Source: Salinibacterium sp. PAMC 21357 (GTDB taxonomy: Bacteria > Actinomycetota > Actinomycetes > Actinomycetales > Microbacteriaceae). Taken from it: a DNA stretch of 64,000 bases. Both the position numbers and the translations under genes were made by a program. The stretch is taken from contig NZ_AHWA01000002.1 of the NCBI RefSeq assembly GCF_000247645.1, forward strand, positions 1-64,000. Reading direction: 5' to 3'. Positions within the stretch are counted from its first letter, which is position 1. Every line of letters begins with the position of its first letter. The notes under the pieces were generated by a model. The model saw only the letters and a program-made list of their open reading frames with translations, was not told the DNA's origin and made no database searches. This document shows positions 1 through 64,000 of this stretch, piece by piece.

Positions 1-1268
<1,268 letters not shown>

Positions 1269-1453
1269 ATAACACCCCACCTCACTGGGAGTCCGTAAGG
1301 ACTTCGAATGGTGAATGAGAAGAATTCTCGCGTCCACTTTGTGGTTCCCGATTTACGGTCGGGAACTGCGCCCAGCTAACACAGCCGGGGCCCTCTTCAC
1401 GGAGGACTCTGAACTGATGTTTACTGGCCCAGACTGATACATAAATCAATAGT

Positions 1454-1571
1454 GTTTCGGCGGCCATAGCGAGAGGGAAACGCCCGGTTACATTCCGAAC
1501 CCGGAAGCTAAGACTCTCTGCGCCGATGGTACTGCAAGGGGGACCTTGTGGGAGAGTAGGACACCGCCGGA
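1454..1571 (+). rRNA. rrf: 5S ribosomal RNA
   Basis: A 118-nt sequence starting GTTTCGGCGGCCATAGCG and ending ACACCGCCGGAC has the standard 5S features: complementary ends, the CCCGGTTACATTCCGAACCCG loop region (here split by short spans) and GGGAGAGTAGG before the 3' end. It lies about 185 nt after the 23S end, as expected in an rRNA operon. The spacer between them carries no tRNA that I can see. Confidence 0.96.
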
Positions 1572-1581
1572 CTTAAATTGT

Positions 1582-1627
1582 AAAATGGCCACCCCTGTGT
1601 TGAATAGACACAGTGGGTGGCTATTTT
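1582..1627 (+). terminator. rRNA operon terminator
   Basis: A long, nearly perfect hairpin with arms GCCACCC-CTGTGT and ACACAG-TGGGTGGC, loop TGAATAG, flanked by AAAAT and ATTTT so that the stem extends further. It sits 11 nt after the 5S end and closes the rRNA operon. An in-frame start codon for the next gene falls inside the hairpin, which argues against using that start. Confidence 0.9.
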
Positions 1628-1660
1628 GCGTTAAGTTTTACCCATAATCAGGAGCAACAA

Positions 1661-3061
1661 GTGAGCGATTCATCAGGTAACGACGGTCGGCGCGATAGCC
1701 GACCCCACGGAAGCCGTTCCGGTGCGCCCCGATCTGGTGGACGCCCCACCGGCGGACGCCCTGGTGAAGGCCGACCAAGCGACGGAAAACCGCGCCGCGA
1801 CAACGCCGCAGGCGGGCCAGCTCGCGGAAAGCCAGCATCCGCCTCTGATCGCCCTTGGCGGGCCAAGCCCGAAGGCGATGACCGTCGACCGCGTCGTGAT
1901 GACGCACCGTCCGGTGAAGACCGTAAACCTCGATACAACTCCAACGCTGGCGACGACCGTCGACCGCGTCGTGACGGCGATGGCCGCGATGATCGTGCGC
2001 CTCGCTCAGGCGACCGCGACAGTCGGCCTCCGCGTTCAAACGATCGACCAGACCGCGGTGACCGTTCGGGCCGCTCCGAGCGCAGTGACCGCCCGGCTCG
2101 TCCCCAGCGCAACGATGGCTCCGGCCGTCCGGAACGTGGCGGACGCCCCGATCGTGGTTCCGGCCGCAGTGATGGTCCCCCCGAGAAGCGTCTCTGGACC
2201 AAGGGTGGAGCTCCCGCACGCGGAGACCACAACGCGAGTGAACGTGAGCCAGAGGAAGATCGCGACCCGTTCGGCATCCGTTCCGTTCGTGCGTTCCACC
2301 AGGCACCGGAGGTTCCAGAGGGCATCACTCCGAAGATGCTTGACAGAATTGCCTTAAACGAACTCAAGACTCTCAGCAAGGAAAACGCCGACGGCGTAGC
2401 CCTGCACCTCGTGATGGTCTCGCAGCTCATCGAAACTGATCCAGAGCTCGCCCACCAGCACGCAATCTCGGCGGCACGTCGTGCGGGCCGCATCGGTGTT
2501 GTTCGCGAAACGCTAGCCATTACCGCCTACGCCACCGAAGACTACGCACTGGCGCTTCGCGAACTGCGCACCTACCGTCGTATCTCCGGACGCGACGATC
2601 AACTACCCATGATGGTCGATAGCGAACGTGGGCTTGAGCGCCCCGAGCGCGCACTTGAGCTTGGACGCTCCGTGCGCCGCAGCACGCTGTCGACCGGCGT
2701 TCAGGTTGAACTAGCAATCGCCATGTCCGGTGCGCGGCTTGACCTCGGTCAAGCCGAAGAAGCACTAGTCGAGCTGCAGATCCCGCAACTCGACCCGACC
2801 AAAGCCTTCAGCTACAGCCCCGCCCTCTTTGGCGCCTACGGCACTGTGCTCGAAGAACTCGGTCGCGACGAAGAAGCGGCAACGTGGTTCGATCGCGCAG
2901 ATGTTGCCGCCGACGCCCTCAACGATGATGATGACGCCACGATCGAAGTAATTGAAGAAGAGCTCGAGTTCGACGAACTAGTTGCAGATGGTGATGATGC
3001 AGAGAACGATAAGCCGGTGGAAGAAACTGGCGAAACCGGAAACGGCGCCAGTGACCGCTAA
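1661..3061 (+). CDS. TPR-type protein with arginine-rich disordered N-terminus
   Basis: A 466-residue protein. The first ~190 residues are a low-complexity stretch of G, R, D, P and S (units such as DDRRPRRD and GRPDRG) and are predicted to be disordered and nucleic-acid-binding. The C-terminal ~270 residues are helical and alanine-rich with tetratricopeptide-like periodicity, ending in an acidic tail. It matches the Rv1691-type TPR protein that opens this conserved block in Actinobacteria. The GTG start at 1661 is chosen because AGGAG lies 7 nt upstream; the longer frame would begin inside the rRNA terminator. Its exact role is unknown. Its stop overlaps the start of the HAD gene, so the two are probably coupled. 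Confidence 0.85.
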   Translation: MSDSSGNDGRRDSRPHGSRSGAPRSGGRPTGGRPGEGRPSDGKPRRDNAAGGPARGKPASASDRPWRAKPEGDDRRPRRDDAPSGEDRKPRYNSNAGDDRRPRRDGDGRDDRAPRSGDRDSRPPRSNDRPDRGDRSGRSERSDRPARPQRNDGSGRPERGGRPDRGSGRSDGPPEKRLWTKGGAPARGDHNASEREPEEDRDPFGIRSVRAFHQAPEVPEGITPKMLDRIALNELKTLSKENADGVALHLVMVSQLIETDPELAHQHAISAARRAGRIGVVRETLAITAYATEDYALALRELRTYRRISGRDDQLPMMVDSERGLERPERALELGRSVRRSTLSTGVQVELAIAMSGARLDLGQAEEALVELQIPQLDPTKAFSYSPALFGAYGTVLEELGRDEEAATWFDRADVAADALNDDDDATIEVIEEELEFDELVADGDDAENDKPVEETGETGNGASDR

Positions 3062-4049
3062 GACACCGCTTGACGGTGTCGCGCTCGTTCTCGCCGATCT
3101 CGATGGCGTGGTGTACCGCGGACCTGATGCGATTCCGCATGCGGTCGAGAGCCTCAACGCGATTGAGGGCGCGCAAGTGGCGTACATCACCAACAATGCC
3201 TCGCGCACTGATGCATCCGTCGCAACTCATTTGAGTGAGCTCGGGCTGCGTGTCGAACCCAACGACGTAGTGACTTCGCCTCAAGCAGCGATGGCACTGC
3301 TTCGCGAGTTAGTTCCTGCAGGTTCGACTGTCATGGTTGTCGGGGGAGACGGGCTCACGAGCGAGCTCGAGAAGTCAGGCTTCGTCGTGACTCGGTCTGC
3401 TGAAGACTCGCCAGCCGCCGTCGTGCAGGGCTTCGCCCCCGATGTGGCCTGGGTGCACCTTGCCGAAGCCGCGTTCGCCCTCAAAGGTGGCGATGCCGGC
3501 ATCCCGTGGATCGCCACGAACACTGACTGGACAATTCCCCAAGCTCGCGGCACCGCACCCGGAAACGGAACCCTTGTCTCCGCCGTGCACACCGCGGTTG
3601 GTCGACTGCCCATCGTCGCGGGCAAGCCAGAAGTGGCAATCTTCGAAGAAGCTTTTGCTCGATACCACTCGCGCGATGCACTGATGATTGGCGACCGCCT
3701 CGATACCGACATTCTCGGTGCCAACAAGGCCGGCATCCCCTCGCTGCTCGTACTCACCGGCATCGACCAAGCGAAACAAGTACTCGCGGCGATTCCCGAA
3801 GAGCGTCCGACGATGATCGTTGACGATCTGCGGGCGCTCCACGAGCCGTATCCAGAAACCGTGGTCACGCATGACGGCGCCGCCGTAGTGACGTCGGTGG
3901 GAACCGCGACAGTGCGCCTCGAAGCACAGCGAATCACCGTGACGACGGCCGGAACATCCATTGACCGGCTTCGTGCCGGAGCCGCAGCAATTTGGAACTC
4001 AGGGAGCGCCATCTACGCTCTTGAGGTGCCAGCGGAGCTATATTCGTGA
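3051..4049 (+). CDS. HAD-IIA family sugar/nucleotide phosphatase
   Basis: Haloacid dehalogenase superfamily hydrolase of the NagD/IIA type, about 332 residues. Motif I is LADLDGVVYRG near the N-terminus (catalytic Asp pair), followed by YITNNAS (motif II) and a late IGDRLDTDILGANKAG (motif IV, Mg2+ binding) then GIPSLLVLTG. The substrate is unknown; family members act on p-nitrophenyl phosphate, sugar phosphates or glycerol phosphate. The GTG at 3051 gives the normal length and overlaps the preceding gene by 11 nt. An upstream ATG at 2982 lies well inside the TPR gene and is less likely. It is the Rv1692 equivalent in the conserved order. Confidence 0.88.
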   Translation: MTAKTPLDGVALVLADLDGVVYRGPDAIPHAVESLNAIEGAQVAYITNNASRTDASVATHLSELGLRVEPNDVVTSPQAAMALLRELVPAGSTVMVVGGDGLTSELEKSGFVVTRSAEDSPAAVVQGFAPDVAWVHLAEAAFALKGGDAGIPWIATNTDWTIPQARGTAPGNGTLVSAVHTAVGRLPIVAGKPEVAIFEEAFARYHSRDALMIGDRLDTDILGANKAGIPSLLVLTGIDQAKQVLAAIPEERPTMIVDDLRALHEPYPETVVTHDGAAVVTSVGTATVRLEAQRITVTTAGTSIDRLRAGAAAIWNSGSAIYALEVPAELYS

Positions 4050-4204
4050 GCATGAGCGACGAATCACCGGCAGACGGACTGATGTCACGACTGAGCCTGA
4101 TCGAAGATCAAGCGCTCGAGTCGCGCGCTGCAGCCTTCACCCAAATTCACGACGAACTTCAACAGCAGCTTGACGGCAAGGACGCGTTCTCACGTAATGG
4201 CTAA
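4046..4204 (+). CDS. small conserved protein between HAD gene and tlyA
   Basis: A 52-residue frame (50 if the ATG at 4052 is used) starting MSDESPADGLMSRLSLIEDQ and ending in an acidic helix followed by GKDAFSRNG. Its GTG overlaps the HAD stop as GTGA, and its 3' end overlaps tlyA by 8 nt, so it fits tightly into the operon. The same position in other Actinobacteria (Rv1693 in M. tuberculosis) holds a small protein of unknown function. Amphipathic helix content is apparent; there is no membrane segment or recognisable motif. The tight coupling on both sides supports it being real. Confidence 0.7.
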   Translation: MSMSDESPADGLMSRLSLIEDQALESRAAAFTQIHDELQQQLDGKDAFSRNG

Positions 4205-4991
4205 TATGCGTCTCGATGCGGCTCTCGCTGCCCGTGGCCTTGCGCGCTCCCGCACGCACGCCGCCAAACTTATCGCCGACAACCTCGTTACGGTCGTTGG
4301 CATTGCCATTCCCAAAGCGTCTACGCCGGTCAACGATGACCATGTTATTGAGGTTGCAGAGACAGATCACTACGTCAGTCGTGCAGCCCACAAGCTTGTC
4401 GCCGCCCTCGATTCCTTTGGCGTAGATGCCACCGGAAAGCTCGCGCTCGATGTTGGGGCGTCAACGGGTGGCTTCACTCAAGTGTTGCTCGAGCGTGGTG
4501 CGCGTGAAGTAATTGCGCTCGATGTTGGGCATGGCCAGCTGGTCGACGTGATTCGTTCGGATGCTCGCGTGCGCACAATCGAGCGCGAGAATGCTCGCTA
4601 CCTCACCGCAGAGTCACTTGCGGCGTTGAGCGGCACCGTTGAAGCGCCAACGCTCGTAGTTTCTGACCTCTCGTTTATCTCGCTTCGCACTGTGCTCCCG
4701 GCGCTGCAGGCCTCGGTGAGCGAAACCGCCGACTTCGTCTTGCTGGTGAAGCCGCAATTCGAGGTTGGGCGCACCAACATTCGCGAAGGCATTGTGCACG
4801 GCTCTGCCTTGCGGGACGAAGCCATTATGGGCGTGCTGTGGGCAGCGTGGGATCTCGGCCTCGGCACAGCTGGCGTTATTGCTTCCCCCATCGCGGGAAA
4901 CGCGGGAAACCGTGAATACCTTGTCTGGTTGAGCACCCCAGCCGGCAGTAACCCGACAGAGTGGATTTCGCAGGTTGCTGCCATCGCCTAA
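4197..4991 (+). CDS. tlyA: TlyA rRNA 2'-O-methyltransferase
   Basis: 264-residue TlyA-type RNA methyltransferase. The N-terminal S4 RNA-binding domain (RLDAALAARGLARSRTHAAKLI) is followed by an FtsJ-like Rossmann fold with the SAM motif LDVGASTGGFTQVLLERG and the catalytic K-D-K-type residues (VSDLSFISLR, LLVKPQFE). In Mycobacterium the enzyme modifies 16S C1409 and 23S C1920 and its loss gives capreomycin resistance. The ATG at 4197 is chosen because it opens directly onto the S4 domain; ATG 4206 is possible. A decayed second copy of its last ~15 codons lies at 7332-7376, beyond the copper cassette. Confidence 0.93.
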   Translation: MANMRLDAALAARGLARSRTHAAKLIADNLVTVVGIAIPKASTPVNDDHVIEVAETDHYVSRAAHKLVAALDSFGVDATGKLALDVGASTGGFTQVLLERGAREVIALDVGHGQLVDVIRSDARVRTIERENARYLTAESLAALSGTVEAPTLVVSDLSFISLRTVLPALQASVSETADFVLLVKPQFEVGRTNIREGIVHGSALRDEAIMGVLWAAWDLGLGTAGVIASPIAGNAGNREYLVWLSTPAGSNPTEWISQVAAIA

Positions 4992-5014
4992 ACGGTGAGC
5001 GCTTCGAGCCAGTA

Positions 5015-5434
5015 CTAGTTGCTGCTAGCGCCTTCGACGGCTGCCAGAGCGGCACGAAGTCGTGCATCCGCTTGATCGGCAACAGCCTGAATCGCTGCGA
5101 CTTCGCTCAGTTGAACCATGGTCTGGGGATTGATCGCTTGAACCGTAGTCGATTCTGCCGACGGGCTTCGACGGATGACGACGTTGCAGGGCAGTAGCAG
5201 CCCCATATCGGGATCGGCGGCGAGTGCTTGCTCGGCGAGGGTCGGGTTGCACGCGCCCAAAATCAGATAGTCACCGACAGCATCTGCGCTTTCGGTGCCG
5301 AGCTTGGTGTTGAAGGTCGCTCGGATGTCAATTTCGGTGAGAACGCCGAAACCCTGGTTTGCTAGTTCTTGTTTCGTCGCGGCAATCGCTTCCTCGTAGG
5401 GGAGCGAGACTGTGACGGTGTGTGCGTAGTTCAT
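5015..5434 (-). CDS. DUF302 domain protein
   Basis: 139-residue DUF302 protein: starts MNYAHTVTVSLPYEEAIAATKQ, with the family's LxxxGFGVLTEIDIRATFNTKL core and LGACNPTLAEQAL, then a single Cys in LLLPCNVVIR. DUF302 proteins are small alpha/beta folds often found beside copper or sulfur genes; their function is not established. The ATG is 15 nt beyond the multicopper oxidase stop and has a GGAGA ribosome site, so it is the last gene of the SHOCT-oxidase-DUF302 operon. The last ~30 residues are alanine-rich and helical. Confidence 0.85.
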   Translation of the reverse strand: MNYAHTVTVSLPYEEAIAATKQELANQGFGVLTEIDIRATFNTKLGTESADAVGDYLILGACNPTLAEQALAADPDMGLLLPCNVVIRRSPSAESTTVQAINPQTMVQLSEVAAIQAVADQADARLRAALAAVEGASSN

Positions 5435-5448
5435 GATTGTCTCCGTTG

Positions 5449-6924
5449 CTAGTTGGCGGAGATGATTCCCATCATCCCGTTGTCTTCGTGGTCGAGAATG
5501 TGACAGTGATAGACGGTTTTTCCGCTGAAGTCCTCGAACGCGATCCGCACGCGTGTTGTACTGCGTGCGGGAATGTTTACGACGTCTTGCCACAGGAGGG
5601 CGTCGACGGGCTGCCCATCCTGTTCGATGATTTGCATTGGCCAGACGTGCAGGTGCAGTGGATGATCGAGGGTGCTGGTGTTTGTCAGCAGCCATTCCTC
5701 GACGCTGTCGAATTGCACCGTGGCGTCGATGCGGCTGGCATCGAATTGGCGGTCGTTGATTGTGGGGGTCATCATGCCGGCACCCATACCGCCGCCCATG
5801 TCCATGGCGAAGACCAATTCGCGTCTCGCGTACACGGTTTCTGTGCGCAGGTCGCGCTGGGCGGGTTGGCGCGGGATCGCTGGTGGGGTGTCGACGCCCT
5901 CGCCGGCCACGGTAAACGTGGCCAAGGCGACTTCCTCGCCGCTGCGAGAGCTGCCCCCGCCCATCATTCCGTCGGCGGAGCCGCGGTCATATGGGACGGC
6001 ACGCAGTGTGGCTGTTCCGGCGCTGCCGGTGACGAGAAGGTCTGCCCGGTTGCCGGGGGCTAGTAGGAGCTCGTCGACTTCTTGAGGGGATTCATACCGC
6101 CCGGAGTCGATTCCGAGCAGGGTCAGTTGCTGTCCGTCGAGTCGCAGTCGTAAGTAGCGAGACACGCTGGCATTGACAATGCGCCAGCGTTCGCGTTCTC
6201 CGGGGCGCGCAGTCAGGTCTGGCGTGAGTTGTCCGTTGACGAGCACGAGGTCTCCCTCGCGCCCGGTCATTTCATCCATCGCTGAGGCCGCGGGAATGTT
6301 TCCGCTGGAGTTGAGGGTGATGTCAGAGATGACGAGGAGGCGTTCCCGGTCAGCGGGGATCGGTTCGGGGTCTTCGACGATGATCGCGCCATAGAGCCCG
6401 CTGAACACTTGCTCGGCGACGAAACCGTGAAGGTGCGGGTGGTACCAGTACACGCCAGGGGGATGATCGGGAGGCAATTCGTACTGGTAATCGAATGAAT
6501 CTCCAGCTTCGACGGTGACGAACATGTTGTCGCTGTTGTCTTCGGGGGAGACGTGCAGCCCATGAACGTGCAGGTTGCTCGGGTCTGCCAAGCCATTTTT
6601 CAGCTTCACGCTGAGGGTATCTCCCGCACGGACGCGCAGAGTGGGGCCTGGCACGCCACCGTTGTAACTCAACGCATTCACGTCACGGCCTGCGATCGTT
6701 ACTCGTTGGGGTGCGGTTTCGAGGTCAATGCTGAGCAAGCCGTCGGCACTGCGAAACTCGGTGGGCTCGACGAGGGATTTTCCGGCGACTGTTCCGGCAA
6801 CTGTTCCGGAGGTCGAGCCAGAGGAGCGACCTTGGGTGATGACGAAACCGGTTCCGCCTACTGCGACACTGGCGACTCCGACTCCACCGAGGATCAGAGC
6901 GTTGCGTCGGCTAATGTCGGGCAT
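5449..6924 (-). CDS. Tat-exported multicopper oxidase
   Basis: 491-residue multicopper oxidase of the CueO/CopA type. A twin-arginine signal (SRRNALILGGVGVASVAVGG) begins at residue ~4. The four copper-ligand motifs are in order: HVHGLHV, WYHPHLHGFVAEQV, HPLHLHVWPMQ and the type-1/trinuclear motif YHCHILDHEDNGMMG. A methionine-rich stretch (AMDMGGGMGAGMMTP) resembles the Cu(I)-binding segment of CueO. The likely role is extracytoplasmic oxidation of Cu(I) to the less toxic Cu(II). The start ATG overlaps the SHOCT stop (TAATG). It sits in a cassette that interrupts the tlyA-nadK order conserved elsewhere. Confidence 0.93.
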   Translation of the reverse strand: MPDISRRNALILGGVGVASVAVGGTGFVITQGRSSGSTSGTVAGTVAGKSLVEPTEFRSADGLLSIDLETAPQRVTIAGRDVNALSYNGGVPGPTLRVRAGDTLSVKLKNGLADPSNLHVHGLHVSPEDNSDNMFVTVEAGDSFDYQYELPPDHPPGVYWYHPHLHGFVAEQVFSGLYGAIIVEDPEPIPADRERLLVISDITLNSSGNIPAASAMDEMTGREGDLVLVNGQLTPDLTARPGERERWRIVNASVSRYLRLRLDGQQLTLLGIDSGRYESPQEVDELLLAPGNRADLLVTGSAGTATLRAVPYDRGSADGMMGGGSSRSGEEVALATFTVAGEGVDTPPAIPRQPAQRDLRTETVYARRELVFAMDMGGGMGAGMMTPTINDRQFDASRIDATVQFDSVEEWLLTNTSTLDHPLHLHVWPMQIIEQDGQPVDALLWQDVVNIPARSTTRVRIAFEDFSGKTVYHCHILDHEDNGMMGIISAN

Positions 6925-7148
6925 TACGGGGACTCGTCGAGTACCCGAAGCTGTTCGCGATATTGCTCTGCGGTGAGCTCACCGCGAGCGAAACGTTCTT
7001 CGAGGATTTGCTTGGCTCCGGAAGCGTTAGTGTGCTTCGGCTCTTGTGCAGCTTCATTGCGACCCGACGTCTTCGAGGCTAAACGAACAACGACATAGAC
7101 GAGCAGGGCGATGCCTACAATTGCTAACAAGCCGTATCCCCAAGCCAT
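6924..7148 (-). CDS. membrane-anchored SHOCT domain protein
   Basis: About 74 residues from MAWGYGLLAIVGIALLVYVV: one N-terminal transmembrane helix, a short polar linker, then a C-terminal SHOCT motif (ILEERFARGELTAEQYREQL). SHOCT domains are short helical pairs found at protein ends and often involved in oligomerisation. The longer frame reaching 7298 would run through the CsoR-like operator, so the internal ATG at 7148 is preferred. First gene of the copper cassette, overlapping the oxidase start. Confidence 0.75.
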   Translation of the reverse strand: MAWGYGLLAIVGIALLVYVVVRLASKTSGRNEAAQEPKHTNASGAKQILEERFARGELTAEQYREQLRVLDESP

Positions 7149-7218
7149 CCCATATTTCCGTATCCCCACATCATCAGATTTGGTTCCTCTCGTCTCGGGT
7201 TGTGCCGTGTTTGCCACA

Positions 7219-7234
7219 ATACCCCCGGAGGTAT
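7219..7234 (-). promoter_or_regulatory. CsoR-like copper operator
   Basis: The 16-bp element ATACCCCCGGAGGTAT is palindromic with a single mismatched pair, and has the flanking TA and G-tract architecture of CsoR/RcnR-family operators. It lies 70 nt upstream of the SHOCT start and therefore in front of the oxidase cassette. The site is seen directly. Recognition by a CsoR repressor is inferred; no csoR gene is in the window. Confidence 0.65.
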
Positions 7235-7331
7235 AGAGGTGGCTGGGTGTGAACAGATTCGCGGTCACCGCGAGTTTTGCCCGCATCCGCTCGGGCAATA
7301 TCCCCAGAATCGTGTGCTGGGCGCACTTGTC

Positions 7332-7376
7332 GGTGGGAATCCGACAGAATGGTTAACGCAGGTTTCTGCGATCGCC
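7332..7376 (+). pseudogene. relic of the tlyA 3' end
   Basis: These 45 nt match the tlyA 3' terminus (about 4942-4986) at 35 of 45 positions by hand alignment. In the matching frame they read GGNPTEWLTQVSAIA, against GSNPTEWISQVAAIA in TlyA. There is weaker similarity for ~20 nt upstream. The relic sits between the copper cassette and nadK, i.e. where tlyA would have ended before the cassette was inserted. Confidence 0.75.
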
Positions 7377-7417
7377 GAGAGCGCGATTTACATCATCCTA
7401 CGACTGAGAGGGGCACG

Positions 7418-8362
7418 GTGCAGTCCGAGAACTCTCACGCTTCTGATCGCCACATTCTAGTAATCGCTCATACCGGTCGCGCCGAATCGTTGACCGCCGC
7501 AATTTCCGTGTGCCGCCAGCTCATTAGCGCCGGAATCGTGCCCGTCTTGGCACCCGACAGTTACGAAACTATTCTTCAGGCTGATCCGAGCCTTTCCCCT
7601 GTGTCCCGACTCGGTAATGAGGTCGAGACGGGTGAACTTGAGCTCGTGATCGTCTTGGGCGGCGATGGAACAATCCTTCGTGCTGCCGAGCTGACTCGCG
7701 GCTGCAGTGCGCCGCTCCTCGGCGTCAATCTGGGCCACGTCGGTTTCCTAGCAGAAAGCGAACGCGAAGAACTTACCTCTACTGTCGAGCGTGCGCTTGC
7801 TCGCGACTACCTCGTTGAAGAGCGCATGACGCTCTCGGTGAGAGTGAAAGTCGACTCAGAGGTTGTCTACGAATCGTGGGCTCTTAACGAAGCCACTGTT
7901 GAAAAGGCGAGCCGTGAGCGGATGCTCGAAGTCGTCATCGAAGTCGACGGCCGGCCGCTCTCCTCGTTTGGCTGCGACGGTGTCGTGATGTCCACTCCGA
8001 CCGGATCTACGGCCTACGCGTTTTCGGCAGGAGGGCCCGTCGTCTGGCCGAGTCTCGACGCGATCTTGCTCGTTCCACTCAGCGCGCATGCGTTGTTTGC
8101 ACGACCCATTGTTGTCGGCCCCGATTCGGCTCTTGCCGTTGAGGTGCTTGATCGCAATATGGGAATCGGGGTGCTGTGGTGTGACGGCCGCCGCGCCTTC
8201 GACCTGCCCCGTGGCGCACGCGTCGTCGTGCGACGCTCGCCCGTGCCAGTGCGGCTTGCCCGGCTTTCGCAGGGTCCATTCACTGATCGTCTCGTCAAGA
8301 AATTCAATTTGCCTGTCAACGGATGGCGTGGGCCAGCCTCGGAGGAGGGAAACCAGTCGTGA
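7418..8362 (+). CDS. nadK: NAD kinase
   Basis: 314-residue ATP/polyphosphate-NAD kinase converting NAD+ to NADP+. It shows the family motifs VLGGDGTILRAAEL (GGDGT), NLGHVGFLAE, and the glycine-rich STPTGSTAYAFSAGGP. The GTG at 7418 is chosen because GAGAGGGG lies just upstream and the product then starts MQSENSHASDRHILVIAHTG, the normal family N-terminus. The longer frame from 7277 reads through the tlyA relic. The stop overlaps recN as GTGA, so the two are translationally coupled. Confidence 0.95.
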   Translation: MQSENSHASDRHILVIAHTGRAESLTAAISVCRQLISAGIVPVLAPDSYETILQADPSLSPVSRLGNEVETGELELVIVLGGDGTILRAAELTRGCSAPLLGVNLGHVGFLAESEREELTSTVERALARDYLVEERMTLSVRVKVDSEVVYESWALNEATVEKASRERMLEVVIEVDGRPLSSFGCDGVVMSTPTGSTAYAFSAGGPVVWPSLDAILLVPLSAHALFARPIVVGPDSALAVEVLDRNMGIGVLWCDGRRAFDLPRGARVVVRRSPVPVRLARLSQGPFTDRLVKKFNLPVNGWRGPASEEGNQS

Positions 8363-10065
8363 TCGAAGAGATCCTGATTCGCGATCTTGGCGTCATCGCT
8401 TCAGCGCGACTTCCCCTCGGCCCCGGCTTTACCGCGCTCACTGGTGAGACCGGTGCCGGAAAGACCATGGTGGTAACCGCCCTCGGACTGCTGTTGGGTG
8501 AGCGCGCCGATGCGGCAGCGATCCGCGCCGACAGTGCTCAAGCATCCGTAGAAGGTCGCTGGGTAATTGATCCCGAGTCTGCTGTTGCCGAACGCGTGCG
8601 AGATGCGGGCGGCGATCTCGATGACGGAGAGCTTCTCCTCGTGCGTACTGTTTCTCGCGAAGGTCGCAGTCGAGCGGTCGTCGGTGGGCGAAGTGCGCCA
8701 GTCGGCGTTCTCACGGAACTGGGCGACCAACTTGTTGTCGTGCACGGGCAATCCGAACAGATTCGCCTCAAGTCGGCGACCGCGCAACGCAACGCACTCG
8801 ATCGCTTTGCTGGCGCCGAATTAGCGAAAGTGCTTGAGAAGTACCACACCGTTTTTCGCCGGTGGCAATCAGCGCAGGCTGAACTTGATGTGCTCGTTGC
8901 CGAAGGTGACTTGCGCAGCCGGGAAGCCGAGGAGCTTCGCGTGGCGATCGACGAAATCGAGGCTGCTGATGTGCGCCGCGGTGAAGACGTTGAGCTCACC
9001 GAACGCGCTGATCGACTCTCCAACCTTGAAGGGCTTCGACTCGCGGCAGAAGGCGCCCACGTGGTTTTGTCGGCGGATGCCGCAGACGACAGCTCCGATG
9101 TGCTTGCGCAGCTGGCCTCGGCCCACCGCGGGCTTGAGCGGGTCGCTGAGCACGACAACAAACTTGCGTCGATTGCGGAAGCGTTAGCGGCAGCATCCAT
9201 CACTCTCGGTGAAATTGCCACTGACCTCTCTGGCTACCTAGGCAGTCTCGATGCCGATGGCAGCCGCGAACTTGAGCAGGTAGAAGAACGTCGCAGCCAA
9301 CTTGCCACCCTCGTGCGGAAACACGGTCACAGCCTTGACGACGTCGTTGATGTGCTCGACACGGGCAGCCAACGTTTGCTCGAGCTCGACAATGACTCCA
9401 CCCGCATCGATGAACTTCGGGCACAGGTCGAAGCCGACCAAGGCGACCTCATCGCCCTCGCCGCTCAGGTCAGCGACGTTCGCACACGCAGCGCCGAGCG
9501 GCTGTCTGCCGAAGTGACGAGCGAACTGACCCAACTAGCCATGGCCAACGCCGAAATCGTTGTCACCGTCGAAGACCGCACCGACTACTCGTTCAGCGGA
9601 AAAGATGAAGTCGCGATTCTGTTGCGCCCTCACCCGGGAGCACCACCGCGCCCACTCGGTAAAGGCGCCTCCGGGGGAGAGCTCTCACGGGTCATGCTCG
9701 CCATCGAAGTTGTCATCGCCGGCAACGACCCCGTTCCCACCTTCATCTTTGACGAAGTGGATGCCGGAGTCGGCGGTGCCGCCGCCATCGAAATCGGCAA
9801 ACGGCTGGCCCAACTCAGCCGCACCGCCCAAGTGATTGTTGTCACTCACTTGGCGCAGGTCGCCGCGTTTGCGGACAACCACTTGAGCGTCATCAAGGGT
9901 GATGACGGCTCGGTTACCGCATCCAGTGTGCACAAGCTCGAAGGAGAAGCGCGCATCGCCGAAATGGCGCGACTGCTTTCTGGACTGCCCGACTCCGAAT
10001 CCGGGCTTGCCCACGCACGCGAACTTATTCAGACGGCCCACGAGCTCGAGCGCGCCAGCCGCTGA
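8359..10065 (+). CDS. recN: DNA repair protein RecN
   Basis: 568-residue SMC-like ATPase acting early in double-strand break repair. N-terminal Walker A is TGETGAGKTMVV; the central ~300 residues form two coiled-coil arms; the C-terminal part holds the ABC signature KGASGGELSRVMLAIE and Walker B TFIFDEVDAGVGG followed by the H-loop VIVVTHLAQVAAFADNH. GTG start at 8359 with GGAGGAGGGA ahead of it, overlapping the nadK stop. Complete and of normal length. Confidence 0.96.
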   Translation: MIEEILIRDLGVIASARLPLGPGFTALTGETGAGKTMVVTALGLLLGERADAAAIRADSAQASVEGRWVIDPESAVAERVRDAGGDLDDGELLLVRTVSREGRSRAVVGGRSAPVGVLTELGDQLVVVHGQSEQIRLKSATAQRNALDRFAGAELAKVLEKYHTVFRRWQSAQAELDVLVAEGDLRSREAEELRVAIDEIEAADVRRGEDVELTERADRLSNLEGLRLAAEGAHVVLSADAADDSSDVLAQLASAHRGLERVAEHDNKLASIAEALAAASITLGEIATDLSGYLGSLDADGSRELEQVEERRSQLATLVRKHGHSLDDVVDVLDTGSQRLLELDNDSTRIDELRAQVEADQGDLIALAAQVSDVRTRSAERLSAEVTSELTQLAMANAEIVVTVEDRTDYSFSGKDEVAILLRPHPGAPPRPLGKGASGGELSRVMLAIEVVIAGNDPVPTFIFDEVDAGVGGAAAIEIGKRLAQLSRTAQVIVVTHLAQVAAFADNHLSVIKGDDGSVTASSVHKLEGEARIAEMARLLSGLPDSESGLAHARELIQTAHELERASR

Positions 10066-10209
10066 CGAGAGTGCGGCTGCTGACGTGAGCGCGAGCGGCG
10101 CTGGGTGCTAATTTGCAGCGAATTGCAGGCCGCGCGAGCATTCCGAGCATTCGAAGATTGTGCCCAGAAAAGCTCCGTCGACCTCGGCTCTGGGCGCGCA
10201 GGCTGTTAA

Positions 10210-12595
<2,386 letters not shown>

Positions 12596-12617
12596 CTTGC
12601 GCGAGTAACGAAGTCAG

Positions 12618-13553
12618 ATGAGCGAATCGACGCGCACGGGAGCGGGCAACGCGATTGCGGCCGCATCGGAGCGCTATCTTCGGCATCTGGCGATCGAGCG
12701 CGGGCTATCGGCGAACACTTTGGCGGCGTATCGCCGCGATCTTGAGTCGTATCTTGCGTTTCTTGGTGAGCGGGAGCTTTCGACGCCCGCGGAGATTTCG
12801 GCGGATGACGTGACCGCTTTTGCGCACAGCCTGCGAGCTGATGGGGAGCGCCCACTCGCCGCCTCATCGGTGGCACGAATGCTGTCGACGGTGCGCGGGC
12901 TGCACACGTTCTTCGTTGATGAGTCGCTGGCGACCGTTGATGTTGCGCACGCGGTGGCGATTCCGAAGCAGACGATGCGTTTGCCGAAGGCGATCACGAT
13001 CGAACAGATGGCGAGCGTGTTGTCGGCTTTTGATGGTGACGATGTGATTGCGTTGCGCAACACCGCCCTGCTTGAACTTCTCTATGCGACGGGCGCCCGG
13101 GTCTCCGAAGTGGTGTCGTTGAACGTCGACGACATGATCGACGGCGATATCGTGCGGTTGCTCGGTAAGGGCAACAAGCAGCGAATCGTGCCGGTCGGTA
13201 GTTTCGCCAGGGAAGCCATCCAGAAGTACTTGGTACGGGCCCGCCCGACACTTTCCGTGAAGGGGCCTTCGACGCCAGCGTTATTTATGGGCGCCCGCGG
13301 CGCGCGATTGTCACGGCAAAACGTGTGGCTGATCATTCAGGCTGCGGCGGAACGCGTGGACTTGGGGATCGATATTTCTCCGCACACCTTTCGCCACTCG
13401 TTTGCGACCCACTTGCTCTCGGGCGGTGCTGACGTTCGCGTTGTGCAAGAACTGCTCGGCCACTCATCGGTCGCGACGACCCAGATTTACACGCTCGTGA
13501 CCGCTGACACCCTGCGCGACATGTACACGACGGCGCATCCGCGGGCTCGTTAG
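12618..13553 (+). CDS. xerD: tyrosine recombinase XerD
   Basis: 311-residue site-specific recombinase resolving chromosome dimers at dif. N-terminal SAM-like core-binding domain (YLRHLAIERGLSANTLAAYRRDL); catalytic domain with Arg in YATGARVSEVVSLN, the Lys-bearing turn LLGKGNKQRIVPVG, HTFRHSFATHLL (HxxR), LLGHSSVATTQIYT (His and the Tyr nucleophile). Location in the pyrG-parA block identifies it as the chromosomal XerD rather than an element integrase. Confidence 0.93.
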   Translation: MSESTRTGAGNAIAAASERYLRHLAIERGLSANTLAAYRRDLESYLAFLGERELSTPAEISADDVTAFAHSLRADGERPLAASSVARMLSTVRGLHTFFVDESLATVDVAHAVAIPKQTMRLPKAITIEQMASVLSAFDGDDVIALRNTALLELLYATGARVSEVVSLNVDDMIDGDIVRLLGKGNKQRIVPVGSFAREAIQKYLVRARPTLSVKGPSTPALFMGARGARLSRQNVWLIIQAAAERVDLGIDISPHTFRHSFATHLLSGGADVRVVQELLGHSSVATTQIYTLVTADTLRDMYTTAHPRAR

Positions 13554-13658
13554 CCCGCGTGTCGCGCATCCAAACCTTCAACCTTTGGTAGAGGCGACCC
13601 TGCGGTGTCCGCGCGTGGGAGCGCAGGCTCGGACGGATGCGCGACGTAAACTTTTGGC

Positions 13659-14546
13659 ATGACGACACAGCGTGAGAACGAATCGACGCTGGCAGGGTTG
13701 GATGTTCCGCCAATGGGCCCAACCGGCCGGCCCCTCACTATTTTTCCTGAGCCACCACCGCTCACCGGGCACGGCCCCGCACGCATTATTTCGCTGTGCA
13801 ATCAAAAGGGTGGCGTAGGTAAGACGACCACCACGATCAATCTGGGCGCCGCGTTTGCCGAATACGGCCGTCGCGTGCTCGCGATCGACTTCGACCCTCA
13901 GGGAGCCCTCTCAGCGGGGCTGGGCGTGCCTACCCACGACGTTCCGACGATCTACGACCTGCTGCTCGGCACGATCAAGAACCCCGCAGAAGCCATCGTG
14001 CACACGAAGGTTCCCGGGCTTGACGTGATTCCGGCCAACATCGACCTGTCGGCCGCTGAAGTTCACCTCGTGAATGAGGTTGCTCGCGAGACAATTTTGG
14101 CGCGCGTACTGCGCAAGGTCAGCGATCAGTACGACGTCATCCTGATCGACTGCCAGCCTTCGCTCGGTCTGTTGACCGTCAATGCGTTGACGGCTGCTCA
14201 CGGTGTGCTGATTCCGCTGGAGTGCGAGTTCTTCGCCCTGCGCGGAGTCGCCCTTCTCGTGGAGACCATAGAGAAAGTTCAGGATCGCCTGAACCCCGCC
14301 ATCAAACTCGATGGCATTTTGGCGACTATGTTCGATGCGCGCACCCTGCACTCGCGCGAAGTCCTTGAACGGGTTGTCGAAAACTTTGGCGATGACGTCT
14401 TGGAGACCGTGATTGGTCGCACCGTGAAGTTCCCCGATGCGAGCGTTGCCGGAGCCCCGATCACTACCTTTGCCCCCGATCACTCTGCGGCGCACTCCTA
14501 CCGCCAGGTGGCGCGAGAGCTGATCGCCCGTGGCTCCGTCGCCTAG
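13659..14546 (+). CDS. ParA-family ATPase upstream of scpAB
   Basis: 295-residue ParA/Soj-type ATPase. Deviant Walker A KGGVGKTTTTINLGAAFAEYG, Walker A' DFDPQGALSAGLG, and Walker B VILIDCQPSLGLLTVNAL. About 45 disordered residues precede the ATPase domain. It is the paralogue linked to scpA/scpB (Rv1708 position), distinct from the parA next to oriC. It probably works with segregation or SMC function. A ~105-nt intergenic stretch precedes it; its 3' end overlaps scpA by 17 nt. Confidence 0.93.
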   Translation: MTTQRENESTLAGLDVPPMGPTGRPLTIFPEPPPLTGHGPARIISLCNQKGGVGKTTTTINLGAAFAEYGRRVLAIDFDPQGALSAGLGVPTHDVPTIYDLLLGTIKNPAEAIVHTKVPGLDVIPANIDLSAAEVHLVNEVARETILARVLRKVSDQYDVILIDCQPSLGLLTVNALTAAHGVLIPLECEFFALRGVALLVETIEKVQDRLNPAIKLDGILATMFDARTLHSREVLERVVENFGDDVLETVIGRTVKFPDASVAGAPITTFAPDHSAAHSYRQVARELIARGSVA

Positions 14547-15378
14547 CGACGTGGAAGAGTCCGCGTCGCCCGCCCCGGGTTTCTCGGTCTCGCTGAATAA
14601 CTTCAACGGGCCATTCGACCTGTTGCTTTCGTTGATTTCGAAGCACGAACTCGACATCACCGAGGTTTCGCTTTCGCGGATCACCGACGAGTTCATCGCC
14701 TATCTGCGCAATTTCGATTCCTCGGGCGATGTCAGCGGTGATGGAATTGACGAACTCGATCAAGCCAGCGAATTTCTGGTTGTTGCCGCGACCCTGCTCG
14801 ACCTGAAAGTTGCCGGTCTTCTGCCCCAGGGTGAGCTGGTGGATGCCGAAGACGTTGCCCTGCTCGAAGCACGCGACATGCTCTTTGCCCGCCTTTTGCA
14901 GTACCGCGCCTTCAAGCAGGCTAGCGACTGGTTCTCGGGCCACTTCGATGCCGAATCGACGCGAACCGTGCGCTCGGTGCGTCTCGAAGAAAAGTTTCGT
15001 ACGCAGACTCCAGAACTGGTGTGGACCCTCAGCCTCGACGATTTTGCTGCCCTCGCGACCTTGGCGTTTACGCCGCGCGAGATTCCGAGTGTCGGACTCG
15101 ACCATTTGCACGCACCGCTCATCAGCATCCGCGAACAAGCAGCCTATGTTGTTGCACTCTTGCGGGCGGGGGAGCCGATGACATTCCGCCAGTTGATTGC
15201 CGGCGCCGAACTCAAAGGCGTCATCGTGGCGCGATTCTTGGCGGTACTAGAGCTGTATCGCGGTGCGAATGTGGCGTTTGAGCAGATCGAGCCGCTTGGT
15301 GAGCTGACGGTGCGCTGGACCGCGCACCACTGGTCAGACGATAGCCTCGCTAATCTGGGAGCTGATTATGGAAACTGA
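14530..15378 (+). CDS. scpA: segregation and condensation protein ScpA
   Basis: 282-residue kleisin subunit of the SMC-ScpAB condensin. The conserved N-terminal helix is seen as FNGPFDLLLSLISKHELDITEVSLSRITDEFIAYL, split here into FNGPFDLLLSLI and ELDITEVSLSRITDEF. The middle has AATLLDLKVAGLLPQ and the C-terminal winged helix has MTFRQLIAGAELKGVIVARFLAVLEL. GTG start within the end of the ParA gene; overlaps scpB by 11 nt. Confidence 0.94.
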   Translation: MAPSPSDVEESASPAPGFSVSLNNFNGPFDLLLSLISKHELDITEVSLSRITDEFIAYLRNFDSSGDVSGDGIDELDQASEFLVVAATLLDLKVAGLLPQGELVDAEDVALLEARDMLFARLLQYRAFKQASDWFSGHFDAESTRTVRSVRLEEKFRTQTPELVWTLSLDDFAALATLAFTPREIPSVGLDHLHAPLISIREQAAYVVALLRAGEPMTFRQLIAGAELKGVIVARFLAVLELYRGANVAFEQIEPLGELTVRWTAHHWSDDSLANLGADYGN

Positions 15379-15976
15379 TACTGCGATTGTGGAACCGACC
15401 GTTGACGAGCTCGAGGCTGGCCCCGTCGTTGATCTCGCTCGAGGGCTAGAAGCGATCTTTATGGTCGCCGACCAACCCCAAAGCTTGGTGAGTCTGGCGA
15501 CCGCTCTCAATGCGCCCGTTGCGGCGATCCGCAAAACGATCAGTGCTTTGCGGGCCGATTTTGATGGTGAAGGCGACGGCCCTCGCCGAGGATTCGAGCT
15601 GCGCGAAGTCGGCGGCGGCTGGCGCATTTATGTGCGCGCCGACTACGACGCCGCAGTGCGAGACTTCGTTTTTACCCAAAATCCGTCACGGCTCAGCCAG
15701 GCCGCATTGGAAACTTTGGCCGTCATCGCTTACAAGCAACCCATCAGCAGGGGAGCGGTCGCTGCAGTGCGCGCCGTGAATGTTGATTCAGTTGTGCGTA
15801 CGCTATTAGGCCGTGGACTTATTACGGAGGCGTTTACCGACAACGAGACGGGCGCCATCCATTACGAAACAACGGAGCTTATGCTCGTGCAATTGGGGAT
15901 CAACTCCATTGCCGAGTTGCCTCCGATCTCGCCGCTCTTATCTGATGGTTCGGATGGATTTGATGAACAACGCTAA
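15368..15976 (+). CDS. scpB: segregation and condensation protein ScpB
   Basis: 202-residue ScpB with two winged-helix domains: FMVADQPQSLVSLATALN in the first and ETLAVIAYKQPISRGAVAAVRAVNVDSVVRTLL in the second, the latter holding the signature AVIAYKQP. Its partner is ScpA, immediately upstream and overlapping. The 3' end overlaps rluB by 14 nt. Complete. Confidence 0.94.
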   Translation: METDTAIVEPTVDELEAGPVVDLARGLEAIFMVADQPQSLVSLATALNAPVAAIRKTISALRADFDGEGDGPRRGFELREVGGGWRIYVRADYDAAVRDFVFTQNPSRLSQAALETLAVIAYKQPISRGAVAAVRAVNVDSVVRTLLGRGLITEAFTDNETGAIHYETTELMLVQLGINSIAELPPISPLLSDGSDGFDEQR

Positions 15977-16736
15977 TGGCTCAGGCCCCAGTAATCCCGA
16001 AGGCGAACGCCTTCAAAAAGTAATGGCCGCGGCAGGAGTTGCCTCCCGCCGAGTCTCAGAAGACCTGATTTATCAGGGGCGCGTTGCCGTCAACGGCAAA
16101 GTTGTGCAAGAGGCTGGTCGCCGCGTAAAACCAACCGACCGCGTCACAGTGGACGGCAGTGCTATTCAGCTCGACACCACGAAGCGCTACGTCATGCTCA
16201 ACAAGCCGGTCGGTGTTGTGAGCTCGATGTCTGATGAGAGCGGTCGCCCCGACCTCATGCCGTACACCGGCAACTACGACGAACGACTCTTCAACGTTGG
16301 CCGTCTCGACGTTCAGACCTCGGGCCTGATCATTCTCACCAACGATGGCGAACTCGCACACGTGCTCGCGCATCCCTCGTTCGGCGTGATGAAGACATAC
16401 ATTGCCAAGGTCGAGGGCACCGTCAGCGCGCAAACAATTTCGCAGCTGATGAAGGGCATCGAGCTTGAGGACGGCCCCATTGCCGTCGACAAAGCGCGGG
16501 CGCTCGGGCGAGCATCCAATGACGAAACTATGGTCGAGCTCACGCTGCACTCGGGCCGTAACCGCATTGTTCGTCGCATGATGGAGGCCGCAGGTCACCC
16601 CGTGATCGAGCTCGTGCGTCGCCAGTTCGGCCCGCTCAATCTCGGCAGCCTCGGCATTGGCCGCACTCGCAACCTAACGAAGGTGGAGTTGGGCGCGGTG
16701 CTGACGATTGCCCGTGACGCCGAGGAACAGTCGTGA
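15963..16736 (+). CDS. rluB: 23S rRNA pseudouridine synthase RluB-type
   Basis: 257-residue pseudouridine synthase of the RsuA/RluB family. N-terminal S4 domain (ERLQKVMAAAGVASRRVSEDLI), then the catalytic motif VGRLDVQTSGLIILTNDGEL with the nucleophilic Asp, and the C-terminal EGRNRIVRRMM-like motif (HSGRNRIVRRMMEAAGHPV). The ATG at 15963 is chosen; an upstream frame from 15813 lies inside scpB. The stop overlaps tyrA by 4 nt. Confidence 0.92.
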   Translation: MNNANGSGPSNPEGERLQKVMAAAGVASRRVSEDLIYQGRVAVNGKVVQEAGRRVKPTDRVTVDGSAIQLDTTKRYVMLNKPVGVVSSMSDESGRPDLMPYTGNYDERLFNVGRLDVQTSGLIILTNDGELAHVLAHPSFGVMKTYIAKVEGTVSAQTISQLMKGIELEDGPIAVDKARALGRASNDETMVELTLHSGRNRIVRRMMEAAGHPVIELVRRQFGPLNLGSLGIGRTRNLTKVELGAVLTIARDAEEQS

Positions 16737-17815
16737 ATCTTGGCCGCATAACGGGGCAAGTACGAATTGTTGGCGCTGGGTTGCTTGGCGCCAGCATTGG
16801 ACACGGACTGCGCGCTAAGGGCGTTGACGTGATTTTGCACGATGCCTCGCGCTCGAACGCGACGCTCGCGATCGACTATGGGGCCGGTCGAGCCCCGCAC
16901 GAAGACGATAAGCCGACGCTCGTGATTGTGGCCGTTCCGCCAGATGTTACGGCCGAGGTTGTCGCGCGCGAACTCCTAGCGTGGCCGCAGGCAACAGTGA
17001 CGGATGTTGCGAGTGTTGCGGTGTCGGTTCTGGACGAGCTCATCGCCCTCGGCGTTGATCTCGACCGTTTCATCGGTTCACATCCCTTGGCGGGACGCGA
17101 ACGCGGAGGAGCCATTTCCGCTCGCGCTGATTTGTTTATCGGTCGTCCCTGGGTGATTGGGCGCGGTACGCCTTTCCGCCGTCGTGCGGTTGAAGACCTC
17201 GTGATTGAACTCGGTGCTGTGCCCGTGCTGATGTCGGCCTCGGAACATGACGATGCGGTGGCTCTGGTTTCCCACGTTCCCCAAGTTGTTTCGAGTTTGT
17301 TGGCTCACCGTCTCGCGGATGCAACAGATGCTGCCGTCGGCCTTGCTGGTCAGGGACTCCGGGACACTACTCGCATCGCGTCTAGCGCCCCCGAGTTGTG
17401 GGTTCAGATATTGTCTGCCAATGCCGGTCCTGTCGCTGCGATTCTGCGCGAGTTTCAGACGGAGCTCGGCGTCGCGATTGACGCGCTGGAGAACCCGGAT
17501 GTTCCGGGATCGCGTCGCGCCCTGGCCGAAGTTCTTGCGGGCGGCAATGCTGGAGTAGCGCGAATCCCCGGCAAGCACGGAACCAGCAAGCACTTCAGTC
17601 AACTAGTTGTAATGGTTGACGACAAGCCCGGCGAGCTCGCACGACTTCTCACCGAGATCGGCGAAGCGAATGTGAACATGGAAGACTTGCGCCTGGAGCA
17701 TTCACCGGGTGCCCAGTTCGGCCTTGCCGAAATCTCGGTATTGCCCGAAAAAGAAGCCCTACTTATTAGCGAGCTCGACGCTCGTGGTTGGAAGATTGCA
17801 GGGACCTCCGCGTGA
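16733..17815 (+). CDS. tyrA: prephenate dehydrogenase with ACT domain
   Basis: 360-residue prephenate dehydrogenase (tyrosine biosynthesis). N-terminal NAD-binding motif [21 protein letters not shown]; catalytic-domain motif [12 protein letters not shown]; helical dimerisation domain; C-terminal ACT domain from about residue 290 ([21 protein letters not shown]), likely for tyrosine feedback. GTG start overlapping the rluB stop, and a GTGA overlap with cmk. M. tuberculosis lacks tyrA at this point in its block, so the gene is a lineage-specific member of the operon. Confidence 0.92.
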
Positions 17816-18486
17816 ATAAGAACCCGTCTTTTGTTGTTGTGGCCGTGGATGGCCCGGCCGGCAGCGGAAAGTCGAGTGTGTCGAAAGCGACCGCTCGCGA
17901 ACTTGGCTTTGACTACCTCGATACTGGCGCCGCCTACCGCGGTTTTGCGCTGCACTGTTTAGACCGCGGTGTAGACACTCTCGGGCCCGGCGACGTCATC
18001 GAAACGCTTCCGCGCTTCGAGTACGCGATCGGGATTGACCCTGACAACTACTTTGTGAAGGTCGATTCGGAGATCGTGACCAACGACATCCGCGAACCTC
18101 GCATCACCGGTGTCGTCTCAAACATTGCCCGCATTCCCGAAGTGCGTCAGTACATGGTCGATCTGTTTCGCAGCATCATCGCTAGCAGCGAAAAGCCGGG
18201 CATTGTGGTGGAAGGGCGAGACATCACGACGGTCGTTGCCCCCGACGCTCAGGCGCGAATTCTGCTAACGGCCAGTGAAGAAGCTAGGATGGAAAGGCGT
18301 GCGGCCGAACTCTCCGGAGAATCGAGCGCGACAACGGCGCAACAACTCAGTTATCGAGATGCGCAGGACTCCAAAGTCGTTGACTTCATGAACGCCGCAG
18401 CAGGGGTCATCACAATTGACTCCACCAATCTTGACTTCGATCAGACCGTGACGGCCGTCGCGAGTTTCGTTCGCTCCAGCATGTAA
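17812..18486 (+). CDS. cmk: cytidylate kinase
   Basis: 224-residue (d)CMP kinase. P-loop [21 protein letters not shown], then [13 protein letters not shown], the CMP-binding insert and [18 protein letters not shown] start at 17812 fits the family N-terminus and overlaps tyrA by 4 nt; the earlier in-frame start at 17788 lies inside tyrA. Followed 14 nt later by der with AAAGGA between them. Confidence 0.95.
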
Positions 18487-18500
18487 CTAAAGGACTACCC

Positions 18501-20021
18501 ATGGCCGATCATTCGCCCGCCGAAGACGACTTTCCCGAACTAAACCCGGCTCTCGTCGAACGCCTTTCCGGCATGAACGACGACGAGGCTGCTCAGCGCA
18601 CCTCCGCTCTGCGTGCCGGCCTCAGTGACTACGAGCTCGAAGACGATGACCTTGAGGTTCTCGACTCCGCTAGCGACGATCCTGATGCAATCTATTACCT
18701 CCCGGCGCTGCCCGTGCTGGCCATTGTTGGCCGCCCGAACGTCGGCAAGTCTGCTCTCGTCAACCGCATCATCGGTCGTCGTGAAGCTGTTGTTGAAGAC
18801 ACCCCCGGTGTTACTCGCGACCGTGTGAACTACAAGGCCGAGTGGAACAACCGTCACTTCACCATCGTCGACACCGGCGGTTGGGAGCCCGACGCAAAGG
18901 GAATCGACGCTTCTGTTGCCGCTCAGGCTGAGATCGCTATCGATCTCGCCGACGCTGTGCTCTTTGTAGTGGATGCCACGGTTGGTCCGACTTCGACCGA
19001 CGAGCACGTCGTGCGCATGTTGCGTGCCACCAACAAGCCCGTGATCCTCGTTGCCAACAAGGTTGACGATGTTCACCAGGAATCGGATGCCGCTTCGCTC
19101 TGGAGCCTCGGCCTCGGTCAGCCCTGGCCTGCCTCTGCCGTTCACGGCCGTGGCGTTGCTGACCTGCTCGACCACGTGCTCACGGTTCTCCCGGAGATTT
19201 CGAACGTCGCTAAAGAAGAAGTGGGCGGCCCGCGCCGCGTCGCCATTCTTGGTCGCCCGAACGTCGGAAAGTCGAGCCTGCTCAACAAGACTGCTGGCGA
19301 AGAGCGCGTTGTTGTCAACGAACTTGCGGGCACCACGCGTGACCCCGTTGATGAGCAGATTGAGCTTGGCGGAAAGTTCTGGCGCTTCGTCGACACCGCC
19401 GGTATTCGTCGCCGTGTTGCTTTGGCTCAGGGCGCAGACTTCTATGCAACACTTCGCACCAGCGCAGCACTGGAGAAGGCTGAAGTTGCCGTTGTCATCT
19501 TCGATGTTAGCCAGCCGTTGAGCGTTCAGGACCTCAAAATTGTTGACCTCGTGCTCGAATCGGGCCGCGCGCTCGTTCTGGCATTCAACAAGTGGGACCT
19601 GCTCGACGACGAACGTCGCGATCTTCTTGAGCGCGAAATCGACAAGGACCTCTCGCACGTTGCGTGGGCTCCTCGTGTCAACATTTCGGCTAAGACCGGT
19701 CGCCACATGGAGAAGCTGGTTCCGGCTCTCGAGTTGGCTCTGGAGTCGTGGGATACCCGCGTTCCGACCGGAAAGTTCAACGCGCTTCTTGCCGAACTTA
19801 CGCAAGAGCACCCTCACCCGCTTCGTGGTGGCAAGCAGCCGCGCATCCTGTTCGGTACGCAGGCATCAAGCCGCCCGCCAACGTTCGTTCTCTTCACGAC
19901 CGGGTTCTTGGATCCGCAGTACCGTCGCTTTATTACGCGTCGGTTGCGTGAGATCTTTGGCTTCGATGGCACGCCCATCCAGGTCAACATGCGTGTTCGT
20001 GAGAAGCGCAAGCGCAAGTAA
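18501..20021 (+). CDS. der: ribosome assembly GTPase Der
   Basis: 506-residue double-GTPase for 50S subunit maturation. An acidic ~70-residue N-terminal extension, typical of Actinobacteria, precedes G-domain 1 ([30 protein letters not shown]) and G-domain 2 ([30 protein letters not shown]). A C-terminal KH-like domain ends in the basic tail REKRKRK. Last gene of the conserved block; a strong hairpin follows. Confidence 0.96.
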
Positions 20022-20052
20022 TTCTGGGGCCGCACGTTGCGGCATAACGACT

Positions 20053-20093
20053 AAACGGCGAGTCATTCTTTTTGGGAGAGTGACTCGCCGTTT
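20053..20093 (+). terminator. bidirectional terminator between der and MFS gene
   Basis: Perfect 13-bp stem AAACGGCGAGTCA / TGACTCGCCGTTT with a 15-nt loop, placed between the convergent ends of der and the MFS gene. There is only a weak T-rich run after the stem on the + side (TTTGGTGTTT). It could serve both directions. Confidence 0.75.
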
Positions 20094-20147
20094 GGTGTTT
20101 AAGGCGGCGTGAGCGGCGGTCTGTGGACTGCCGCTCACGCTCCGGTG

Positions 20148-21689
20148 TTAGTGGCCGACCGGTGCGACGTTGGCGTCGGCATCAGTGTCGGTGTCCACCT
20201 CGGAGGCGTTGCGCTTGACGAAGAAGGTGGCAACGATCGCGAAGAGCGAGATGATGCCTCCCGCCATGAAGGCGAGACGAACGCCACCGGCAAGAGCCTC
20301 GGTATCGGGCGCTCCCTCGGCCGCCAGAGCGACGGACTGCACGGTGAGCAGCGCAATAAACAGCGCGGTACCAGCGGCGCCGGCGAGCTGCTGCACGGTG
20401 CCGATGGTGGCGCTGCCGTGCGAGTACAGGTGCGGCTTGAGACTGCCGAGTGCCGACGTGAACAGCGGCGTGAACATGAAGGCGAGTCCGATGCTCATGG
20501 GAACGTGAATCGCGACGACCATAAATGGAGAGCTGGTCTCGGAGAGCATCGTGAAGCTCCAGAGCGACGCGCTGACGACGATCGCGCCGGGGATCATGAG
20601 CGGGCGCGGGCCGACCTTGTCGTAGAGGCGGCCCACAATTGGTCCGAGAATTCCCATCATGAGGCTACCGGGCAGCACGAGGAGTCCACTTTGGATGGGC
20701 TCGAGGCCGAGCACGTCTTGAGTGAACATGGGCAGCAGGATGATGGTGCCGAAGAGCGCCGCCATCATGACCATCATGAGGCCGATCGAGATCGCGAACC
20801 CGGGGGCCGCAAAGGTGCGGAGGTCTAGCAGTGCGCTGTCGGTCTTTTGCAGCTTCAGCTGGCGGATGATGAACAGCGCGAGACTGATGGCTCCGGCGAC
20901 AATGGGGATTGCGGGGGCGACGAGCACCTCACCACTGGCTGATTCGCCAAGGCTGGAGAGGCCGTAGATGAGCCCCGCGAACGCGATAGCGGAGAGGATG
21001 ACGGAGAGTACGTCGATCGACACCTTGCGGGGATCGGTGACGTTGCGCACTTTGGTGATGCCGAGGATGAGCGCGGTGACCGAGATGGGGATCATGACGA
21101 TGAAGACCCAGCGCCAGTCGAAGACGGCGAGCACTAAGCCAGCGACCGTGGGGCCAACGGCGGGAGCCATCGACATGACGATCGAGACGTTACCCATCGT
21201 TTTGCCGCGGGTGGCCGGAGGAACGAGAGTCATGACGGTGGTCATGAGCAGCGGCAGCATGATGGCGGTACCCGAGGCTTGAATGACGCGACCGAGGATA
21301 AGGAAAGTGAAGTCGGGGGCGACCGCGCCCAGAAGCGTGCCCGTGGTGAAGAGCGTCATGGCAGCGATGAAGATGCTGCGGGTCGTGAAGCGTTGGATCA
21401 GGAATCCGGTGATCGGAATCACGACCGCCATCGTGAGCATGAATGACGTCGACAACCACTGAGCCGTGCTGGGCTCGATGTTGAGGTCTTCCATGATGCG
21501 AGGGATGGCTACGACGAGGGAGGTTTCGTTGAGGAACACCACGAAGGTTGCCGCGAGCATGAGCGCGATGACGAGGCGGTTGCGACCGCTGTTGTCTGCT
21601 GCGCCCGCACCCGCTGCAGAGCTGGCCGAGGAGCCCGCGCCGGGTGGGGCGAGGGGAATACTGCCGGTAATCGGCGCGGTGCTGGTCAT
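20148..21689 (-). CDS. MFS drug exporter, DHA2 (14-TM) type
   Basis: About 513 residues from MTSTAPITGSIPL. Fourteen hydrophobic segments are readable. Family motifs include LNETSLVVAIPRIMEDL (TM1 motif D), LSTSFMLTMAVVIPITGFLI, and motif C-like MSMAPAVGPTVAGLVL in TM5, typical of DHA2 drug/H+ antiporters such as EmrB/QacA. Substrate cannot be read from sequence. The internal ATG is chosen over the longer frame (to 21749) because AGGA precedes it at a fair distance. Divergent from the thiamine operon, with ~235 nt between them. Confidence 0.88.
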   Translation of the reverse strand: MTSTAPITGSIPLAPPGAGSSASSAAGAGAADNSGRNRLVIALMLAATFVVFLNETSLVVAIPRIMEDLNIEPSTAQWLSTSFMLTMAVVIPITGFLIQRFTTRSIFIAAMTLFTTGTLLGAVAPDFTFLILGRVIQASGTAIMLPLLMTTVMTLVPPATRGKTMGNVSIVMSMAPAVGPTVAGLVLAVFDWRWVFIVMIPISVTALILGITKVRNVTDPRKVSIDVLSVILSAIAFAGLIYGLSSLGESASGEVLVAPAIPIVAGAISLALFIIRQLKLQKTDSALLDLRTFAAPGFAISIGLMMVMMAALFGTIILLPMFTQDVLGLEPIQSGLLVLPGSLMMGILGPIVGRLYDKVGPRPLMIPGAIVVSASLWSFTMLSETSSPFMVVAIHVPMSIGLAFMFTPLFTSALGSLKPHLYSHGSATIGTVQQLAGAAGTALFIALLTVQSVALAAEGAPDTEALAGGVRLAFMAGGIISLFAIVATFFVKRNASEVDTDTDADANVAPVGH

Positions 21690-21924
21690 GAAAATCCTGT
21701 CGTGTCTCAAGCGGTAGGACGAAGCAGCAGCCGGAGTTGAAGGGCGCACAAATCAGTCGTCATCTTTATTCTTGCCCAGTGCAACGACATCCGACAGCAA
21801 AATAATCCCCCTCCGGGGAGTTAACGCAGAAATACGCGCAGAAAGGCGAAAGTGGGCTACCGGCGTGAGGCGCGATACCACCGCCCGAGCATCCGCGCGA
21901 ACCGCTATGTTGGAGGCACAACTT

Positions 21925-21999
21925 GTGACACGGGGTGCCCTGCGGGGCTGAGAACACACCCGTCGAACCTGATCTAGTTAGAACTAGCGAAGGGATGTC
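21925..21999 (+). promoter_or_regulatory. TPP (thiamine) riboswitch
   Basis: The stretch shows the conserved thi-box blocks in order: ACGGGGTGC-type (ACACGGGGTGCC), GGCTGAGA at 21946-21953, and GAACCTGATCTAGTTAGAACTAGCGAAGGGA at about 21965-21994 (the TPP-binding asymmetric loop ending CGAAGGGA). The final AAGGGA also serves as ribosome site for thiM at 22004, so ligand binding would hide it and block translation initiation. This is the usual mode in high-GC bacteria. Confidence 0.93.
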
Positions 22000-22003
22000 G
22001 TGC

Positions 22004-22813
22004 ATGTCGCGTACGCCACCAAACTTTTTGACCGCCACTCAAGACGCGCTCGAGGCGGTGAGATCGACGTCGCCGCTCGTGCAGTGCATCACCAATAGCG
22101 TGGTGGTGGGCTTCACCGCTAACGCTCTGTTGGCCGTGGGAGCAGCGCCGGCCATGGTGGATATTCCGGATGAGGCGGGCATGTTTGCCGGCGTTGCTTC
22201 TGGTCTGCTGATCAACCTTGGTACCTGTCGCGAGGAACAGCGCGCCGCTGCCCTCGAAGCGGCCCCTGCCGCGAATGCTGCCGGAACCCCGTGGGTGCTC
22301 GACCCCGTGGCCATTGGCGCTCTGCCCGTGCGCACTCCGTTGGCGTATCGCCTGCGTGATCTCGGGCCGTCGATTGTGCGCGGTAATGCTTCAGAGATTC
22401 TGGCGCTCGCCGAGCTGGGGGCGGGCGGCCGGGGTGTTGACAGTACGAGCACCGTGGATGCCGCACTCACTGCCGCTCAGATTCTCGCCCGAGTGACCGG
22501 CGGCGCCGTCGCAGTGTCGGGAGCGACTGACCTCGTGACCGATGGCGTGACGGTCGTGCGACTGTCGAACGGGCATCCGGTGCTGACCAAGGTCACGGGT
22601 GGTGGCTGTGCGCTGGGAGCAATTATGGCGGCGTTTGCGGCGGTGACTCCGGATGCGCTGACCGCGGCAGTAGCAGCGACGAGTGTGTACACAGTGGCGG
22701 CTGATCTCGCGGCGGAACGTTCGGCACTGCCGGGCAGCTTTGCGGTAGCGCTGTTGGATGCCCTGAACGAAGTATCAGTAGACGACATTGCAGAACGGGC
22801 GGTGATCGCGTGA
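22004..22813 (+). CDS. thiM: hydroxyethylthiazole kinase
   Basis: 269-residue ThiM phosphorylating 5-(hydroxyethyl)-4-methylthiazole in thiamine salvage. Motifs: [48 protein letters not shown] and the anion-hole [15 protein letters not shown]. The ATG at 22004 is 8-9 nt after the riboswitch AAGGGA; ATG 21995 would lie within the riboswitch. GTGA overlap with thiE. Confidence 0.93.
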
Positions 22814-23526
22814 GCGGCGTGCAGGAGAACACGGGAGCAGCGAAGACCGGTTTTCGCGAGAGCTTCGATCTCTCCACCTATCTCGTGACCGACTCGGCTC
22901 AGGCCCGCGCGGCCGGTCATGATCTTGTCGACCTCGTGTATGAGGCCGTCGCCGGGGGAGTCACTGTCGTACAGATCCGGGAGAAGGACACTCCCGCCCA
23001 CGAATTTCTCGACATCGTCTTGAGGGTTTCCACTGCGGTGGCCCGCAAGGTGCCCGTGCTCGTCAATGACCGTGTCGACGTGTACCTGGCGGCCCGCGAA
23101 ATGGGAGCCAAAGTTGCCGGAGTGCATGTGGGACAGAACGACTTGCCCGTGGCATCCGTTCGAGCCCTTGTCGGGCCGGATGCCATTGTCGGGTTGAGCG
23201 CCTCTACCGAGGATCAACTGTTTGCGGCCGGGGTGCGCTCTGCCGGGGTGGACTACGTCGGCATCGGCGCGCTGAACCCCACGACGACCAAGAAGGATGC
23301 TCCGGGTGCTCTGGGGCACGCCCGTATGGCCGAACTCGTGGCAGTCAGCAAGCTGCCGACTGTTGCTATTGGCGGGATTGGGCTTGAGGATGTTCCGTTG
23401 TTGCGCGCGGCTGGTGCGGACGGTGCTGCGGTGGTGTCCGCTATTTGTGGAGCTGTCGACCCGCGAGAAGCGGCACGGGCGCTCGCCGCAGCGTGGGCTG
23501 GAGTTCGAGCGGGGGAGATGGCGTGA
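22810..23526 (+). CDS. thiE: thiamine-phosphate synthase
   Basis: 238-residue TIM-barrel enzyme joining HMP-PP and thiazole phosphate to thiamine phosphate. Motifs: [71 protein letters not shown] and [10 protein letters not shown]. Translationally coupled to thiM by a GTGA overlap. The first ~25 residues are an unconserved extension. Confidence 0.93.
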
Positions 23527-23552
23527 GCGAAGTTGTGGAAAAAGGAGAGAAC

Positions 23553-25088
23553 GTGAGTGTGAGTTCAGGCGTTGATGCGAGTGCCGGTACGGGTGTGAGG
23601 GGCGTGCGCGTACCGCGGGTACTGAGCATCGCTGGCAGCGACCCCTCGGGTGGGGCCGGCATCCAGGCTGATCTCAAGTCGATTGCGGCCAATGGCGGCT
23701 ACGGCATGGCGGCGATCACGGCGCTGACTGCCCAGAACACGCAGGGCGTGAGCGGCGTGCATGTGCCGCCGGCCTCGTTTCTGAAGGAACAGTTGGATGC
23801 CGTCAGCGACGACGTCACGATTGACGCGGTAAAGATTGGGATGCTCGGAACTCCTGAGGTTGTCGCCGTCGTGCAGGAGTGGCTGGCGCGGGTCAAGCCG
23901 CCGCTCGTCGTGCTCGACCCGGTGATGGTCGCCACGAGTGGAGATCGCCTGCTGGATGCCGAAGCCGAGCTGGCACTGCGCGAGCTGGTGCGGGTCAGCG
24001 ATCTGGTGACACCGAACATCCCCGAGCTCGCGATAATTGCGGGGGAGCCTGCCGCTGAGACCTGGGACGAGGTGCTGGCGCAGGCGGGGCGAGTCTCTGC
24101 CTCCTACGGGGTGCGCGTACTGGCCAAGGGCGGACACTTGAGTGGGGCCGAGGCTCCGGATGCGCTCGTGGATGCTCGATTCGGGAACGCACCGGTCGTG
24201 ACTGAATTTGCTGGCATCCGCCTAGAGACCACGAACACGCACGGAACGGGCTGTTCGCTGTCGAGTGCGCTCGCGACGCGCATTGCGGCGACCGGGGATT
24301 GGGCTGCCGCGGTGGGGGAGTCGAAGCGGTGGTTGAGCGAGAGCATCCGTGCCGGTGCAGCGCTGCAGGTAGGGAGTGGGCATGGGCCCATCAACCACTT
24401 TGCGGGGCTGTGGGCTCGCGGGGACTTCGAGACGGCACCAACGGCGGCAGAGGTGCGGGAGCACTGGTGGGCCGAGATTGCGGGCATCCGTGCTCAGATC
24501 GACAACGGTGACTTTGTGCGGGCGCTGGGCGATGGTTCCCTCGAGCGGGGCGACTTCGTCTGGTATCTGGCTCAGGATGCGCTCTACCTGCGCGACTATG
24601 CGCGGGCGCTCGCCGAAGCTGCCCGACTGGCACCCACTGCGGCGGAACAAGCCTTCTGGGCCTCGAGCGCTGAGGGCTGCATCGTGACGGAACTGCAGTT
24701 GCACGAGTCGTGGTCTCCTGACGGGGAGGTGTTTGCGGCTTCGCCCAGTGCGACCACCACCGGGTACCTCAACCACCTGCTGGCGACAGCTGCCCGCGGT
24801 GACTACGCCGTGCTCGCTGCCGCCCTTCTGCCATGCTTCTGGGTGTACCACGACGTCGGTTCCCGCCTGCACCCGCTAGCGCACCCCGAGCACCCCTACG
24901 CCGACTGGTTAACGACCTACGCCGATGACGCCTTCACGGATGCCACGGAGCAGGCCATCACGATAGTGACGGCGCTCGCCGCAGATGCCACCCCGCCGGT
25001 TCGGGATGCGATGCTTACGGCTTTCGTAGCGTCGACGGAGCACGAACGCGAGTTCTTCGCCGCCGCGCACGGGGTCACCCTGAATTGA
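23553..25088 (+). CDS. thiD: bifunctional HMP(-P) kinase ThiD - TenA thiaminase II
   Basis: 511-residue fusion. Residues ~20-285 are ThiD: VLSIAGSDPSGGAGIQADLK, AITALTAQNTQG, VLDPVMVATSGDRLL and the anion-hole THGTGCSLSSALA. Residues ~300-511 are TenA: FVWYLAQDALYLRDYARAL, the active-site Cys motif LLPCFWVYHDVG and the C-terminal Glu motif STEHEREFF. The fusion allows salvage of degraded thiamine pyrimidine and its phosphorylation by one polypeptide. The GTG at 23553 is chosen for its AAAGGAGAGA ribosome site; GTG 23523, overlapping thiE, is the alternative. Confidence 0.92.
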   Translation: MSVSSGVDASAGTGVRGVRVPRVLSIAGSDPSGGAGIQADLKSIAANGGYGMAAITALTAQNTQGVSGVHVPPASFLKEQLDAVSDDVTIDAVKIGMLGTPEVVAVVQEWLARVKPPLVVLDPVMVATSGDRLLDAEAELALRELVRVSDLVTPNIPELAIIAGEPAAETWDEVLAQAGRVSASYGVRVLAKGGHLSGAEAPDALVDARFGNAPVVTEFAGIRLETTNTHGTGCSLSSALATRIAATGDWAAAVGESKRWLSESIRAGAALQVGSGHGPINHFAGLWARGDFETAPTAAEVREHWWAEIAGIRAQIDNGDFVRALGDGSLERGDFVWYLAQDALYLRDYARALAEAARLAPTAAEQAFWASSAEGCIVTELQLHESWSPDGEVFAASPSATTTGYLNHLLATAARGDYAVLAAALLPCFWVYHDVGSRLHPLAHPEHPYADWLTTYADDAFTDATEQAITIVTALAADATPPVRDAMLTAFVASTEHEREFFAAAHGVTLN

Positions 25089-25164
25089 TTTCGCGCTCCT
25101 CGGTGCTTTGACCCCAATGTGAACACGAGCCCTCAAATTCCGCGTTAGGATAGTGGAGTTGTCG

Positions 25165-25238
25165 CGGGCTGTAGCGCAGCTTGGTAGCGCACCTGACTGG
25201 GGGTCAGGGGGTCGCAGGTTCAAATCCTGTCAGCCCGA
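25165..25238 (+). tRNA. tRNA-Pro (anticodon GGG)
   Basis: Clover-leaf folds directly: acceptor CGGGCTG/CAGCCCG, D-arm AGCGCAGCTTGGTAGCGC, anticodon stem CCTGA/TCAGG with loop CTGGGGG (anticodon GGG), T-arm with GGTTCAAATCC. Discriminator A; CCA is not encoded. Its 3' end is the target of the island described below. Confidence 0.96.
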
Positions 25239-25245
25239 CAATGTG
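25217..25245 (+). repeat. attL-like direct repeat at the tRNA-Pro 3' end
   Basis: 29 bp covering the tRNA T-arm and acceptor 3' strand plus 7 bp beyond. It is repeated exactly at 29137-29165. The second copy lacks the rest of a tRNA, which is the signature of integration into a tRNA 3' end. Confidence 0.85.
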
Positions 25246-25277
25246 CCCCGGATTTCTCACGAAGTCCGGGGCTTTTT
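25245..25277 (+). terminator. terminator after tRNA-Pro
   Basis: GCCCCGGA / TCCGGGGC hairpin followed by TTTTT, starting 7 nt after the tRNA discriminator base. Confidence 0.85.
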
Positions 25278-25540
25278 CTATGGGCTTTCGCGACGCCGGC
25301 ATGCAATCCAACACAAACCCAACACTTTGAGCTTGCTATCCGCGAAGTCGGGAACTTCGCCAGCGAAGAGGTCTTCGTCTCAAGCGGACCTCCGCTGCTG
25401 TCGAGCTCGCCTGAAGGGTGTGCTCAATCCATCGTCAAGCATCAAGACGCTGGGGTGCTTTGTGCGCGAACCACTGCAGGGGACTATTGACTCGCAATCA
25501 TCATCTCTGAAATGGTTTTGGGCTATGGGGATACGAAGGC

Positions 25541-25840
25541 GTGACATGGGCGGCACTTTCCGCTGTGCCGATGGTCGTCCTTCTTCTTGCTGGATGCACA
25601 AGCTATGGCGAGGTAGACGACCGCGCCGACCCGAGCATTTCGTGTGACGATGCCCTTCAATCAGTGTTGGTTCCCATCAGGGCGGACAATACGGCCGGAG
25701 CTGATGGTGCTCTGATCGATTGGCTAGGTCAGCACTGTTTAAGTCACTACGACGTATTCGTTGACTACATTTCGACGATGATCCGTTTGGCATTACCGCA
25801 ACGGGCTCACCCGCATGGTCCTCAAATCACGCCTACCTAA
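25541..25840 (+). CDS. truncated lipoprotein, N-terminal fragment
   Basis: 99-residue frame opening with a lipoprotein signal (VVLLLAGCTSYGEVDD; lipobox LLAGC). A plausible mature part extends to roughly residue 75 (DWLGQHCLSHYDVFVDYIST). From about 25765 onwards the DNA instead encodes an RHS fragment in another frame, and this frame merely reads through it to a stop. I read it as a lipoprotein gene cut by recombination. The ~260 nt between the tRNA terminator and this gene holds nothing I recognise. Confidence 0.5.
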   Translation: MTWAALSAVPMVVLLLAGCTSYGEVDDRADPSISCDDALQSVLVPIRADNTAGADGALIDWLGQHCLSHYDVFVDYISTMIRLALPQRAHPHGPQITPT

Positions 25841-26858
25841 ACGCGCCCACCTCAGAGACTACCCAACTGACCCATCTTGGAGCGCGTGAGTATGGCCCAA
25901 CCCTCGGACGTTTCCTAAGCGTCGATGCGGTACTTGCTCCATTTACTCCACAACAGAACAATGGGTACAGCTATTCGGCCAACAGCCCAATTACTCACTC
26001 TGATCCCTCCGGAAACTGTTTCGAGTCCTCAGCAGGCGTCTACAGCGGGAGCGGGTGCAGCTCTGGTAAGAAATCATCGAGTTCTGCGCCAAAGAAGAGT
26101 ACTTCCGCCGCGCCGCCCTCGGCAGGAAATAGTGGAAGTCAATCAGCCGGAACTTCTACAAAGTCGACCCAGAGTTCCAAAATTCAGTGGTGGAATCCGA
26201 CTACGTGGAACGGTGAGATATGGCAAAACATAGGCGCTGTTGCTACTGGCATGGCAATCGGTATAGGCGTGACGGCCGCGATTATCGGCGCTACGGCCTG
26301 TACTGACGTGACGTTCGGGGTGTGCGGAGCAATCATCATTGGCGCAGCAGTTGCCGGCGCAGCAGTTGCCGGCGGAGCAGCCGCGGGCTTGGTCACCTAC
26401 AACCTTTCTGCAGGTGAGAAGACTGCCGAGGGGCGTCTGAGCGCGACGGCTCTCGGAGCGGTAGCTGGCGGGGTTGGCGGCGTCGCGGGGCAGCCGCTTC
26501 TGGTCTTTTAGGAAAAGTAATTGGTGCTGTGAGCGGGAAGTCCGGAGGGAGTGTCGGGGCGGCCGGCGGTTCCAACGGTGCGGCAGCGCCGGTCGTAACG
26601 CATGGCTTTAGTTTTCCAGGCGCGGGCCGCAGCGGTTCTGAAGTGAAATACTTCGTGGGCCCGCCAAATGCAGTTGTGCAGGGCGCCTCTCCTGGACGAG
26701 TGTTCCAAACTGACCATCTAGGTCGAGTGGTTGCCGACATAACAGTCGCTAGAGTTAAACCGTCTGTACCTGGACAAGGTTTCATAGCTGGCAAAGCACG
26801 GAAAGATCCGCCGACTTCTGAACAGCTCGGTTGGATAGTGGAGCTTTGGGGGGAATAA
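25765..26858 (+). pseudogene. RHS/polymorphic toxin, C-terminal remnant with frameshift
   Basis: An open frame without its own early start codon reads FDDDPFGITATGSPAWSS, then LGAREYGPTLGRFLSVD and NGYSYSANSPITHSDPSG. These are the hallmark motifs closing an RHS core. A Ser/Lys-rich linker, WWNPTTWNGEIWQNIG and a glycine/alanine-rich hydrophobic pretoxin-like region follow, until a stop at 26511. A one-base shift near 26488 restores AAASGLLGKVIGAVSGKSGG, which continues into the frame ending at 26858 (GRVFQTDHLGRVVADITVAR...), presumably the toxin tip. The toxin activity is not recognisable. The N-terminal ~90% of an RHS protein is missing. Confidence 0.75.
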
Positions 26859-27365
26859 GTGATGACACAGGGCGCCGAGGTCTTTTACCTCGCGGTGAGC
26901 GACGCTGTAGAAGCGTTTAGCGAGGCACTTATCGCTTTGATCAAGCCAGCCCAAAAGGTCGGTCTGGTCTGGCAAGCGGAGAATACCCATGATGATTGGG
27001 AAAGTTTGGCGGAATCTGCCTTTGAGGTTTTGGTCTCGAACGCGGTAAATCAAGACATACGGAATACCCAGGAAACCTACCCGCTAGCCCGCTACGATTT
27101 CGACCTACAGACGTATGCGGGTTTGAGTTGGTTAGAGGTGGACAGCGATACTGAGAGTGAATATGCCTTGGTTTTGGTGAGATTTTCGACCACTACGGAG
27201 CCGTTCGATACGCCGGAATGTACTCTCGTTCGCATCGCTACCGGCGAGAGAATGCCGAGCGAGACCAGTGAGCATGTGAAACCACCGCGGGGGACTACTT
27301 TTCGCCTCCGCCGCAGATCAGCCGTGGCGGACGATGTGGTGAGAGTGTTGCAGGTCAATTATTAG
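26859..27365 (+). CDS. putative immunity protein next to RHS toxin tip
   Basis: 168 residues, acidic, no signal or membrane segment, starting directly after the toxin-tip stop (GTG 26859 or ATG 26862) with GGGGGGA upstream. No family recognised. Position immediately 3' of a toxin tip, size and acidity are those of a cognate immunity protein; this is inference from context. The C-terminal 30 residues are arginine-rich (FRLRRRSAVADD). Confidence 0.6.
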   Translation: MMTQGAEVFYLAVSDAVEAFSEALIALIKPAQKVGLVWQAENTHDDWESLAESAFEVLVSNAVNQDIRNTQETYPLARYDFDLQTYAGLSWLEVDSDTESEYALVLVRFSTTTEPFDTPECTLVRIATGERMPSETSEHVKPPRGTTFRLRRRSAVADDVVRVLQVNY

Positions 27366-27469
27366 AGGGCCGGAGCGTGGCCCTATGCGCAAGAGAAATG
27401 AAGATTTGGCGCTCTCTTTCTTCAGAATGTACGTAGTTCCACATAGCGATTGGCCCACGGTGTTAGAAC

Positions 27470-28522
27470 ATGACCATTTTTGAACGGACCCATCCTGCTT
27501 TTCTTTCGACGACTCGCACCGGAATGTGTGCGCTGTGGGAGCCATCGCGTTTCACACACGTGAATGACTTGGACGCGTGGGAGGATGCGTTCGATAACGA
27601 CGAATCGATCATAAGGATGATCACAGAGGGTGCTTTTGTTCCTCTGAACGTGGGCGGGAGCTCAACTTTTAAGATTGATGTTCGTTCCGGAGCGCTCACC
27701 GAAAGAGAACAGCGGCTACGAGCCGTGACGTCGGAGCCGTATCTGTTGAAGACCGAGGGGCTGATACAGGCTGGTGCCCTTGAAGAAATTGGTTCGCTCA
27801 TGGCGGGTGGGACTGAAATCTCTGTGGGTAAGGGGAGTTATTCGGTTGTTGTTCATCTCATGGATTGGGAAGCGGAGCCGGGCGCGCGAGATGCAGCGGG
27901 GGAGCCTTCACCGGATGCGCTGCCGGATTTCATTGTGCAACTTTCTCTGATCGAGCCCGGTAGTGCACCTGTTTTTCGAACTGAAGTGCTTACCTTTCCG
28001 ATGCCGCCCCCGCCCGCAGTGAAAGAGATCATCGTCGGGGATGTGTTTATCGTCCCTAGCGGCGATGGTCGTGCAGGAGTCGGGCAAGTGGTGGGGGTCT
28101 ACGGAAAGAGCTCATATTATTTCGCGATCTTCGACGCTGTGTTTCCTCTCGAAGTTGCCGCCGAGAGAGTAATGGAGGCGCTCACGTCGCCAGTGCTTTT
28201 TCTCGCGCTGTCTTTGGACGCCAAGATCTATGCGGGGCACTGGACGGTAGTGACGCGGACGGCTGTGCATGCCGCGGTGCGTCTTCCCGCCTACAAAGTA
28301 GGTGTTGGGGGTCCCGAAAACATGCACGTCGAGGACTACTCGGGGACTCGTCGGCGTTTAGCCACTCGCGCTGAAAGCAACTTCCTGCAATACCGGAGCA
28401 CGGTGGCGCCAGTCAGGTTGGAAATGGCTCTACGGGCGCATTTGGGCTTGGCGCCATGGCATCAAGAGTTTGATGAGCTCAAGCCTGACTGGGTGGTCAC
28501 CACATCCGCGTTTTTCAGGTAA
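27470..28522 (+). CDS. immunity-like protein with possible Imm26-type domain
   Basis: 350 residues. Residues ~1-170 are an alpha/beta region of unknown family (VPLNVGGSSTFKIDVRSGALTEREQ; VVVHLMDWEAEPG). Residues ~185-350 begin EIIVGDVFIVPSGDGRAGVGQVVG and continue YYFAIFD, resembling Imm26-type immunity domains in which a GDVFxxPxxDG strand pair opens the fold. The match is by eye and moderate. It lies in a run of small downstream genes typical of orphan immunity arrays after RHS loci. No good ribosome site is seen at the first ATG. Confidence 0.55.
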   Translation: MTIFERTHPAFLSTTRTGMCALWEPSRFTHVNDLDAWEDAFDNDESIIRMITEGAFVPLNVGGSSTFKIDVRSGALTEREQRLRAVTSEPYLLKTEGLIQAGALEEIGSLMAGGTEISVGKGSYSVVVHLMDWEAEPGARDAAGEPSPDALPDFIVQLSLIEPGSAPVFRTEVLTFPMPPPPAVKEIIVGDVFIVPSGDGRAGVGQVVGVYGKSSYYFAIFDAVFPLEVAAERVMEALTSPVLFLALSLDAKIYAGHWTVVTRTAVHAAVRLPAYKVGVGGPENMHVEDYSGTRRRLATRAESNFLQYRSTVAPVRLEMALRAHLGLAPWHQEFDELKPDWVVTTSAFFR

Positions 28523-28550
28523 CCGCGAGCGTCGTAAGAGGAGAAGTGAA

Positions 28551-28999
28551 ATGAGCTTTGTGCGATTGGCCACCGTGGCACCGGACCTTGCGGTAGACAT
28601 ATTCCAGCGTGACGACTCCGAGCTAAGCGCGCAGTCGTGGCTTGGGCGCTCGGGCAGGTGGAGATCGAGGACGCTCGCCTCGTCGTCGGGCTCGCCGCGC
28701 TGGAAACGCGGCGGGTAAGTGACCCCATTCGCGACGAATTGTGGGAGCTTGTTGAAGGACTAGATGAGTTGGCCTGGGATCTTCAGGAGTCAGAAGCGGG
28801 TGATGAAACCCTTGTAGGGTACGCCCACGCGTTCGCCCGAGCGCGTGCAGCGAACGCGCTCTGGTATTCCCTCTTTATCCCGGCATCCTCTGAAACGGTC
28901 GCTGACTGCATGTACGAAGCACAAGCAGTCGCGGGCGATATGAATGGTCTTCGAGCCGTCGTTCGTCAAGCCTTGGCTAACACTTACCCGACGGTGTGA
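28551..28999 (+). pseudogene. third immunity-like gene, frameshifted
   Basis: Starts at ATG 28551 behind AAGAGGAGAAG. The first ~28 codons read MSFVRLATVAPDLAVDIFQR and onward to SELSAQ. A one-base shift near 28632 joins them to the frame VVAWALGQVEIEDARLVVGL, continuing to the stop at 28999. The joined product of ~148 residues is all helical and acidic. Either a real one-base deletion or a sequencing error; the coding character continues cleanly across the break. Confidence 0.6.
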
Positions 29000-29136
29000 C
29001 TCGGGACTGCTCCGAAAAGCTCGGCGAGTGGCAGGGACAGTTTCGCTCACGGACGTCACAAACTCTTTATGTTTCCAGGGTTTCCGGCACTATTCGGTAG
29101 CCGACAGACTCCACGATTCTGAGACAAGCGTTCACG

Positions 29137-29165
29137 GGTTCAAATCCTGTCAGCCCGACAATGTG
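29137..29165 (+). repeat. attR-like direct repeat
   Basis: Exact second copy of the 29 bp at 25217-25245. Upstream of it there is no tRNA 5' half, so this is a partial copy marking the far end of the island. Confidence 0.85.
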
Positions 29166-29186
29166 ATGTCGCACGACATCGGAATA

Positions 29187-29222
29187 GTCCGAACCCAGGT
29201 TCTGTGGGTTCGGGCTATTTTT
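29187..29222 (+). terminator. rho-independent terminator after attR
   Basis: CCGAACCCA / TGGGTTCGG stem with loop GGTTCTG-type and a following TATTTTTT. It may be the original tRNA-Pro terminator displaced by the island, or one brought by an earlier insertion. Confidence 0.8.
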
Positions 29223-29312
29223 TGTGCCGGTGGGTTGGCAGCCGCGGCAGAGGTCTATGGTGAGCTCCCGCAGGATCTCTCGGGTCGCAGCGTTGATGAC
29301 AGTCACGTTCAT
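29215..29312 (-). pseudogene. IS481-type transposase C-terminal scrap
   Basis: On the minus strand the frame reads VTVINAATREILRELTID then QPTG. This is the characteristic last segment of actinobacterial IS481-family transposases (V-x-V-I-[ND]-A-x-[TS]-x-E-[IL]-[IL]-R-[ED]-L-T-[IL]-[DN]). The rest of the transposase and terminal repeats are absent. The ~200 bp between it and the deacetylase gene also contains an open but unidentified minus-strand stretch (IAKRDIRVFTECRKIFAEG). Confidence 0.55.
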
Positions 29313-29493
29313 TGGCTTTCGGTTGTTGAGAGCTCACGATGAAAGCGTTCGGGGTTGATCCAAGAAGCGGCGAGTTTCTGAGCGGCGATATGTGACGGAG
29401 CACCTTCAGCGAAAATTTTGCGACATTCGGTAAAAACCCGGATGTCGCGCTTTGCGATGCCTGAGACGGTTGCTTTTGCGGGAGGCAACGACG

Positions 29494-29516
29494 CCTCCTC
29501 GCATTTGTCGAGGAGG
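29494..29516 (+). promoter_or_regulatory. hairpin hiding the ribosome site of the deacetylase gene
   Basis: CCTCCTCG / CGAGGAGG, a perfect 8-bp stem with a 7-nt loop. The 3' arm contains the AGGAGG ribosome site (29511-29516) for the ATG at 29526. Structure is seen directly; a role in translational control is inference. Confidence 0.55.
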
Positions 29517-29525
29517 ATTCACCGT

Positions 29526-30668
29526 ATGTCTGACGATGAGAAGCGAACTGGTTACCTGTGGAACACTCTTTACGGTTGGGTTGATACTGGCTCGGGTGGC
29601 CTGATGCCATCGAGCGTGGCGCACGGCTTACAGCCGATTTCCCATCATGTCGCGCACCCCGACACGAAGCGACGGTTGCACGAACTGGTGATGAGTTCGA
29701 GGCTCATCGACCACCTCGTTCAGATTGACGCGGTACCTGCAACTCGCGCGGACGTGGCACGGGTGCACGACACTGCGTACATTGACCGCATCGATGCAGA
29801 AGGTGCCCTCCCCAAGGGAGGCGACGCTGGTGACGGGGTGTCACCGTTTGGACAAGGCGGCGAACAGCTTGCGTACCTCGCAGCGGGTGGTGCTATTGAA
29901 GCAACAAAAGCCGTGCTGGACGGCACGGTCGATCGCGCGTATGCGTTGATTAACCCTCCCGGGCATCACGCCGAGCGTGCGGTGGGTCGGGGATTCTGCA
30001 TTTTCAATAACACCGCTGTGGCTGCGGCTTACGCGCTTGACGTCGCTGGCCTCGACAGGGTTGCGATCGTTGATTGGGATGTTCATCATGGCAATGGTGC
30101 CCAGGATATCTTCGCCGAGTCTTCACAGGTGCTGAATATCTCGCTGCATCAGAACCGTTGCTTCCCCGCAGATTCCGGTTTTATCGAGGAGAACGGGTTC
30201 GGCGAGGGCGCTGGCCACAGCCTCAACATTCCGTTGCCTCCTGGCGGAGGAAACGCCGTATACGAGTACGCATTAGAGAGTGTCGTCATCCCGGCGTTGG
30301 AGGTATTTCGACCGCAGTTGATCTTGGTTCCGTGCGGCTTCGACGCAGGGATCATGGACCCTCTCTCGCGGATGATGGTGCGGGCGGACGGGTTCAGGAG
30401 AATGACGAGGCTCATTGTCGACGCGGCCGAACGTATTTGTGGTGGCAAGGTGGTATTCCTGCAGGAGGGTGGATATAGCCCTTACTACGTGCCGTTCTGC
30501 GGCCTCGCGACTATCGAAGAACTCGCCGGTGTTTCTAGTGGGCTTTCAGATGCGTATTCGCCGATCGTTGGAGCGATGGGCGGGGATGAACTCCTCGACC
30601 ACGAGCGCGAAGCGGTCGACGCTGCGAAGGTGTTGGTGCGGAGAGTTAGTTCTCCTGCAACGAACTGA
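29526..30668 (+). CDS. class II HDAC-like deacetylase
   Basis: 380-residue zinc deacetylase of the arginase-deacetylase fold (acetoin utilization/acetylpolyamine/HDAC II family). Motifs: INPPGHHAERAVGRGFCIFNN (split as PPGHHAE and GFCIFNN), VAIVDWDVHHGNGAQDIF with the His/Asp zinc ligands, ISLHQ, GEGAGHSLNIPLPPG, and LVPCGFDAG with the second Asp ligand. Substrate could be an acetylated polyamine, small molecule or lysine. The ATG at 29526 has a perfect AGGAGG 9 nt upstream, but inside a hairpin. Its 3' end overlaps the convergent LuxR gene by 23 nt. Confidence 0.9.
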   Translation: MSDDEKRTGYLWNTLYGWVDTGSGGLMPSSVAHGLQPISHHVAHPDTKRRLHELVMSSRLIDHLVQIDAVPATRADVARVHDTAYIDRIDAEGALPKGGDAGDGVSPFGQGGEQLAYLAAGGAIEATKAVLDGTVDRAYALINPPGHHAERAVGRGFCIFNNTAVAAAYALDVAGLDRVAIVDWDVHHGNGAQDIFAESSQVLNISLHQNRCFPADSGFIEENGFGEGAGHSLNIPLPPGGGNAVYEYALESVVIPALEVFRPQLILVPCGFDAGIMDPLSRMMVRADGFRRMTRLIVDAAERICGGKVVFLQEGGYSPYYVPFCGLATIEELAGVSSGLSDAYSPIVGAMGGDELLDHEREAVDAAKVLVRRVSSPATN

Positions 30669-31749
30669 CATCTAAGGACCCCGTTGGGCTTAAGCGCGTT
30701 TGACGGTTACTACCCAGGATGAGATCAATCGGACACGCAAAAGGGTCTGGGAGATACGAGGCCGTGGTGATTGCGCGCACCACGGCCTCCAATCTGTTTT
30801 GCGCATCGAGCTTCCGGCGCGCATTCACGACGTGAGACTCGACCGTTCTTCGGCTCAAGTGCAGTTGGTTGCTGACCGCTGCGTTGTCGCTGCCGGTGCA
30901 CAGCAAGCTCAGAACCCGCAGCTCTTGAGCAGATAGGTGGAAATAGTCACTCGATAACACATTTTCGATTCCGCCCCGGACTTCGCCGCCGTCGGAAATC
31001 TTTTCGAGGTGAACGCGAATAAATCCATTCTTGTGCGGCCAGAGGTGGCTAGCGCGAGAAACACTGCTCGCTCGAAACTGCTCAAGGTGCAATCGGAACG
31101 AGTTGGTAGTCACAAGCTGCGGTACCGGCGCAGTGCCCAGAGCAACGGGCCGCTGCCGAAGCATGAAACTGAACCATGACGTTGAGGCGTCAGAAGCTGT
31201 GGCATTGAATGTATGGATATACGCGCCATTCTCGATCTCGTGATCAAGAACCAAGGATGCGAGAAGGCCGCGCACAGCTGCCGCGGTACGTCTGTTATCT
31301 TGCGTAAACCCGGTCGGCAGCATCGCAGAAAAATGGGCAATCCCGACATACTCTTTATCGAGAAATAGTTCCAAACTCATTCCATCTTTGTACCCATTCG
31401 GCCCTAAATAATCTTCGTATATCGGTGACGCGATGAAATCGTTGCGAAATCCCGACCGCACTGAACTAATGGCAGGCGGTAATCCGTCATCAGGGCTCAG
31501 CAATCGAGTGAAACCGACCGGATAGCTTTTCCCGAACAAATGCTTCAACGCCCAGGCAGCATCCTCTGGGTAACCTACGCGCAGAACTTCTCCGATGTCA
31601 CCACGCTGTGGGTCGTGACGTAGCAATTGCACCGCGTCGAAGGGCAGGATCGTACGCAATTCCTCTATAGCGGCAAAGGGCGGCTGACTTTTAGGACAAG
31701 CACGCTCGGAGGCTCGCTGAGCTTCCCGGATAACGTTGGCGGGAGTCAT
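30646..31749 (-). CDS. LuxR-family transcriptional regulator
   Basis: 367 residues. The N-terminal ~250 residues resemble a GAF/PAS-like sensor domain (LPFDAVQLLRHDPQRG, VGIAHFSAMLPTGFTQDNR). The C-terminal HTH is LSAQELRVLSLLCTGSDNAAVSNQLHLSRRTVESHVVNARRKLDA, with the GerE signature LSRRTVESHV. About 45 further residues follow the HTH, which is unusual for this family. Convergent with and overlapping the deacetylase gene, which it may control. Ligand unknown. Confidence 0.85.
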   Translation of the reverse strand: MTPANVIREAQRASERACPKSQPPFAAIEELRTILPFDAVQLLRHDPQRGDIGEVLRVGYPEDAAWALKHLFGKSYPVGFTRLLSPDDGLPPAISSVRSGFRNDFIASPIYEDYLGPNGYKDGMSLELFLDKEYVGIAHFSAMLPTGFTQDNRRTAAAVRGLLASLVLDHEIENGAYIHTFNATASDASTSWFSFMLRQRPVALGTAPVPQLVTTNSFRLHLEQFRASSVSRASHLWPHKNGFIRVHLEKISDGGEVRGGIENVLSSDYFHLSAQELRVLSLLCTGSDNAAVSNQLHLSRRTVESHVVNARRKLDAQNRLEAVVRAITTASYLPDPFACPIDLILGSNRQTRLSPTGSLDVSSLQEN

Positions 31750-32552
31750 GGCGCGGATGCGTTCTCATCTGATATTGGCAGAAACGATGTCCTGCTGATG
31801 TCCATGGGATAACCGTAAAGTCTGGTCTGCGGGCCGTCAAGCTTTCCGATCAATGCCCGTGTTCTAACAAAACCAATCACCGAGGCGATTCTCGCATCCT
31901 ATGTCGGCCGACCACGTTGCGGGCTTGGTTCGACGTCCAATAGATTACGACTCTGGTGTGCTCAAAGAACGCAGCTTGGTGCCTGCCCGATCGAGCCGAT
32001 TGGTAGGCTGCAAAGGCTCAGCACGTGCAGAAAGGAGTCGCTTTCCTGCGCGCGTCTAGGCACCCGCTGCGCCTGCTCCGCAGCCTTTACTGGCCAGCGC
32101 AAGGTAGTGCACAGTTGCGGTTCTCTTTGTTAGTGTTCGATCCTGACGCGCGAGGTTGCGGCACAGTAAGGACAAATCTCTTGAGGCTCAACCGGGGGCT
32201 ACTGCGTACCTTGCTTGAAACTGTGGAATCAGGACGGCGACCCCGGTGAACGCCGAATGTCCGCGCTCGACTTTCCGTTGGCGTGATGCTGTCACGTCGT
32301 CGTAGCGCTGTCCGCTCTGGATCAACGGCGCGCGAGTGATGGTATTTTTGCCCGGCTCGGAGAGTCGGTAAAAGGAAGATATGAGATCGCTTGAGATCTT
32401 TAGGATTCAGAATCGAGCGACGAGAGCGCTCACGCAGCGACGGACAACTTGAGCGAGTTGCTCCAAGTCGCCCGTCGCGCGGTTTCCTTTGTTCGGTATT
32501 GGCCTTCGCGCGTGGCTAAGCGGGCTTCACGCTCGCGGGTGGGGCGGCTCTT
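31750..32552. other. 803-bp stretch without a recognisable gene
   Basis: Lies between the LuxR start and the end of lipoprotein A. It should contain the LuxR promoter. A 37-codon minus-strand frame directly after the lipoprotein A stop (TREREARLATREGQY..., ending near 32430) looks protein-like but has no start or known family. Short + frames (e.g. 32025-32249) show no coding character. No repeats or tRNAs seen. Confidence 0.5.
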
Positions 32553-33905
32553 CTAATGAGTCTTAACTATTACTTCGGTGATGGAGTTCATGCCGTAGCA
32601 CGGGAAAGGCATGATTCCGAGGCTTCCCGACTCGGGGCGGGAGTCAAACGTGTGAGTCGATCCGTTATTGGTCGTGAAGATATGTCTGAACTCTTTTGTT
32701 GACTCAACCATCAACACGCAGGTTCCGAGGTTAGCCCAGCCGATTCTGATGTCAGTCGGCACTTGCGATTCAGGCAAGTCGAAATGAGTAGCTAGGTTGC
32801 TCATCGTCGTGGAGGAAATCGACGCAGTGTTCGTCGACAGCCACTCTGACTCGTGAAGTGGTTCACCCGTGAACTTCCAACCGTAGATGGTGGCGGGATT
32901 TTGCACCCCCGAGTGATACATGACCTGGAGTTGGTTGAGGGGCCCGGCTGATCCTTCTTCTTCGGTGATCTGGTCGGGGGAGTCTTGGGGCGCCTCGGCG
33001 GCGGCGGGCGCTTCGGCTAGCGGTTCGCTCGGCTCGGCCGGGATTGCTGTGGGTTCAGTGATTTCCTTGGTCGGGGCCCCGGTGATTGTTGCGGCGTGTA
33101 CGACGTCGCTTGCTGAAAGGTCGATCGTGATCTCGATGTCTCCCTCTGGCTTCAGCAGCGGGACGATCTCCTGAACGGTGCCGTCTGCGCCCAGTATCTC
33201 GAGGTCCATTCCGATGATCTGATCGGTCTCAAGGTCTGTTTCGGCGACGCCGGTGGAGTCGGTCACTATTTTGCGGGCGTCCGGGATCGTGGCGGCGTCA
33301 GCTTCATAGCTGGATGCCGTTGCTGGGGCAACCACAACGGTGACGTCTTCGGCTGGGTCCCCATCCTCAAGCAGCGTCAGCGTGAGGCGTCCGCCCATGC
33401 GGTCGGGATCAAGCTGTGTCGCTGGGGTTTCGCCGGGCATGGGGAGGTTGGAGCGTGACGGGCCTAAGACGACGATCTCGCCGATCATGAAGTTGCTTCC
33501 ATGATCGGCACCCGTGTCGTTGCCGCTGGTGGCGACCGACGCAGCGGTTGCGGTGGTCTCGGAAAGCGACGACTGACCGCTAGCGGAGTTGCTTCCCGGT
33601 TGCTGGATCATGTCGGTGTCGGTGACGACGACGTCGTAGACACCGTCAGGAACACTGGCGAAATATTCGCCAGACGCGTCAGTGGTGACCTCAATGCCAT
33701 CCTCGGAATCCGCTCGCGACACGAGAGTGACCAACGCTCCCTCTACCGGTGTGCCATCGCTGGTTTCCACGATGCCGCTGAGCGAACTCTCGGGAGCCAG
33801 ATCTGCTGTCGCGGCAGCACTTGTGCACCCCGCGAGCAACGCGATGACGGTGAATGCCCCAACGCTGGCGATGCCGGCATGGCGTGGGTTGCCAGTTACT
33901 CTCAT
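32553..33905 (-). CDS. lipoprotein A with carboxypeptidase-regulatory-like domain
   Basis: 450 residues. Lipoprotein signal VIALLAGCTSAAA, then a CarboxypepD_reg-like beta domain (LSGIVETSDGTPVEGALVTLVS ... SGEYFASVPDGVYDVVV) at residues ~40-110. A second beta domain (GRLTLTLLEDGDPAEDVTVVV) follows at ~180-290, then a Pro/Ala/Glu-rich linker, and a ~125-residue C-terminal domain with two cysteines (LGTCVLMV and PFPCYGM). Start ATG 33905 follows GGGGGAAAA. A paralogue lies directly upstream. Surface location is certain from the signal; function unknown. Confidence 0.8.
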   Translation of the reverse strand: MRVTGNPRHAGIASVGAFTVIALLAGCTSAAATADLAPESSLSGIVETSDGTPVEGALVTLVSRADSEDGIEVTTDASGEYFASVPDGVYDVVVTDTDMIQQPGSNSASGQSSLSETTATAASVATSGNDTGADHGSNFMIGEIVVLGPSRSNLPMPGETPATQLDPDRMGGRLTLTLLEDGDPAEDVTVVVAPATASSYEADAATIPDARKIVTDSTGVAETDLETDQIIGMDLEILGADGTVQEIVPLLKPEGDIEITIDLSASDVVHAATITGAPTKEITEPTAIPAEPSEPLAEAPAAAEAPQDSPDQITEEEGSAGPLNQLQVMYHSGVQNPATIYGWKFTGEPLHESEWLSTNTASISSTTMSNLATHFDLPESQVPTDIRIGWANLGTCVLMVESTKEFRHIFTTNNGSTHTFDSRPESGSLGIMPFPCYGMNSITEVIVKTH

Positions 33906-34065
33906 TTTTCCCCCAAGGAAAAGCAAACGGTGTATCGGTTGCAGAGCTAATAAATGCGAACAGCTGTGTCGTGGTTTTGTTCCCGGGGTGAGCGGGCACA
34001 TTCGACAACCACGAACGGTTCATACGAACTACAGCGCTATCGAGCTTGCGGCGATAGCGGTACTT

Positions 34066-35412
34066 TTAGCGAAGAAGCACATGAAACTCAGTAACGGAAG
34101 TGCCCTCGGCGCACCGAAAATCTAGGCTTTTCGACCACGAAGGCAGATGCGTTGGGGCGAACATGTGCGTCGACCCCATCGACGTGGTGAAGCGATAATT
34201 GAAATTATTGCTAGAGACCACCAGAAGGTTGCAGTCCGAGCTGTACCGCAATGACACCGATATGTTAGTTGGCACCTTCCACGCCGGCATCTTGTAAGTG
34301 GTAGGCAGGTTGCTCATATTTCCGAGAGTAGGCGTCGCACTGTTTGAGCGCATCCATTCTTCAACGTGAAGTGGTTGACCGGTGAAATTCCACCCGGTTA
34401 TTTGATCGGGATCAAGGGTCTCAGAGACGTAGACATCGCTCCAGGCCCTAAGCCGGTTGAGGGCTGTGCCTGGTTCGTCTTCTGAGGTGATCTGGTCGGG
34501 GGAGTGTTGGGGTGCCTCGGCGGTGGTGGGTGCTTTTGCTAGCGGTTCGCTCGCCTCGGTGGGGATCGCCGTGGGTTCGGTGATTTCTTCGGTGGGGGCC
34601 CCGGTGATTGTTGCGGCGTGTACGACGTCGCTTGCAGAGAGATCGATCGTGATCTGGATGTCTCCCTCTGGCTTGAGCAGCGGGACGATTTCTTGAACGG
34701 TGCCGTCTGCGCCCAGAATCTCAAGGTCCATTCCGATGATCTGGTCGGTCTCAAGGTCTGTTTCGGCAATGCCGGCGGCATCGGTCACTATTTTGCGGGC
34801 GTCCGGGAGGGTAGCGGCGTCAGCTTCGTAGCTGGATGCTGTTGCTGGGGCAACAACAACGGTGACGTCTTCGGCTGGGTCCCCATTCTCAAGCAGTGTC
34901 AGCGTGAGGCGTCCGCCCATCTGATCGGGGTCGGTGCGTTGTGACGGGATCGACCTCGAGAGGGGAAGATGATTACGTGACGGGCCGGAGACCACGATCT
35001 CGCCGATCATGATGTTGTTTCCGTGATCGTTGCCGTTGTTGGCGACTGCGCCTGCGGTGGTTCCGGCCAAGGTCGATGACTGACCGCTAGCGGAGTTGCT
35101 TCCCGAGTCCTGGATCATGTCGGTGTCGGTGACGACGACGTCGTAAACACCATCGGGAACACTGGCGAAATATTCGCCGGAGGCATCAGTGGTGACCTCA
35201 GTGCCATCCTCGGAATCCGTTCGTGAAACGAGAGTGACCAATGCTCCTTCTACCGGGGTGCCATCACTGCTTTGCACGACGCCGCTGAGCGAGCTATCCG
35301 GGGCGAGAGTCGCCGTGGCGGCAGTGCTCGTGCACCCCGCAAGCAGCGCCATGACGGTGAATGCCCCAACGCCGGCGATGCCGGCATGGCGTGGGTTGCT
35401 AGATTCTTTCAT
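34066..35412 (-). CDS. lipoprotein B, tandem paralogue of lipoprotein A
   Basis: 448 residues with the same architecture as lipoprotein A: lipobox LLAGCTSTAA, CarboxypepD_reg-like domain, second beta domain, acidic Ala/Pro linker, C-terminal ~125-residue domain with cysteines (SSDCNLLVV, DFRCAEG). The first ~330 residues are nearly identical to A, but the last ~125 are only distantly similar. The 80-nt leaders of A and B match except for a one-base indel, which breaks the longer upstream frames and supports the ATG starts chosen here. Confidence 0.8.
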   Translation of the reverse strand: MKESSNPRHAGIAGVGAFTVMALLAGCTSTAATATLAPDSSLSGVVQSSDGTPVEGALVTLVSRTDSEDGTEVTTDASGEYFASVPDGVYDVVVTDTDMIQDSGSNSASGQSSTLAGTTAGAVANNGNDHGNNIMIGEIVVSGPSRNHLPLSRSIPSQRTDPDQMGGRLTLTLLENGDPAEDVTVVVAPATASSYEADAATLPDARKIVTDAAGIAETDLETDQIIGMDLEILGADGTVQEIVPLLKPEGDIQITIDLSASDVVHAATITGAPTEEITEPTAIPTEASEPLAKAPTTAEAPQHSPDQITSEDEPGTALNRLRAWSDVYVSETLDPDQITGWNFTGQPLHVEEWMRSNSATPTLGNMSNLPTTYKMPAWKVPTNISVSLRYSSDCNLLVVSSNNFNYRFTTSMGSTHMFAPTHLPSWSKSLDFRCAEGTSVTEFHVLLR

Positions 35413-35522
35413 TTTTCCCCCAAGGAAAAGCAACGGTGTATCGGTTGCAAAGCTAATAAATGCGAACAGCTGTGTTGTGGATTTGTACAGGGCGATCGGG
35501 AGCATCCGGGTGGAGACTTCTC

Positions 35523-37601
35523 CTAATGATTTTTCGCGCGACGCCGTGACATTACGAGCAAAACAAGGGCGGTAAGGATGAGCAGGGTTGCGAGCGCGGC
35601 GGTTGCCCAGGGGAATCCGGAGCCGGTGGTCGCCAGTGTTCCGGATGCTGCTGCTGTCGTTGCCGAACCGGAGACGGTGAGGTCAGCCCACACTGATGTG
35701 CCGTTCTCGAGACGCAGCTCTACGCGGTGCGCCCCCGCCGAAACGATCCCGGGTAATGTGATCGTTTCGGCGAGAGTGCCGTCGTTGCCGACAGCTCCTG
35801 ACCACACCATGACGGGGGTTGAGTGAACCCACAATTGCGCACCCATTCCCGCCGGTGCTCCAGCCAGAGAGACCGTCAGAATGCCGCCCTCAGAGATAGA
35901 CGACGACGACAAAGTGATTGTTGCCTTCCCCGGTGTCGGTGTCGGTGTGGGCGTCGGTGTAGGTGCGGCTTTCGGCGTTGCTGTCTCAACGGTGGAGGGG
36001 GCTCCCGTGCCGATCGCGTTCATGGCCGAGACCCGGAAGTCGTATTCCACCCCGTTCGTCAGGCCGCGAACCGTGTAGGGAGTAGTCGGCACTGATGGTG
36101 CAACCATGATCCACATGCTGGTGTCTTTTTCGCGATACTGCACCGAGTATCCGGTGACGGCTGATCCGCCAGTATCAGTGGGGCCAACCCAGGCGAGCTC
36201 GACTTGTTCGTCGCCGGCTACCAGCGCGAGACCTGTCGGTGCGGCAGACACTTCGCCCCACTCAATCACCACCCGTGTGTCATCCCGCGGTTGCTTCGCG
36301 CTCACAACCTCGGTGAAGTTCCAGACGTGCGGGGTCGATTCATCGCTCGTTATGGTGCTGGCATTCGCCGGGTTACCCGCCTGTGGGGCGTAAGTCAAGG
36401 GAAGCGAGGGCACCGGGTTCGGGGCGAAGCCTTGGAAAACAAGTGTGCCTCCAGGCCTTGCGAGCCCCGACACGACGCCACCCGAACCGATCGCTGCCCC
36501 GCCAGAGCGGAAGGTGGAACCATCAGCCAGGGCGGTTGCCGTGATTCGGCCACCAGAGATTGTCACCGTGGAGCCAGCTCCGTTAGCACCGCCGCCGATT
36601 CCTGCTGCTAGTCGGCCACCGGTTGCGTCGAGTTCGCCACCGGAGATATGAAGGGAACCGCCACCGGCGTCCCCACCGCCGCCAATTCCTGCGCCAGCCG
36701 AACCACCCGTTGCAGACGTTTCGCCGCCGGAGATTTCCACGTGTGCGCCAGAGCCGAAGCAGCCTCCGCCGATACCGGCTGCATCCGCCCCGCCTTTCGC
36801 TGTGACCACGCCACCGGTGATCGTTACGAGACCGCCGTTGCCGCCCGCTCCGCCGAAGATGCAACCGCCACCTCCGATACCAGCGCCACCGTAGTTGTCG
36901 AACTTGGGTGATGAACTGCCTGTTGCGGTGACCACGCCACCGGTGATGGTCACTTTCCCTCCGGGGCGACCACCCTCGCTATCTCTGCCTACGCCGCCGC
37001 CGATTCCGGAGCCGCCTGAAACGCCAGTGGCCGTGACGGTTCCTCCAGAAATAGTGACGTCGCCGCCGTTGCCATGCCAGCCGCCGCCGATTCCGGAGGC
37101 GTACTCGCCGCCCGTTGCCGTAACCACACCGCTCATCACGGTCACAGCGCCGCTAGCGCCGAGAGCACCGCCACCAATACCCGCTCCAAAGTAGCCACCG
37201 GTTGCCGTCAACTGGCCGTCGGAGTTGGCACTCGTGTCCTGGACAACGAAGGAAGCGCCCGGTTGAACGTCGATTGCCGCGGTGTTCTTCAGGGGGCTGC
37301 TAATCGTGAGGGTAAAACCGTTGAGGTCGAGGGTTTTCACCGTGGAATCCGTGGGCATGACCAAGTGCTCGCCGGGGTCGGCGGTGATATTCTCACCGAG
37401 CCTGACGGTGCGAGTGCCCGGCAAATCGAAAAGTTCTTGAAGCACAGTGAACGCTGTGGTCGGGGCGGCGAACACCGGATCGGCGGCGACCGTGGGAAGC
37501 ACTATCGCACCCGAGGCGATGAGACTGATCGATACGAAGACCGCAGCCAACCGTCGGTCGCGATTCTTTCGGTAGCTCTTCGAGCTTGGAACGACATGCA
37601 T
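35523..37601 (-). CDS. large beta-helix surface adhesin with LAXTG sorting signal
   Basis: About 692 residues. Signal peptide (RLAAVFVSISLIASGAIVLP) then a long region of repeated units of the form ISGGxVTATG...AGIGGG, at least eight times between residues ~130 and ~400, as in right-handed beta-helix adhesins. Next are a fibronectin type III domain (~455-540), a (PT)n linker, an Ig-like domain and a sorting signal: LATTG, a hydrophobic helix and the basic tail SRRRAKNH. LAXTG is the motif of class E sortases in high-GC Gram-positives; no sortase is in the window. A TTG seven codons earlier is an alternative start. Confidence 0.82.
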   Translation of the reverse strand: MHVVPSSKSYRKNRDRRLAAVFVSISLIASGAIVLPTVAADPVFAAPTTAFTVLQELFDLPGTRTVRLGENITADPGEHLVMPTDSTVKTLDLNGFTLTISSPLKNTAAIDVQPGASFVVQDTSANSDGQLTATGGYFGAGIGGGALGASGAVTVMSGVVTATGGEYASGIGGGWHGNGGDVTISGGTVTATGVSGGSGIGGGVGRDSEGGRPGGKVTITGGVVTATGSSSPKFDNYGGAGIGGGGCIFGGAGGNGGLVTITGGVVTAKGGADAAGIGGGCFGSGAHVEISGGETSATGGSAGAGIGGGGDAGGGSLHISGGELDATGGRLAAGIGGGANGAGSTVTISGGRITATALADGSTFRSGGAAIGSGGVVSGLARPGGTLVFQGFAPNPVPSLPLTYAPQAGNPANASTITSDESTPHVWNFTEVVSAKQPRDDTRVVIEWGEVSAAPTGLALVAGDEQVELAWVGPTDTGGSAVTGYSVQYREKDTSMWIMVAPSVPTTPYTVRGLTNGVEYDFRVSAMNAIGTGAPSTVETATPKAAPTPTPTPTPTPGKATITLSSSSISEGGILTVSLAGAPAGMGAQLWVHSTPVMVWSGAVGNDGTLAETITLPGIVSAGAHRVELRLENGTSVWADLTVSGSATTAAASGTLATTGSGFPWATAALATLLILTALVLLVMSRRRAKNH

Positions 37602-37821
37602 CTGTATAACCCCACGGTTCAAAAATGGCGGATGTCACCTGGTGCAAGACATCTCGAAATTGACACTACGTACTGGCGGCGTGAAGCCGGGTACTGGGCA
37701 CTACGTGCTTCTTGGTTTACCCCTACCTGATTGCGTAAACCGAGCATCCTTAGCGGCGATCACGCTGTCATGATCATTCCTAGAGCGTCGCCCATGGGGG
37801 AGCGGACCTCGGAATGGTGAG

Positions 37822-39315
37822 ATGAAGAAGAGTGCAATTGCCGCAATGGCAGTGTTGACCCTGTTGCTAACCGGATGCACGGCCTTCGGAAACAGCGAAA
37901 GTACACGGCAAGCCGTAGCCTTCCCTGAAATCTACGATCAGACGATTGCTTGGGGCGAGTGCAACGACGACTTCGCGATCAGCGAATCTGTGCTGATCAG
38001 GTTGGCTGAATTGGGCACATCCGTCGACGGCTTCGCCTGCGGGATGGTGACGGTACCTCTCGACTGGAACGATGCTGACAACACAGAAACCATCGAGCTT
38101 GCAACCCTGCATATTCCGTCGACGGGATCTGGCGCTCCGTTGGGCACCCTCCTCAGCAACCCGGGAGGGCCGGGCCACGGAGGAATCAGCCTCGCGTATG
38201 GCCTAACTGTTGTTCCCGCCTTTGCCGAGATTCTTGAGAATTACGACATCCTCGGATTTGACCCGCGCGGCATGGGGCGAAGCACACCGCTGGGGTGTGA
38301 AGCGGTCTCATCCATTACAGAACTCAATCTCGCAAATTGCGCTGAGGAAGAGCCCTTGGCTGCCACGATGGGAACCTCCCAAGTTGCTCGCGACATGGAA
38401 CTGCTGCGCAGTCTCATGGGCGACAACGAGCTGAACTATCTCGGTTATTCGTATGGAACGATGCTCGGTGCGACCTACGCGACGCTCTTCCCCGAACGGC
38501 TCGGACGCGTCGTTCTCGACAGCGCCGCGCCCAGCGACTGGGCTAGCCCGACCGGAGCGTTCGACCAACAGGTCGCTCTTGTTCGTCAGACGGTTGCACT
38601 CATCGAGGGGTGTGACACGCTCTACCAGGTGTCTACCTGTCCGTTGGCTGGGGAGGACGATATGTTGGCAACGTACCTGGCGCTGAACGAGGTGCCATTG
38701 ATGGCGACTGACGGCAGTGAAGTCACCGGCGACTCCATCTATGGCTATCTGATCACTTCGTTGTATCAGCGGGCAGAGGTGCGAAGCCTCGTGCTCGAAA
38801 CTGTGGGGGCAGCGCTGGCGGGAGGGCAGAGCGAGATCGATGACATCGCCACGGCGATGGAAGGCGGCGGTGCCGCGGTGCAGCTCGATGGCACGGTCGT
38901 GAGATGCCATTCCTTCCCCGAAGATCCGCATCTGCTCGAGCTGGTAGAGCACATCGACGACGTCGGAATCCCGGTGATGCTAGGTGGCCCCGAGATTAAC
39001 GACGAGACTCTCGAGCAGTTCATTGATTTAACGTGTGACGCGTTGCCTCACAGCGGCGATGACATCACGGATTCGTTCTCCGGATCTGCGGATGCGCCCA
39101 TCTTGGTTATTGGAATCACCGACGATCACGCCACCCCCTATGAAGGCTCGCAGTCACTGGTAGAAGAACTGGGCAACGCCATCCTGCTGACATTAGACGG
39201 CACCGGTCACGGCGCTTCGTACGGAAACCGATCAACCTGCATCGATGATTACACCACCGCATTTCTCATTAAGGGCACCATGCCGCCAGCCGGCACCGTC
39301 TGTCTAGACGACTAG
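37822..39315 (+). CDS. secreted alpha/beta hydrolase lipoprotein (tripeptidyl aminopeptidase-like)
   Basis: 497 residues. Lipobox LLLTGCTAF (Cys19). The alpha/beta-hydrolase core has the oxyanion motif LLSNPGGPGHGG, FDPRGMGRS, the nucleophile elbow LGYSYGTMLG (Ser210), and a C-terminal Asp/His region (VIGITDDHATPYEGSQ; LDGTGHGASY). A TAP-like C-terminal domain holds the late catalytic residues. This is the Streptomyces SlpD/Tap-type family of cell-surface aminopeptidases. Stands alone; 40 nt before the regulator gene. Confidence 0.87.
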   Translation: MKKSAIAAMAVLTLLLTGCTAFGNSESTRQAVAFPEIYDQTIAWGECNDDFAISESVLIRLAELGTSVDGFACGMVTVPLDWNDADNTETIELATLHIPSTGSGAPLGTLLSNPGGPGHGGISLAYGLTVVPAFAEILENYDILGFDPRGMGRSTPLGCEAVSSITELNLANCAEEEPLAATMGTSQVARDMELLRSLMGDNELNYLGYSYGTMLGATYATLFPERLGRVVLDSAAPSDWASPTGAFDQQVALVRQTVALIEGCDTLYQVSTCPLAGEDDMLATYLALNEVPLMATDGSEVTGDSIYGYLITSLYQRAEVRSLVLETVGAALAGGQSEIDDIATAMEGGGAAVQLDGTVVRCHSFPEDPHLLELVEHIDDVGIPVMLGGPEINDETLEQFIDLTCDALPHSGDDITDSFSGSADAPILVIGITDDHATPYEGSQSLVEELGNAILLTLDGTGHGASYGNRSTCIDDYTTAFLIKGTMPPAGTVCLDD

Positions 39316-39355
39316 AGGGGAGAGTGAGTGCACTCCGCGTCGGTATGATTTTGGG

Positions 39356-41977
39356 GTGGGTGGACACAGCAGTACTTGGGGAAATTTGGGCGCTCGATCG
39401 CGGATGCTCGTACCGCTGCCGTCGCGAGAGTCGGCGCGCGAATTGGCGCAACGGCACTGGAACGATGGCCGTGACTTCGCAGTGTTTGGCGAATCGGGAA
39501 GTGGCCGCACGGTATTTGCGGAGCGCGTGTTGCAACCGTGGGCCGGCCCTGTGCACCGCTTCACCGGAAAGGCGCAACTGCAGAGTGTGCCATTTGCGGC
39601 CTTGGCGTCAATCGCGGCACAGGCCACCGGCAGTTCAGCCGGCGCGTTGTCACCGCTTGAACTGATTACGATGCTCGCGGTGAGCGATCCCGACGGCGTT
39701 CAACGCACGCTCGTGCTCGACGACGCTGAATTCGTGGATGATGCCAGCGCCGCTGCCTGCGCGCAAGCCGCGATCGACAGCGGATTGCGCATCATTCTCA
39801 TCAGCACTGCGGCAAGCAAACTCCCCGTGCCGCTGAGGGAATTGGCGTTGCATGGTGAAGTGATCGAGCTCGGGCCCCTCACGGACGCAGATTCGGTGTG
39901 CATCATCGAGGAAGTGCTCGAAACGGCAGTCACCATCGACACGGCGCACCAACTAGCGGAAGCTGCTGGTCGCAACGCACGGTATCTGCGGGAGCTTGTC
40001 ATCGATGCTCAGGACTCCGAGGGTTTCAGCAGCGCTCGTGGATACGCCACGCTCAAGAAAGGCTGGCAACCGCACGGGCGTCGTATCAGCGAGTTCGTGG
40101 CGGTGCGGCTGGCACACCAGAACGAGTCGGTGCAGCGAGCTGTCGAACTAATCGCGATCACCGGCGATATTCCGCGGTCGCTTGCGGTTGAACTCGTGGG
40201 GACCGAAGCAATCGAGAGGGCCATTTCTTCCGACCTGCTCGAGATCTCCATAACCTCCACTCTGCCGAATTCAGAAGCCGACCTCGAAATCGTGCGAATG
40301 GGTGCTGGCCTCTCATCGCACACGGTTCTGGCGGGCAGGCCCGTGGCCGAGCTGCGCTGGCACGCTGAGCGAGCCCTCGTCTTTCTCGAAAAAATGGACA
40401 CTCCTACCCGCATCAGTGTCGCCGCTCACGCAGCGCGCATCGGTGTGTGCCTCAGTGATGCTGATCGCGAAATGATTGTGGCCGCTGCGGTGAACACGAG
40501 ACAGTTCAGCGCGGTGCTAGAAATAACTGAGCCTGACGACGAAACCCCAGAGTTAACCGAGGTTCTGGTGCTCGCCCGTTCCCGCGCGCTCTTCGAATTG
40601 GGGCGCGGAGAGGAGGCCCTCTCGGCAATGGGGTCTCTTACTGCGCGATCCCAAACAGCACGCGTGTGGGCGGCGACCCTCACTGCCGCCGATGGCCGCG
40701 TCACCGAAGCCGAAGCTCTCCTGCAACCTCGGCCCGGGGACGAACCATCCAGTGTCATCGAAATGAACGCGAGACTCGACCTCTTGCGGGCACGCTCCGG
40801 CCGCCGAGTGACCACTGAACAATTGCGCAGTCATGCGCTCAACCCAGCTCTAGGACCGGACGTTCGTGCAGCAGCGTTGCAGAGTGCGCTTTTTTCGGAG
40901 GTGCTCACGGGGCGGTCCATCGCCGTCGTCGAAGAGATCGTCGGGATGCTGAGCGAGTCGTCGTGGCAGAGCATCCCGACTACGGGGCAAGTGGAGCTGC
41001 TGGCGACGCTCTTTCTCGCAGCTGTCTCGGGTGGAGCACAGTCAGACGTGGCCGGTTTCGGCCAGTCGGAGTGGGCGGCACTCCGCATCCCTCCCGGACT
41101 TTTCTTGGGCGCTGAGGGTCTCTCGCGACTCGAGACTGGCGACGGCACTGTTGCCGCAGACATGCTTCGCCAGGCTCTCGTGGCCCTAGGTGATGAAAAC
41201 CGTTTCGGGATGACGGCCTACTTCGCTGCTGCAGCCGCATCCGCCAGCGCACTCTTAGGTGATTCGGAAGCCGCTGCCGAGCTTGTCGACACTGCGGCAG
41301 GATCCCTCACGGTCGGTGGCGCTCTCAACGCAGAGGCGGAGCGGATGCTGCTGCCCGCCCTCATGCTGCGTGGCGACGCGGCCGACGTCGCCGAGCGTTG
41401 GCACGCTCAAGTCGACCGTGCGAAAGAAAACGGTCACCAGCACGTATATATGCGACTTCTTCATGACGGGTGGCGCTGGGGACTGCACGATGACTTCGCT
41501 CTGCTGTCTGCCGCTGCGACTGGCGTGCAGGGCGCACTGGCCACGGCATTGGTCGACTACTGCGAGGCGTTGAGTGGTGACAGTGACGCCCTCGACCGCG
41601 CGCTGATGGTGCATAGTGCCGCCGGCCAAACGCTCTTTGCGGGAGAGTTGGCTCACGCCGCGGTGCGCCTCGCGCGAGACACCACTCGAAAACGCCCTGC
41701 GTCGATGCTGGTAAATCAGGCTGTCGATAACCTGGCTCAACTCAGCGGCGTCGACACTCCCATTCTCGGACGCGTGCGCATTGACCGGGCGCTGCTATCG
41801 GAGCGCGAGTTCGACGTGAGCACCCACGCTATCTCTGGCGCCAGCAGTGCCGAGATCGCTCAGCAACTCTTCCTCTCCGTACGCACAGTGGAAGGGCATC
41901 TTCAGCGGGCTTTCGGAAAGCTCGGCATCGCCGGGCGGCAACAGATGGCGCCGCCCAGCGTGCGTCGAGTACAGTAG
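39356..41977 (+). CDS. large ATP-dependent LuxR-family regulator
   Basis: 873 residues. N-terminal P-loop FGESGSGRTVF (residues ~44-54) and Walker B RTLVLDDAEFVDD indicate a STAND/AAA ATPase. A long helical middle with TPR-like repeats (alanine-rich, ~residues 330-780) follows. The C-terminal GerE helix-turn-helix is LSEREFDVSTHAISGASSAEIAQQLFLSVRTVEGHLQ. This is the LAL/MalT-like architecture, switched on by an unknown ligand. The GTG at 39356 or the ATG at 39404 may be the start. The HTH ends only a few residues before the C-terminus. Confidence 0.86.
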   Translation: MGGHSSTWGNLGARSRMLVPLPSRESARELAQRHWNDGRDFAVFGESGSGRTVFAERVLQPWAGPVHRFTGKAQLQSVPFAALASIAAQATGSSAGALSPLELITMLAVSDPDGVQRTLVLDDAEFVDDASAAACAQAAIDSGLRIILISTAASKLPVPLRELALHGEVIELGPLTDADSVCIIEEVLETAVTIDTAHQLAEAAGRNARYLRELVIDAQDSEGFSSARGYATLKKGWQPHGRRISEFVAVRLAHQNESVQRAVELIAITGDIPRSLAVELVGTEAIERAISSDLLEISITSTLPNSEADLEIVRMGAGLSSHTVLAGRPVAELRWHAERALVFLEKMDTPTRISVAAHAARIGVCLSDADREMIVAAAVNTRQFSAVLEITEPDDETPELTEVLVLARSRALFELGRGEEALSAMGSLTARSQTARVWAATLTAADGRVTEAEALLQPRPGDEPSSVIEMNARLDLLRARSGRRVTTEQLRSHALNPALGPDVRAAALQSALFSEVLTGRSIAVVEEIVGMLSESSWQSIPTTGQVELLATLFLAAVSGGAQSDVAGFGQSEWAALRIPPGLFLGAEGLSRLETGDGTVAADMLRQALVALGDENRFGMTAYFAAAAASASALLGDSEAAAELVDTAAGSLTVGGALNAEAERMLLPALMLRGDAADVAERWHAQVDRAKENGHQHVYMRLLHDGWRWGLHDDFALLSAAATGVQGALATALVDYCEALSGDSDALDRALMVHSAAGQTLFAGELAHAAVRLARDTTRKRPASMLVNQAVDNLAQLSGVDTPILGRVRIDRALLSEREFDVSTHAISGASSAEIAQQLFLSVRTVEGHLQRAFGKLGIAGRQQMAPPSVRRVQ

Positions 41978-41994
41978 CGCAGCGTTTCGCGCTG

Positions 41995-42105
41995 TTAGTC
42001 CTTGCGCTTGTTAGCGGCCTTGTCTTTCTTGTCAGCCCGCTTCTCTTTGAGAGACTTGCTGGCTGCAGTCTTGGCTGTGGCTTTCTTCGGCGATTTATCG
42101 GCCAT
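41995..42105 (-). CDS. very small lysine/alanine-rich protein
   Basis: 36 residues, MADKSPKKATAKTAASKSL then KEKRADKKDKAANKRKD, extremely basic and likely a nucleic-acid-binding or disordered peptide. The ribosome site is excellent (AGGAGG, 7 nt spacing), which is the main support. The reading frame upstream of this ATG has no protein-like character. Similar short K/A-rich proteins are common in Actinobacteria and uncharacterised. Confidence 0.65.
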   Translation of the reverse strand: MADKSPKKATAKTAASKSLKEKRADKKDKAANKRKD

Positions 42106-42187
42106 GACGTTATCCTCCTGTGAGCCGAATGGCTCGTTCCTCGAGCGTACCCCGCGAGCGGTGGCAGTTCGTGCCTGGGCCCGTGAT

Positions 42188-43087
42188 TCAGACCGAATCC
42201 CGCTCACGCTCGAGGCGAGCCAGCCGCACGCGGGCTGCATCTTCGCTGGAGGATGAGGTGCCAAGAATTTTGCCGACGGCGCGCAATACGAAGCCGGTCG
42301 CCCAGATCACCGGTAGCGGTGACCGACGAAGGCCCAGCAGCTTGCGGTGCTCCTCGGGCAACGACGCGACTGCTCCCGCGAAGAGCACTCGGTAGGCGGG
42401 CATCATTGACCGGCGAAGCGGGGGATTGCGAATGAAGCGCACCGCTTCGAGAACGCGCTCGTCGCTCTTGAGCACGGGGCGGAATCCGTCGATCTGAGCC
42501 TTCAACTCAGCGCGGGATCGCGGTGGCTGCTCTACTCCCACCAGCTCACCCGCGGTTGCCCACTCCCGCACGTATTGGTCGGCCTCACCGGGGATGGGCT
42601 TTCCCCACAGTTCGTGGCAGCCGAGGAAGGCATCCGTGAACACGGCGTGCACCCACGAGAGTAGCTCTTGGTCGCCCGCGGTGTAGGGGCGCTCGACGCC
42701 GTCGACATCCAGATAGGTTCCCGCGACGCGGGTGTGATACTTGCCGACACGAGCTGACTCGAGTTTCGACTGTTCAGTGCTGGCGAAGGTAACCGTGATG
42801 AGCCATTGGATCGTGCCGGAGAGTCGCCCCAGCGGATCCTCTTTGTACCGCGACCAATCGTGAACGCCCGCCATCGCTCCGGGATGCAGGGTCTGCATGA
42901 GCAGTGCCCGGATTCCAGCGACGAGAGTGCCCATGCCGCCGTGCACCACCCACGAGGCAGAATCGGGGCCAAAGAATCCGGCGTCGTCACCCTGCTCGAT
43001 GCGGGCAACCCAGGCGGGGCGCCCCGAGCTTTCGCCGGAGAACGTCGTCAGGAGGTGTGAGCGCCAGGAGTCTGAAAATCTGCTCAT
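42188..43087 (-). CDS. MpaB-like oxygenase (DUF2236)
   Basis: 299-residue member of the ER-bound oxygenase MpaB/latex-clearing-protein family (DUF2236). Hallmarks: GGMGTLVAGIRALLMQTLHPGAMAGV (HPGAMAGV with the conserved His), HDWSRYKEDPLGRL, FASTEQ and LLSWVHAVFTDAFL. Relatives are haem enzymes cleaving C=C bonds in isoprenoids and rubber. Here it lies 30 nt downstream of oleD in the same direction, so it is probably the last gene of the olefin operon; a link to alkene processing is inference. Confidence 0.85.
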   Translation of the reverse strand: MSRFSDSWRSHLLTTFSGESSGRPAWVARIEQGDDAGFFGPDSASWVVHGGMGTLVAGIRALLMQTLHPGAMAGVHDWSRYKEDPLGRLSGTIQWLITVTFASTEQSKLESARVGKYHTRVAGTYLDVDGVERPYTAGDQELLSWVHAVFTDAFLGCHELWGKPIPGEADQYVREWATAGELVGVEQPPRSRAELKAQIDGFRPVLKSDERVLEAVRFIRNPPLRRSMMPAYRVLFAGAVASLPEEHRKLLGLRRSPLPVIWATGFVLRAVGKILGTSSSSEDAARVRLARLERERDSV

Positions 43088-43117
43088 CCTTTGACGATAA
43101 TCCGGGTTGCTGGGAGG

Positions 43118-44101
43118 TTAGCCGAGTGCGTCAATCTCGGAGTAGTGTGCCGCGAGCCGGCGCAGCCCCTCGTCGATGCTGACCGCGGGAACCCAATCCA
43201 GAGCTTCGCGGATGTCGCGCTGATCGAACCAGTGCGCCGTCGAGAGCTGTTCGGCGAGAAAGCGTGTCATGGGTGGCTCATCCGCACCGGGGCGCACAGC
43301 CCACACTTTCTCGATTGCACTGCCGGCGGTGCGCCCGAGGGCGGCCGGGATGCTCCAGCGTGGTGGGCGCACACCCGCGGCGAGGCAGATGGCGGCGAGC
43401 ATATCGCCGACGGGGCGCGGTTCACCGTTGGTCAGAACGTAAGCCTTGCCGTGGGCGGTGTCGGCGCGGTGCAGGGCGGCGGCGATTCCGGATGCCGCGT
43501 TGTCGACGTAGGTCGTGTCGATGAGGGCGGTGCCGCCGTTGAGCAGCGGGAGGCGTCCACTTCGAGCGCGGTCAACAACGCGACCAATGAGCTGGGTATC
43601 GCCGGGGCCCCACACAATGTGGGGGCGAATGGCGATAACGCGCATGGCGTCAGAATCGCGGGCGAGGGCCAACAGCTCGGCCTCCGCTTTGGTGCGCGCA
43701 TAGTCGCCGCGCGCGTTTTCCGGCGAGGCCGGTTCGGCGCCGACCCCGGCCAAAGCAGTGCCGGCGTGCGCAACCGAAGGTGACGACACCTGAACGAATC
43801 GCGAGACCCCCGCAGCTTCGGCGGCATCGAGCGCGGTGCGTGTTCCCTCGACGTTGACGGTGTGGAACGCACCCGGATCGCCGGCCAACGACACTTTTGC
43901 CGCGAGATGCACGACACCTTCCGCGCCGGCGACCGCGCGCGAAACATGCTCGGGGTCGTTGATGGAGCCGAGAAAATCGGTGACGCCATCCACTCCGGAT
44001 GGTCGACGTTGCAGCGTGCGCACCTCATGGCCGGCCGCGACCAGTTCGGCGGCGACGGCGCGACCGAGAAAGCCGGATGCTCCGGTAACCAGCACGATCA
44101 T
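43118..44101 (-). CDS. oleD: OleD, 2-alkyl-3-oxoalkanoate reductase
   Basis: About 327 residues from MIVLVTGASGFLGRAVAAEL. Extended short-chain dehydrogenase of the 3-beta-HSD-like class: Rossmann motif TGASGFLG, then the catalytic region with DYARTKAEAELLAL (YxxxK). It reduces the beta-keto acid formed by OleA to the beta-hydroxy acid in long-chain olefin biosynthesis; assignment rests on fold plus the adjacent oleBC and oleA. ATG 44101 overlaps the oleBC stop (ATGA). The upstream in-frame extension to 44143 is inside oleBC. Confidence 0.88.
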   Translation of the reverse strand: MIVLVTGASGFLGRAVAAELVAAGHEVRTLQRRPSGVDGVTDFLGSINDPEHVSRAVAGAEGVVHLAAKVSLAGDPGAFHTVNVEGTRTALDAAEAAGVSRFVQVSSPSVAHAGTALAGVGAEPASPENARGDYARTKAEAELLALARDSDAMRVIAIRPHIVWGPGDTQLIGRVVDRARSGRLPLLNGGTALIDTTYVDNAASGIAAALHRADTAHGKAYVLTNGEPRPVGDMLAAICLAAGVRPPRWSIPAALGRTAGSAIEKVWAVRPGADEPPMTRFLAEQLSTAHWFDQRDIREALDWVPAVSIDEGLRRLAAHYSEIDALG

Positions 44102-46965
44102 GGTGCGGTCGGCTTTCCGCCGGCAAGCAGACGCTCGGCCCACTCAGAAAGCCGCGAGCGATCGATCTTGGAGTTGTGGCGGATGTCGGTCGGCAGTTGC
44201 GGAACAACAAGCACAGCAACCAGCGGCAGCGACGTACTCTCGCGCACGGCAGCCGTCAGTTCGGGGCTAGCAAGTCCGGGGCGCTTGGCCGTAGGAATCG
44301 TTTCGACAACCGCGACGGCCTGGCGCACACCGTGCGGACCCACGCCGACGACAGCGGCCCGGCGCACGGCCGTCACCCCTTCGATATCCTGTTCCGTGCC
44401 CACGGGGGCGATGGGTCCCGTTGCGCTCACGATGACATGCGGCAGTCGACCTTCGACCCAGAGGCGTCCGAGTTCGTCGAGATGTCCGACGTCACCGGTG
44501 CGATGCCAGCGCGCGGGGGAGCCAGCCGCAACGTTTGTCGCGTCGCCCGCATCCGTTGCATCCGTATTCTCCGCAGCATCCGCGGCAGCAGCATCCGTAG
44601 CAATTTCGGTTCCATGAACGGCGGCGCGATCGGTCAGCCACAATCGGTCGTAGTGATCTTTCAGGTGCGGTGCCGAGATGATGATCTCGCCCAGAACGCC
44701 GGGCTCGGTGCTCGGTGTGCCGGTCGCGGCACCGTCGGAATCGAGGGCACTGATGCGCACGAGATTGTCGCCGATCGGCTTCCCGACGCAGACACCGGTG
44801 TTGGCGTCACCGGCGGCGGCGCGGATCCCCTCGAGAGTGATGTCGGTCACGAGCAGGCATTCGGTCATGCCGTAAGGCGAATGTGGGGTCGCGTTGGGCA
44901 TGAGTTCCCCGACCGACGTGAGCATGTCGCCACTGATCGGTGCCCCGGTGGAGAGGAACGTGTGCACGCGTGCAAGCTCGCTGCGGTCGTCAGCGGTGAG
45001 ATCTCCCGCGGTCGCGACGACGTTGAGAATTGCGGCGGGGGAGAGAAACACCATGCTGGCGCCGGATGCTTCCACTGCGGCCGCGACGGCCCGGGCGGTG
45101 AGAGTGCGGGGAGAGGAAACATCCATCTCCGGTGTCACGGATCGTGTACCGAGGGCTGGACCGAGCAGGGCGAAGGGCGCAAAGCCGGTCACGAGCCCGG
45201 TGTCTGCCGTCACTTCGAAGTGGCGTGCGAGAACGTCGCGCACGGCGGAGAGCTGACGGTGGCGGTAGACGACGCCCTTGGCGGGGCCGGTGGATCCGGA
45301 GGTGAAGAGAATTGCGGCGTCATCGTCACCCCGTGGTGGTGCCGGCAGCGGCGTGTCAGCGCCGAGCGTGATGAGGTCACGAAGGCTGTACGAAACGCCG
45401 AGAGCGACGGCGGAGATTTTCGGCAGTCGCGCGGCGGAAATACGCACTCCGGGCCACCCCAGTGTGCGGGCGGCGGCGAGACCGGGGGCTTCGCCGATGA
45501 CGAAGTCGGGCCACGATCCGCGCACGGCGCGGGTGAGTCCTTTGACACCCAGGCCGGCATCCGCGACGACCACAACGGCGCCGATGCGGAAGCAGGCGTA
45601 CACCACGGCCGTCAGCGTCGGCCCGGGCGGGATCAGCAGGGAAACCCGCTGGCCTTTGCGCACACCAATGCTGGTGAGGCCGGCGGCGAGCTGGCTCACG
45701 CGGTCGGCGAGTTGCTTCCAACTGACCTGCTGTGGGCCACGGCTCCCGCGCGTTGACATGTCGATGACGGCGGTCGCGGTGTGATCGCGGCGGGCGTCGA
45801 GGTTGTGCCAGAGCGGGACGAAGGATGCGTCATCCGCGACGGAGTCGTTGGATTCTGAGGCGGAGGCAGAGGCGGAGGCGTCGGTGTCGGTCGCTGCTGA
45901 GTCAGCCGCGTGGATGCCAGCTTCTTCGGAGTCAGACACGACGGAGCCGGCCGCTGCAGCGAAGGCCTCGCGAGGCGACAGGGCTGACGAACCGGGATCG
46001 CTAAGGCTGGCAGAGTTGTCGCCAAGCCACGTCAACACCGATGCGGCGTAGGGTGCGTCTTCGGCGAGCATGTGGCCGGCGCCTTCGAAGCGGTGCACGT
46101 TGGCGTGGGGGAGGCGCTCGATGAGGTCGTCGAGGTAGTAGTCGCTGAAGATGGGGTCGCGCGGGCCCCACAGCATGAGCGTCGGCAGGTCGAGCGCGGC
46201 GACTCCGGCGGCGATGCGTTCGAGTTCGGGGAAGCTTTCGTGGCTGGCGTCGGCGGGGATGTCGGCAACGAAGCCGCCGATTCCTCCGCGGCGATCGGCG
46301 GTGCGATACGGCGCGCGGTAGGCATCCTTCACGGCGGCGTCGAGCGGATCCGTGGTGAGCGCCAACGTGGTTTCGAGGAACGCGGGGGTGCGCACGGTGG
46401 AGGAGGCGAGCATCCCGCGCGCCCGGGCGAGCCGCAACGGTGCGGGGATCGGCTTGCCGGCTTCGTGATGCACGGCGGTGTTGAGCAGCATGACGCCGGT
46501 GAGTTGCGCCGGGTGGTCGACGGCCCAGCCAAGGGAAAGGACGCCGCCCCAGTCGTGGCCGAGCGAGATGACGGGCCCGGTGAGGTCGAGGGTGTCGGTG
46601 AAGGCTGAGAGGTCGCTGACCCGTTGGGCGAGCGGGCGGTGGATGCCGGTGCGCTCTGAGAACCCCATGTCGAGTTGGTCGACGGCGATGATGCGCCACG
46701 CGGGCGCGCCAGCCTCGGCAGCCGCGAGTGATTGGTTGAGCAGGTCGCGCCAGTAGTACGACCAGGTCGGGTTGCCGTGCACGGCGAGGATGGTGCCGAT
46801 GACGGGCACGCCGAGGCGAGCGAGTTCGGCGCCGGTGTCGAGGTAGTGCCAGTCGTGGGTGAGTCCAGCATCCGCCCCGCTGCCGGGAACGGCAATGATG
46901 TGGCTGAAGCGCGGGTCGAGACCCGGCAGGTCGAGCGGTGGGGTGGCGGCGGGCGCAGTTACCAT
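44098..46965 (-). CDS. oleBC: OleBC fusion: beta-lactone decarboxylase - beta-lactone synthetase
   Basis: 955 residues. Residues ~1-340 are OleB, a haloalkane-dehalogenase-like alpha/beta hydrolase: AVHGNPTWSYYWRDLL, nucleophile in SLGHDWGG (Asp138), LWGPRDPIF and the late His in FEGAGHML. A ~45-residue Ser/Asp/Ala linker follows. Residues ~385-955 are OleC, an acyl-adenylate-forming enzyme: ILFTSGSTGPAKGVVYRH, SPYGMTECL, YDRLW, and WHRTGDVGHLDELGRLWVEGR. OleC closes the beta-lactone and OleB decarboxylates it to the cis-alkene. The B-C fusion is known from Micrococcus luteus and relatives. Confidence 0.92.
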   Translation of the reverse strand: MVTAPAATPPLDLPGLDPRFSHIIAVPGSGADAGLTHDWHYLDTGAELARLGVPVIGTILAVHGNPTWSYYWRDLLNQSLAAAEAGAPAWRIIAVDQLDMGFSERTGIHRPLAQRVSDLSAFTDTLDLTGPVISLGHDWGGVLSLGWAVDHPAQLTGVMLLNTAVHHEAGKPIPAPLRLARARGMLASSTVRTPAFLETTLALTTDPLDAAVKDAYRAPYRTADRRGGIGGFVADIPADASHESFPELERIAAGVAALDLPTLMLWGPRDPIFSDYYLDDLIERLPHANVHRFEGAGHMLAEDAPYAASVLTWLGDNSASLSDPGSSALSPREAFAAAAGSVVSDSEEAGIHAADSAATDTDASASASASESNDSVADDASFVPLWHNLDARRDHTATAVIDMSTRGSRGPQQVSWKQLADRVSQLAAGLTSIGVRKGQRVSLLIPPGPTLTAVVYACFRIGAVVVVADAGLGVKGLTRAVRGSWPDFVIGEAPGLAAARTLGWPGVRISAARLPKISAVALGVSYSLRDLITLGADTPLPAPPRGDDDAAILFTSGSTGPAKGVVYRHRQLSAVRDVLARHFEVTADTGLVTGFAPFALLGPALGTRSVTPEMDVSSPRTLTARAVAAAVEASGASMVFLSPAAILNVVATAGDLTADDRSELARVHTFLSTGAPISGDMLTSVGELMPNATPHSPYGMTECLLVTDITLEGIRAAAGDANTGVCVGKPIGDNLVRISALDSDGAATGTPSTEPGVLGEIIISAPHLKDHYDRLWLTDRAAVHGTEIATDAAAADAAENTDATDAGDATNVAAGSPARWHRTGDVGHLDELGRLWVEGRLPHVIVSATGPIAPVGTEQDIEGVTAVRRAAVVGVGPHGVRQAVAVVETIPTAKRPGLASPELTAAVRESTSLPLVAVLVVPQLPTDIRHNSKIDRSRLSEWAERLLAGGKPTAP

Positions 46966-47980
46966 GCGAGCTCCATCATTGCGGTGTTGAGGCCGGAGCC
47001 GACGCCCATGAGCAGCACGCGGTCGCCCTTTTTGAGGGTGCCTTGGGCTTCATCGAGGGTGATGGGGATCGAGGCGGGGCCGACGTTGCCATAGAGGGGG
47101 AAGGTGGTGGGTACGCGGTCGCGGTCGAGTTTCGCGGCTTTGACGATGGCGTTGGTGTGCACGGATGACACCTGGTGGGTGACGTACAGGTCCATCTTTG
47201 ACCAGTCCCATTCGGTGGATGCTTCTTTCCACGCCGAGACGACGAGGTCGAGGCCACCTTTAAGGAGGGCTTTCGCGTCGGTGAACATGCCGTCGACGCT
47301 GCCGACGCAGAGTTCGTGAAACTGGGTGGCCGCGCGGGTGACGCCGCCGAGAATCGGATGACCGGCCGGATGTTCGTCGGTGCGTCCGAGCACCGCAGCC
47401 GCAGCCCCGGAGCCGAGCGTGAGCGACGCGAACTCGCTCATGAAGCCCTCACGATCGGAGTCTTGCTTCAGCAGGCGGTCGATGGTGTTGGTTTGGATAT
47501 CGTCGGCATCTTCGCCATTGACGATGATCGCGTACTTGATCTGGCCGGATCGATCATGTTCGCGGCAAGGTTCATGCCGCTGACGAAGCCGAGGCACGCG
47601 TTCGCGACGTCGAAGTTGATCGCCGAGCTGGGCAGCCCAAGCCCGTGGTGCAGGCGCACGGCAACCGAAGGCTCGAGGTGTTTGCGGCTCACGGACGTGT
47701 TAATGAGGAGTCCGACTTCGGAGGCATCCACGCCCGCTTCAGCGAGGGCACGTTGGCCTGCTGAGACGGTGGCGTCGTCGGATGTTTCGCCGTCAGCCCA
47801 ATTGCGACGTTCCAGCACACCGGCCACTCGTTGCAGGAGTCTGCTGGGCAACGCAAGGCGCTCGAATGCCGGCGCTAGGCGCGTTTCGAGGTCGCCGGAT
47901 GTGGTTACACGGCTAGGTAGGGTACTCGCCACCGACAGCAGTGAAACGTTGGCAAAGCGAGTATTGGCATTTCCGGCCAC
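46959..47980 (-). pseudogene. oleA: OleA thiolase-like enzyme, one-base frameshift
   Basis: Start GTG 47980 with CGGAGG ahead; product begins VAGNANTRFANVSLLSVAS. All catalytic features of OleA (head-to-head condensation of fatty acyl-CoAs) are present: active Cys in NACLGFVSG, His in YVTHQVSSVHT, Asn in YGNVGPASIP. After AANMID the frame breaks near 47547 and continues one base off as GQIKYAIIVNGEDADD. Insertion of one base would give an uninterrupted ~340-residue OleA. Either a recent inactivating mutation or a sequencing error. Its stop overlaps the oleBC start. Confidence 0.85.
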
Positions 47981-48127
47981 GGAACCTCCGTCGAGAGAGC
48001 CAGACTGGCTCAGTAAGCAAGAGACCCAGTTTACGGCAGTTAGCCGAGAGGTAGGTTGACGTGGGGGCGTGGCCGCAGTGAGGCATCCGAACTCTGCTAG
48101 AAACACTCCGCAAGGGGTGTATTCCTT

Positions 48128-48481
48128 ATGCTGAGTGCCAAGTCAATTCGCCTGCTGCTCCCTGTGGCAATCTCTAAGTGTGGCCTTCGCGCGATCCGCT
48201 TCTGTGATGCTGAGGATGGCGCGGGTTTCGCTTGTCCTGACTTGTACCGCCACTTACATAAGCCCTTCGGTAAGCGTTTTGAGCTAGCGGTTGAGTTGCC
48301 ATCGCCGCCGGATATCGTGGTCTGGTATGCGCTGAACCGCAGCAAGGCGATGGGGGAGTTCAGCGATCGCGCCGTTGCCGTCATGAACGCCCTGAGCGGC
48401 CATGTCGCAATGCATCACCGCTTTGCGCTCGATGTCGAACGCTCCCGCCTCGTGAACGCGGAGATGGATTGCTACGCCTAG
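48128..48481 (+). CDS. hypothetical 117-residue protein
   Basis: Starts at ATG 48128 with AAGGGG ~12 nt upstream; predicted to be alpha/beta with clusters IVVWYALNRSKAMGEF and VAVMNALSGHVAMHHRFAL. No family recognised. Third-position GC is fairly high, which supports coding. An antisense frame of similar length exists but looks less protein-like. Divergent from oleA. Confidence 0.4.
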   Translation: MLSAKSIRLLLPVAISKCGLRAIRFCDAEDGAGFACPDLYRHLHKPFGKRFELAVELPSPPDIVVWYALNRSKAMGEFSDRAVAVMNALSGHVAMHHRFALDVERSRLVNAEMDCYA

Positions 48482-48653
48482 GCGGTTGCCTCGGTGGGTT
48501 CGGATGATGTGGTGGAGGTGTCGTCATCTCAAGTTCTTGAGGCGGGGCGCGTGTTCCCGACAGTCTCGTTTTGATCCTCGCCGGGAGCGAGGTTTCGCCC
48601 AGCGAGGAGGCTCGGTACGAAGTTACAATCGGGCTCACTGATGGGACTGCATC

Positions 48654-48917
48654 GTGCATCCTGTGCGGCTGGGCCCCTCGGTGCTGACCCTGTGTCGGCA
48701 ACAGGACGAGGCAGCAGACACGGATGCGCTCGTAGAAGCTGGACTGACCCCTCGCCAAGCCGAAGTGCTCATCACTCTCACGCGTACCGGAGGCTCGAAC
48801 AACGCGCTAGTGCGCGAACTGGGCATATCGGAGTCGATTGCCAAGAAGCACCTCGAAGGATGTTTTCGAGAGCTTCGGGAGAGCGGAAGCGTAACTCATG
48901 GCCTTCCGGCACATTGA
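48654..48917 (+). CDS. small LuxR-type helix-turn-helix protein
   Basis: 87 residues, almost only a GerE-type HTH: LTPRQAEVLITLTRTGGSNNALVRELGISESIAKKHLEG. It has no sensor domain. Either a stand-alone DNA-binding regulator or the C-terminal scrap of a larger LuxR protein. It lies ~90 nt before the Hachiman pair and could regulate it. Start GTG 48654; no strong ribosome site. Confidence 0.5.
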   Translation: MHPVRLGPSVLTLCRQQDEAADTDALVEAGLTPRQAEVLITLTRTGGSNNALVRELGISESIAKKHLEGCFRELRESGSVTHGLPAH

Positions 48918-49004
48918 TGCTGTCTAGGCTGGGTGCGACGCGCCGCCGGTCGGTGGGCCTTAGTTGAAAGATATTTACCTCCCGCGCCCCTAGTCTTAGG
49001 GTCC

Positions 49005-49799
49005 ATGGAAGGGATTCGTCAATATAGCGCTGCGAGTTCGACTCTCGCGATTGTCGATCTGATCTCAGAAGAGTTCAGTGCCCACCTCAAAGAGCGGCTT
49101 TCGGCCTTCTGTTTTGGCGCGGTTCAGGCGGCGGAAGATGCTTCGTATTATTCATTCGAGCGAACTCTCCGCGAATTTCTTGAACGGTACGATTCCAAAG
49201 CTCACTCCACGAAAATTGGCATGGCCGGTGAATTGATAATCCATGCATTGATGCCGCACATTCATCCCGGCTTAACTAGCGCGGCTGTCTTTTTCAACAA
49301 GGAAGAGAGGAGTATCAAAAAGGGCTTTGACAGCACCTTCTACGCAGCAGCGAGCTCGGCAATATGGTACGCCGAGGTCAAATCTGGCGAGGTGAGATCG
49401 GGACAGTCAGCTGACGAAAAGGTAGCCAGTCTCATTGGGTTAGCAGCCTCCGGAGTTGAGCAGATGCTTGGCAGTGGGGCTCTTCGCTCTCGTTGGGACT
49501 CTGCCATTGTCGATGCCGCACTGACTCTTGAGTCGAGCGAAGCCGCCACAGTGAAGAAGCTGCTCCGAAGCGATGCCGACTCGATAGCGCAACAAGAGGA
49601 GTTCACAAAGAATGTAATTCTGGCGGCGGCTGTGATGCACGAAATCAGCCACTGTCAGGTTAGCGACAGCCATTTGTCCTCCATAGTTGCCGACTTGGAT
49701 TCGTCAGGCCGGTTTTCGGCAACGCAGTTGCTCGTGGTTCAGCAGGAAGCGATCGAATCGTTGATTTCAATTCTTCGAGGGATGGCTGACGATGGCTGA
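49005..49799 (+). CDS. hamA: HamA-type nuclease (DUF1837) of a Hachiman system
   Basis: 264 residues. The core carries a PD-(D/E)XK-like arrangement: KIGMAGELIIHALM (Glu76), KKGFDSTFYA (Asp109) and WYAEVKSGEV (Glu124-x-Lys126). This matches the DUF1837 effector of the Hachiman anti-phage system, which is released to degrade DNA when its helicase partner senses damage. The ATG at 49005 gives a clean N-terminus; the longer frame from 48933 is not protein-like. Its 3' end overlaps the helicase gene by 8 nt, as expected for a hamAB pair. Base composition is more AT-rich than in the olefin operon. Confidence 0.82.
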   Translation: MEGIRQYSAASSTLAIVDLISEEFSAHLKERLSAFCFGAVQAAEDASYYSFERTLREFLERYDSKAHSTKIGMAGELIIHALMPHIHPGLTSAAVFFNKEERSIKKGFDSTFYAAASSAIWYAEVKSGEVRSGQSADEKVASLIGLAASGVEQMLGSGALRSRWDSAIVDAALTLESSEAATVKKLLRSDADSIAQQEEFTKNVILAAAVMHEISHCQVSDSHLSSIVADLDSSGRFSATQLLVVQQEAIESLISILRGMADDG

Positions 49800-52278
49800 A
49801 CAAGCTGACATCTCCATTGCCAAACTGCGAAATCACTCGAACCTCGACGACTCGGTATTTTTTGCACTCTATTTGAAGCTGATGAAAAGTGAGCAGCTGA
49901 GTGACGAAGAGCTGAGGGACATCCTGCGATTCGCCATAATTTTCTTGCGATCTAACGACGACCTTGTGTCGCGTTTCGGGTACAGGATCATTTTGCAATA
50001 CGGCGAAGTCACTCGCGACTATGAGCCGCTACATTCAGTTGCTCAGTCGCGTGATCTGATTCCTGTTGTTGCAGCCGCTGAGAGATTGAATCCGGAACTC
50101 GCATCGTCGGACACCTTTGCAAGAAATATGTTCGCAGCACATAGCTCGAATTTTGTGACGGAAGAGCAGGATGGCGGACGAGTGCTCCGGACGCGAGGAC
50201 AGATGCAGCTTCGAGCGTTCAATGCGAGTGAGCATGAGGCGATCGTCGTCGCCCCGACTTCGTATGGCAAATCTGAGATGTTAATCGAGAAAATTGCTCA
50301 AAATCTCCACGCAGTCACGTGCGTGCTCGTGCCAACTCGCGCTCTTATCGGACAGACACGGGCGCTCGTGATTGCGGACCGTCGAATTCGTGAAGCTAAG
50401 GTCCGAGTATTAACTCATCCTGATTCGTATACCGACGAAACACGCTTCGTTGCGGTCATGACACAGGAGCGATTGCACCGTTTACTGATAGAGCAACCAA
50501 CACTCCAGATAGATCAGCTATTGGTCGACGAGGCGCACAACCTTCTCGCGAGTGATTCGAGAGCGCTCGAACTCTCACAAGTGGTTCTTACTGCTCGGTC
50601 AAGAAATTCTGCGCTCGCAGTGACGTACTACACACCATTCATGTCGGAGCCCGAAAGCATAAGACACGTCAACGAGATGGACGCGGCGGTTCGTGCTCGA
50701 TCGGTGAATGAGCACGTGAAGACTGAGCTAATCATGTTCGCCCAGCCGGGAGGTGCGCTGCATCTCTACGATCAGTTTCTGAACCGGGCTATCGACTTAG
50801 AGGTACCGGTCGCGACGAACGAGATCGCCGCAATATTTGAGCTAGCCAAGCTGCGGACGCTCGTTTACGTAAACAGACCCAAGGATGCTCAAGACCTAGC
50901 TGGCCGGTTATCGGAGCAGACCGGTAGAGTGACGCTTTCGGCAGAGGCGCAGCGCGCGATCAAAGCAATCGCTGAGCTTATCGATCCCAGCTATAGCTTG
51001 ATTCGTGCGATCGAATCGGGTGTGCTCTTTCATCATGGCCAAGTTCCCGACGTTCTTCGTCAGTACATCGAAAGACTCTTTCGGGATGATTCCTCGACAC
51101 AACCGCGTTTGCTCGTCACAACGTCCACCCTTTTGGAAGGCGTTAACACGCCCGCGGATTGTCTAATACTCATGACACCTAGCCGTGGGCGTCGGAACTT
51201 GTCGAGGTCCGCGTTCCGGAACCTTATCGGAAGAGTGGCGCGCTTTCGGGAGGTATTCGATGCGAGGCGTCGAGACTTGGATCTGTTGCAACCAAGAATT
51301 CACCTCATCCGAAGCAGCTACGCGCGCGCCAATTGGAATATCCAAGGATTTCTCTCGGACGTTGCCAATCTCGCCAATAACGTAGAAGACAGCGTCGGTA
51401 ACCCACTTCTAGAGCGAAGCGAAGACATAGAGGGTCGCCGCGAAGCGCTGGAGTATTTAGAGAATATTGAGCCTGGTTCGTCGCTGCTGACTGACGCGCG
51501 AATCGCGAGGACGGAAGTAGGGAAGCTCTGCTTTCAAAACGGTATTCGCGATTTCGACATTTTGGAGAATGAAAGTGCGTTGCAGATGCGGGTTGAGACC
51601 GCGCGCGCGGCCCAACGCCTTCTGACCGAGCCTGCCGAAGTCGTCGAGACCATTTGCGATCTTTTCCTCGACGACGTAGAGCTTGAGGACACGCACCCGC
51701 TAACCCGCGTACGAGATTCAGACGGTGCCCGAGAATTCTACAAACTGTTTATCTCTTGGCGCTCTCAGAACGAGCCCTACAAGCGACTGATATCGCGCTT
51801 CGTGAGGTACTGGTCGCAACTAGACGAAGAATACGTTTTCGTTGGTTCGAAATGGGGGGAAGAAACCTACGGGCCGGACGGTGTACGAAAGCTGTACGTG
51901 CGAATGCGCGCGAAGAGTCGCGTGGAAATGATCAATCTTGCCGTCGCCAAAATCAAAGAGGAACAAGACTTCGTCGACTTCCATATTGTCAAGTACATTG
52001 AAATCATGAATTCTCTTGGTTTGGTTGACCGGGATCTCTACCACAGAATCAAATTCGGAACTGCGGACTCGTTCTTGATCTGTCTGCTTCGAAACGGGTT
52101 CTCTCCAGAACTTGCGCGATTGGTGCTCGAGAGTTATGCGGACGTTATCCGAGTCGATATTGCCGCTAGCGAGGTCACAGTGCCTCGAGTTCTCTCCGAA
52201 ACGATGAGCTCGAATGGCGAAAATGACGTCCTGATCTATGAGGCGGAGACTCTTGTCAACGCTGAATTTCCGCACTAG
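49792..52278 (+). CDS. hamB: HamB-type DEAD/DEAH helicase of a Hachiman system
   Basis: 828-residue superfamily 2 helicase. Motif I is VVAPTSYGKSEM (residues ~152-163), Ia is VLVPTRALIGQ, II is LLVDEAHN (~244-251), with VTYYTPF near motif III. The second RecA domain has LVTTSTLLEGVNTPADCLIL (IV/V) and FRNLIGRVARF (VI, QxxGRxxR-like). A ~330-residue C-terminal extension follows. In Hachiman, HamB is an ATP-dependent DNA sensor controlling HamA. Gene order, overlap and size fit. Confidence 0.85.
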   Translation: MAEQADISIAKLRNHSNLDDSVFFALYLKLMKSEQLSDEELRDILRFAIIFLRSNDDLVSRFGYRIILQYGEVTRDYEPLHSVAQSRDLIPVVAAAERLNPELASSDTFARNMFAAHSSNFVTEEQDGGRVLRTRGQMQLRAFNASEHEAIVVAPTSYGKSEMLIEKIAQNLHAVTCVLVPTRALIGQTRALVIADRRIREAKVRVLTHPDSYTDETRFVAVMTQERLHRLLIEQPTLQIDQLLVDEAHNLLASDSRALELSQVVLTARSRNSALAVTYYTPFMSEPESIRHVNEMDAAVRARSVNEHVKTELIMFAQPGGALHLYDQFLNRAIDLEVPVATNEIAAIFELAKLRTLVYVNRPKDAQDLAGRLSEQTGRVTLSAEAQRAIKAIAELIDPSYSLIRAIESGVLFHHGQVPDVLRQYIERLFRDDSSTQPRLLVTTSTLLEGVNTPADCLILMTPSRGRRNLSRSAFRNLIGRVARFREVFDARRRDLDLLQPRIHLIRSSYARANWNIQGFLSDVANLANNVEDSVGNPLLERSEDIEGRREALEYLENIEPGSSLLTDARIARTEVGKLCFQNGIRDFDILENESALQMRVETARAAQRLLTEPAEVVETICDLFLDDVELEDTHPLTRVRDSDGAREFYKLFISWRSQNEPYKRLISRFVRYWSQLDEEYVFVGSKWGEETYGPDGVRKLYVRMRAKSRVEMINLAVAKIKEEQDFVDFHIVKYIEIMNSLGLVDRDLYHRIKFGTADSFLICLLRNGFSPELARLVLESYADVIRVDIAASEVTVPRVLSETMSSNGENDVLIYEAETLVNAEFPH

Positions 52279-52378
52279 GCGTAACTGGCATCTGAGCGGG
52301 AATGTGTATCTTCAACACGGGGGTTGAATCGCCGACTGCACAGTCTGCGTGGAGGGTTACGAAATGACACGCGCGCGA

Positions 52379-52942
52379 CTATGCGAATACCCTCGCGTAC
52401 TCGCTACTGGAGAGCTCTTTATCGAGTCGCAGAACGAAAGCGCGAGCGAAATCGAAAGCAGATCGGGTAGTGCTGGACGACAGCTTAATCCGATCGCCGG
52501 ACACAAGAGCATCGAGATGAATGTTGAAACTCGATTCCAATCTGAGGCGTTCCTTTAGGCTTTTTGACTGCTGGGGTGACAGACCCCCAGTCCCATGGAC
52601 AATCGCATTCCTCAGGTCAATCAGGAGCAAGAAATCTGTCGACTCTTTTGTGCCTTTAATCGAGATACCGAAACCGTTTGAGAGCCAATCGAGCCGCTGC
52701 GACCAGGACTGGTGCATCTGCATTTCAATTGCTCGAAGCATTGAAATCTGAAACTGATTAGCTGTGGCATTCGCAGCTAGCGAAAGTCTATCGAGAGCCT
52801 TATCTACGTGCGCTTCAGCGATGCTAGCGACCTTTACTATCGTATCTTCCGCCACTCTGCTGTGCCTTTGCGTTTCCAGTGCTTCCCTAGAGAGAAGCCC
52901 GAGGGTGTATTCGGCGAGGCCAGTCCAATTATTGGCACTCAT
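52379..52942 (-). CDS. HEPN-family RNase coupled to reverse transcriptase
   Basis: 187 residues, all alpha-helical. Holds the HEPN active-site signature R-x4-H in IDLRNAIVHGTGG (Arg111, Asn112, His116), preceded by a long helix pair (TIVKVASIAEAHVDKALDRL) as in MAE_28990/RiboL-PSP-type HEPN domains. HEPN proteins are metal-independent RNases, usually the toxic effector of abortive-infection systems. Its ATG overlaps the reverse transcriptase TGA as ATGA, so the two products are made in step. In lactococcal AbiA a HEPN domain is fused behind the RT; here it is separate. The ~100 nt to hamB holds nothing else. Confidence 0.75.
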   Translation of the reverse strand: MSANNWTGLAEYTLGLLSREALETQRHSRVAEDTIVKVASIAEAHVDKALDRLSLAANATANQFQISMLRAIEMQMHQSWSQRLDWLSNGFGISIKGTKESTDFLLLIDLRNAIVHGTGGLSPQQSKSLKERLRLESSFNIHLDALVSGDRIKLSSSTTRSAFDFARAFVLRLDKELSSSEYARVFA

Positions 52943-54426
52943 GCGAACGCAGCGCCCCAAGCGAAGGCCTTCCCTGACAACCTGGAATCGCCGATGAACG
53001 CTTTGGCAACTTGGGAAGTCGCAGGCTCACCAAGGCGGCCCAAACAAGCCGCGAGTGCTGGACGGGAAAGCGTGGTGGCTGGCGAATACAAATCGGCGAG
53101 CTGCGTAGGTGTGATTAGTGACCTGCCGGAGAGCAGCCACGCTGCTTGTGCACGAACGAGTTCGTGCTGGTCGCCTATTTGTTCAATTGCCCAAGCCATG
53201 ACAACTTCGCTGTGCTCTCCCTCTAGCACCGACAGTTTCTCGCCCAGCCACAAAAGCCAGAGTTTTGTCCACGGTCCTTGGCGTTCCATCGCGACGAGAC
53301 TTCGTAGTGTCTGCCATTGGAGTTCGACCTCTTCGCGTTTGACAATATATTCAGCCACCGCGTCTAATCGCACGGGCTGGTAGAAGGCAATCTTTTCGAG
53401 TAGTGATCCGGGCAGAGGATCTGTGGCATTTTCTAGCGCTGACAATGCTGCGCCGATCGCACTCGCAAAATGGAGCGCTGCTTCAGCTGGATTTTTGGCC
53501 CAATCTTGTAAAATATTGCGGTACGCCTCCTCAAACGCTTCCTTGTCTTCCGGAGGAATCTCAACGGTATCCACGTCCTCATAGGGGCCAATAATGTAGT
53601 CGAAGTCGACCAAATCGCCTTTTGCCTTGTCGAAGTAGTTCTGGACGAAAGATTCGTGTTCTTTTTCACGCGCCTGTAGCGTTGCGGCTTTCTGAATTTT
53701 CGTCTTTTCAGATGAGAGAACGAGGCCGTAACGTCGTGCGACGCTAGCCGCCTCCTCTATGATCTCGTTTGCAATCCCCCAATTTTCGGCCAGCACTCGG
53801 AAATCGTCGGCATAACGTGCCACTAGGTGTCCACGTCGTTGGAGTGAGCGTTCGATGGCTGCAAGGTAGGTATCTGCCAGAAGGTCACTTGGTGCGAGCA
53901 TTTGGGGTAATCCGCGAGGCCGGCCAAAGGCTCCTTCGAGCAAAGCAACAACGGAGTCCGCCAAGCTGACATCCATCGTGTGTAGTATCAGTTCATTTCG
54001 CAAAGTTCCGTGGTCAACATACTCGTATGCCGCTGCAATGTCGATCGTGACTACATAGTGAGTCTCAGTCGAGGTGCCGGGCATCCCGAATGAAGTGAAA
54101 GTCTTGTACTTTCCTGGCCCGCGAGTTGGTTCTGGCAAGGTCGGGGCAAGGGCGCCCGTCAACGCCACATACATTGTTCGATCGACTGGTGACAACACGG
54201 TGACGGGCCTCGGCCCGAACCCCTGCCGGGGCATTGAGATCGTTTCAGTCTCTACGATTCGTCCTGCTTCGTATCCGGTTGCGGTTGCTTTAACGAGTTC
54301 GCTCTCGTTACCAGTGAGGCACTCATCCCCGATCAGAAGGGGAAGATGATCTAGCGGTATAGCTGTTGCAGCCTTGGCGGCCCCCATCAGATCTAGTTTT
54401 CGGATCGTGCTTTTGGGTAGTTCCAT
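52939..54426 (-). CDS. defence-type reverse transcriptase with helical C-terminal half
   Basis: 495 residues. RT motifs: VVTIDIAAAYEYVDHGTL (domain 3/A; Asp129), RGLPQMLAPSDLLADTYLAAI (172-190, domain 4/B), HLVARYADDFRVLA (domain 5/C; Asp207-Asp208), YGLVLSSEKTKIQ (domain D/E). Residues ~300-495 are helical and repeat-like (QHELVRAQAAWLLSG, RPALAACLGRLGEPA) and resemble HEAT repeats. There is no maturase, integrase or retron-type thumb evident, so this belongs with the UG/Abi defence RTs rather than a group II intron. Coupled to a HEPN RNase gene. Confidence 0.85.
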   Translation of the reverse strand: MELPKSTIRKLDLMGAAKAATAIPLDHLPLLIGDECLTGNESELVKATATGYEAGRIVETETISMPRQGFGPRPVTVLSPVDRTMYVALTGALAPTLPEPTRGPGKYKTFTSFGMPGTSTETHYVVTIDIAAAYEYVDHGTLRNELILHTMDVSLADSVVALLEGAFGRPRGLPQMLAPSDLLADTYLAAIERSLQRRGHLVARYADDFRVLAENWGIANEIIEEAASVARRYGLVLSSEKTKIQKAATLQAREKEHESFVQNYFDKAKGDLVDFDYIIGPYEDVDTVEIPPEDKEAFEEAYRNILQDWAKNPAEAALHFASAIGAALSALENATDPLPGSLLEKIAFYQPVRLDAVAEYIVKREEVELQWQTLRSLVAMERQGPWTKLWLLWLGEKLSVLEGEHSEVVMAWAIEQIGDQHELVRAQAAWLLSGRSLITPTQLADLYSPATTLSRPALAACLGRLGEPATSQVAKAFIGDSRLSGKAFAWGAAFA

Positions 54427-55059
54427 AGCCTTATGGTTCCTAAATCTATTCTCGATTGTTTCCTCGATACTCTATGGGGCTCAGTGCGCTGCTGGCTCGT
54501 GAAGATGAAACAATCGTCAGCGAGGTGAAACCAGTGCGGACCCGCGATCCTGTCCCTTGCGGTGCCGGCATGCTCGTGCAAATGAGACGCGCGGCGGTAA
54601 GGGCTTAGGGCATCGCGCCCACGCTAGTAGATTGATCTTCCCCGAAACGAGAGAGCCCAATTCGCCGGCGAATAGAGTGCGTGTTCGATAGTCAGGAAGA
54701 CACTTAATCTTGCCATGTCGTCAGCCGTTGCCGTGTATCTAATCTTCCAATCTTGGGTATCCCCGCGCTTTCTTGGTTTCAAAGACGCACAGCTCTGCAA
54801 CCTCGACCCTGAGAACTAATGGAGTGGATCTGCTCGCGCGCCAGCGTACGCGGCGTGCGTCGCCTCCGCTCCGACTTCGAGCACACGCGACCCACGCGGG
54901 TTCGGCCTGCCAATTCGCTCAGTCCCAGCGCCGAATTATCTCCGCGCTGATGAGTCCCCTGCCGAGCAGAGGGAAAACGTCGCGCTCGCCGGCGGAGAGC
55001 GTAGTCGAGGCTTGCTCCGTTTTGGGTGCTGGCGTCTTGCGCGGATGGGCATAGCAACC
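54427..55059. other. 633-bp non-coding stretch upstream of the RT gene
   Basis: No convincing gene on either strand. It must contain the RT promoter. A 9-bp inverted repeat GATTGTTTC (54454-54462) / GAAACAATC (54507-54515) and a 14-bp palindrome ATTCGCCGGCGAAT (54660-54673) could fold in a leader or non-coding RNA. Some defence RTs use an upstream RNA as template, so the stretch deserves attention; no known RNA family is recognised. Confidence 0.45.
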
Positions 55060-55465
<406 letters not shown>

Positions 55466-55740
55466 CCATCCGAGGGGGCGGAAGCAAGACGGAGCGCAAT
55501 ACTCCGGGCAGAACCAGCATGCTCGGCGCGAGGAGTTAAAAACGCTAGAAGCTGACGAGGAAGACGACCTTCGTTGCCACTTGCAAAAATTCTGAATGCG
55601 ACGAGAACACCGCCTGGGGCGTACGATTCTGGACTCACAATTTCTTGGTACCAAGGTCGATACAGTAGTCGGTTGGAAGACGGTGAAGTGATACCTTCGG
55701 AGCACAAAACGTTTGGACTCCCGGGCGGTAGTGAAAGTTT

Positions 55741-56700
55741 ATGAACACAGCAAAACTCCATCACTTCAACCCACAGTTCGTTCTGCGGGGATTTGCTGAT
55801 GGCAATCAGCGGATCACGACGATCCGTCTTCCGGAGCGGAAGGCGCGTACGACGCGAGTCCGTGAGACCGCGGCAGAGAACCATCTGTATTCTCTCCCTG
55901 GGCACCCCAGCGGGGCAGACATTTTCGAGAAGGCACTCGGGGCGGGGATTGAGGCGGACGTCGCCGATATTTTCGCAAGAATCGAAGGTGGCGAATGGCC
56001 GTTGTCGCGCGACCCGCGCGACACGCTCGCTGAGTTCATCGCCTTGCAGGTCCTGCGAGGGCCAGAGCAACGCCAGCGGATGGAATCCGCGTCGTCGGAT
56101 CTATTTTTGAGGGCTGCTGGTCAGCTCGGCCGAGATGGACTCACGAGATTCGCGTCTGATGCAGCTGGGCGTGAAGTCAGTGAGGCGGAGGTGGATGAAC
56201 TTTGGAACACCGTCGCAACACCTGACGGCGCGCAAATCACATATTTGCCTCGTGACCACATCGAGATGATGGGCGAGGTCACGGAGTCGATCGCGGCGGC
56301 GATTGCCGCACGCCCGTGGAAGTTAATCCGGTTCAGCCGGCGTGCGCTGGTCACTTGCGACGCGCCGGTCACGCCGGTCCCATATGACACAGAGGGTCCA
56401 TTCATAGGCAACGGAATTGCCACCGCCCGTTTCGTGCTGTATCCAATCTCGCGCAGGATGGGCCTCGTAATGAGCCATGCACTGGATAGAAATGATGCTG
56501 GGGACGATCTCAATGAATTGAGTAACCGAGCACGGTCGGGCTCCTTGGATAATGAATCCGCCGGGACGACTGCGGTCGAAAAGCTGATGAATGAACACAC
56601 CGCAGCACACGCTATCCGCAACATTTACCACCATCCCGACGACCCTTTGTCTGTTCCAGAGGCATACCGCGAGGGGGGAGCATCAACGTCGTCGACCTGA
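55741..56700 (+). CDS. DUF4238 protein
   Basis: 319 residues. N-terminal signature KLHHFNPQFVLRGFAD matches DUF4238 (H-[FY]-x-P-x-[FY]-x-L-x-x-F). The middle has EFIALQVLRGPEQR and a C-terminal alpha/beta part RFVLYPISRRMGLVMS. Function unknown; the family is frequent in accessory regions and near defence genes. Divergent from the DUF368 relic and flanked on the right by a GNAT gene on the other strand. Ends with a Ser/Thr-rich tail. Confidence 0.8.
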   Translation: MNTAKLHHFNPQFVLRGFADGNQRITTIRLPERKARTTRVRETAAENHLYSLPGHPSGADIFEKALGAGIEADVADIFARIEGGEWPLSRDPRDTLAEFIALQVLRGPEQRQRMESASSDLFLRAAGQLGRDGLTRFASDAAGREVSEAEVDELWNTVATPDGAQITYLPRDHIEMMGEVTESIAAAIAARPWKLIRFSRRALVTCDAPVTPVPYDTEGPFIGNGIATARFVLYPISRRMGLVMSHALDRNDAGDDLNELSNRARSGSLDNESAGTTAVEKLMNEHTAAHAIRNIYHHPDDPLSVPEAYREGGASTSST

Positions 56701-56803
56701 TCAACTCCGGCCGAGCACTCAACTCGTAGCATGACGGGAATCGCCGTCAATCACTTTCGACAGCTCGCGTTGTTCGCGAAACACCTGCTTCATTTTTGCG
56801 CTG

Positions 56804-57400
56804 CTAAGTGTGCGAATCTTTGTCAAAGGATAGCGATGAGTGAACCCCATGTGAACGTTCGATAATCCAAGGCCGGTGACTCTCGCTTTGCGCAAAGCCC
56901 AAGTGGCTACGTCGGTACATGCTTACAGGCACGCGTCGGATACTCGCACCAATGGATTTCGCGAAATGATCATTCAATGCGAGCGCGCCAACGTTATTGT
57001 CTAGGGTGGCCAGCGCGATATTTCGTTCTGGCGCTCGCTCCGCAACTCTACTCAGTAGTGCGAGCGCGACGCCGCGACGCCTCGCTGCGGGGACTACAGC
57101 AACCAGTTGAATAAACAACGGATCGGATTCTTCTGGGCCTATGAAAACAAGACTAAAACCGACAGGCTGCTCGCCGATTCGTGCCAGAAGAACGAACTGC
57201 TGTTCAATTTTCGACACGTTGTATTCGACGCTCTGGATGTAGGTCGACTCACACTCAGCCTGTACCCAGCTCATTAACCGTCCGTCCTGCCTCGTCGCTT
57301 CCGCGTCACGAACCGAGACTTTTGAACTGGGCAGCGCCCTGAGACGGAGTCTCCATGCGGCGAACTCTGGTTCTTCGTAGGGAGAAATGAGATTGAACAC
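56804..57400 (-). CDS. GNAT family N-acetyltransferase
   Basis: 198 residues with the GNAT core: VGFSLVFIGPEESDPLFIQLVAVVPAARRRGVALALL (acetyl-CoA motif RRRGVA) and ALATLDNNVGALALNDHFAKSIGA (motif B). Substrate unknown. The unusual ~45-residue C-terminal extension after the core (FAQSESHRPWIIERSHG) is not typical. Single gene between two DUF368 relics. Confidence 0.82.
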   Translation of the reverse strand: MFNLISPYEEPEFAAWRLRLRALPSSKVSVRDAEATRQDGRLMSWVQAECESTYIQSVEYNVSKIEQQFVLLARIGEQPVGFSLVFIGPEESDPLFIQLVAVVPAARRRGVALALLSRVAERAPERNIALATLDNNVGALALNDHFAKSIGASIRRVPVSMYRRSHLGFAQSESHRPWIIERSHGVHSSLSFDKDSHT

Positions 57401-57785
57401 ACAAAAACAGTAGCAACGATGAACGAGCCATGTTTAGGCTCACTGCAGACAGTTGGAAGGGAGGTGGCTTTTAGCTCAGGCCGTGCCCTGATCCTGGCGT
57501 TCGTCCTACGATTGCGCTGAATTCGATCATTGTGTCGATAACCCCTCTATGTGCGCGATCGGCTTCTGCAAACGTGGCCAGAGCTCCTCTGGCTTGTAGA
57601 GGAAAATCTATCGAGGGTTCCAAGTCGTATTCTTGGGCGTTGCGGCTGAGCCCATTAGGGCACGCCGCGCAAGCTGTGCAACGTTCGGCGGTGCCACTCA
57701 GCGCAGTCTGCCCAGATAAGGCCAGCGAAAGGCGCTAAACCGCAAGCGAGGATCACACGCCGCGCGGCTCAAGACCTGCCAGACA
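57401..57785. other. 385-bp stretch without a recognisable gene
   Basis: Between the GNAT start and the DUF368 relic. A 68-codon + frame (57532-57738) shows no family or good ribosome site. Nothing else seen. Confidence 0.5.
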
Positions 57786-58166
57786 TCAGGAGAGAGCATC
57801 CGCCGCTTTCAGCAGGGCGACCTCTGCCGCCCGGATGCCCAGCACGAGCACGGCGCCGATTACGAGAAGAAGCAACACGAATCCGAAGTCAGCTTCGGGT
57901 GCCAGGATTTCGCCGGACTCGGTCTGCCACGGCCACAACGCGCGCGACGAGCCGAGCGTGAGGCTCGTCATGATGACGAGGGTAACGCGGCGTTGGTTCT
58001 TAATTGCCACTGCAGTCCCTGAAACGAAGAGGCCGATGATGGCGCCGATGGCGAATGCTCCGAGGTAGCCGACGTTGCGGTCGTTGACGGCGGCGAGGGT
58101 CGGAGCGTACATGCCGAGGATCAGCAGCAGGATCGTCAATCGATCGTTGGTTGCTGCCTCGTTCAC
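57786..58166 (-). pseudogene. decayed copy of the DUF368 gene 3' half (copy 2)
   Basis: From about residue 10 the frame reads LLLILGMYAPTLAAVNDRN, then GYLGAFAIGAIIGLFVSG, RVTLVIMTSLTLGSSRALWPWQT and APEADFGFVLLLL. It matches the intact DUF368 gene from its 'LLLILGMYAP' segment to near the C-terminus, with a small deletion and a changed end. Better preserved than copy 3. It has an ATG but lacks the N-terminal 60% of the family, so I treat it as a relic. Confidence 0.8.
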
Positions 58167-58267
58167 TGACTGGATGCGTATCGTTCAGTGGTGGCTACGA
58201 TTGGTAGATAACTCAACCTCACCATTGTTGCGGTCGGTACTTCCGATGGGCCTCCGCGCTTCTGCTC

Positions 58268-58631
58268 GTGCAGGGTATGCTCATGGAACCCGTAGTGTTC
58301 ATTGGTTTGCTCGCGCTCGTCGCGGTAGGGCTCCCGCAAGGATCTGTGACTGCGCAGGCCCAGGTCCCCCCCCTACTCGCAAGAGAACGTCTACCTGATG
58401 ATGTCGATGAGCGGAATCCTCGCTGTACTGCGCATCGTCGGTGCTATTGCACTGTGGCAAAGGAAGATGCGGGGCTTGACGCTGTTGATAATCAACTGCA
58501 TCGTCACCCTTACTTTGATGGACTTCTTACTGCCCGCCGGAATCGCCGACGGCCTCCCGTCAGGAATCGTACTCATATTGATCCTGCGCGGATGGTTCGG
58601 CAGCCGACTAATTGAAGAATTCGTCTCTTAG
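58268..58631 (+). pseudogene. small membrane protein broken at a C8 tract
   Basis: The first frame gives MLMEPVVFIGLLALVAVGL (one membrane helix). It runs through QAQVPP into a run of eight C (58366-58373) and then loses coding character. Removing one C joins it to the frame YSQENVYLMMSMSGILAVL, followed by three more hydrophobic helices (LTLLIINCIVTLTLMDFLL; SGIVLILILRGWFGSRL), ending at 58631. The joined ~120-residue product would be a four-helix membrane protein of unknown family. The break at a homopolymer suggests slippage or a sequencing error. Confidence 0.55.
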
Positions 58632-58666
58632 CGGAGTGAGGTGAGGATCAGCTAAGAACGCGGATG

Positions 58667-59638
58667 CTACTTCTCGAGAATGTCGGAGTTGGGGTCGTCC
58701 AGCTCGGGATCGGCCAATACCTCCGGCGACAGCATCCGCCGCTTCACAAGCGCAGCTTCTGCCGCCAAAATGGCCAGCACGACCACGGCGCCGAGAGCGA
58801 TGAGAAGCAGCACGATTCCGAAGTCGGCTTCGGGTGCCAAGACTGCGCCTTCCTCGGTCTGCCAGGGCCAGAGGGCGCGAAGCGAGCCGAGCATGAGGCC
58901 CGTCATGATGACGAGGGTGACGCGGCGGCGGTTTTTGAGTAGCCATTGCAGGGCGGAGACGAAGAGGCCGAGGCCGATGATGGCGCCGATAATGAAGGCG
59001 CCGAGGTAGCCGAGGTTGCGGTCGTTGACGGCGGCGAGGGTCGGGGCGTACATGCCGAGGATCAGCAGTAGGTAGGAGCCGGAGACTCCGGGCAACACGA
59101 GAGCGCAGACCGCCAGCGCGGCCGCGAGAGAGACGATGATCAGCGCGGGGTCGGCATCCGCCGCTTTCGGCAAGCTCGTGAGCGCGACGGCAACGCCGGC
59201 GGCGAGGAGGCCGATAAGGATTTCGCGGAACGTCCAACGCCCTCCGACCATGCGTGCCGGCACGATGAGCGACGCCGCAATGAGGCCGGCGGAGACCGCG
59301 CGGGTTCCGGTGGGGTACTGCTCGATGAGGGGCGCAAGGAGAGCGGCGCCCAGGACGATGGCGAGCAGCATCCCGATACCGATGGGGAGAACGACGTTCC
59401 AGCGCACCGAACGAAAGTGGGCGGCAGCGCGGGAGAGGCCGCGACCTCGGATGCCGTCCGCAACCGTGAGCGCCACACCGCGAGCGAGGTGCCCGGCTCC
59501 GTCGATGAGGGAATCGTAGACGCCGACGAGTAGCGCGATGGTGCCGCCGCTGACGCCGGGAACGATCTCAGCGAAGCCGATGAGCATGCCGCGCAAGGCA
59601 TCACCGACAGTGCGGATGACGGGGTGTACTCGGGTCAT
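58667..59638 (-). CDS. DUF368 integral membrane protein
   Basis: About 323 residues from MTRVHPVIRTVGDALRG. Family signature GFAEIVPGVSGGTIALLVGVYDSLI near the N-terminus, repeated in inverted-topology fashion as LVLPGVSGSYLLLILGMYAP near residue 200; about eight to nine hydrophobic segments. DUF368 proteins are linked to polyprenyl-phosphate flipping (PopT/DUF368 group); this gene's role is inferred from the family. The internal ATG is chosen; the frame to 59749 has no coding character upstream. Two partial copies of its 3' half lie downstream. Confidence 0.87.
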   Translation of the reverse strand: MTRVHPVIRTVGDALRGMLIGFAEIVPGVSGGTIALLVGVYDSLIDGAGHLARGVALTVADGIRGRGLSRAAAHFRSVRWNVVLPIGIGMLLAIVLGAALLAPLIEQYPTGTRAVSAGLIAASLIVPARMVGGRWTFREILIGLLAAGVAVALTSLPKAADADPALIIVSLAAALAVCALVLPGVSGSYLLLILGMYAPTLAAVNDRNLGYLGAFIIGAIIGLGLFVSALQWLLKNRRRVTLVIMTGLMLGSLRALWPWQTEEGAVLAPEADFGIVLLLIALGAVVVLAILAAEAALVKRRMLSPEVLADPELDDPNSDILEK

Positions 59639-59901
59639 TGCGTGCTCGTTCTCATGTCGTGGGTGTGTGGCGCTAACAGAGGCAGATCGATGGCCTCGCA
59701 CGGGAAGTCGATCTAGTTTAGGGCGCGCCGGCTGAACGGGTCGCCGCAAGAAGGATCGAGCGAGACGCCGCGGCCCAGACGCTCGCAGCGGCGGAGTCTT
59801 AACGGTAGGAAGTCATTCGTGATGGGAAGCCGCTACGTCAGAATCATCTACGTGCGGCTGCCTAACCTCATTTGCCCGGCGGTGCACCAATGCTGGTGTT
59901 C

Positions 59902-60867
59902 CTAGCCGTCGACCCTCGATACAGCGTCCGCTCGCGACTTGAGGCGTGAACGATACGCCGCGATGGGCCATTCAACTACGAGTGCAGATGCGATACCAAG
60001 TAGTAAGCCCGAAAATAACAGACTCCACTGTGGCAGGGCCTGGCCATCAGCGAGGGTCCACCTAGCGATCCCGGAAGTGAGGGGCATAGTTTGGGTATTT
60101 TCGGGCTTGGCTGAAGTTTCCCATTGAACCGCAGCCGTTTCGCGATTCTGGTTTTCGTATAACACCGGAAATCCGGAACCATAGATCACTTCGCCCTCGC
60201 TCACCTCCGGCGGGGTGGCACTGTCGAATTGCTCGGTGATCGACGAGGTTAAAACTGTCATCGCTGTCGACAGGGCTGATACCTCCCACAGACCAGCGTT
60301 GTCGTAGGAGAAGCCTATAGATGGTGTCCGGGCGAGCCGTTGGCCCGCTTGCGAGTCGGTCCATGTTCCTTTTGGAAATCCACGAAGCTGCGTGAAATCA
60401 ACCACGCGAATAACTTGGCGCTCCCTTTCTTTGAATATTTCAGGGTCAGAACTGCGGCAGGCAGACGCTTTGCCGAGAACTGTGACGTCCCTAAACCCGA
60501 CCCCGTCCCCGCTGACGATGTCACCGTTAGCAATGTCGAGCTGAGCGCCGCAATAAAGGATGAGGGTGATCGGCGCAGCGGAGAGGTCAGACGCGCTTTG
60601 TGCACGCGCGGTGATTTCTACGAAGCCACTCGACGTCATCGTCCATATGAACGACACAACGAGATCTCTATCAACGGCGGTGGTTAGCTGATTCTCGTCG
60701 CCGGTCTGGCCGATCTCAATGTCCCATCCCACGCCGACAGGGAGATCGACGTGTGCAGTGTCAGTTCCCCGAGCACCGAGCCATAAGCCTGCGGCAACCA
60801 GCGCGGCAATGATCAGCCACTCAAGGGCGGCTAAACGCCGCTGTGCTGTGAAAACCGATTGGGCCAT
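59902..60867 (-). CDS. membrane protein of unknown function
   Basis: About 321 residues from MAQSVFTAQRRLAALEWLII. One N-terminal helix (LEWLIIAALVAAGLWLG), a ~230-residue probably extracytoplasmic beta-rich domain with two cysteines (ILYCGAQL; GKASACRSSD), and a second helix near the C-terminus (LLFSGLLLGIASALVVEWPI) with a basic tail. No family recognised. ATG 60867 chosen; ATG 60894 nine codons upstream is possible. Divergent from thrE. Confidence 0.65.
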   Translation of the reverse strand: MAQSVFTAQRRLAALEWLIIAALVAAGLWLGARGTDTAHVDLPVGVGWDIEIGQTGDENQLTTAVDRDLVVSFIWTMTSSGFVEITARAQSASDLSAAPITLILYCGAQLDIANGDIVSGDGVGFRDVTVLGKASACRSSDPEIFKERERQVIRVVDFTQLRGFPKGTWTDSQAGQRLARTPSIGFSYDNAGLWEVSALSTAMTVLTSSITEQFDSATPPEVSEGEVIYGSGFPVLYENQNRETAAVQWETSAKPENTQTMPLTSGIARWTLADGQALPQWSLLFSGLLLGIASALVVEWPIAAYRSRLKSRADAVSRVDG

Positions 60868-60985
60868 GTCGTCTCGCCTTCGATGGTTCAGCATACGTCT
60901 CGACTCGTTTTCCCGGTAGCGTTTTTTACGAGGCCCGTTGTGTCCGCTTTCTGAAACAATTTGCGTCCGCAACCCCTACCCTTGA

Positions 60986-62437
60986 GTGGTGAGTAAGGGC
61001 AATGACTCCCGCATGCGGGCATATCGACAGCGACTAGGGCGATCCCTGATCGCGATGGCCGGGGGAGCCCTGCGCACCAACAATGCGCCCACCCAGCTGC
61101 TCTCGATTCCCGGCAATGAGCAGCAACTTTCGCAGCGGCACGCACGCTCGGTTATCGACCTGTGTTTGCGGGCCGGTGAGGCGATGCTCGCGACTGGTGC
61201 CTCCGCCGCCGACGTTGTCGCGACCGTGCTGCGCCTCAGCACGGCTTATGGCGTCAGCGGGATGCACGTCGACATCACCTTCACCTCTCTTACCGTGTCC
61301 ATTCACCGCGGGATGAACGAAGACCCCATGTCGATCATGCGCATCGTCAAAGTGCGCACCATCGACTACACGCGCCTGCAAAACGTGTACTGGCTCATCG
61401 ATGAACTCACCGGCCCTGACGGCCCCGGGGACGTCGACGAAGCGCGCGACAAACTCGGCGTGATTCTCACCACGCCGCACCCGTACCGGCGCTGGATGGT
61501 CACCGCTGGCAAGGCGCTTCTCGCGGCAGGTGTCGTAGTGATCTTCGACGTGAGCTTTGTGCTCGTGCTCGTGGCGGCAGCATCCGCCGCCATCTCAGAC
61601 GTGCTCACGCGGCGTCTCGAACGACTCTCGGTTCCCGCGTTCTTCGCTCAGATTGCGGCGGCCGGGGTAATCACCATCATCGCGGTGTTCATGTTCTGGC
61701 TTCGATCGGTCGGCATCGATATTCCCGGATCGAACAGCCCTACCGTGATCGTGATCTCCGGCATCATCATGCTGCTGTCCGGTGTCGGCCTCACGTCTGC
61801 GGCCAGCGACGCGATTGGCGGCTACTACGTCACCGCCACTGCGCGCGGCCTCGAAGTGATCATGATGACCGTCGGCCTGGCCGTGGGAATCTCCATAGTG
61901 CTCAGCATTTCGCTGCGCCTCGGCATCCCCGTAGCAGTCGGTGACTCGCTCGGTGACAGTCGCAGCGTTGTCTCCGGCATGGTCGGCTCGGCCATCATCG
62001 CCGTCGGCTTCGCCCTAGCCTCATACGTGCGGATGCGCTTGCTCCCCATCATGGCGATCGGCGCCGCCCTCGTGTTCGCCGTCTACTGGGTAATACTGCC
62101 GTTGGTTTCCTCGCCCGGTCTCGCCCCGGCCATCGCCGGAACTGCCGCCGGCATCGTGAGCTACCTGCTCTACCGCTGGCTGAAAGTGCCAGAAGGCGCC
62201 ACCAACATGGTCGGCATCATCGCCCTGCTGCCCGGCCTTGCCCTCTACCGCGGTATTTACGCGCTCATGGATTCCGAATTTGGGGTGACCGAAGCGTTGC
62301 CGTCCATGGTCATGGCACTCGCGACCGGACTCGGCCTTGCCGCCGGCACAACCATCGGCGGATTCATTGCTCGACGCACCTTCGGATTCGACCGCGCGGC
62401 AATGCTCGCGCTGAAGCGGTCGCGGACGCCGCGGTAG
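60986..62437 (+). CDS. thrE: threonine/serine exporter ThrE
   Basis: 483 residues. N-terminal DUF1212/ThrE domain (LCLRAGEAMLATGASAADVVATVL, TSLTVSIHRG) with an H-x-G motif typical of the family, then about ten membrane helices ending GLGLAAGTTIGGFIARRTFG. Related to Corynebacterium ThrE, exporting threonine and serine. Tandem GTG starts at 60986/60989. Complete. Confidence 0.9.
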   Translation: MVSKGNDSRMRAYRQRLGRSLIAMAGGALRTNNAPTQLLSIPGNEQQLSQRHARSVIDLCLRAGEAMLATGASAADVVATVLRLSTAYGVSGMHVDITFTSLTVSIHRGMNEDPMSIMRIVKVRTIDYTRLQNVYWLIDELTGPDGPGDVDEARDKLGVILTTPHPYRRWMVTAGKALLAAGVVVIFDVSFVLVLVAAASAAISDVLTRRLERLSVPAFFAQIAAAGVITIIAVFMFWLRSVGIDIPGSNSPTVIVISGIIMLLSGVGLTSAASDAIGGYYVTATARGLEVIMMTVGLAVGISIVLSISLRLGIPVAVGDSLGDSRSVVSGMVGSAIIAVGFALASYVRMRLLPIMAIGAALVFAVYWVILPLVSSPGLAPAIAGTAAGIVSYLLYRWLKVPEGATNMVGIIALLPGLALYRGIYALMDSEFGVTEALPSMVMALATGLGLAAGTTIGGFIARRTFGFDRAAMLALKRSRTPR

Positions 62438-62516
62438 TGCTTTCGTCTATATGAATAGGACAGCGTCGTTTGCCAGCTTCGCTCAGTGAATCGCAACGAA
62501 TGAGGAGCGCAGGAGA

Positions 62517-64000
62517 ATGCCCGAAACTACAGATGGCCGCTCAATGTCGAATTCAGAGGCCTTTAAAGTCTGGGGTCCTGTCGCTAGGCAGACACTCATC
62601 GAAGCAGCGAGCACATTTGGTGGCTGGATCACCTACACCGAATTAGCTGACGCGATCCAAAATAGAACCGGTGTTATCGCCAAGCAACAACTGAACTATT
62701 GGATCGGTGGGTTGCTGGAGGAAGTCTCTGAAGATGCTGCCCGCGACGGCGAGCCTCGCCTAACCTCACTATGTCTCCATGCTGATGAGTCAATCGGTGA
62801 TGGTTACCCCTGGTCGCGAGGCATTGCTGACGAATCTGTCCGCGAAGAGATCGCGGCTCAAGATCGGCTTGAGTGCTATCGGCGCTATGCGAGCAATTTC
62901 CCCGCCCAAGGGGCTGTTCCAGCGCTGCCGTCGAAAGTAGCGAAACGCCTAGAGCGTCGGGAAAAAGTTGGTGGTGCAGGGTCCGCAACATCGCGTGACC
63001 ACGAAGTCGCGTGGATTATCCCGTCTAACGGCGGCACGTTTGATTCCATCGCCGCATTCGCAGCTCGCGAAGAAATCGACTGGAGCGAGACAACTTCGGC
63101 CGGCATTAAGACCGGCGATACCGTTTTTCTTTACGGGACAGCACCCACAAGCGCGCTGACCCACAAGTGTGAAGTGGTGCAGACCGGAGTTCCCTTCGAA
63201 TCAGTGATCGACGATCGGGAATTTTGGAGAGACGACAGCGCGTTTCTTCAACGAAAGGGCCGCAGCTGGATGCGCCTGCGGCTAGTTCAAACTTTTTCAG
63301 CGGAGCAGCGGGAGGCGCTGTCGCTCGACACTATGAAGCGTCATGGGATGAAAGGGGCCCCACAAGGTCGCATGAGAGTGCCCGACACGATCCGATCCCT
63401 CATAGTGCGCGAGTCGACGACTTTACGTCATTTTTGGTGGGTCAACCAGGGCGGCACCGCAGATCGTGGCCAGAATTTCCGACATCTCTGGGCTCCGATT
63501 CGCGCGGCCGATGGTCGGCGTATGCGGCATTGGGACGCACTCGAAGCTGCATCTCGTGGCGACATCGTTGTCCACTATGCGCATAGGTTTGTGATTGGGA
63601 CGAGCGAGGTTGCTCAAACGCACCGTTCAGCGGTGCGTCCGCCAGACTTCGAGACCGGCGAATTCACGGGCGACACTGGTCGAGAGGTCTGGCTCGATCA
63701 CTTCCAGGAATTTGATGTGCCTGTCTCGCTCGAGCACATTCCGTTAGAGCTGAGAAAAGACGATTTAGGGGAGGGCAGCCCGTTTGAACACAGCGGTAAA
63801 GTGCAACAGGGGTATTTCTTCCCGATCATGCCAACGATTGCTGCGGCGGTATTCGGCGCCAACGGGCTCCTTGAAGACACGTCAACTGAGCTCGAGCCTT
63901 CGATCGAAGCGTATGACGGTGACTCGCATTCCGAACGCCTTCTTCGGTTGAATGAGACCGACGGCACAGCAACAGTTACCTATCGCAAAGAGCAATCAGG
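62517..64000 (+). CDS. EVE-domain restriction protein, McrB-like; 3' end outside window
   Basis: Open from ATG 62517 (GAGGAG 9 nt upstream) to the window edge without a stop: 494 codons. Residues ~10-120: winged-helix-like domain (ITYTELADAIQNRTG, LNYWIGGLLEEVSEDAA, GEPRLTSLCLHADESIGDGY) found at the front of several modification-dependent nucleases. Residues ~160-235: EVE-like (AWIIPSNGGTFD, GDTVFLYGTAP). Residues ~304-400: second EVE-like domain (FWWVNQGGT, LWAPIRAADG, GDIVVHYAHRFVIGTS). Such domains read modified bases. A McrB-type GTPase is expected further on, but this cannot be seen. Third-position composition resembles the defence genes. Confidence 0.75.
   Translation, partial: MPETTDGRSMSNSEAFKVWGPVARQTLIEAASTFGGWITYTELADAIQNRTGVIAKQQLNYWIGGLLEEVSEDAARDGEPRLTSLCLHADESIGDGYPWSRGIADESVREEIAAQDRLECYRRYASNFPAQGAVPALPSKVAKRLERREKVGGAGSATSRDHEVAWIIPSNGGTFDSIAAFAAREEIDWSETTSAGIKTGDTVFLYGTAPTSALTHKCEVVQTGVPFESVIDDREFWRDDSAFLQRKGRSWMRLRLVQTFSAEQREALSLDTMKRHGMKGAPQGRMRVPDTIRSLIVRESTTLRHFWWVNQGGTADRGQNFRHLWAPIRAADGRRMRHWDALEAASRGDIVVHYAHRFVIGTSEVAQTHRSAVRPPDFETGEFTGDTGREVWLDHFQEFDVPVSLEHIPLELRKDDLGEGSPFEHSGKVQQGYFFPIMPTIAAAVFGANGLLEDTSTELEPSIEAYDGDSHSERLLRLNETDGTATVTYRKEQS

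Follow-up and report, generated by a model that had tools for sequence, protein, structure and literature searches.

The locus and its genes

The window analyzed here is a 64,000-nt stretch of the Salinibacterium sp. PAMC 21357 genome (contig NZ_AHWA01000002.1, positions 1 to 64,000 of the forward strand). The features discussed below are as follows, in window coordinates.

52939..54426, minus strand: reverse transcriptase (RT) gene, 495 aa, encoding a UG22-type defense-associated RT with a C-terminal helical (alphaRep/HEAT-like) domain (RT_UG22, RVT_1, and alphaRep matches)
52379..52942, minus strand: RT-associated HEPN gene, 187 aa
52939..52942, minus strand: ATGA overlap of the RT stop codon (TGA) and the HEPN start codon (ATG), read from the sequence
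54010..54057, minus strand: RT motif A region, residues 124 to 139, with the catalytic D129 (invariant in 16/16 HEPN-linked RTs)
53803..53814, minus strand: YADD motif, residues 205 to 208 (D207 and D208, invariant in 16/16)
53581..53583, minus strand: Tyr282, in the palm-to-helical-domain linker, a candidate residue for DNA priming, proposed from its invariance in the 16 HEPN-linked RTs and by analogy to AbiA Y298
52987..53229, minus strand: helical-repeat region, about residues 400 to 480, mapped approximately from profile positions 418 to 480
52592..52612, minus strand: HEPN motif RNAIVHG (R111 and H116; R, N, H, and G invariant in 16/16)
48933-49799, plus strand: Hachiman-like hamA, weak profile match; context, outside the RT-HEPN pair
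49792-52278, plus strand: Hachiman hamB, strong profile match; context, outside the RT-HEPN pair
48050..58690: variable defense island, an insertion of about 10.6 kb bordered by a ketoacyl synthase gene and a DUF368 gene; empty site in 3/5 congeneric regions

The catalytic role of D129 is general RT knowledge. A first-pass annotation of this DNA had reported an RT ORF and a small-protein ORF that overlap by ATGA, and both ORFs, on the minus strand, and the overlap are present. It had also described the YADD and domain A/B motifs as intact. The RT sequence confirmed this, with D129 in motif A, GLPQ/S180, YADD, a GLxL..K motif, and no internal stop; motifs A, B, C (YADD), and D are all intact. 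The annotation's numbering of Asp207/208 in the RT and His116 in the HEPN protein was correct.

When searched against PADLOC-DB, the RT matched the RT_UG22 profile over its full length (E 9.5e-153, 507.6 bits). Among the best 25 of 56 matches listed, the next-best group was UG21 (102.9 bits), the AbiK profile scored 27 bits versus 508 for UG22, and the AbiA RT-group profile was absent, with UG22 far ahead. Pfam RVT_1 was matched with an E of 8.3e-12. These matches, like that of the partner below, are far beyond chance. The RT had been described as having no maturase or retron features, and its scores are indeed far under the model cut-offs. It scored 56.5 bits on the group II maturase model TIGR04416 (group_II_RT_mat; cut-off, 300). 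On the two retron models that it matched at E <= 1, it scored 13.2 bits (NF038233, retron_St85; cut-off, 235) and 11.1 bits (NF042941; cut-off, 600). Class 1 UG/Abi proteins are described as typically having the RT fused to an alpha-helical HEAT-like (alphaRep) domain, and those members that have been studied as synthesizing DNA without a nucleic acid template (PMC13174585). In the profile of our RT alignment, positions of about 418 to 480 match alphaRep/HEAT proteins (E down to 2e-11). By profile match, then, the RT has the Class 1 fusion, and the helical-repeat C terminus predicted earlier is backed by these matches, not by a structure model.

The small protein matched the RTasHEPN profile (E 4.7e-40, 135.1 bits; PADLOC-DB), as did all 11 members of the HEPN alignment, and the RT_UG22 and RTasHEPN matches span nearly the whole profiles. 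Its match to Pfam HEPN_RiboL-PSP was weak (E 0.003), and a PDB sequence search with it gave nothing useful. A HEPN fold is predicted for this protein, and its motif R111-N-A-I-V-H116 is of the RX4H type, found as RN-x3-HG at 16/16 loci, in agreement with the earlier assignment as a HEPN protein with an R-x4-H signature. The 10 relatives aligned are only 21 to 31% identical to the HEPN protein of the window. Because the RX4H residues and the flanking N and G (R111, N112, H116, and G117) are invariant in 16/16 HEPN proteins despite this divergence, the HEPN partner is expected to be a working RNase.

The hamA and hamB genes (48933..52278, plus strand) are convergent to the RT-HEPN operon. HamB has a strong profile match (E 3.4e-67) and HamA a weak one (E 0.001), so the neighboring Hachiman system in the first-pass annotation may be divergent. 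Six other genomes of the genus have the DUF368 gene, and we compared five of the regions. In three, the aligned ends of the DUF368 and ketoacyl synthase genes are 146 to 188 nt apart, which is the empty site, and in two there is other cargo at the island site. The GC content is 0.52 to 0.60 inside the island, 0.62 to 0.70 to its left, and mixed (0.57 to 0.66) to its right. In one congener (L089 7332-10816), the same site has a C5 DNA methylase adjoining a HATPase protein with a TIR-like C terminus. The DUF368 protein is undecaprenyl phosphate translocase-like, and decayed, incomplete copies of the 3' portion of its gene flank island modules (window 55126-55461, 57758-58131, and 58667-59749; congener L089 6317-6911), which suggests that insertions have entered the end of this gene more than once. 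Beside the island, the ketoacyl synthase III gene, presumably oleA-like, occurs as two overlapping ORFs in different frames (window 46959-48106) and looks broken or like an assembly error. The island also encodes a DUF4238 protein (window 55741-56700; Pfam E 2e-35, PADLOC DUF4238-Pers E 1.3e-8).

The RT-HEPN pair across genomes

Our set of HEPN-linked UG22 loci, with that of the window counted and duplicates merged, had 17 members, from genome searches, genome contigs, and two Rhodococcus plasmids. In one of these (L044, Streptomyces turgidiscabies), the RT is truncated and no HEPN gene is convincing; leaving it out gave 16 intact loci. Another locus (L029, genome G747) was left out because its match is confined to the C-terminal half of the UG22 profile. 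Its 240-aa ORF covers profile positions 287 to 474, a helical domain without an RT, and is possibly a remnant.

The adjoining downstream gene encodes a HEPN protein with RN-x3-HG at 16/16 intact loci. The exact 4-nt overlap (ATGA or GTGA) occurs at seven of them. At eight, the two genes overlap by 11 to 34 nt if the first possible start is taken, and at the remaining one the HEPN gene begins 5 nt downstream of the RT gene. The UG22 profile itself was scored on 9 of the 16 RTs and the RTasHEPN profile on 14 of the 16 HEPN proteins; all were positive, and the unscored members were assigned by alignment, tree, and motif. We also examined same-order samples of 396 genomes each for the two genes. 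Full-length HEPN-linked UG22 RTs (E < 1e-130) were found in four, and RTasHEPN (E <= 1e-5) in exactly the same four. Eight genomes reached an E of 1e-20 on the UG22 profile, and the other four of these have a longer RT, a C-terminal fragment, or (two genomes) an RT with a partial match. The RT and HEPN distance matrices were correlated (Mantel r 0.90; 0/10,000 permutations as high).

A tree of 36 RTs placed all 16 HEPN-linked rows in one group (support, 98/97), in which L047 has a long branch. This group adjoins three longer UG22-like RTs and is apart from the UG23 and group II rows. As to the checks proposed with the first-pass annotation, the HEPN neighbor is conserved in this group, and the RT does not fall with the group II rows in the tree; close linkage is general at the 16 loci, and the exact 4-nt overlap is not. 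The named chromosomal hosts of HEPN-linked RTs belong to seven actinobacterial families, and two further loci are plasmid-borne, so we infer that the two genes are transferred together.

The exceptions are the three longer UG22-like RTs, L003 (584 aa; UG22 profile E 1.7e-93), L004 (622 aa; E 2.6e-75), and L028 (621 aa; E 1.3e-81), all outside the 16-row group in the tree. No HEPN gene was recognizable within 1.5 kb to either side of the L003 and L004 matches, or in the 19.5 kb searched around L028 (as L036). L003 had one marginal tblastn HEPN match (E 0.008). Two of these three RTs have an N-terminal extension.

Single-sequence RT scans of viral contigs and genome contigs found nothing, and the alignment-based scan of genome contigs found 11 loci. 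The alignment-based scan of viral contigs gave a single RT (L050), which was judged to be unrelated. The RT had no match in the phage collection. The HEPN protein alone had no match among plasmids at an E of 0.01, although two plasmid RTs have a HEPN gene next door. The profiles, the linkage, and the tree agree that the window locus encodes a UG22-type defense-associated RT and its RT-associated HEPN partner. The pair is real and, within this clade, constant.

Known systems, the linker tyrosine, and other components

The pair was earlier suggested as a possible undescribed subtype. However, each of the two proteins has its own profile in PADLOC-DB 2023, RT_UG22 (PDLC03760) and RTasHEPN (PDLC03820), both under DRT, and both window proteins match them. 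Therefore, the RT-HEPN pair is already catalogued as a candidate antiphage system. The literature that we searched contained no paper with UG22 and reverse transcriptase and none with RTasHEPN. The UG classification is reportedly that of Mestre et al. 2022. The best identity of the window's RT to a relative is about 38%. The window pair is a further, diverged member of the known UG22 and RTasHEPN kind, and nothing tested distinguishes it.

The locus had also been described as a split AbiA-like system. What stood is the tight linkage of an RT and a HEPN protein, but the likeness to AbiA is an analogy only. Both have an RT, a helical domain, a HEPN domain, and a tyrosine in the linker between the first two (AbiA Y298, here Y282; PMC11077055). 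However, AbiA is a single chain, whereas the ORFs are separate at 16/16 of our loci. The window RT is probably of a different UG group (508 bits for UG22 versus 27 for AbiK), and the AbiA motif is RX6H (RNSNPVSH; PMC11077055), not RX4H. The AbiA HEPN domain, which an older sequence survey had predicted to be active (PMC3710099), is reported in PMC11077055 to be enzymatically inactive, with its RX6H residues dispensable for defense.

Across the 16 HEPN-linked RTs, 28 residues are invariant. Tyr282 is the only one between K241 (motif D) and L331 (helical domain), and it is mostly followed by x-D. None of seven HEPN-unlinked relatives has Tyr in this column. The residue is S, T, or P in the three long UG22-like RTs and F in the four UG23 RTs aligned, and the column is uncertain there because linker lengths differ (61 to 62 residues in UG23 versus 86 to 127). 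In AbiA, the priming tyrosines Y298 and Y303 are reported to be in a flexible loop (290 to 310) that joins the RT and helical domains; only Y298 is conserved, and Y298F was strongly compromised in defense (PMC11077055). AbiK uses Y44, which is on an N-terminal loop (PMC9508834). Tyr282 is a candidate protein-priming residue and gives the protein-primed model of the first-pass annotation a concrete site, and we offer this as a prediction because its match to the AbiA loop rests on domain order, not structure.

The logic that we propose below, an RT controlling an effector by DNA adducts, has been described for DRT1, a Class 3 RT-nitrilase (PMC13275509). DRT1 is one chain with a nitrilase, whereas in our system the HEPN RNase is a protein of its own and the helical domain is Class 1-like. 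Related RTs are the UG23 RTs of Streptomyces, which also have one small downstream partner gene, but the partners are two-transmembrane (2TM) SLATT or NUDIX proteins (RTasSLATT or RTasNUDIX), not HEPN. Among 392 Streptomyces genomes, 18 hold an RT match at E <= 1e-30, three of which are HEPN-linked UG22. Downstream of the other 15 RTs, mostly as assigned by eye, are six SLATT genes, eight TM-NUDIX genes, and one gene that is neither. Profile scans assigned four of the 15 RTs to UG23 and matched one SLATT and one NUDIX partner to RTasSLATT and RTasNUDIX, respectively; the other partners were assigned by eye. Both scanned partners also matched PADLOC 2TM "Effector" models, which we take to be linked to CBASS. 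These Streptomyces RTs (L054 to L068) form groups by SLATT or TM-NUDIX partner. Because UG23 sisters carry SLATT or NUDIX in the position of HEPN, the partner behaves like a swappable effector, and related RTs carry exchangeable effectors. MntA-HepT differs in that its controller is a nucleotidyltransferase, not an RT, and its HEPN protein is of a different sequence family.

We also searched for a noncoding RNA (ncRNA) and for a third component. Rfam gave no match in window positions 48000 to 57500 at E <= 1. At eight further loci, it gave only sub-threshold miRNA families, on an inverted repeat of L053 (3664-3743) about 0.7 kb upstream of the RT start. On both strands, that repeat scored under the gathering threshold of an miRNA family, and we regard it as a chance palindrome or a mobile element end. 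Blocks upstream of the RT that are 81 to 96% identical in L039, L041, L043, and the broken L044 (all Streptomyces) were an ncRNA candidate. However, a 124-nt piece of the L041 block has matches in 33/41 Streptomyces genomes and the adjoining 226-nt piece in 30/41, often partial, so we rejected these blocks as genus-wide repeats. They are GC-rich and may mark an insertion hot spot. Besides these repeats and one Rhodococcus plasmid pair, no flanking DNA was conserved. Nor did the flanks have excess folding energy (mean z, -0.36 upstream and -0.10 downstream versus -0.21 for the coding control). The single value of -4.67 downstream of L073 is accompanied by a coding control of -4.02 at that locus. 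A fast-evolving ncRNA may escape the Rfam, flank similarity, and folding tests, and upstream of the RT in four loci (L026, L027, L048, and L074) about 170 to 360 nt are free of listed ORFs. Among the ORFs of 14 loci, only the RT and HEPN proteins matched in at least five other loci; one ORF (L049_60) matched in three others, and a few further ORFs in one or two. Therefore, Hachiman is a neighbor and not part of the system.

Proposed control of the HEPN partner by the RT

Our best explanation is that DNA made by the RT controls a separate HEPN RNase, most likely by inhibiting it until infection, and we give this a probability of about 0.45. The RT would oligomerize via its helical-repeat domain and synthesize single-stranded DNA without a template, with its own linker Tyr282 as the covalent primer. 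The RT-DNA particle would bind the HEPN RNase and keep it silent. Phage replication proteins or nucleases might then disturb the particle or its DNA, and the released HEPN dimer would cleave host or phage RNA and bring the infected cell to a halt. With the two genes translated in a coupled fashion from a single mRNA, the toxic RNase would stay in proportion to its controller. We infer the DNA synthesis, the priming site, the direction of control, and the RNase target, and whether the DNA inhibits or activates HEPN is a guess. The RT_UG22 and RTasHEPN identities, the 16/16 pairing (with the shared four genomes, the correlated distance matrices, and the single group in the tree), the invariant R-N-x3-H-G and predicted HEPN fold, the alphaRep-like C terminus, the invariance of Y282, the negative searches for an ncRNA or another recurrent gene, and the swappable partners of the UG23 sisters all argue for this explanation, and there is a precedent in DRT1, where DNA synthesis both activates and silences the nitrilase (PMC13275509). 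No experiments on a UG22 system were found in the literature searched. What argues against it is that in AbiA, the nearest studied RT and HEPN protein, HEPN catalysis is reportedly not needed and the system may not kill cells (PMC11077055), and that three longer UG22-like RTs have no HEPN gene in the DNA searched.

A more specific proposal, on the doubtful side and held tentatively, is that untemplated DNA on linker Y282 is an allosteric or antitoxin-like regulator of the separate HEPN RNase. The random-sequence DNA would be a physical signal rather than information, and the sister UG23 RTs would run their SLATT or NUDIX effectors by similar logic, with priming elsewhere. The type of partner is no proof of an untemplated mode, because SLATT also accompanies UG17 (82% of UG17 RTs; PMC8934634), which is apparently the ncRNA-using DRT10 of PMC12632851.

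Control might also run in the opposite direction, with the RT inactive until infection increases dNTP levels or releases a trigger, and its DNA then recruiting and dimerizing HEPN for RNA cleavage. We consider this somewhat unlikely, because genes coupled this tightly are more usual where a controller holds a toxin in check. However, the same sequence evidence fits it, and nothing here separates inhibition from activation. DRT9 is reported to make DNA upon infection (PMC12489045), and DRT1 DNA synthesis to activate its nitrilase (PMC13275509). It is unlikely that HEPN is instead structural, stabilizing the RT oligomer while the DNA product is the antiviral agent and RNase activity is irrelevant. 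AbiA would be the model for this, since its HEPN domain is required for polymerase activity and R581A/H588A had no effect on defense (PMC11077055). But AbiA has RX6H and a reportedly inactive HEPN domain, unlike the RX4H here, and R111, N112, H116, and G117 are invariant in 16/16 diverged proteins.

A plain toxin-antitoxin system, in which the RT helical repeats bind and neutralize HEPN and DNA synthesis plays a minor role or none, is improbable. D129, D207, and D208 are kept in 16/16 RTs, which suggests that polymerization is under selection. Also, these HEPN proteins (RNxxxHG) are without the tyrosine-bearing RX4HXY context of HepT. Least probable is a Class 2-like system with an undetected template RNA. 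The ORF-free DNA upstream of four RTs would leave room for one, and DRT2, DRT9, and DRT10 are described as using ncRNAs (PMC12596737 and PMC12632851), but the Rfam, flank, and folding searches found none here, and the alphaRep architecture is that of Class 1.

If RT-made DNA does control the HEPN partner, the pair bears on a wider question, because the function of the DNA made by Class 1 defense RTs is described as yet to be determined (PMC13275509). The polymerase of UG22 and the enzyme presumed to be toxic are two different proteins, so that each can be expressed, mutated, and recombined alone, and a single tyrosine (Y282) is the predicted switch by which DNA synthesis could be turned off. 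Therefore, with the UG22-HEPN pair, the step from DNA synthesis to control of the effector can be tested directly.
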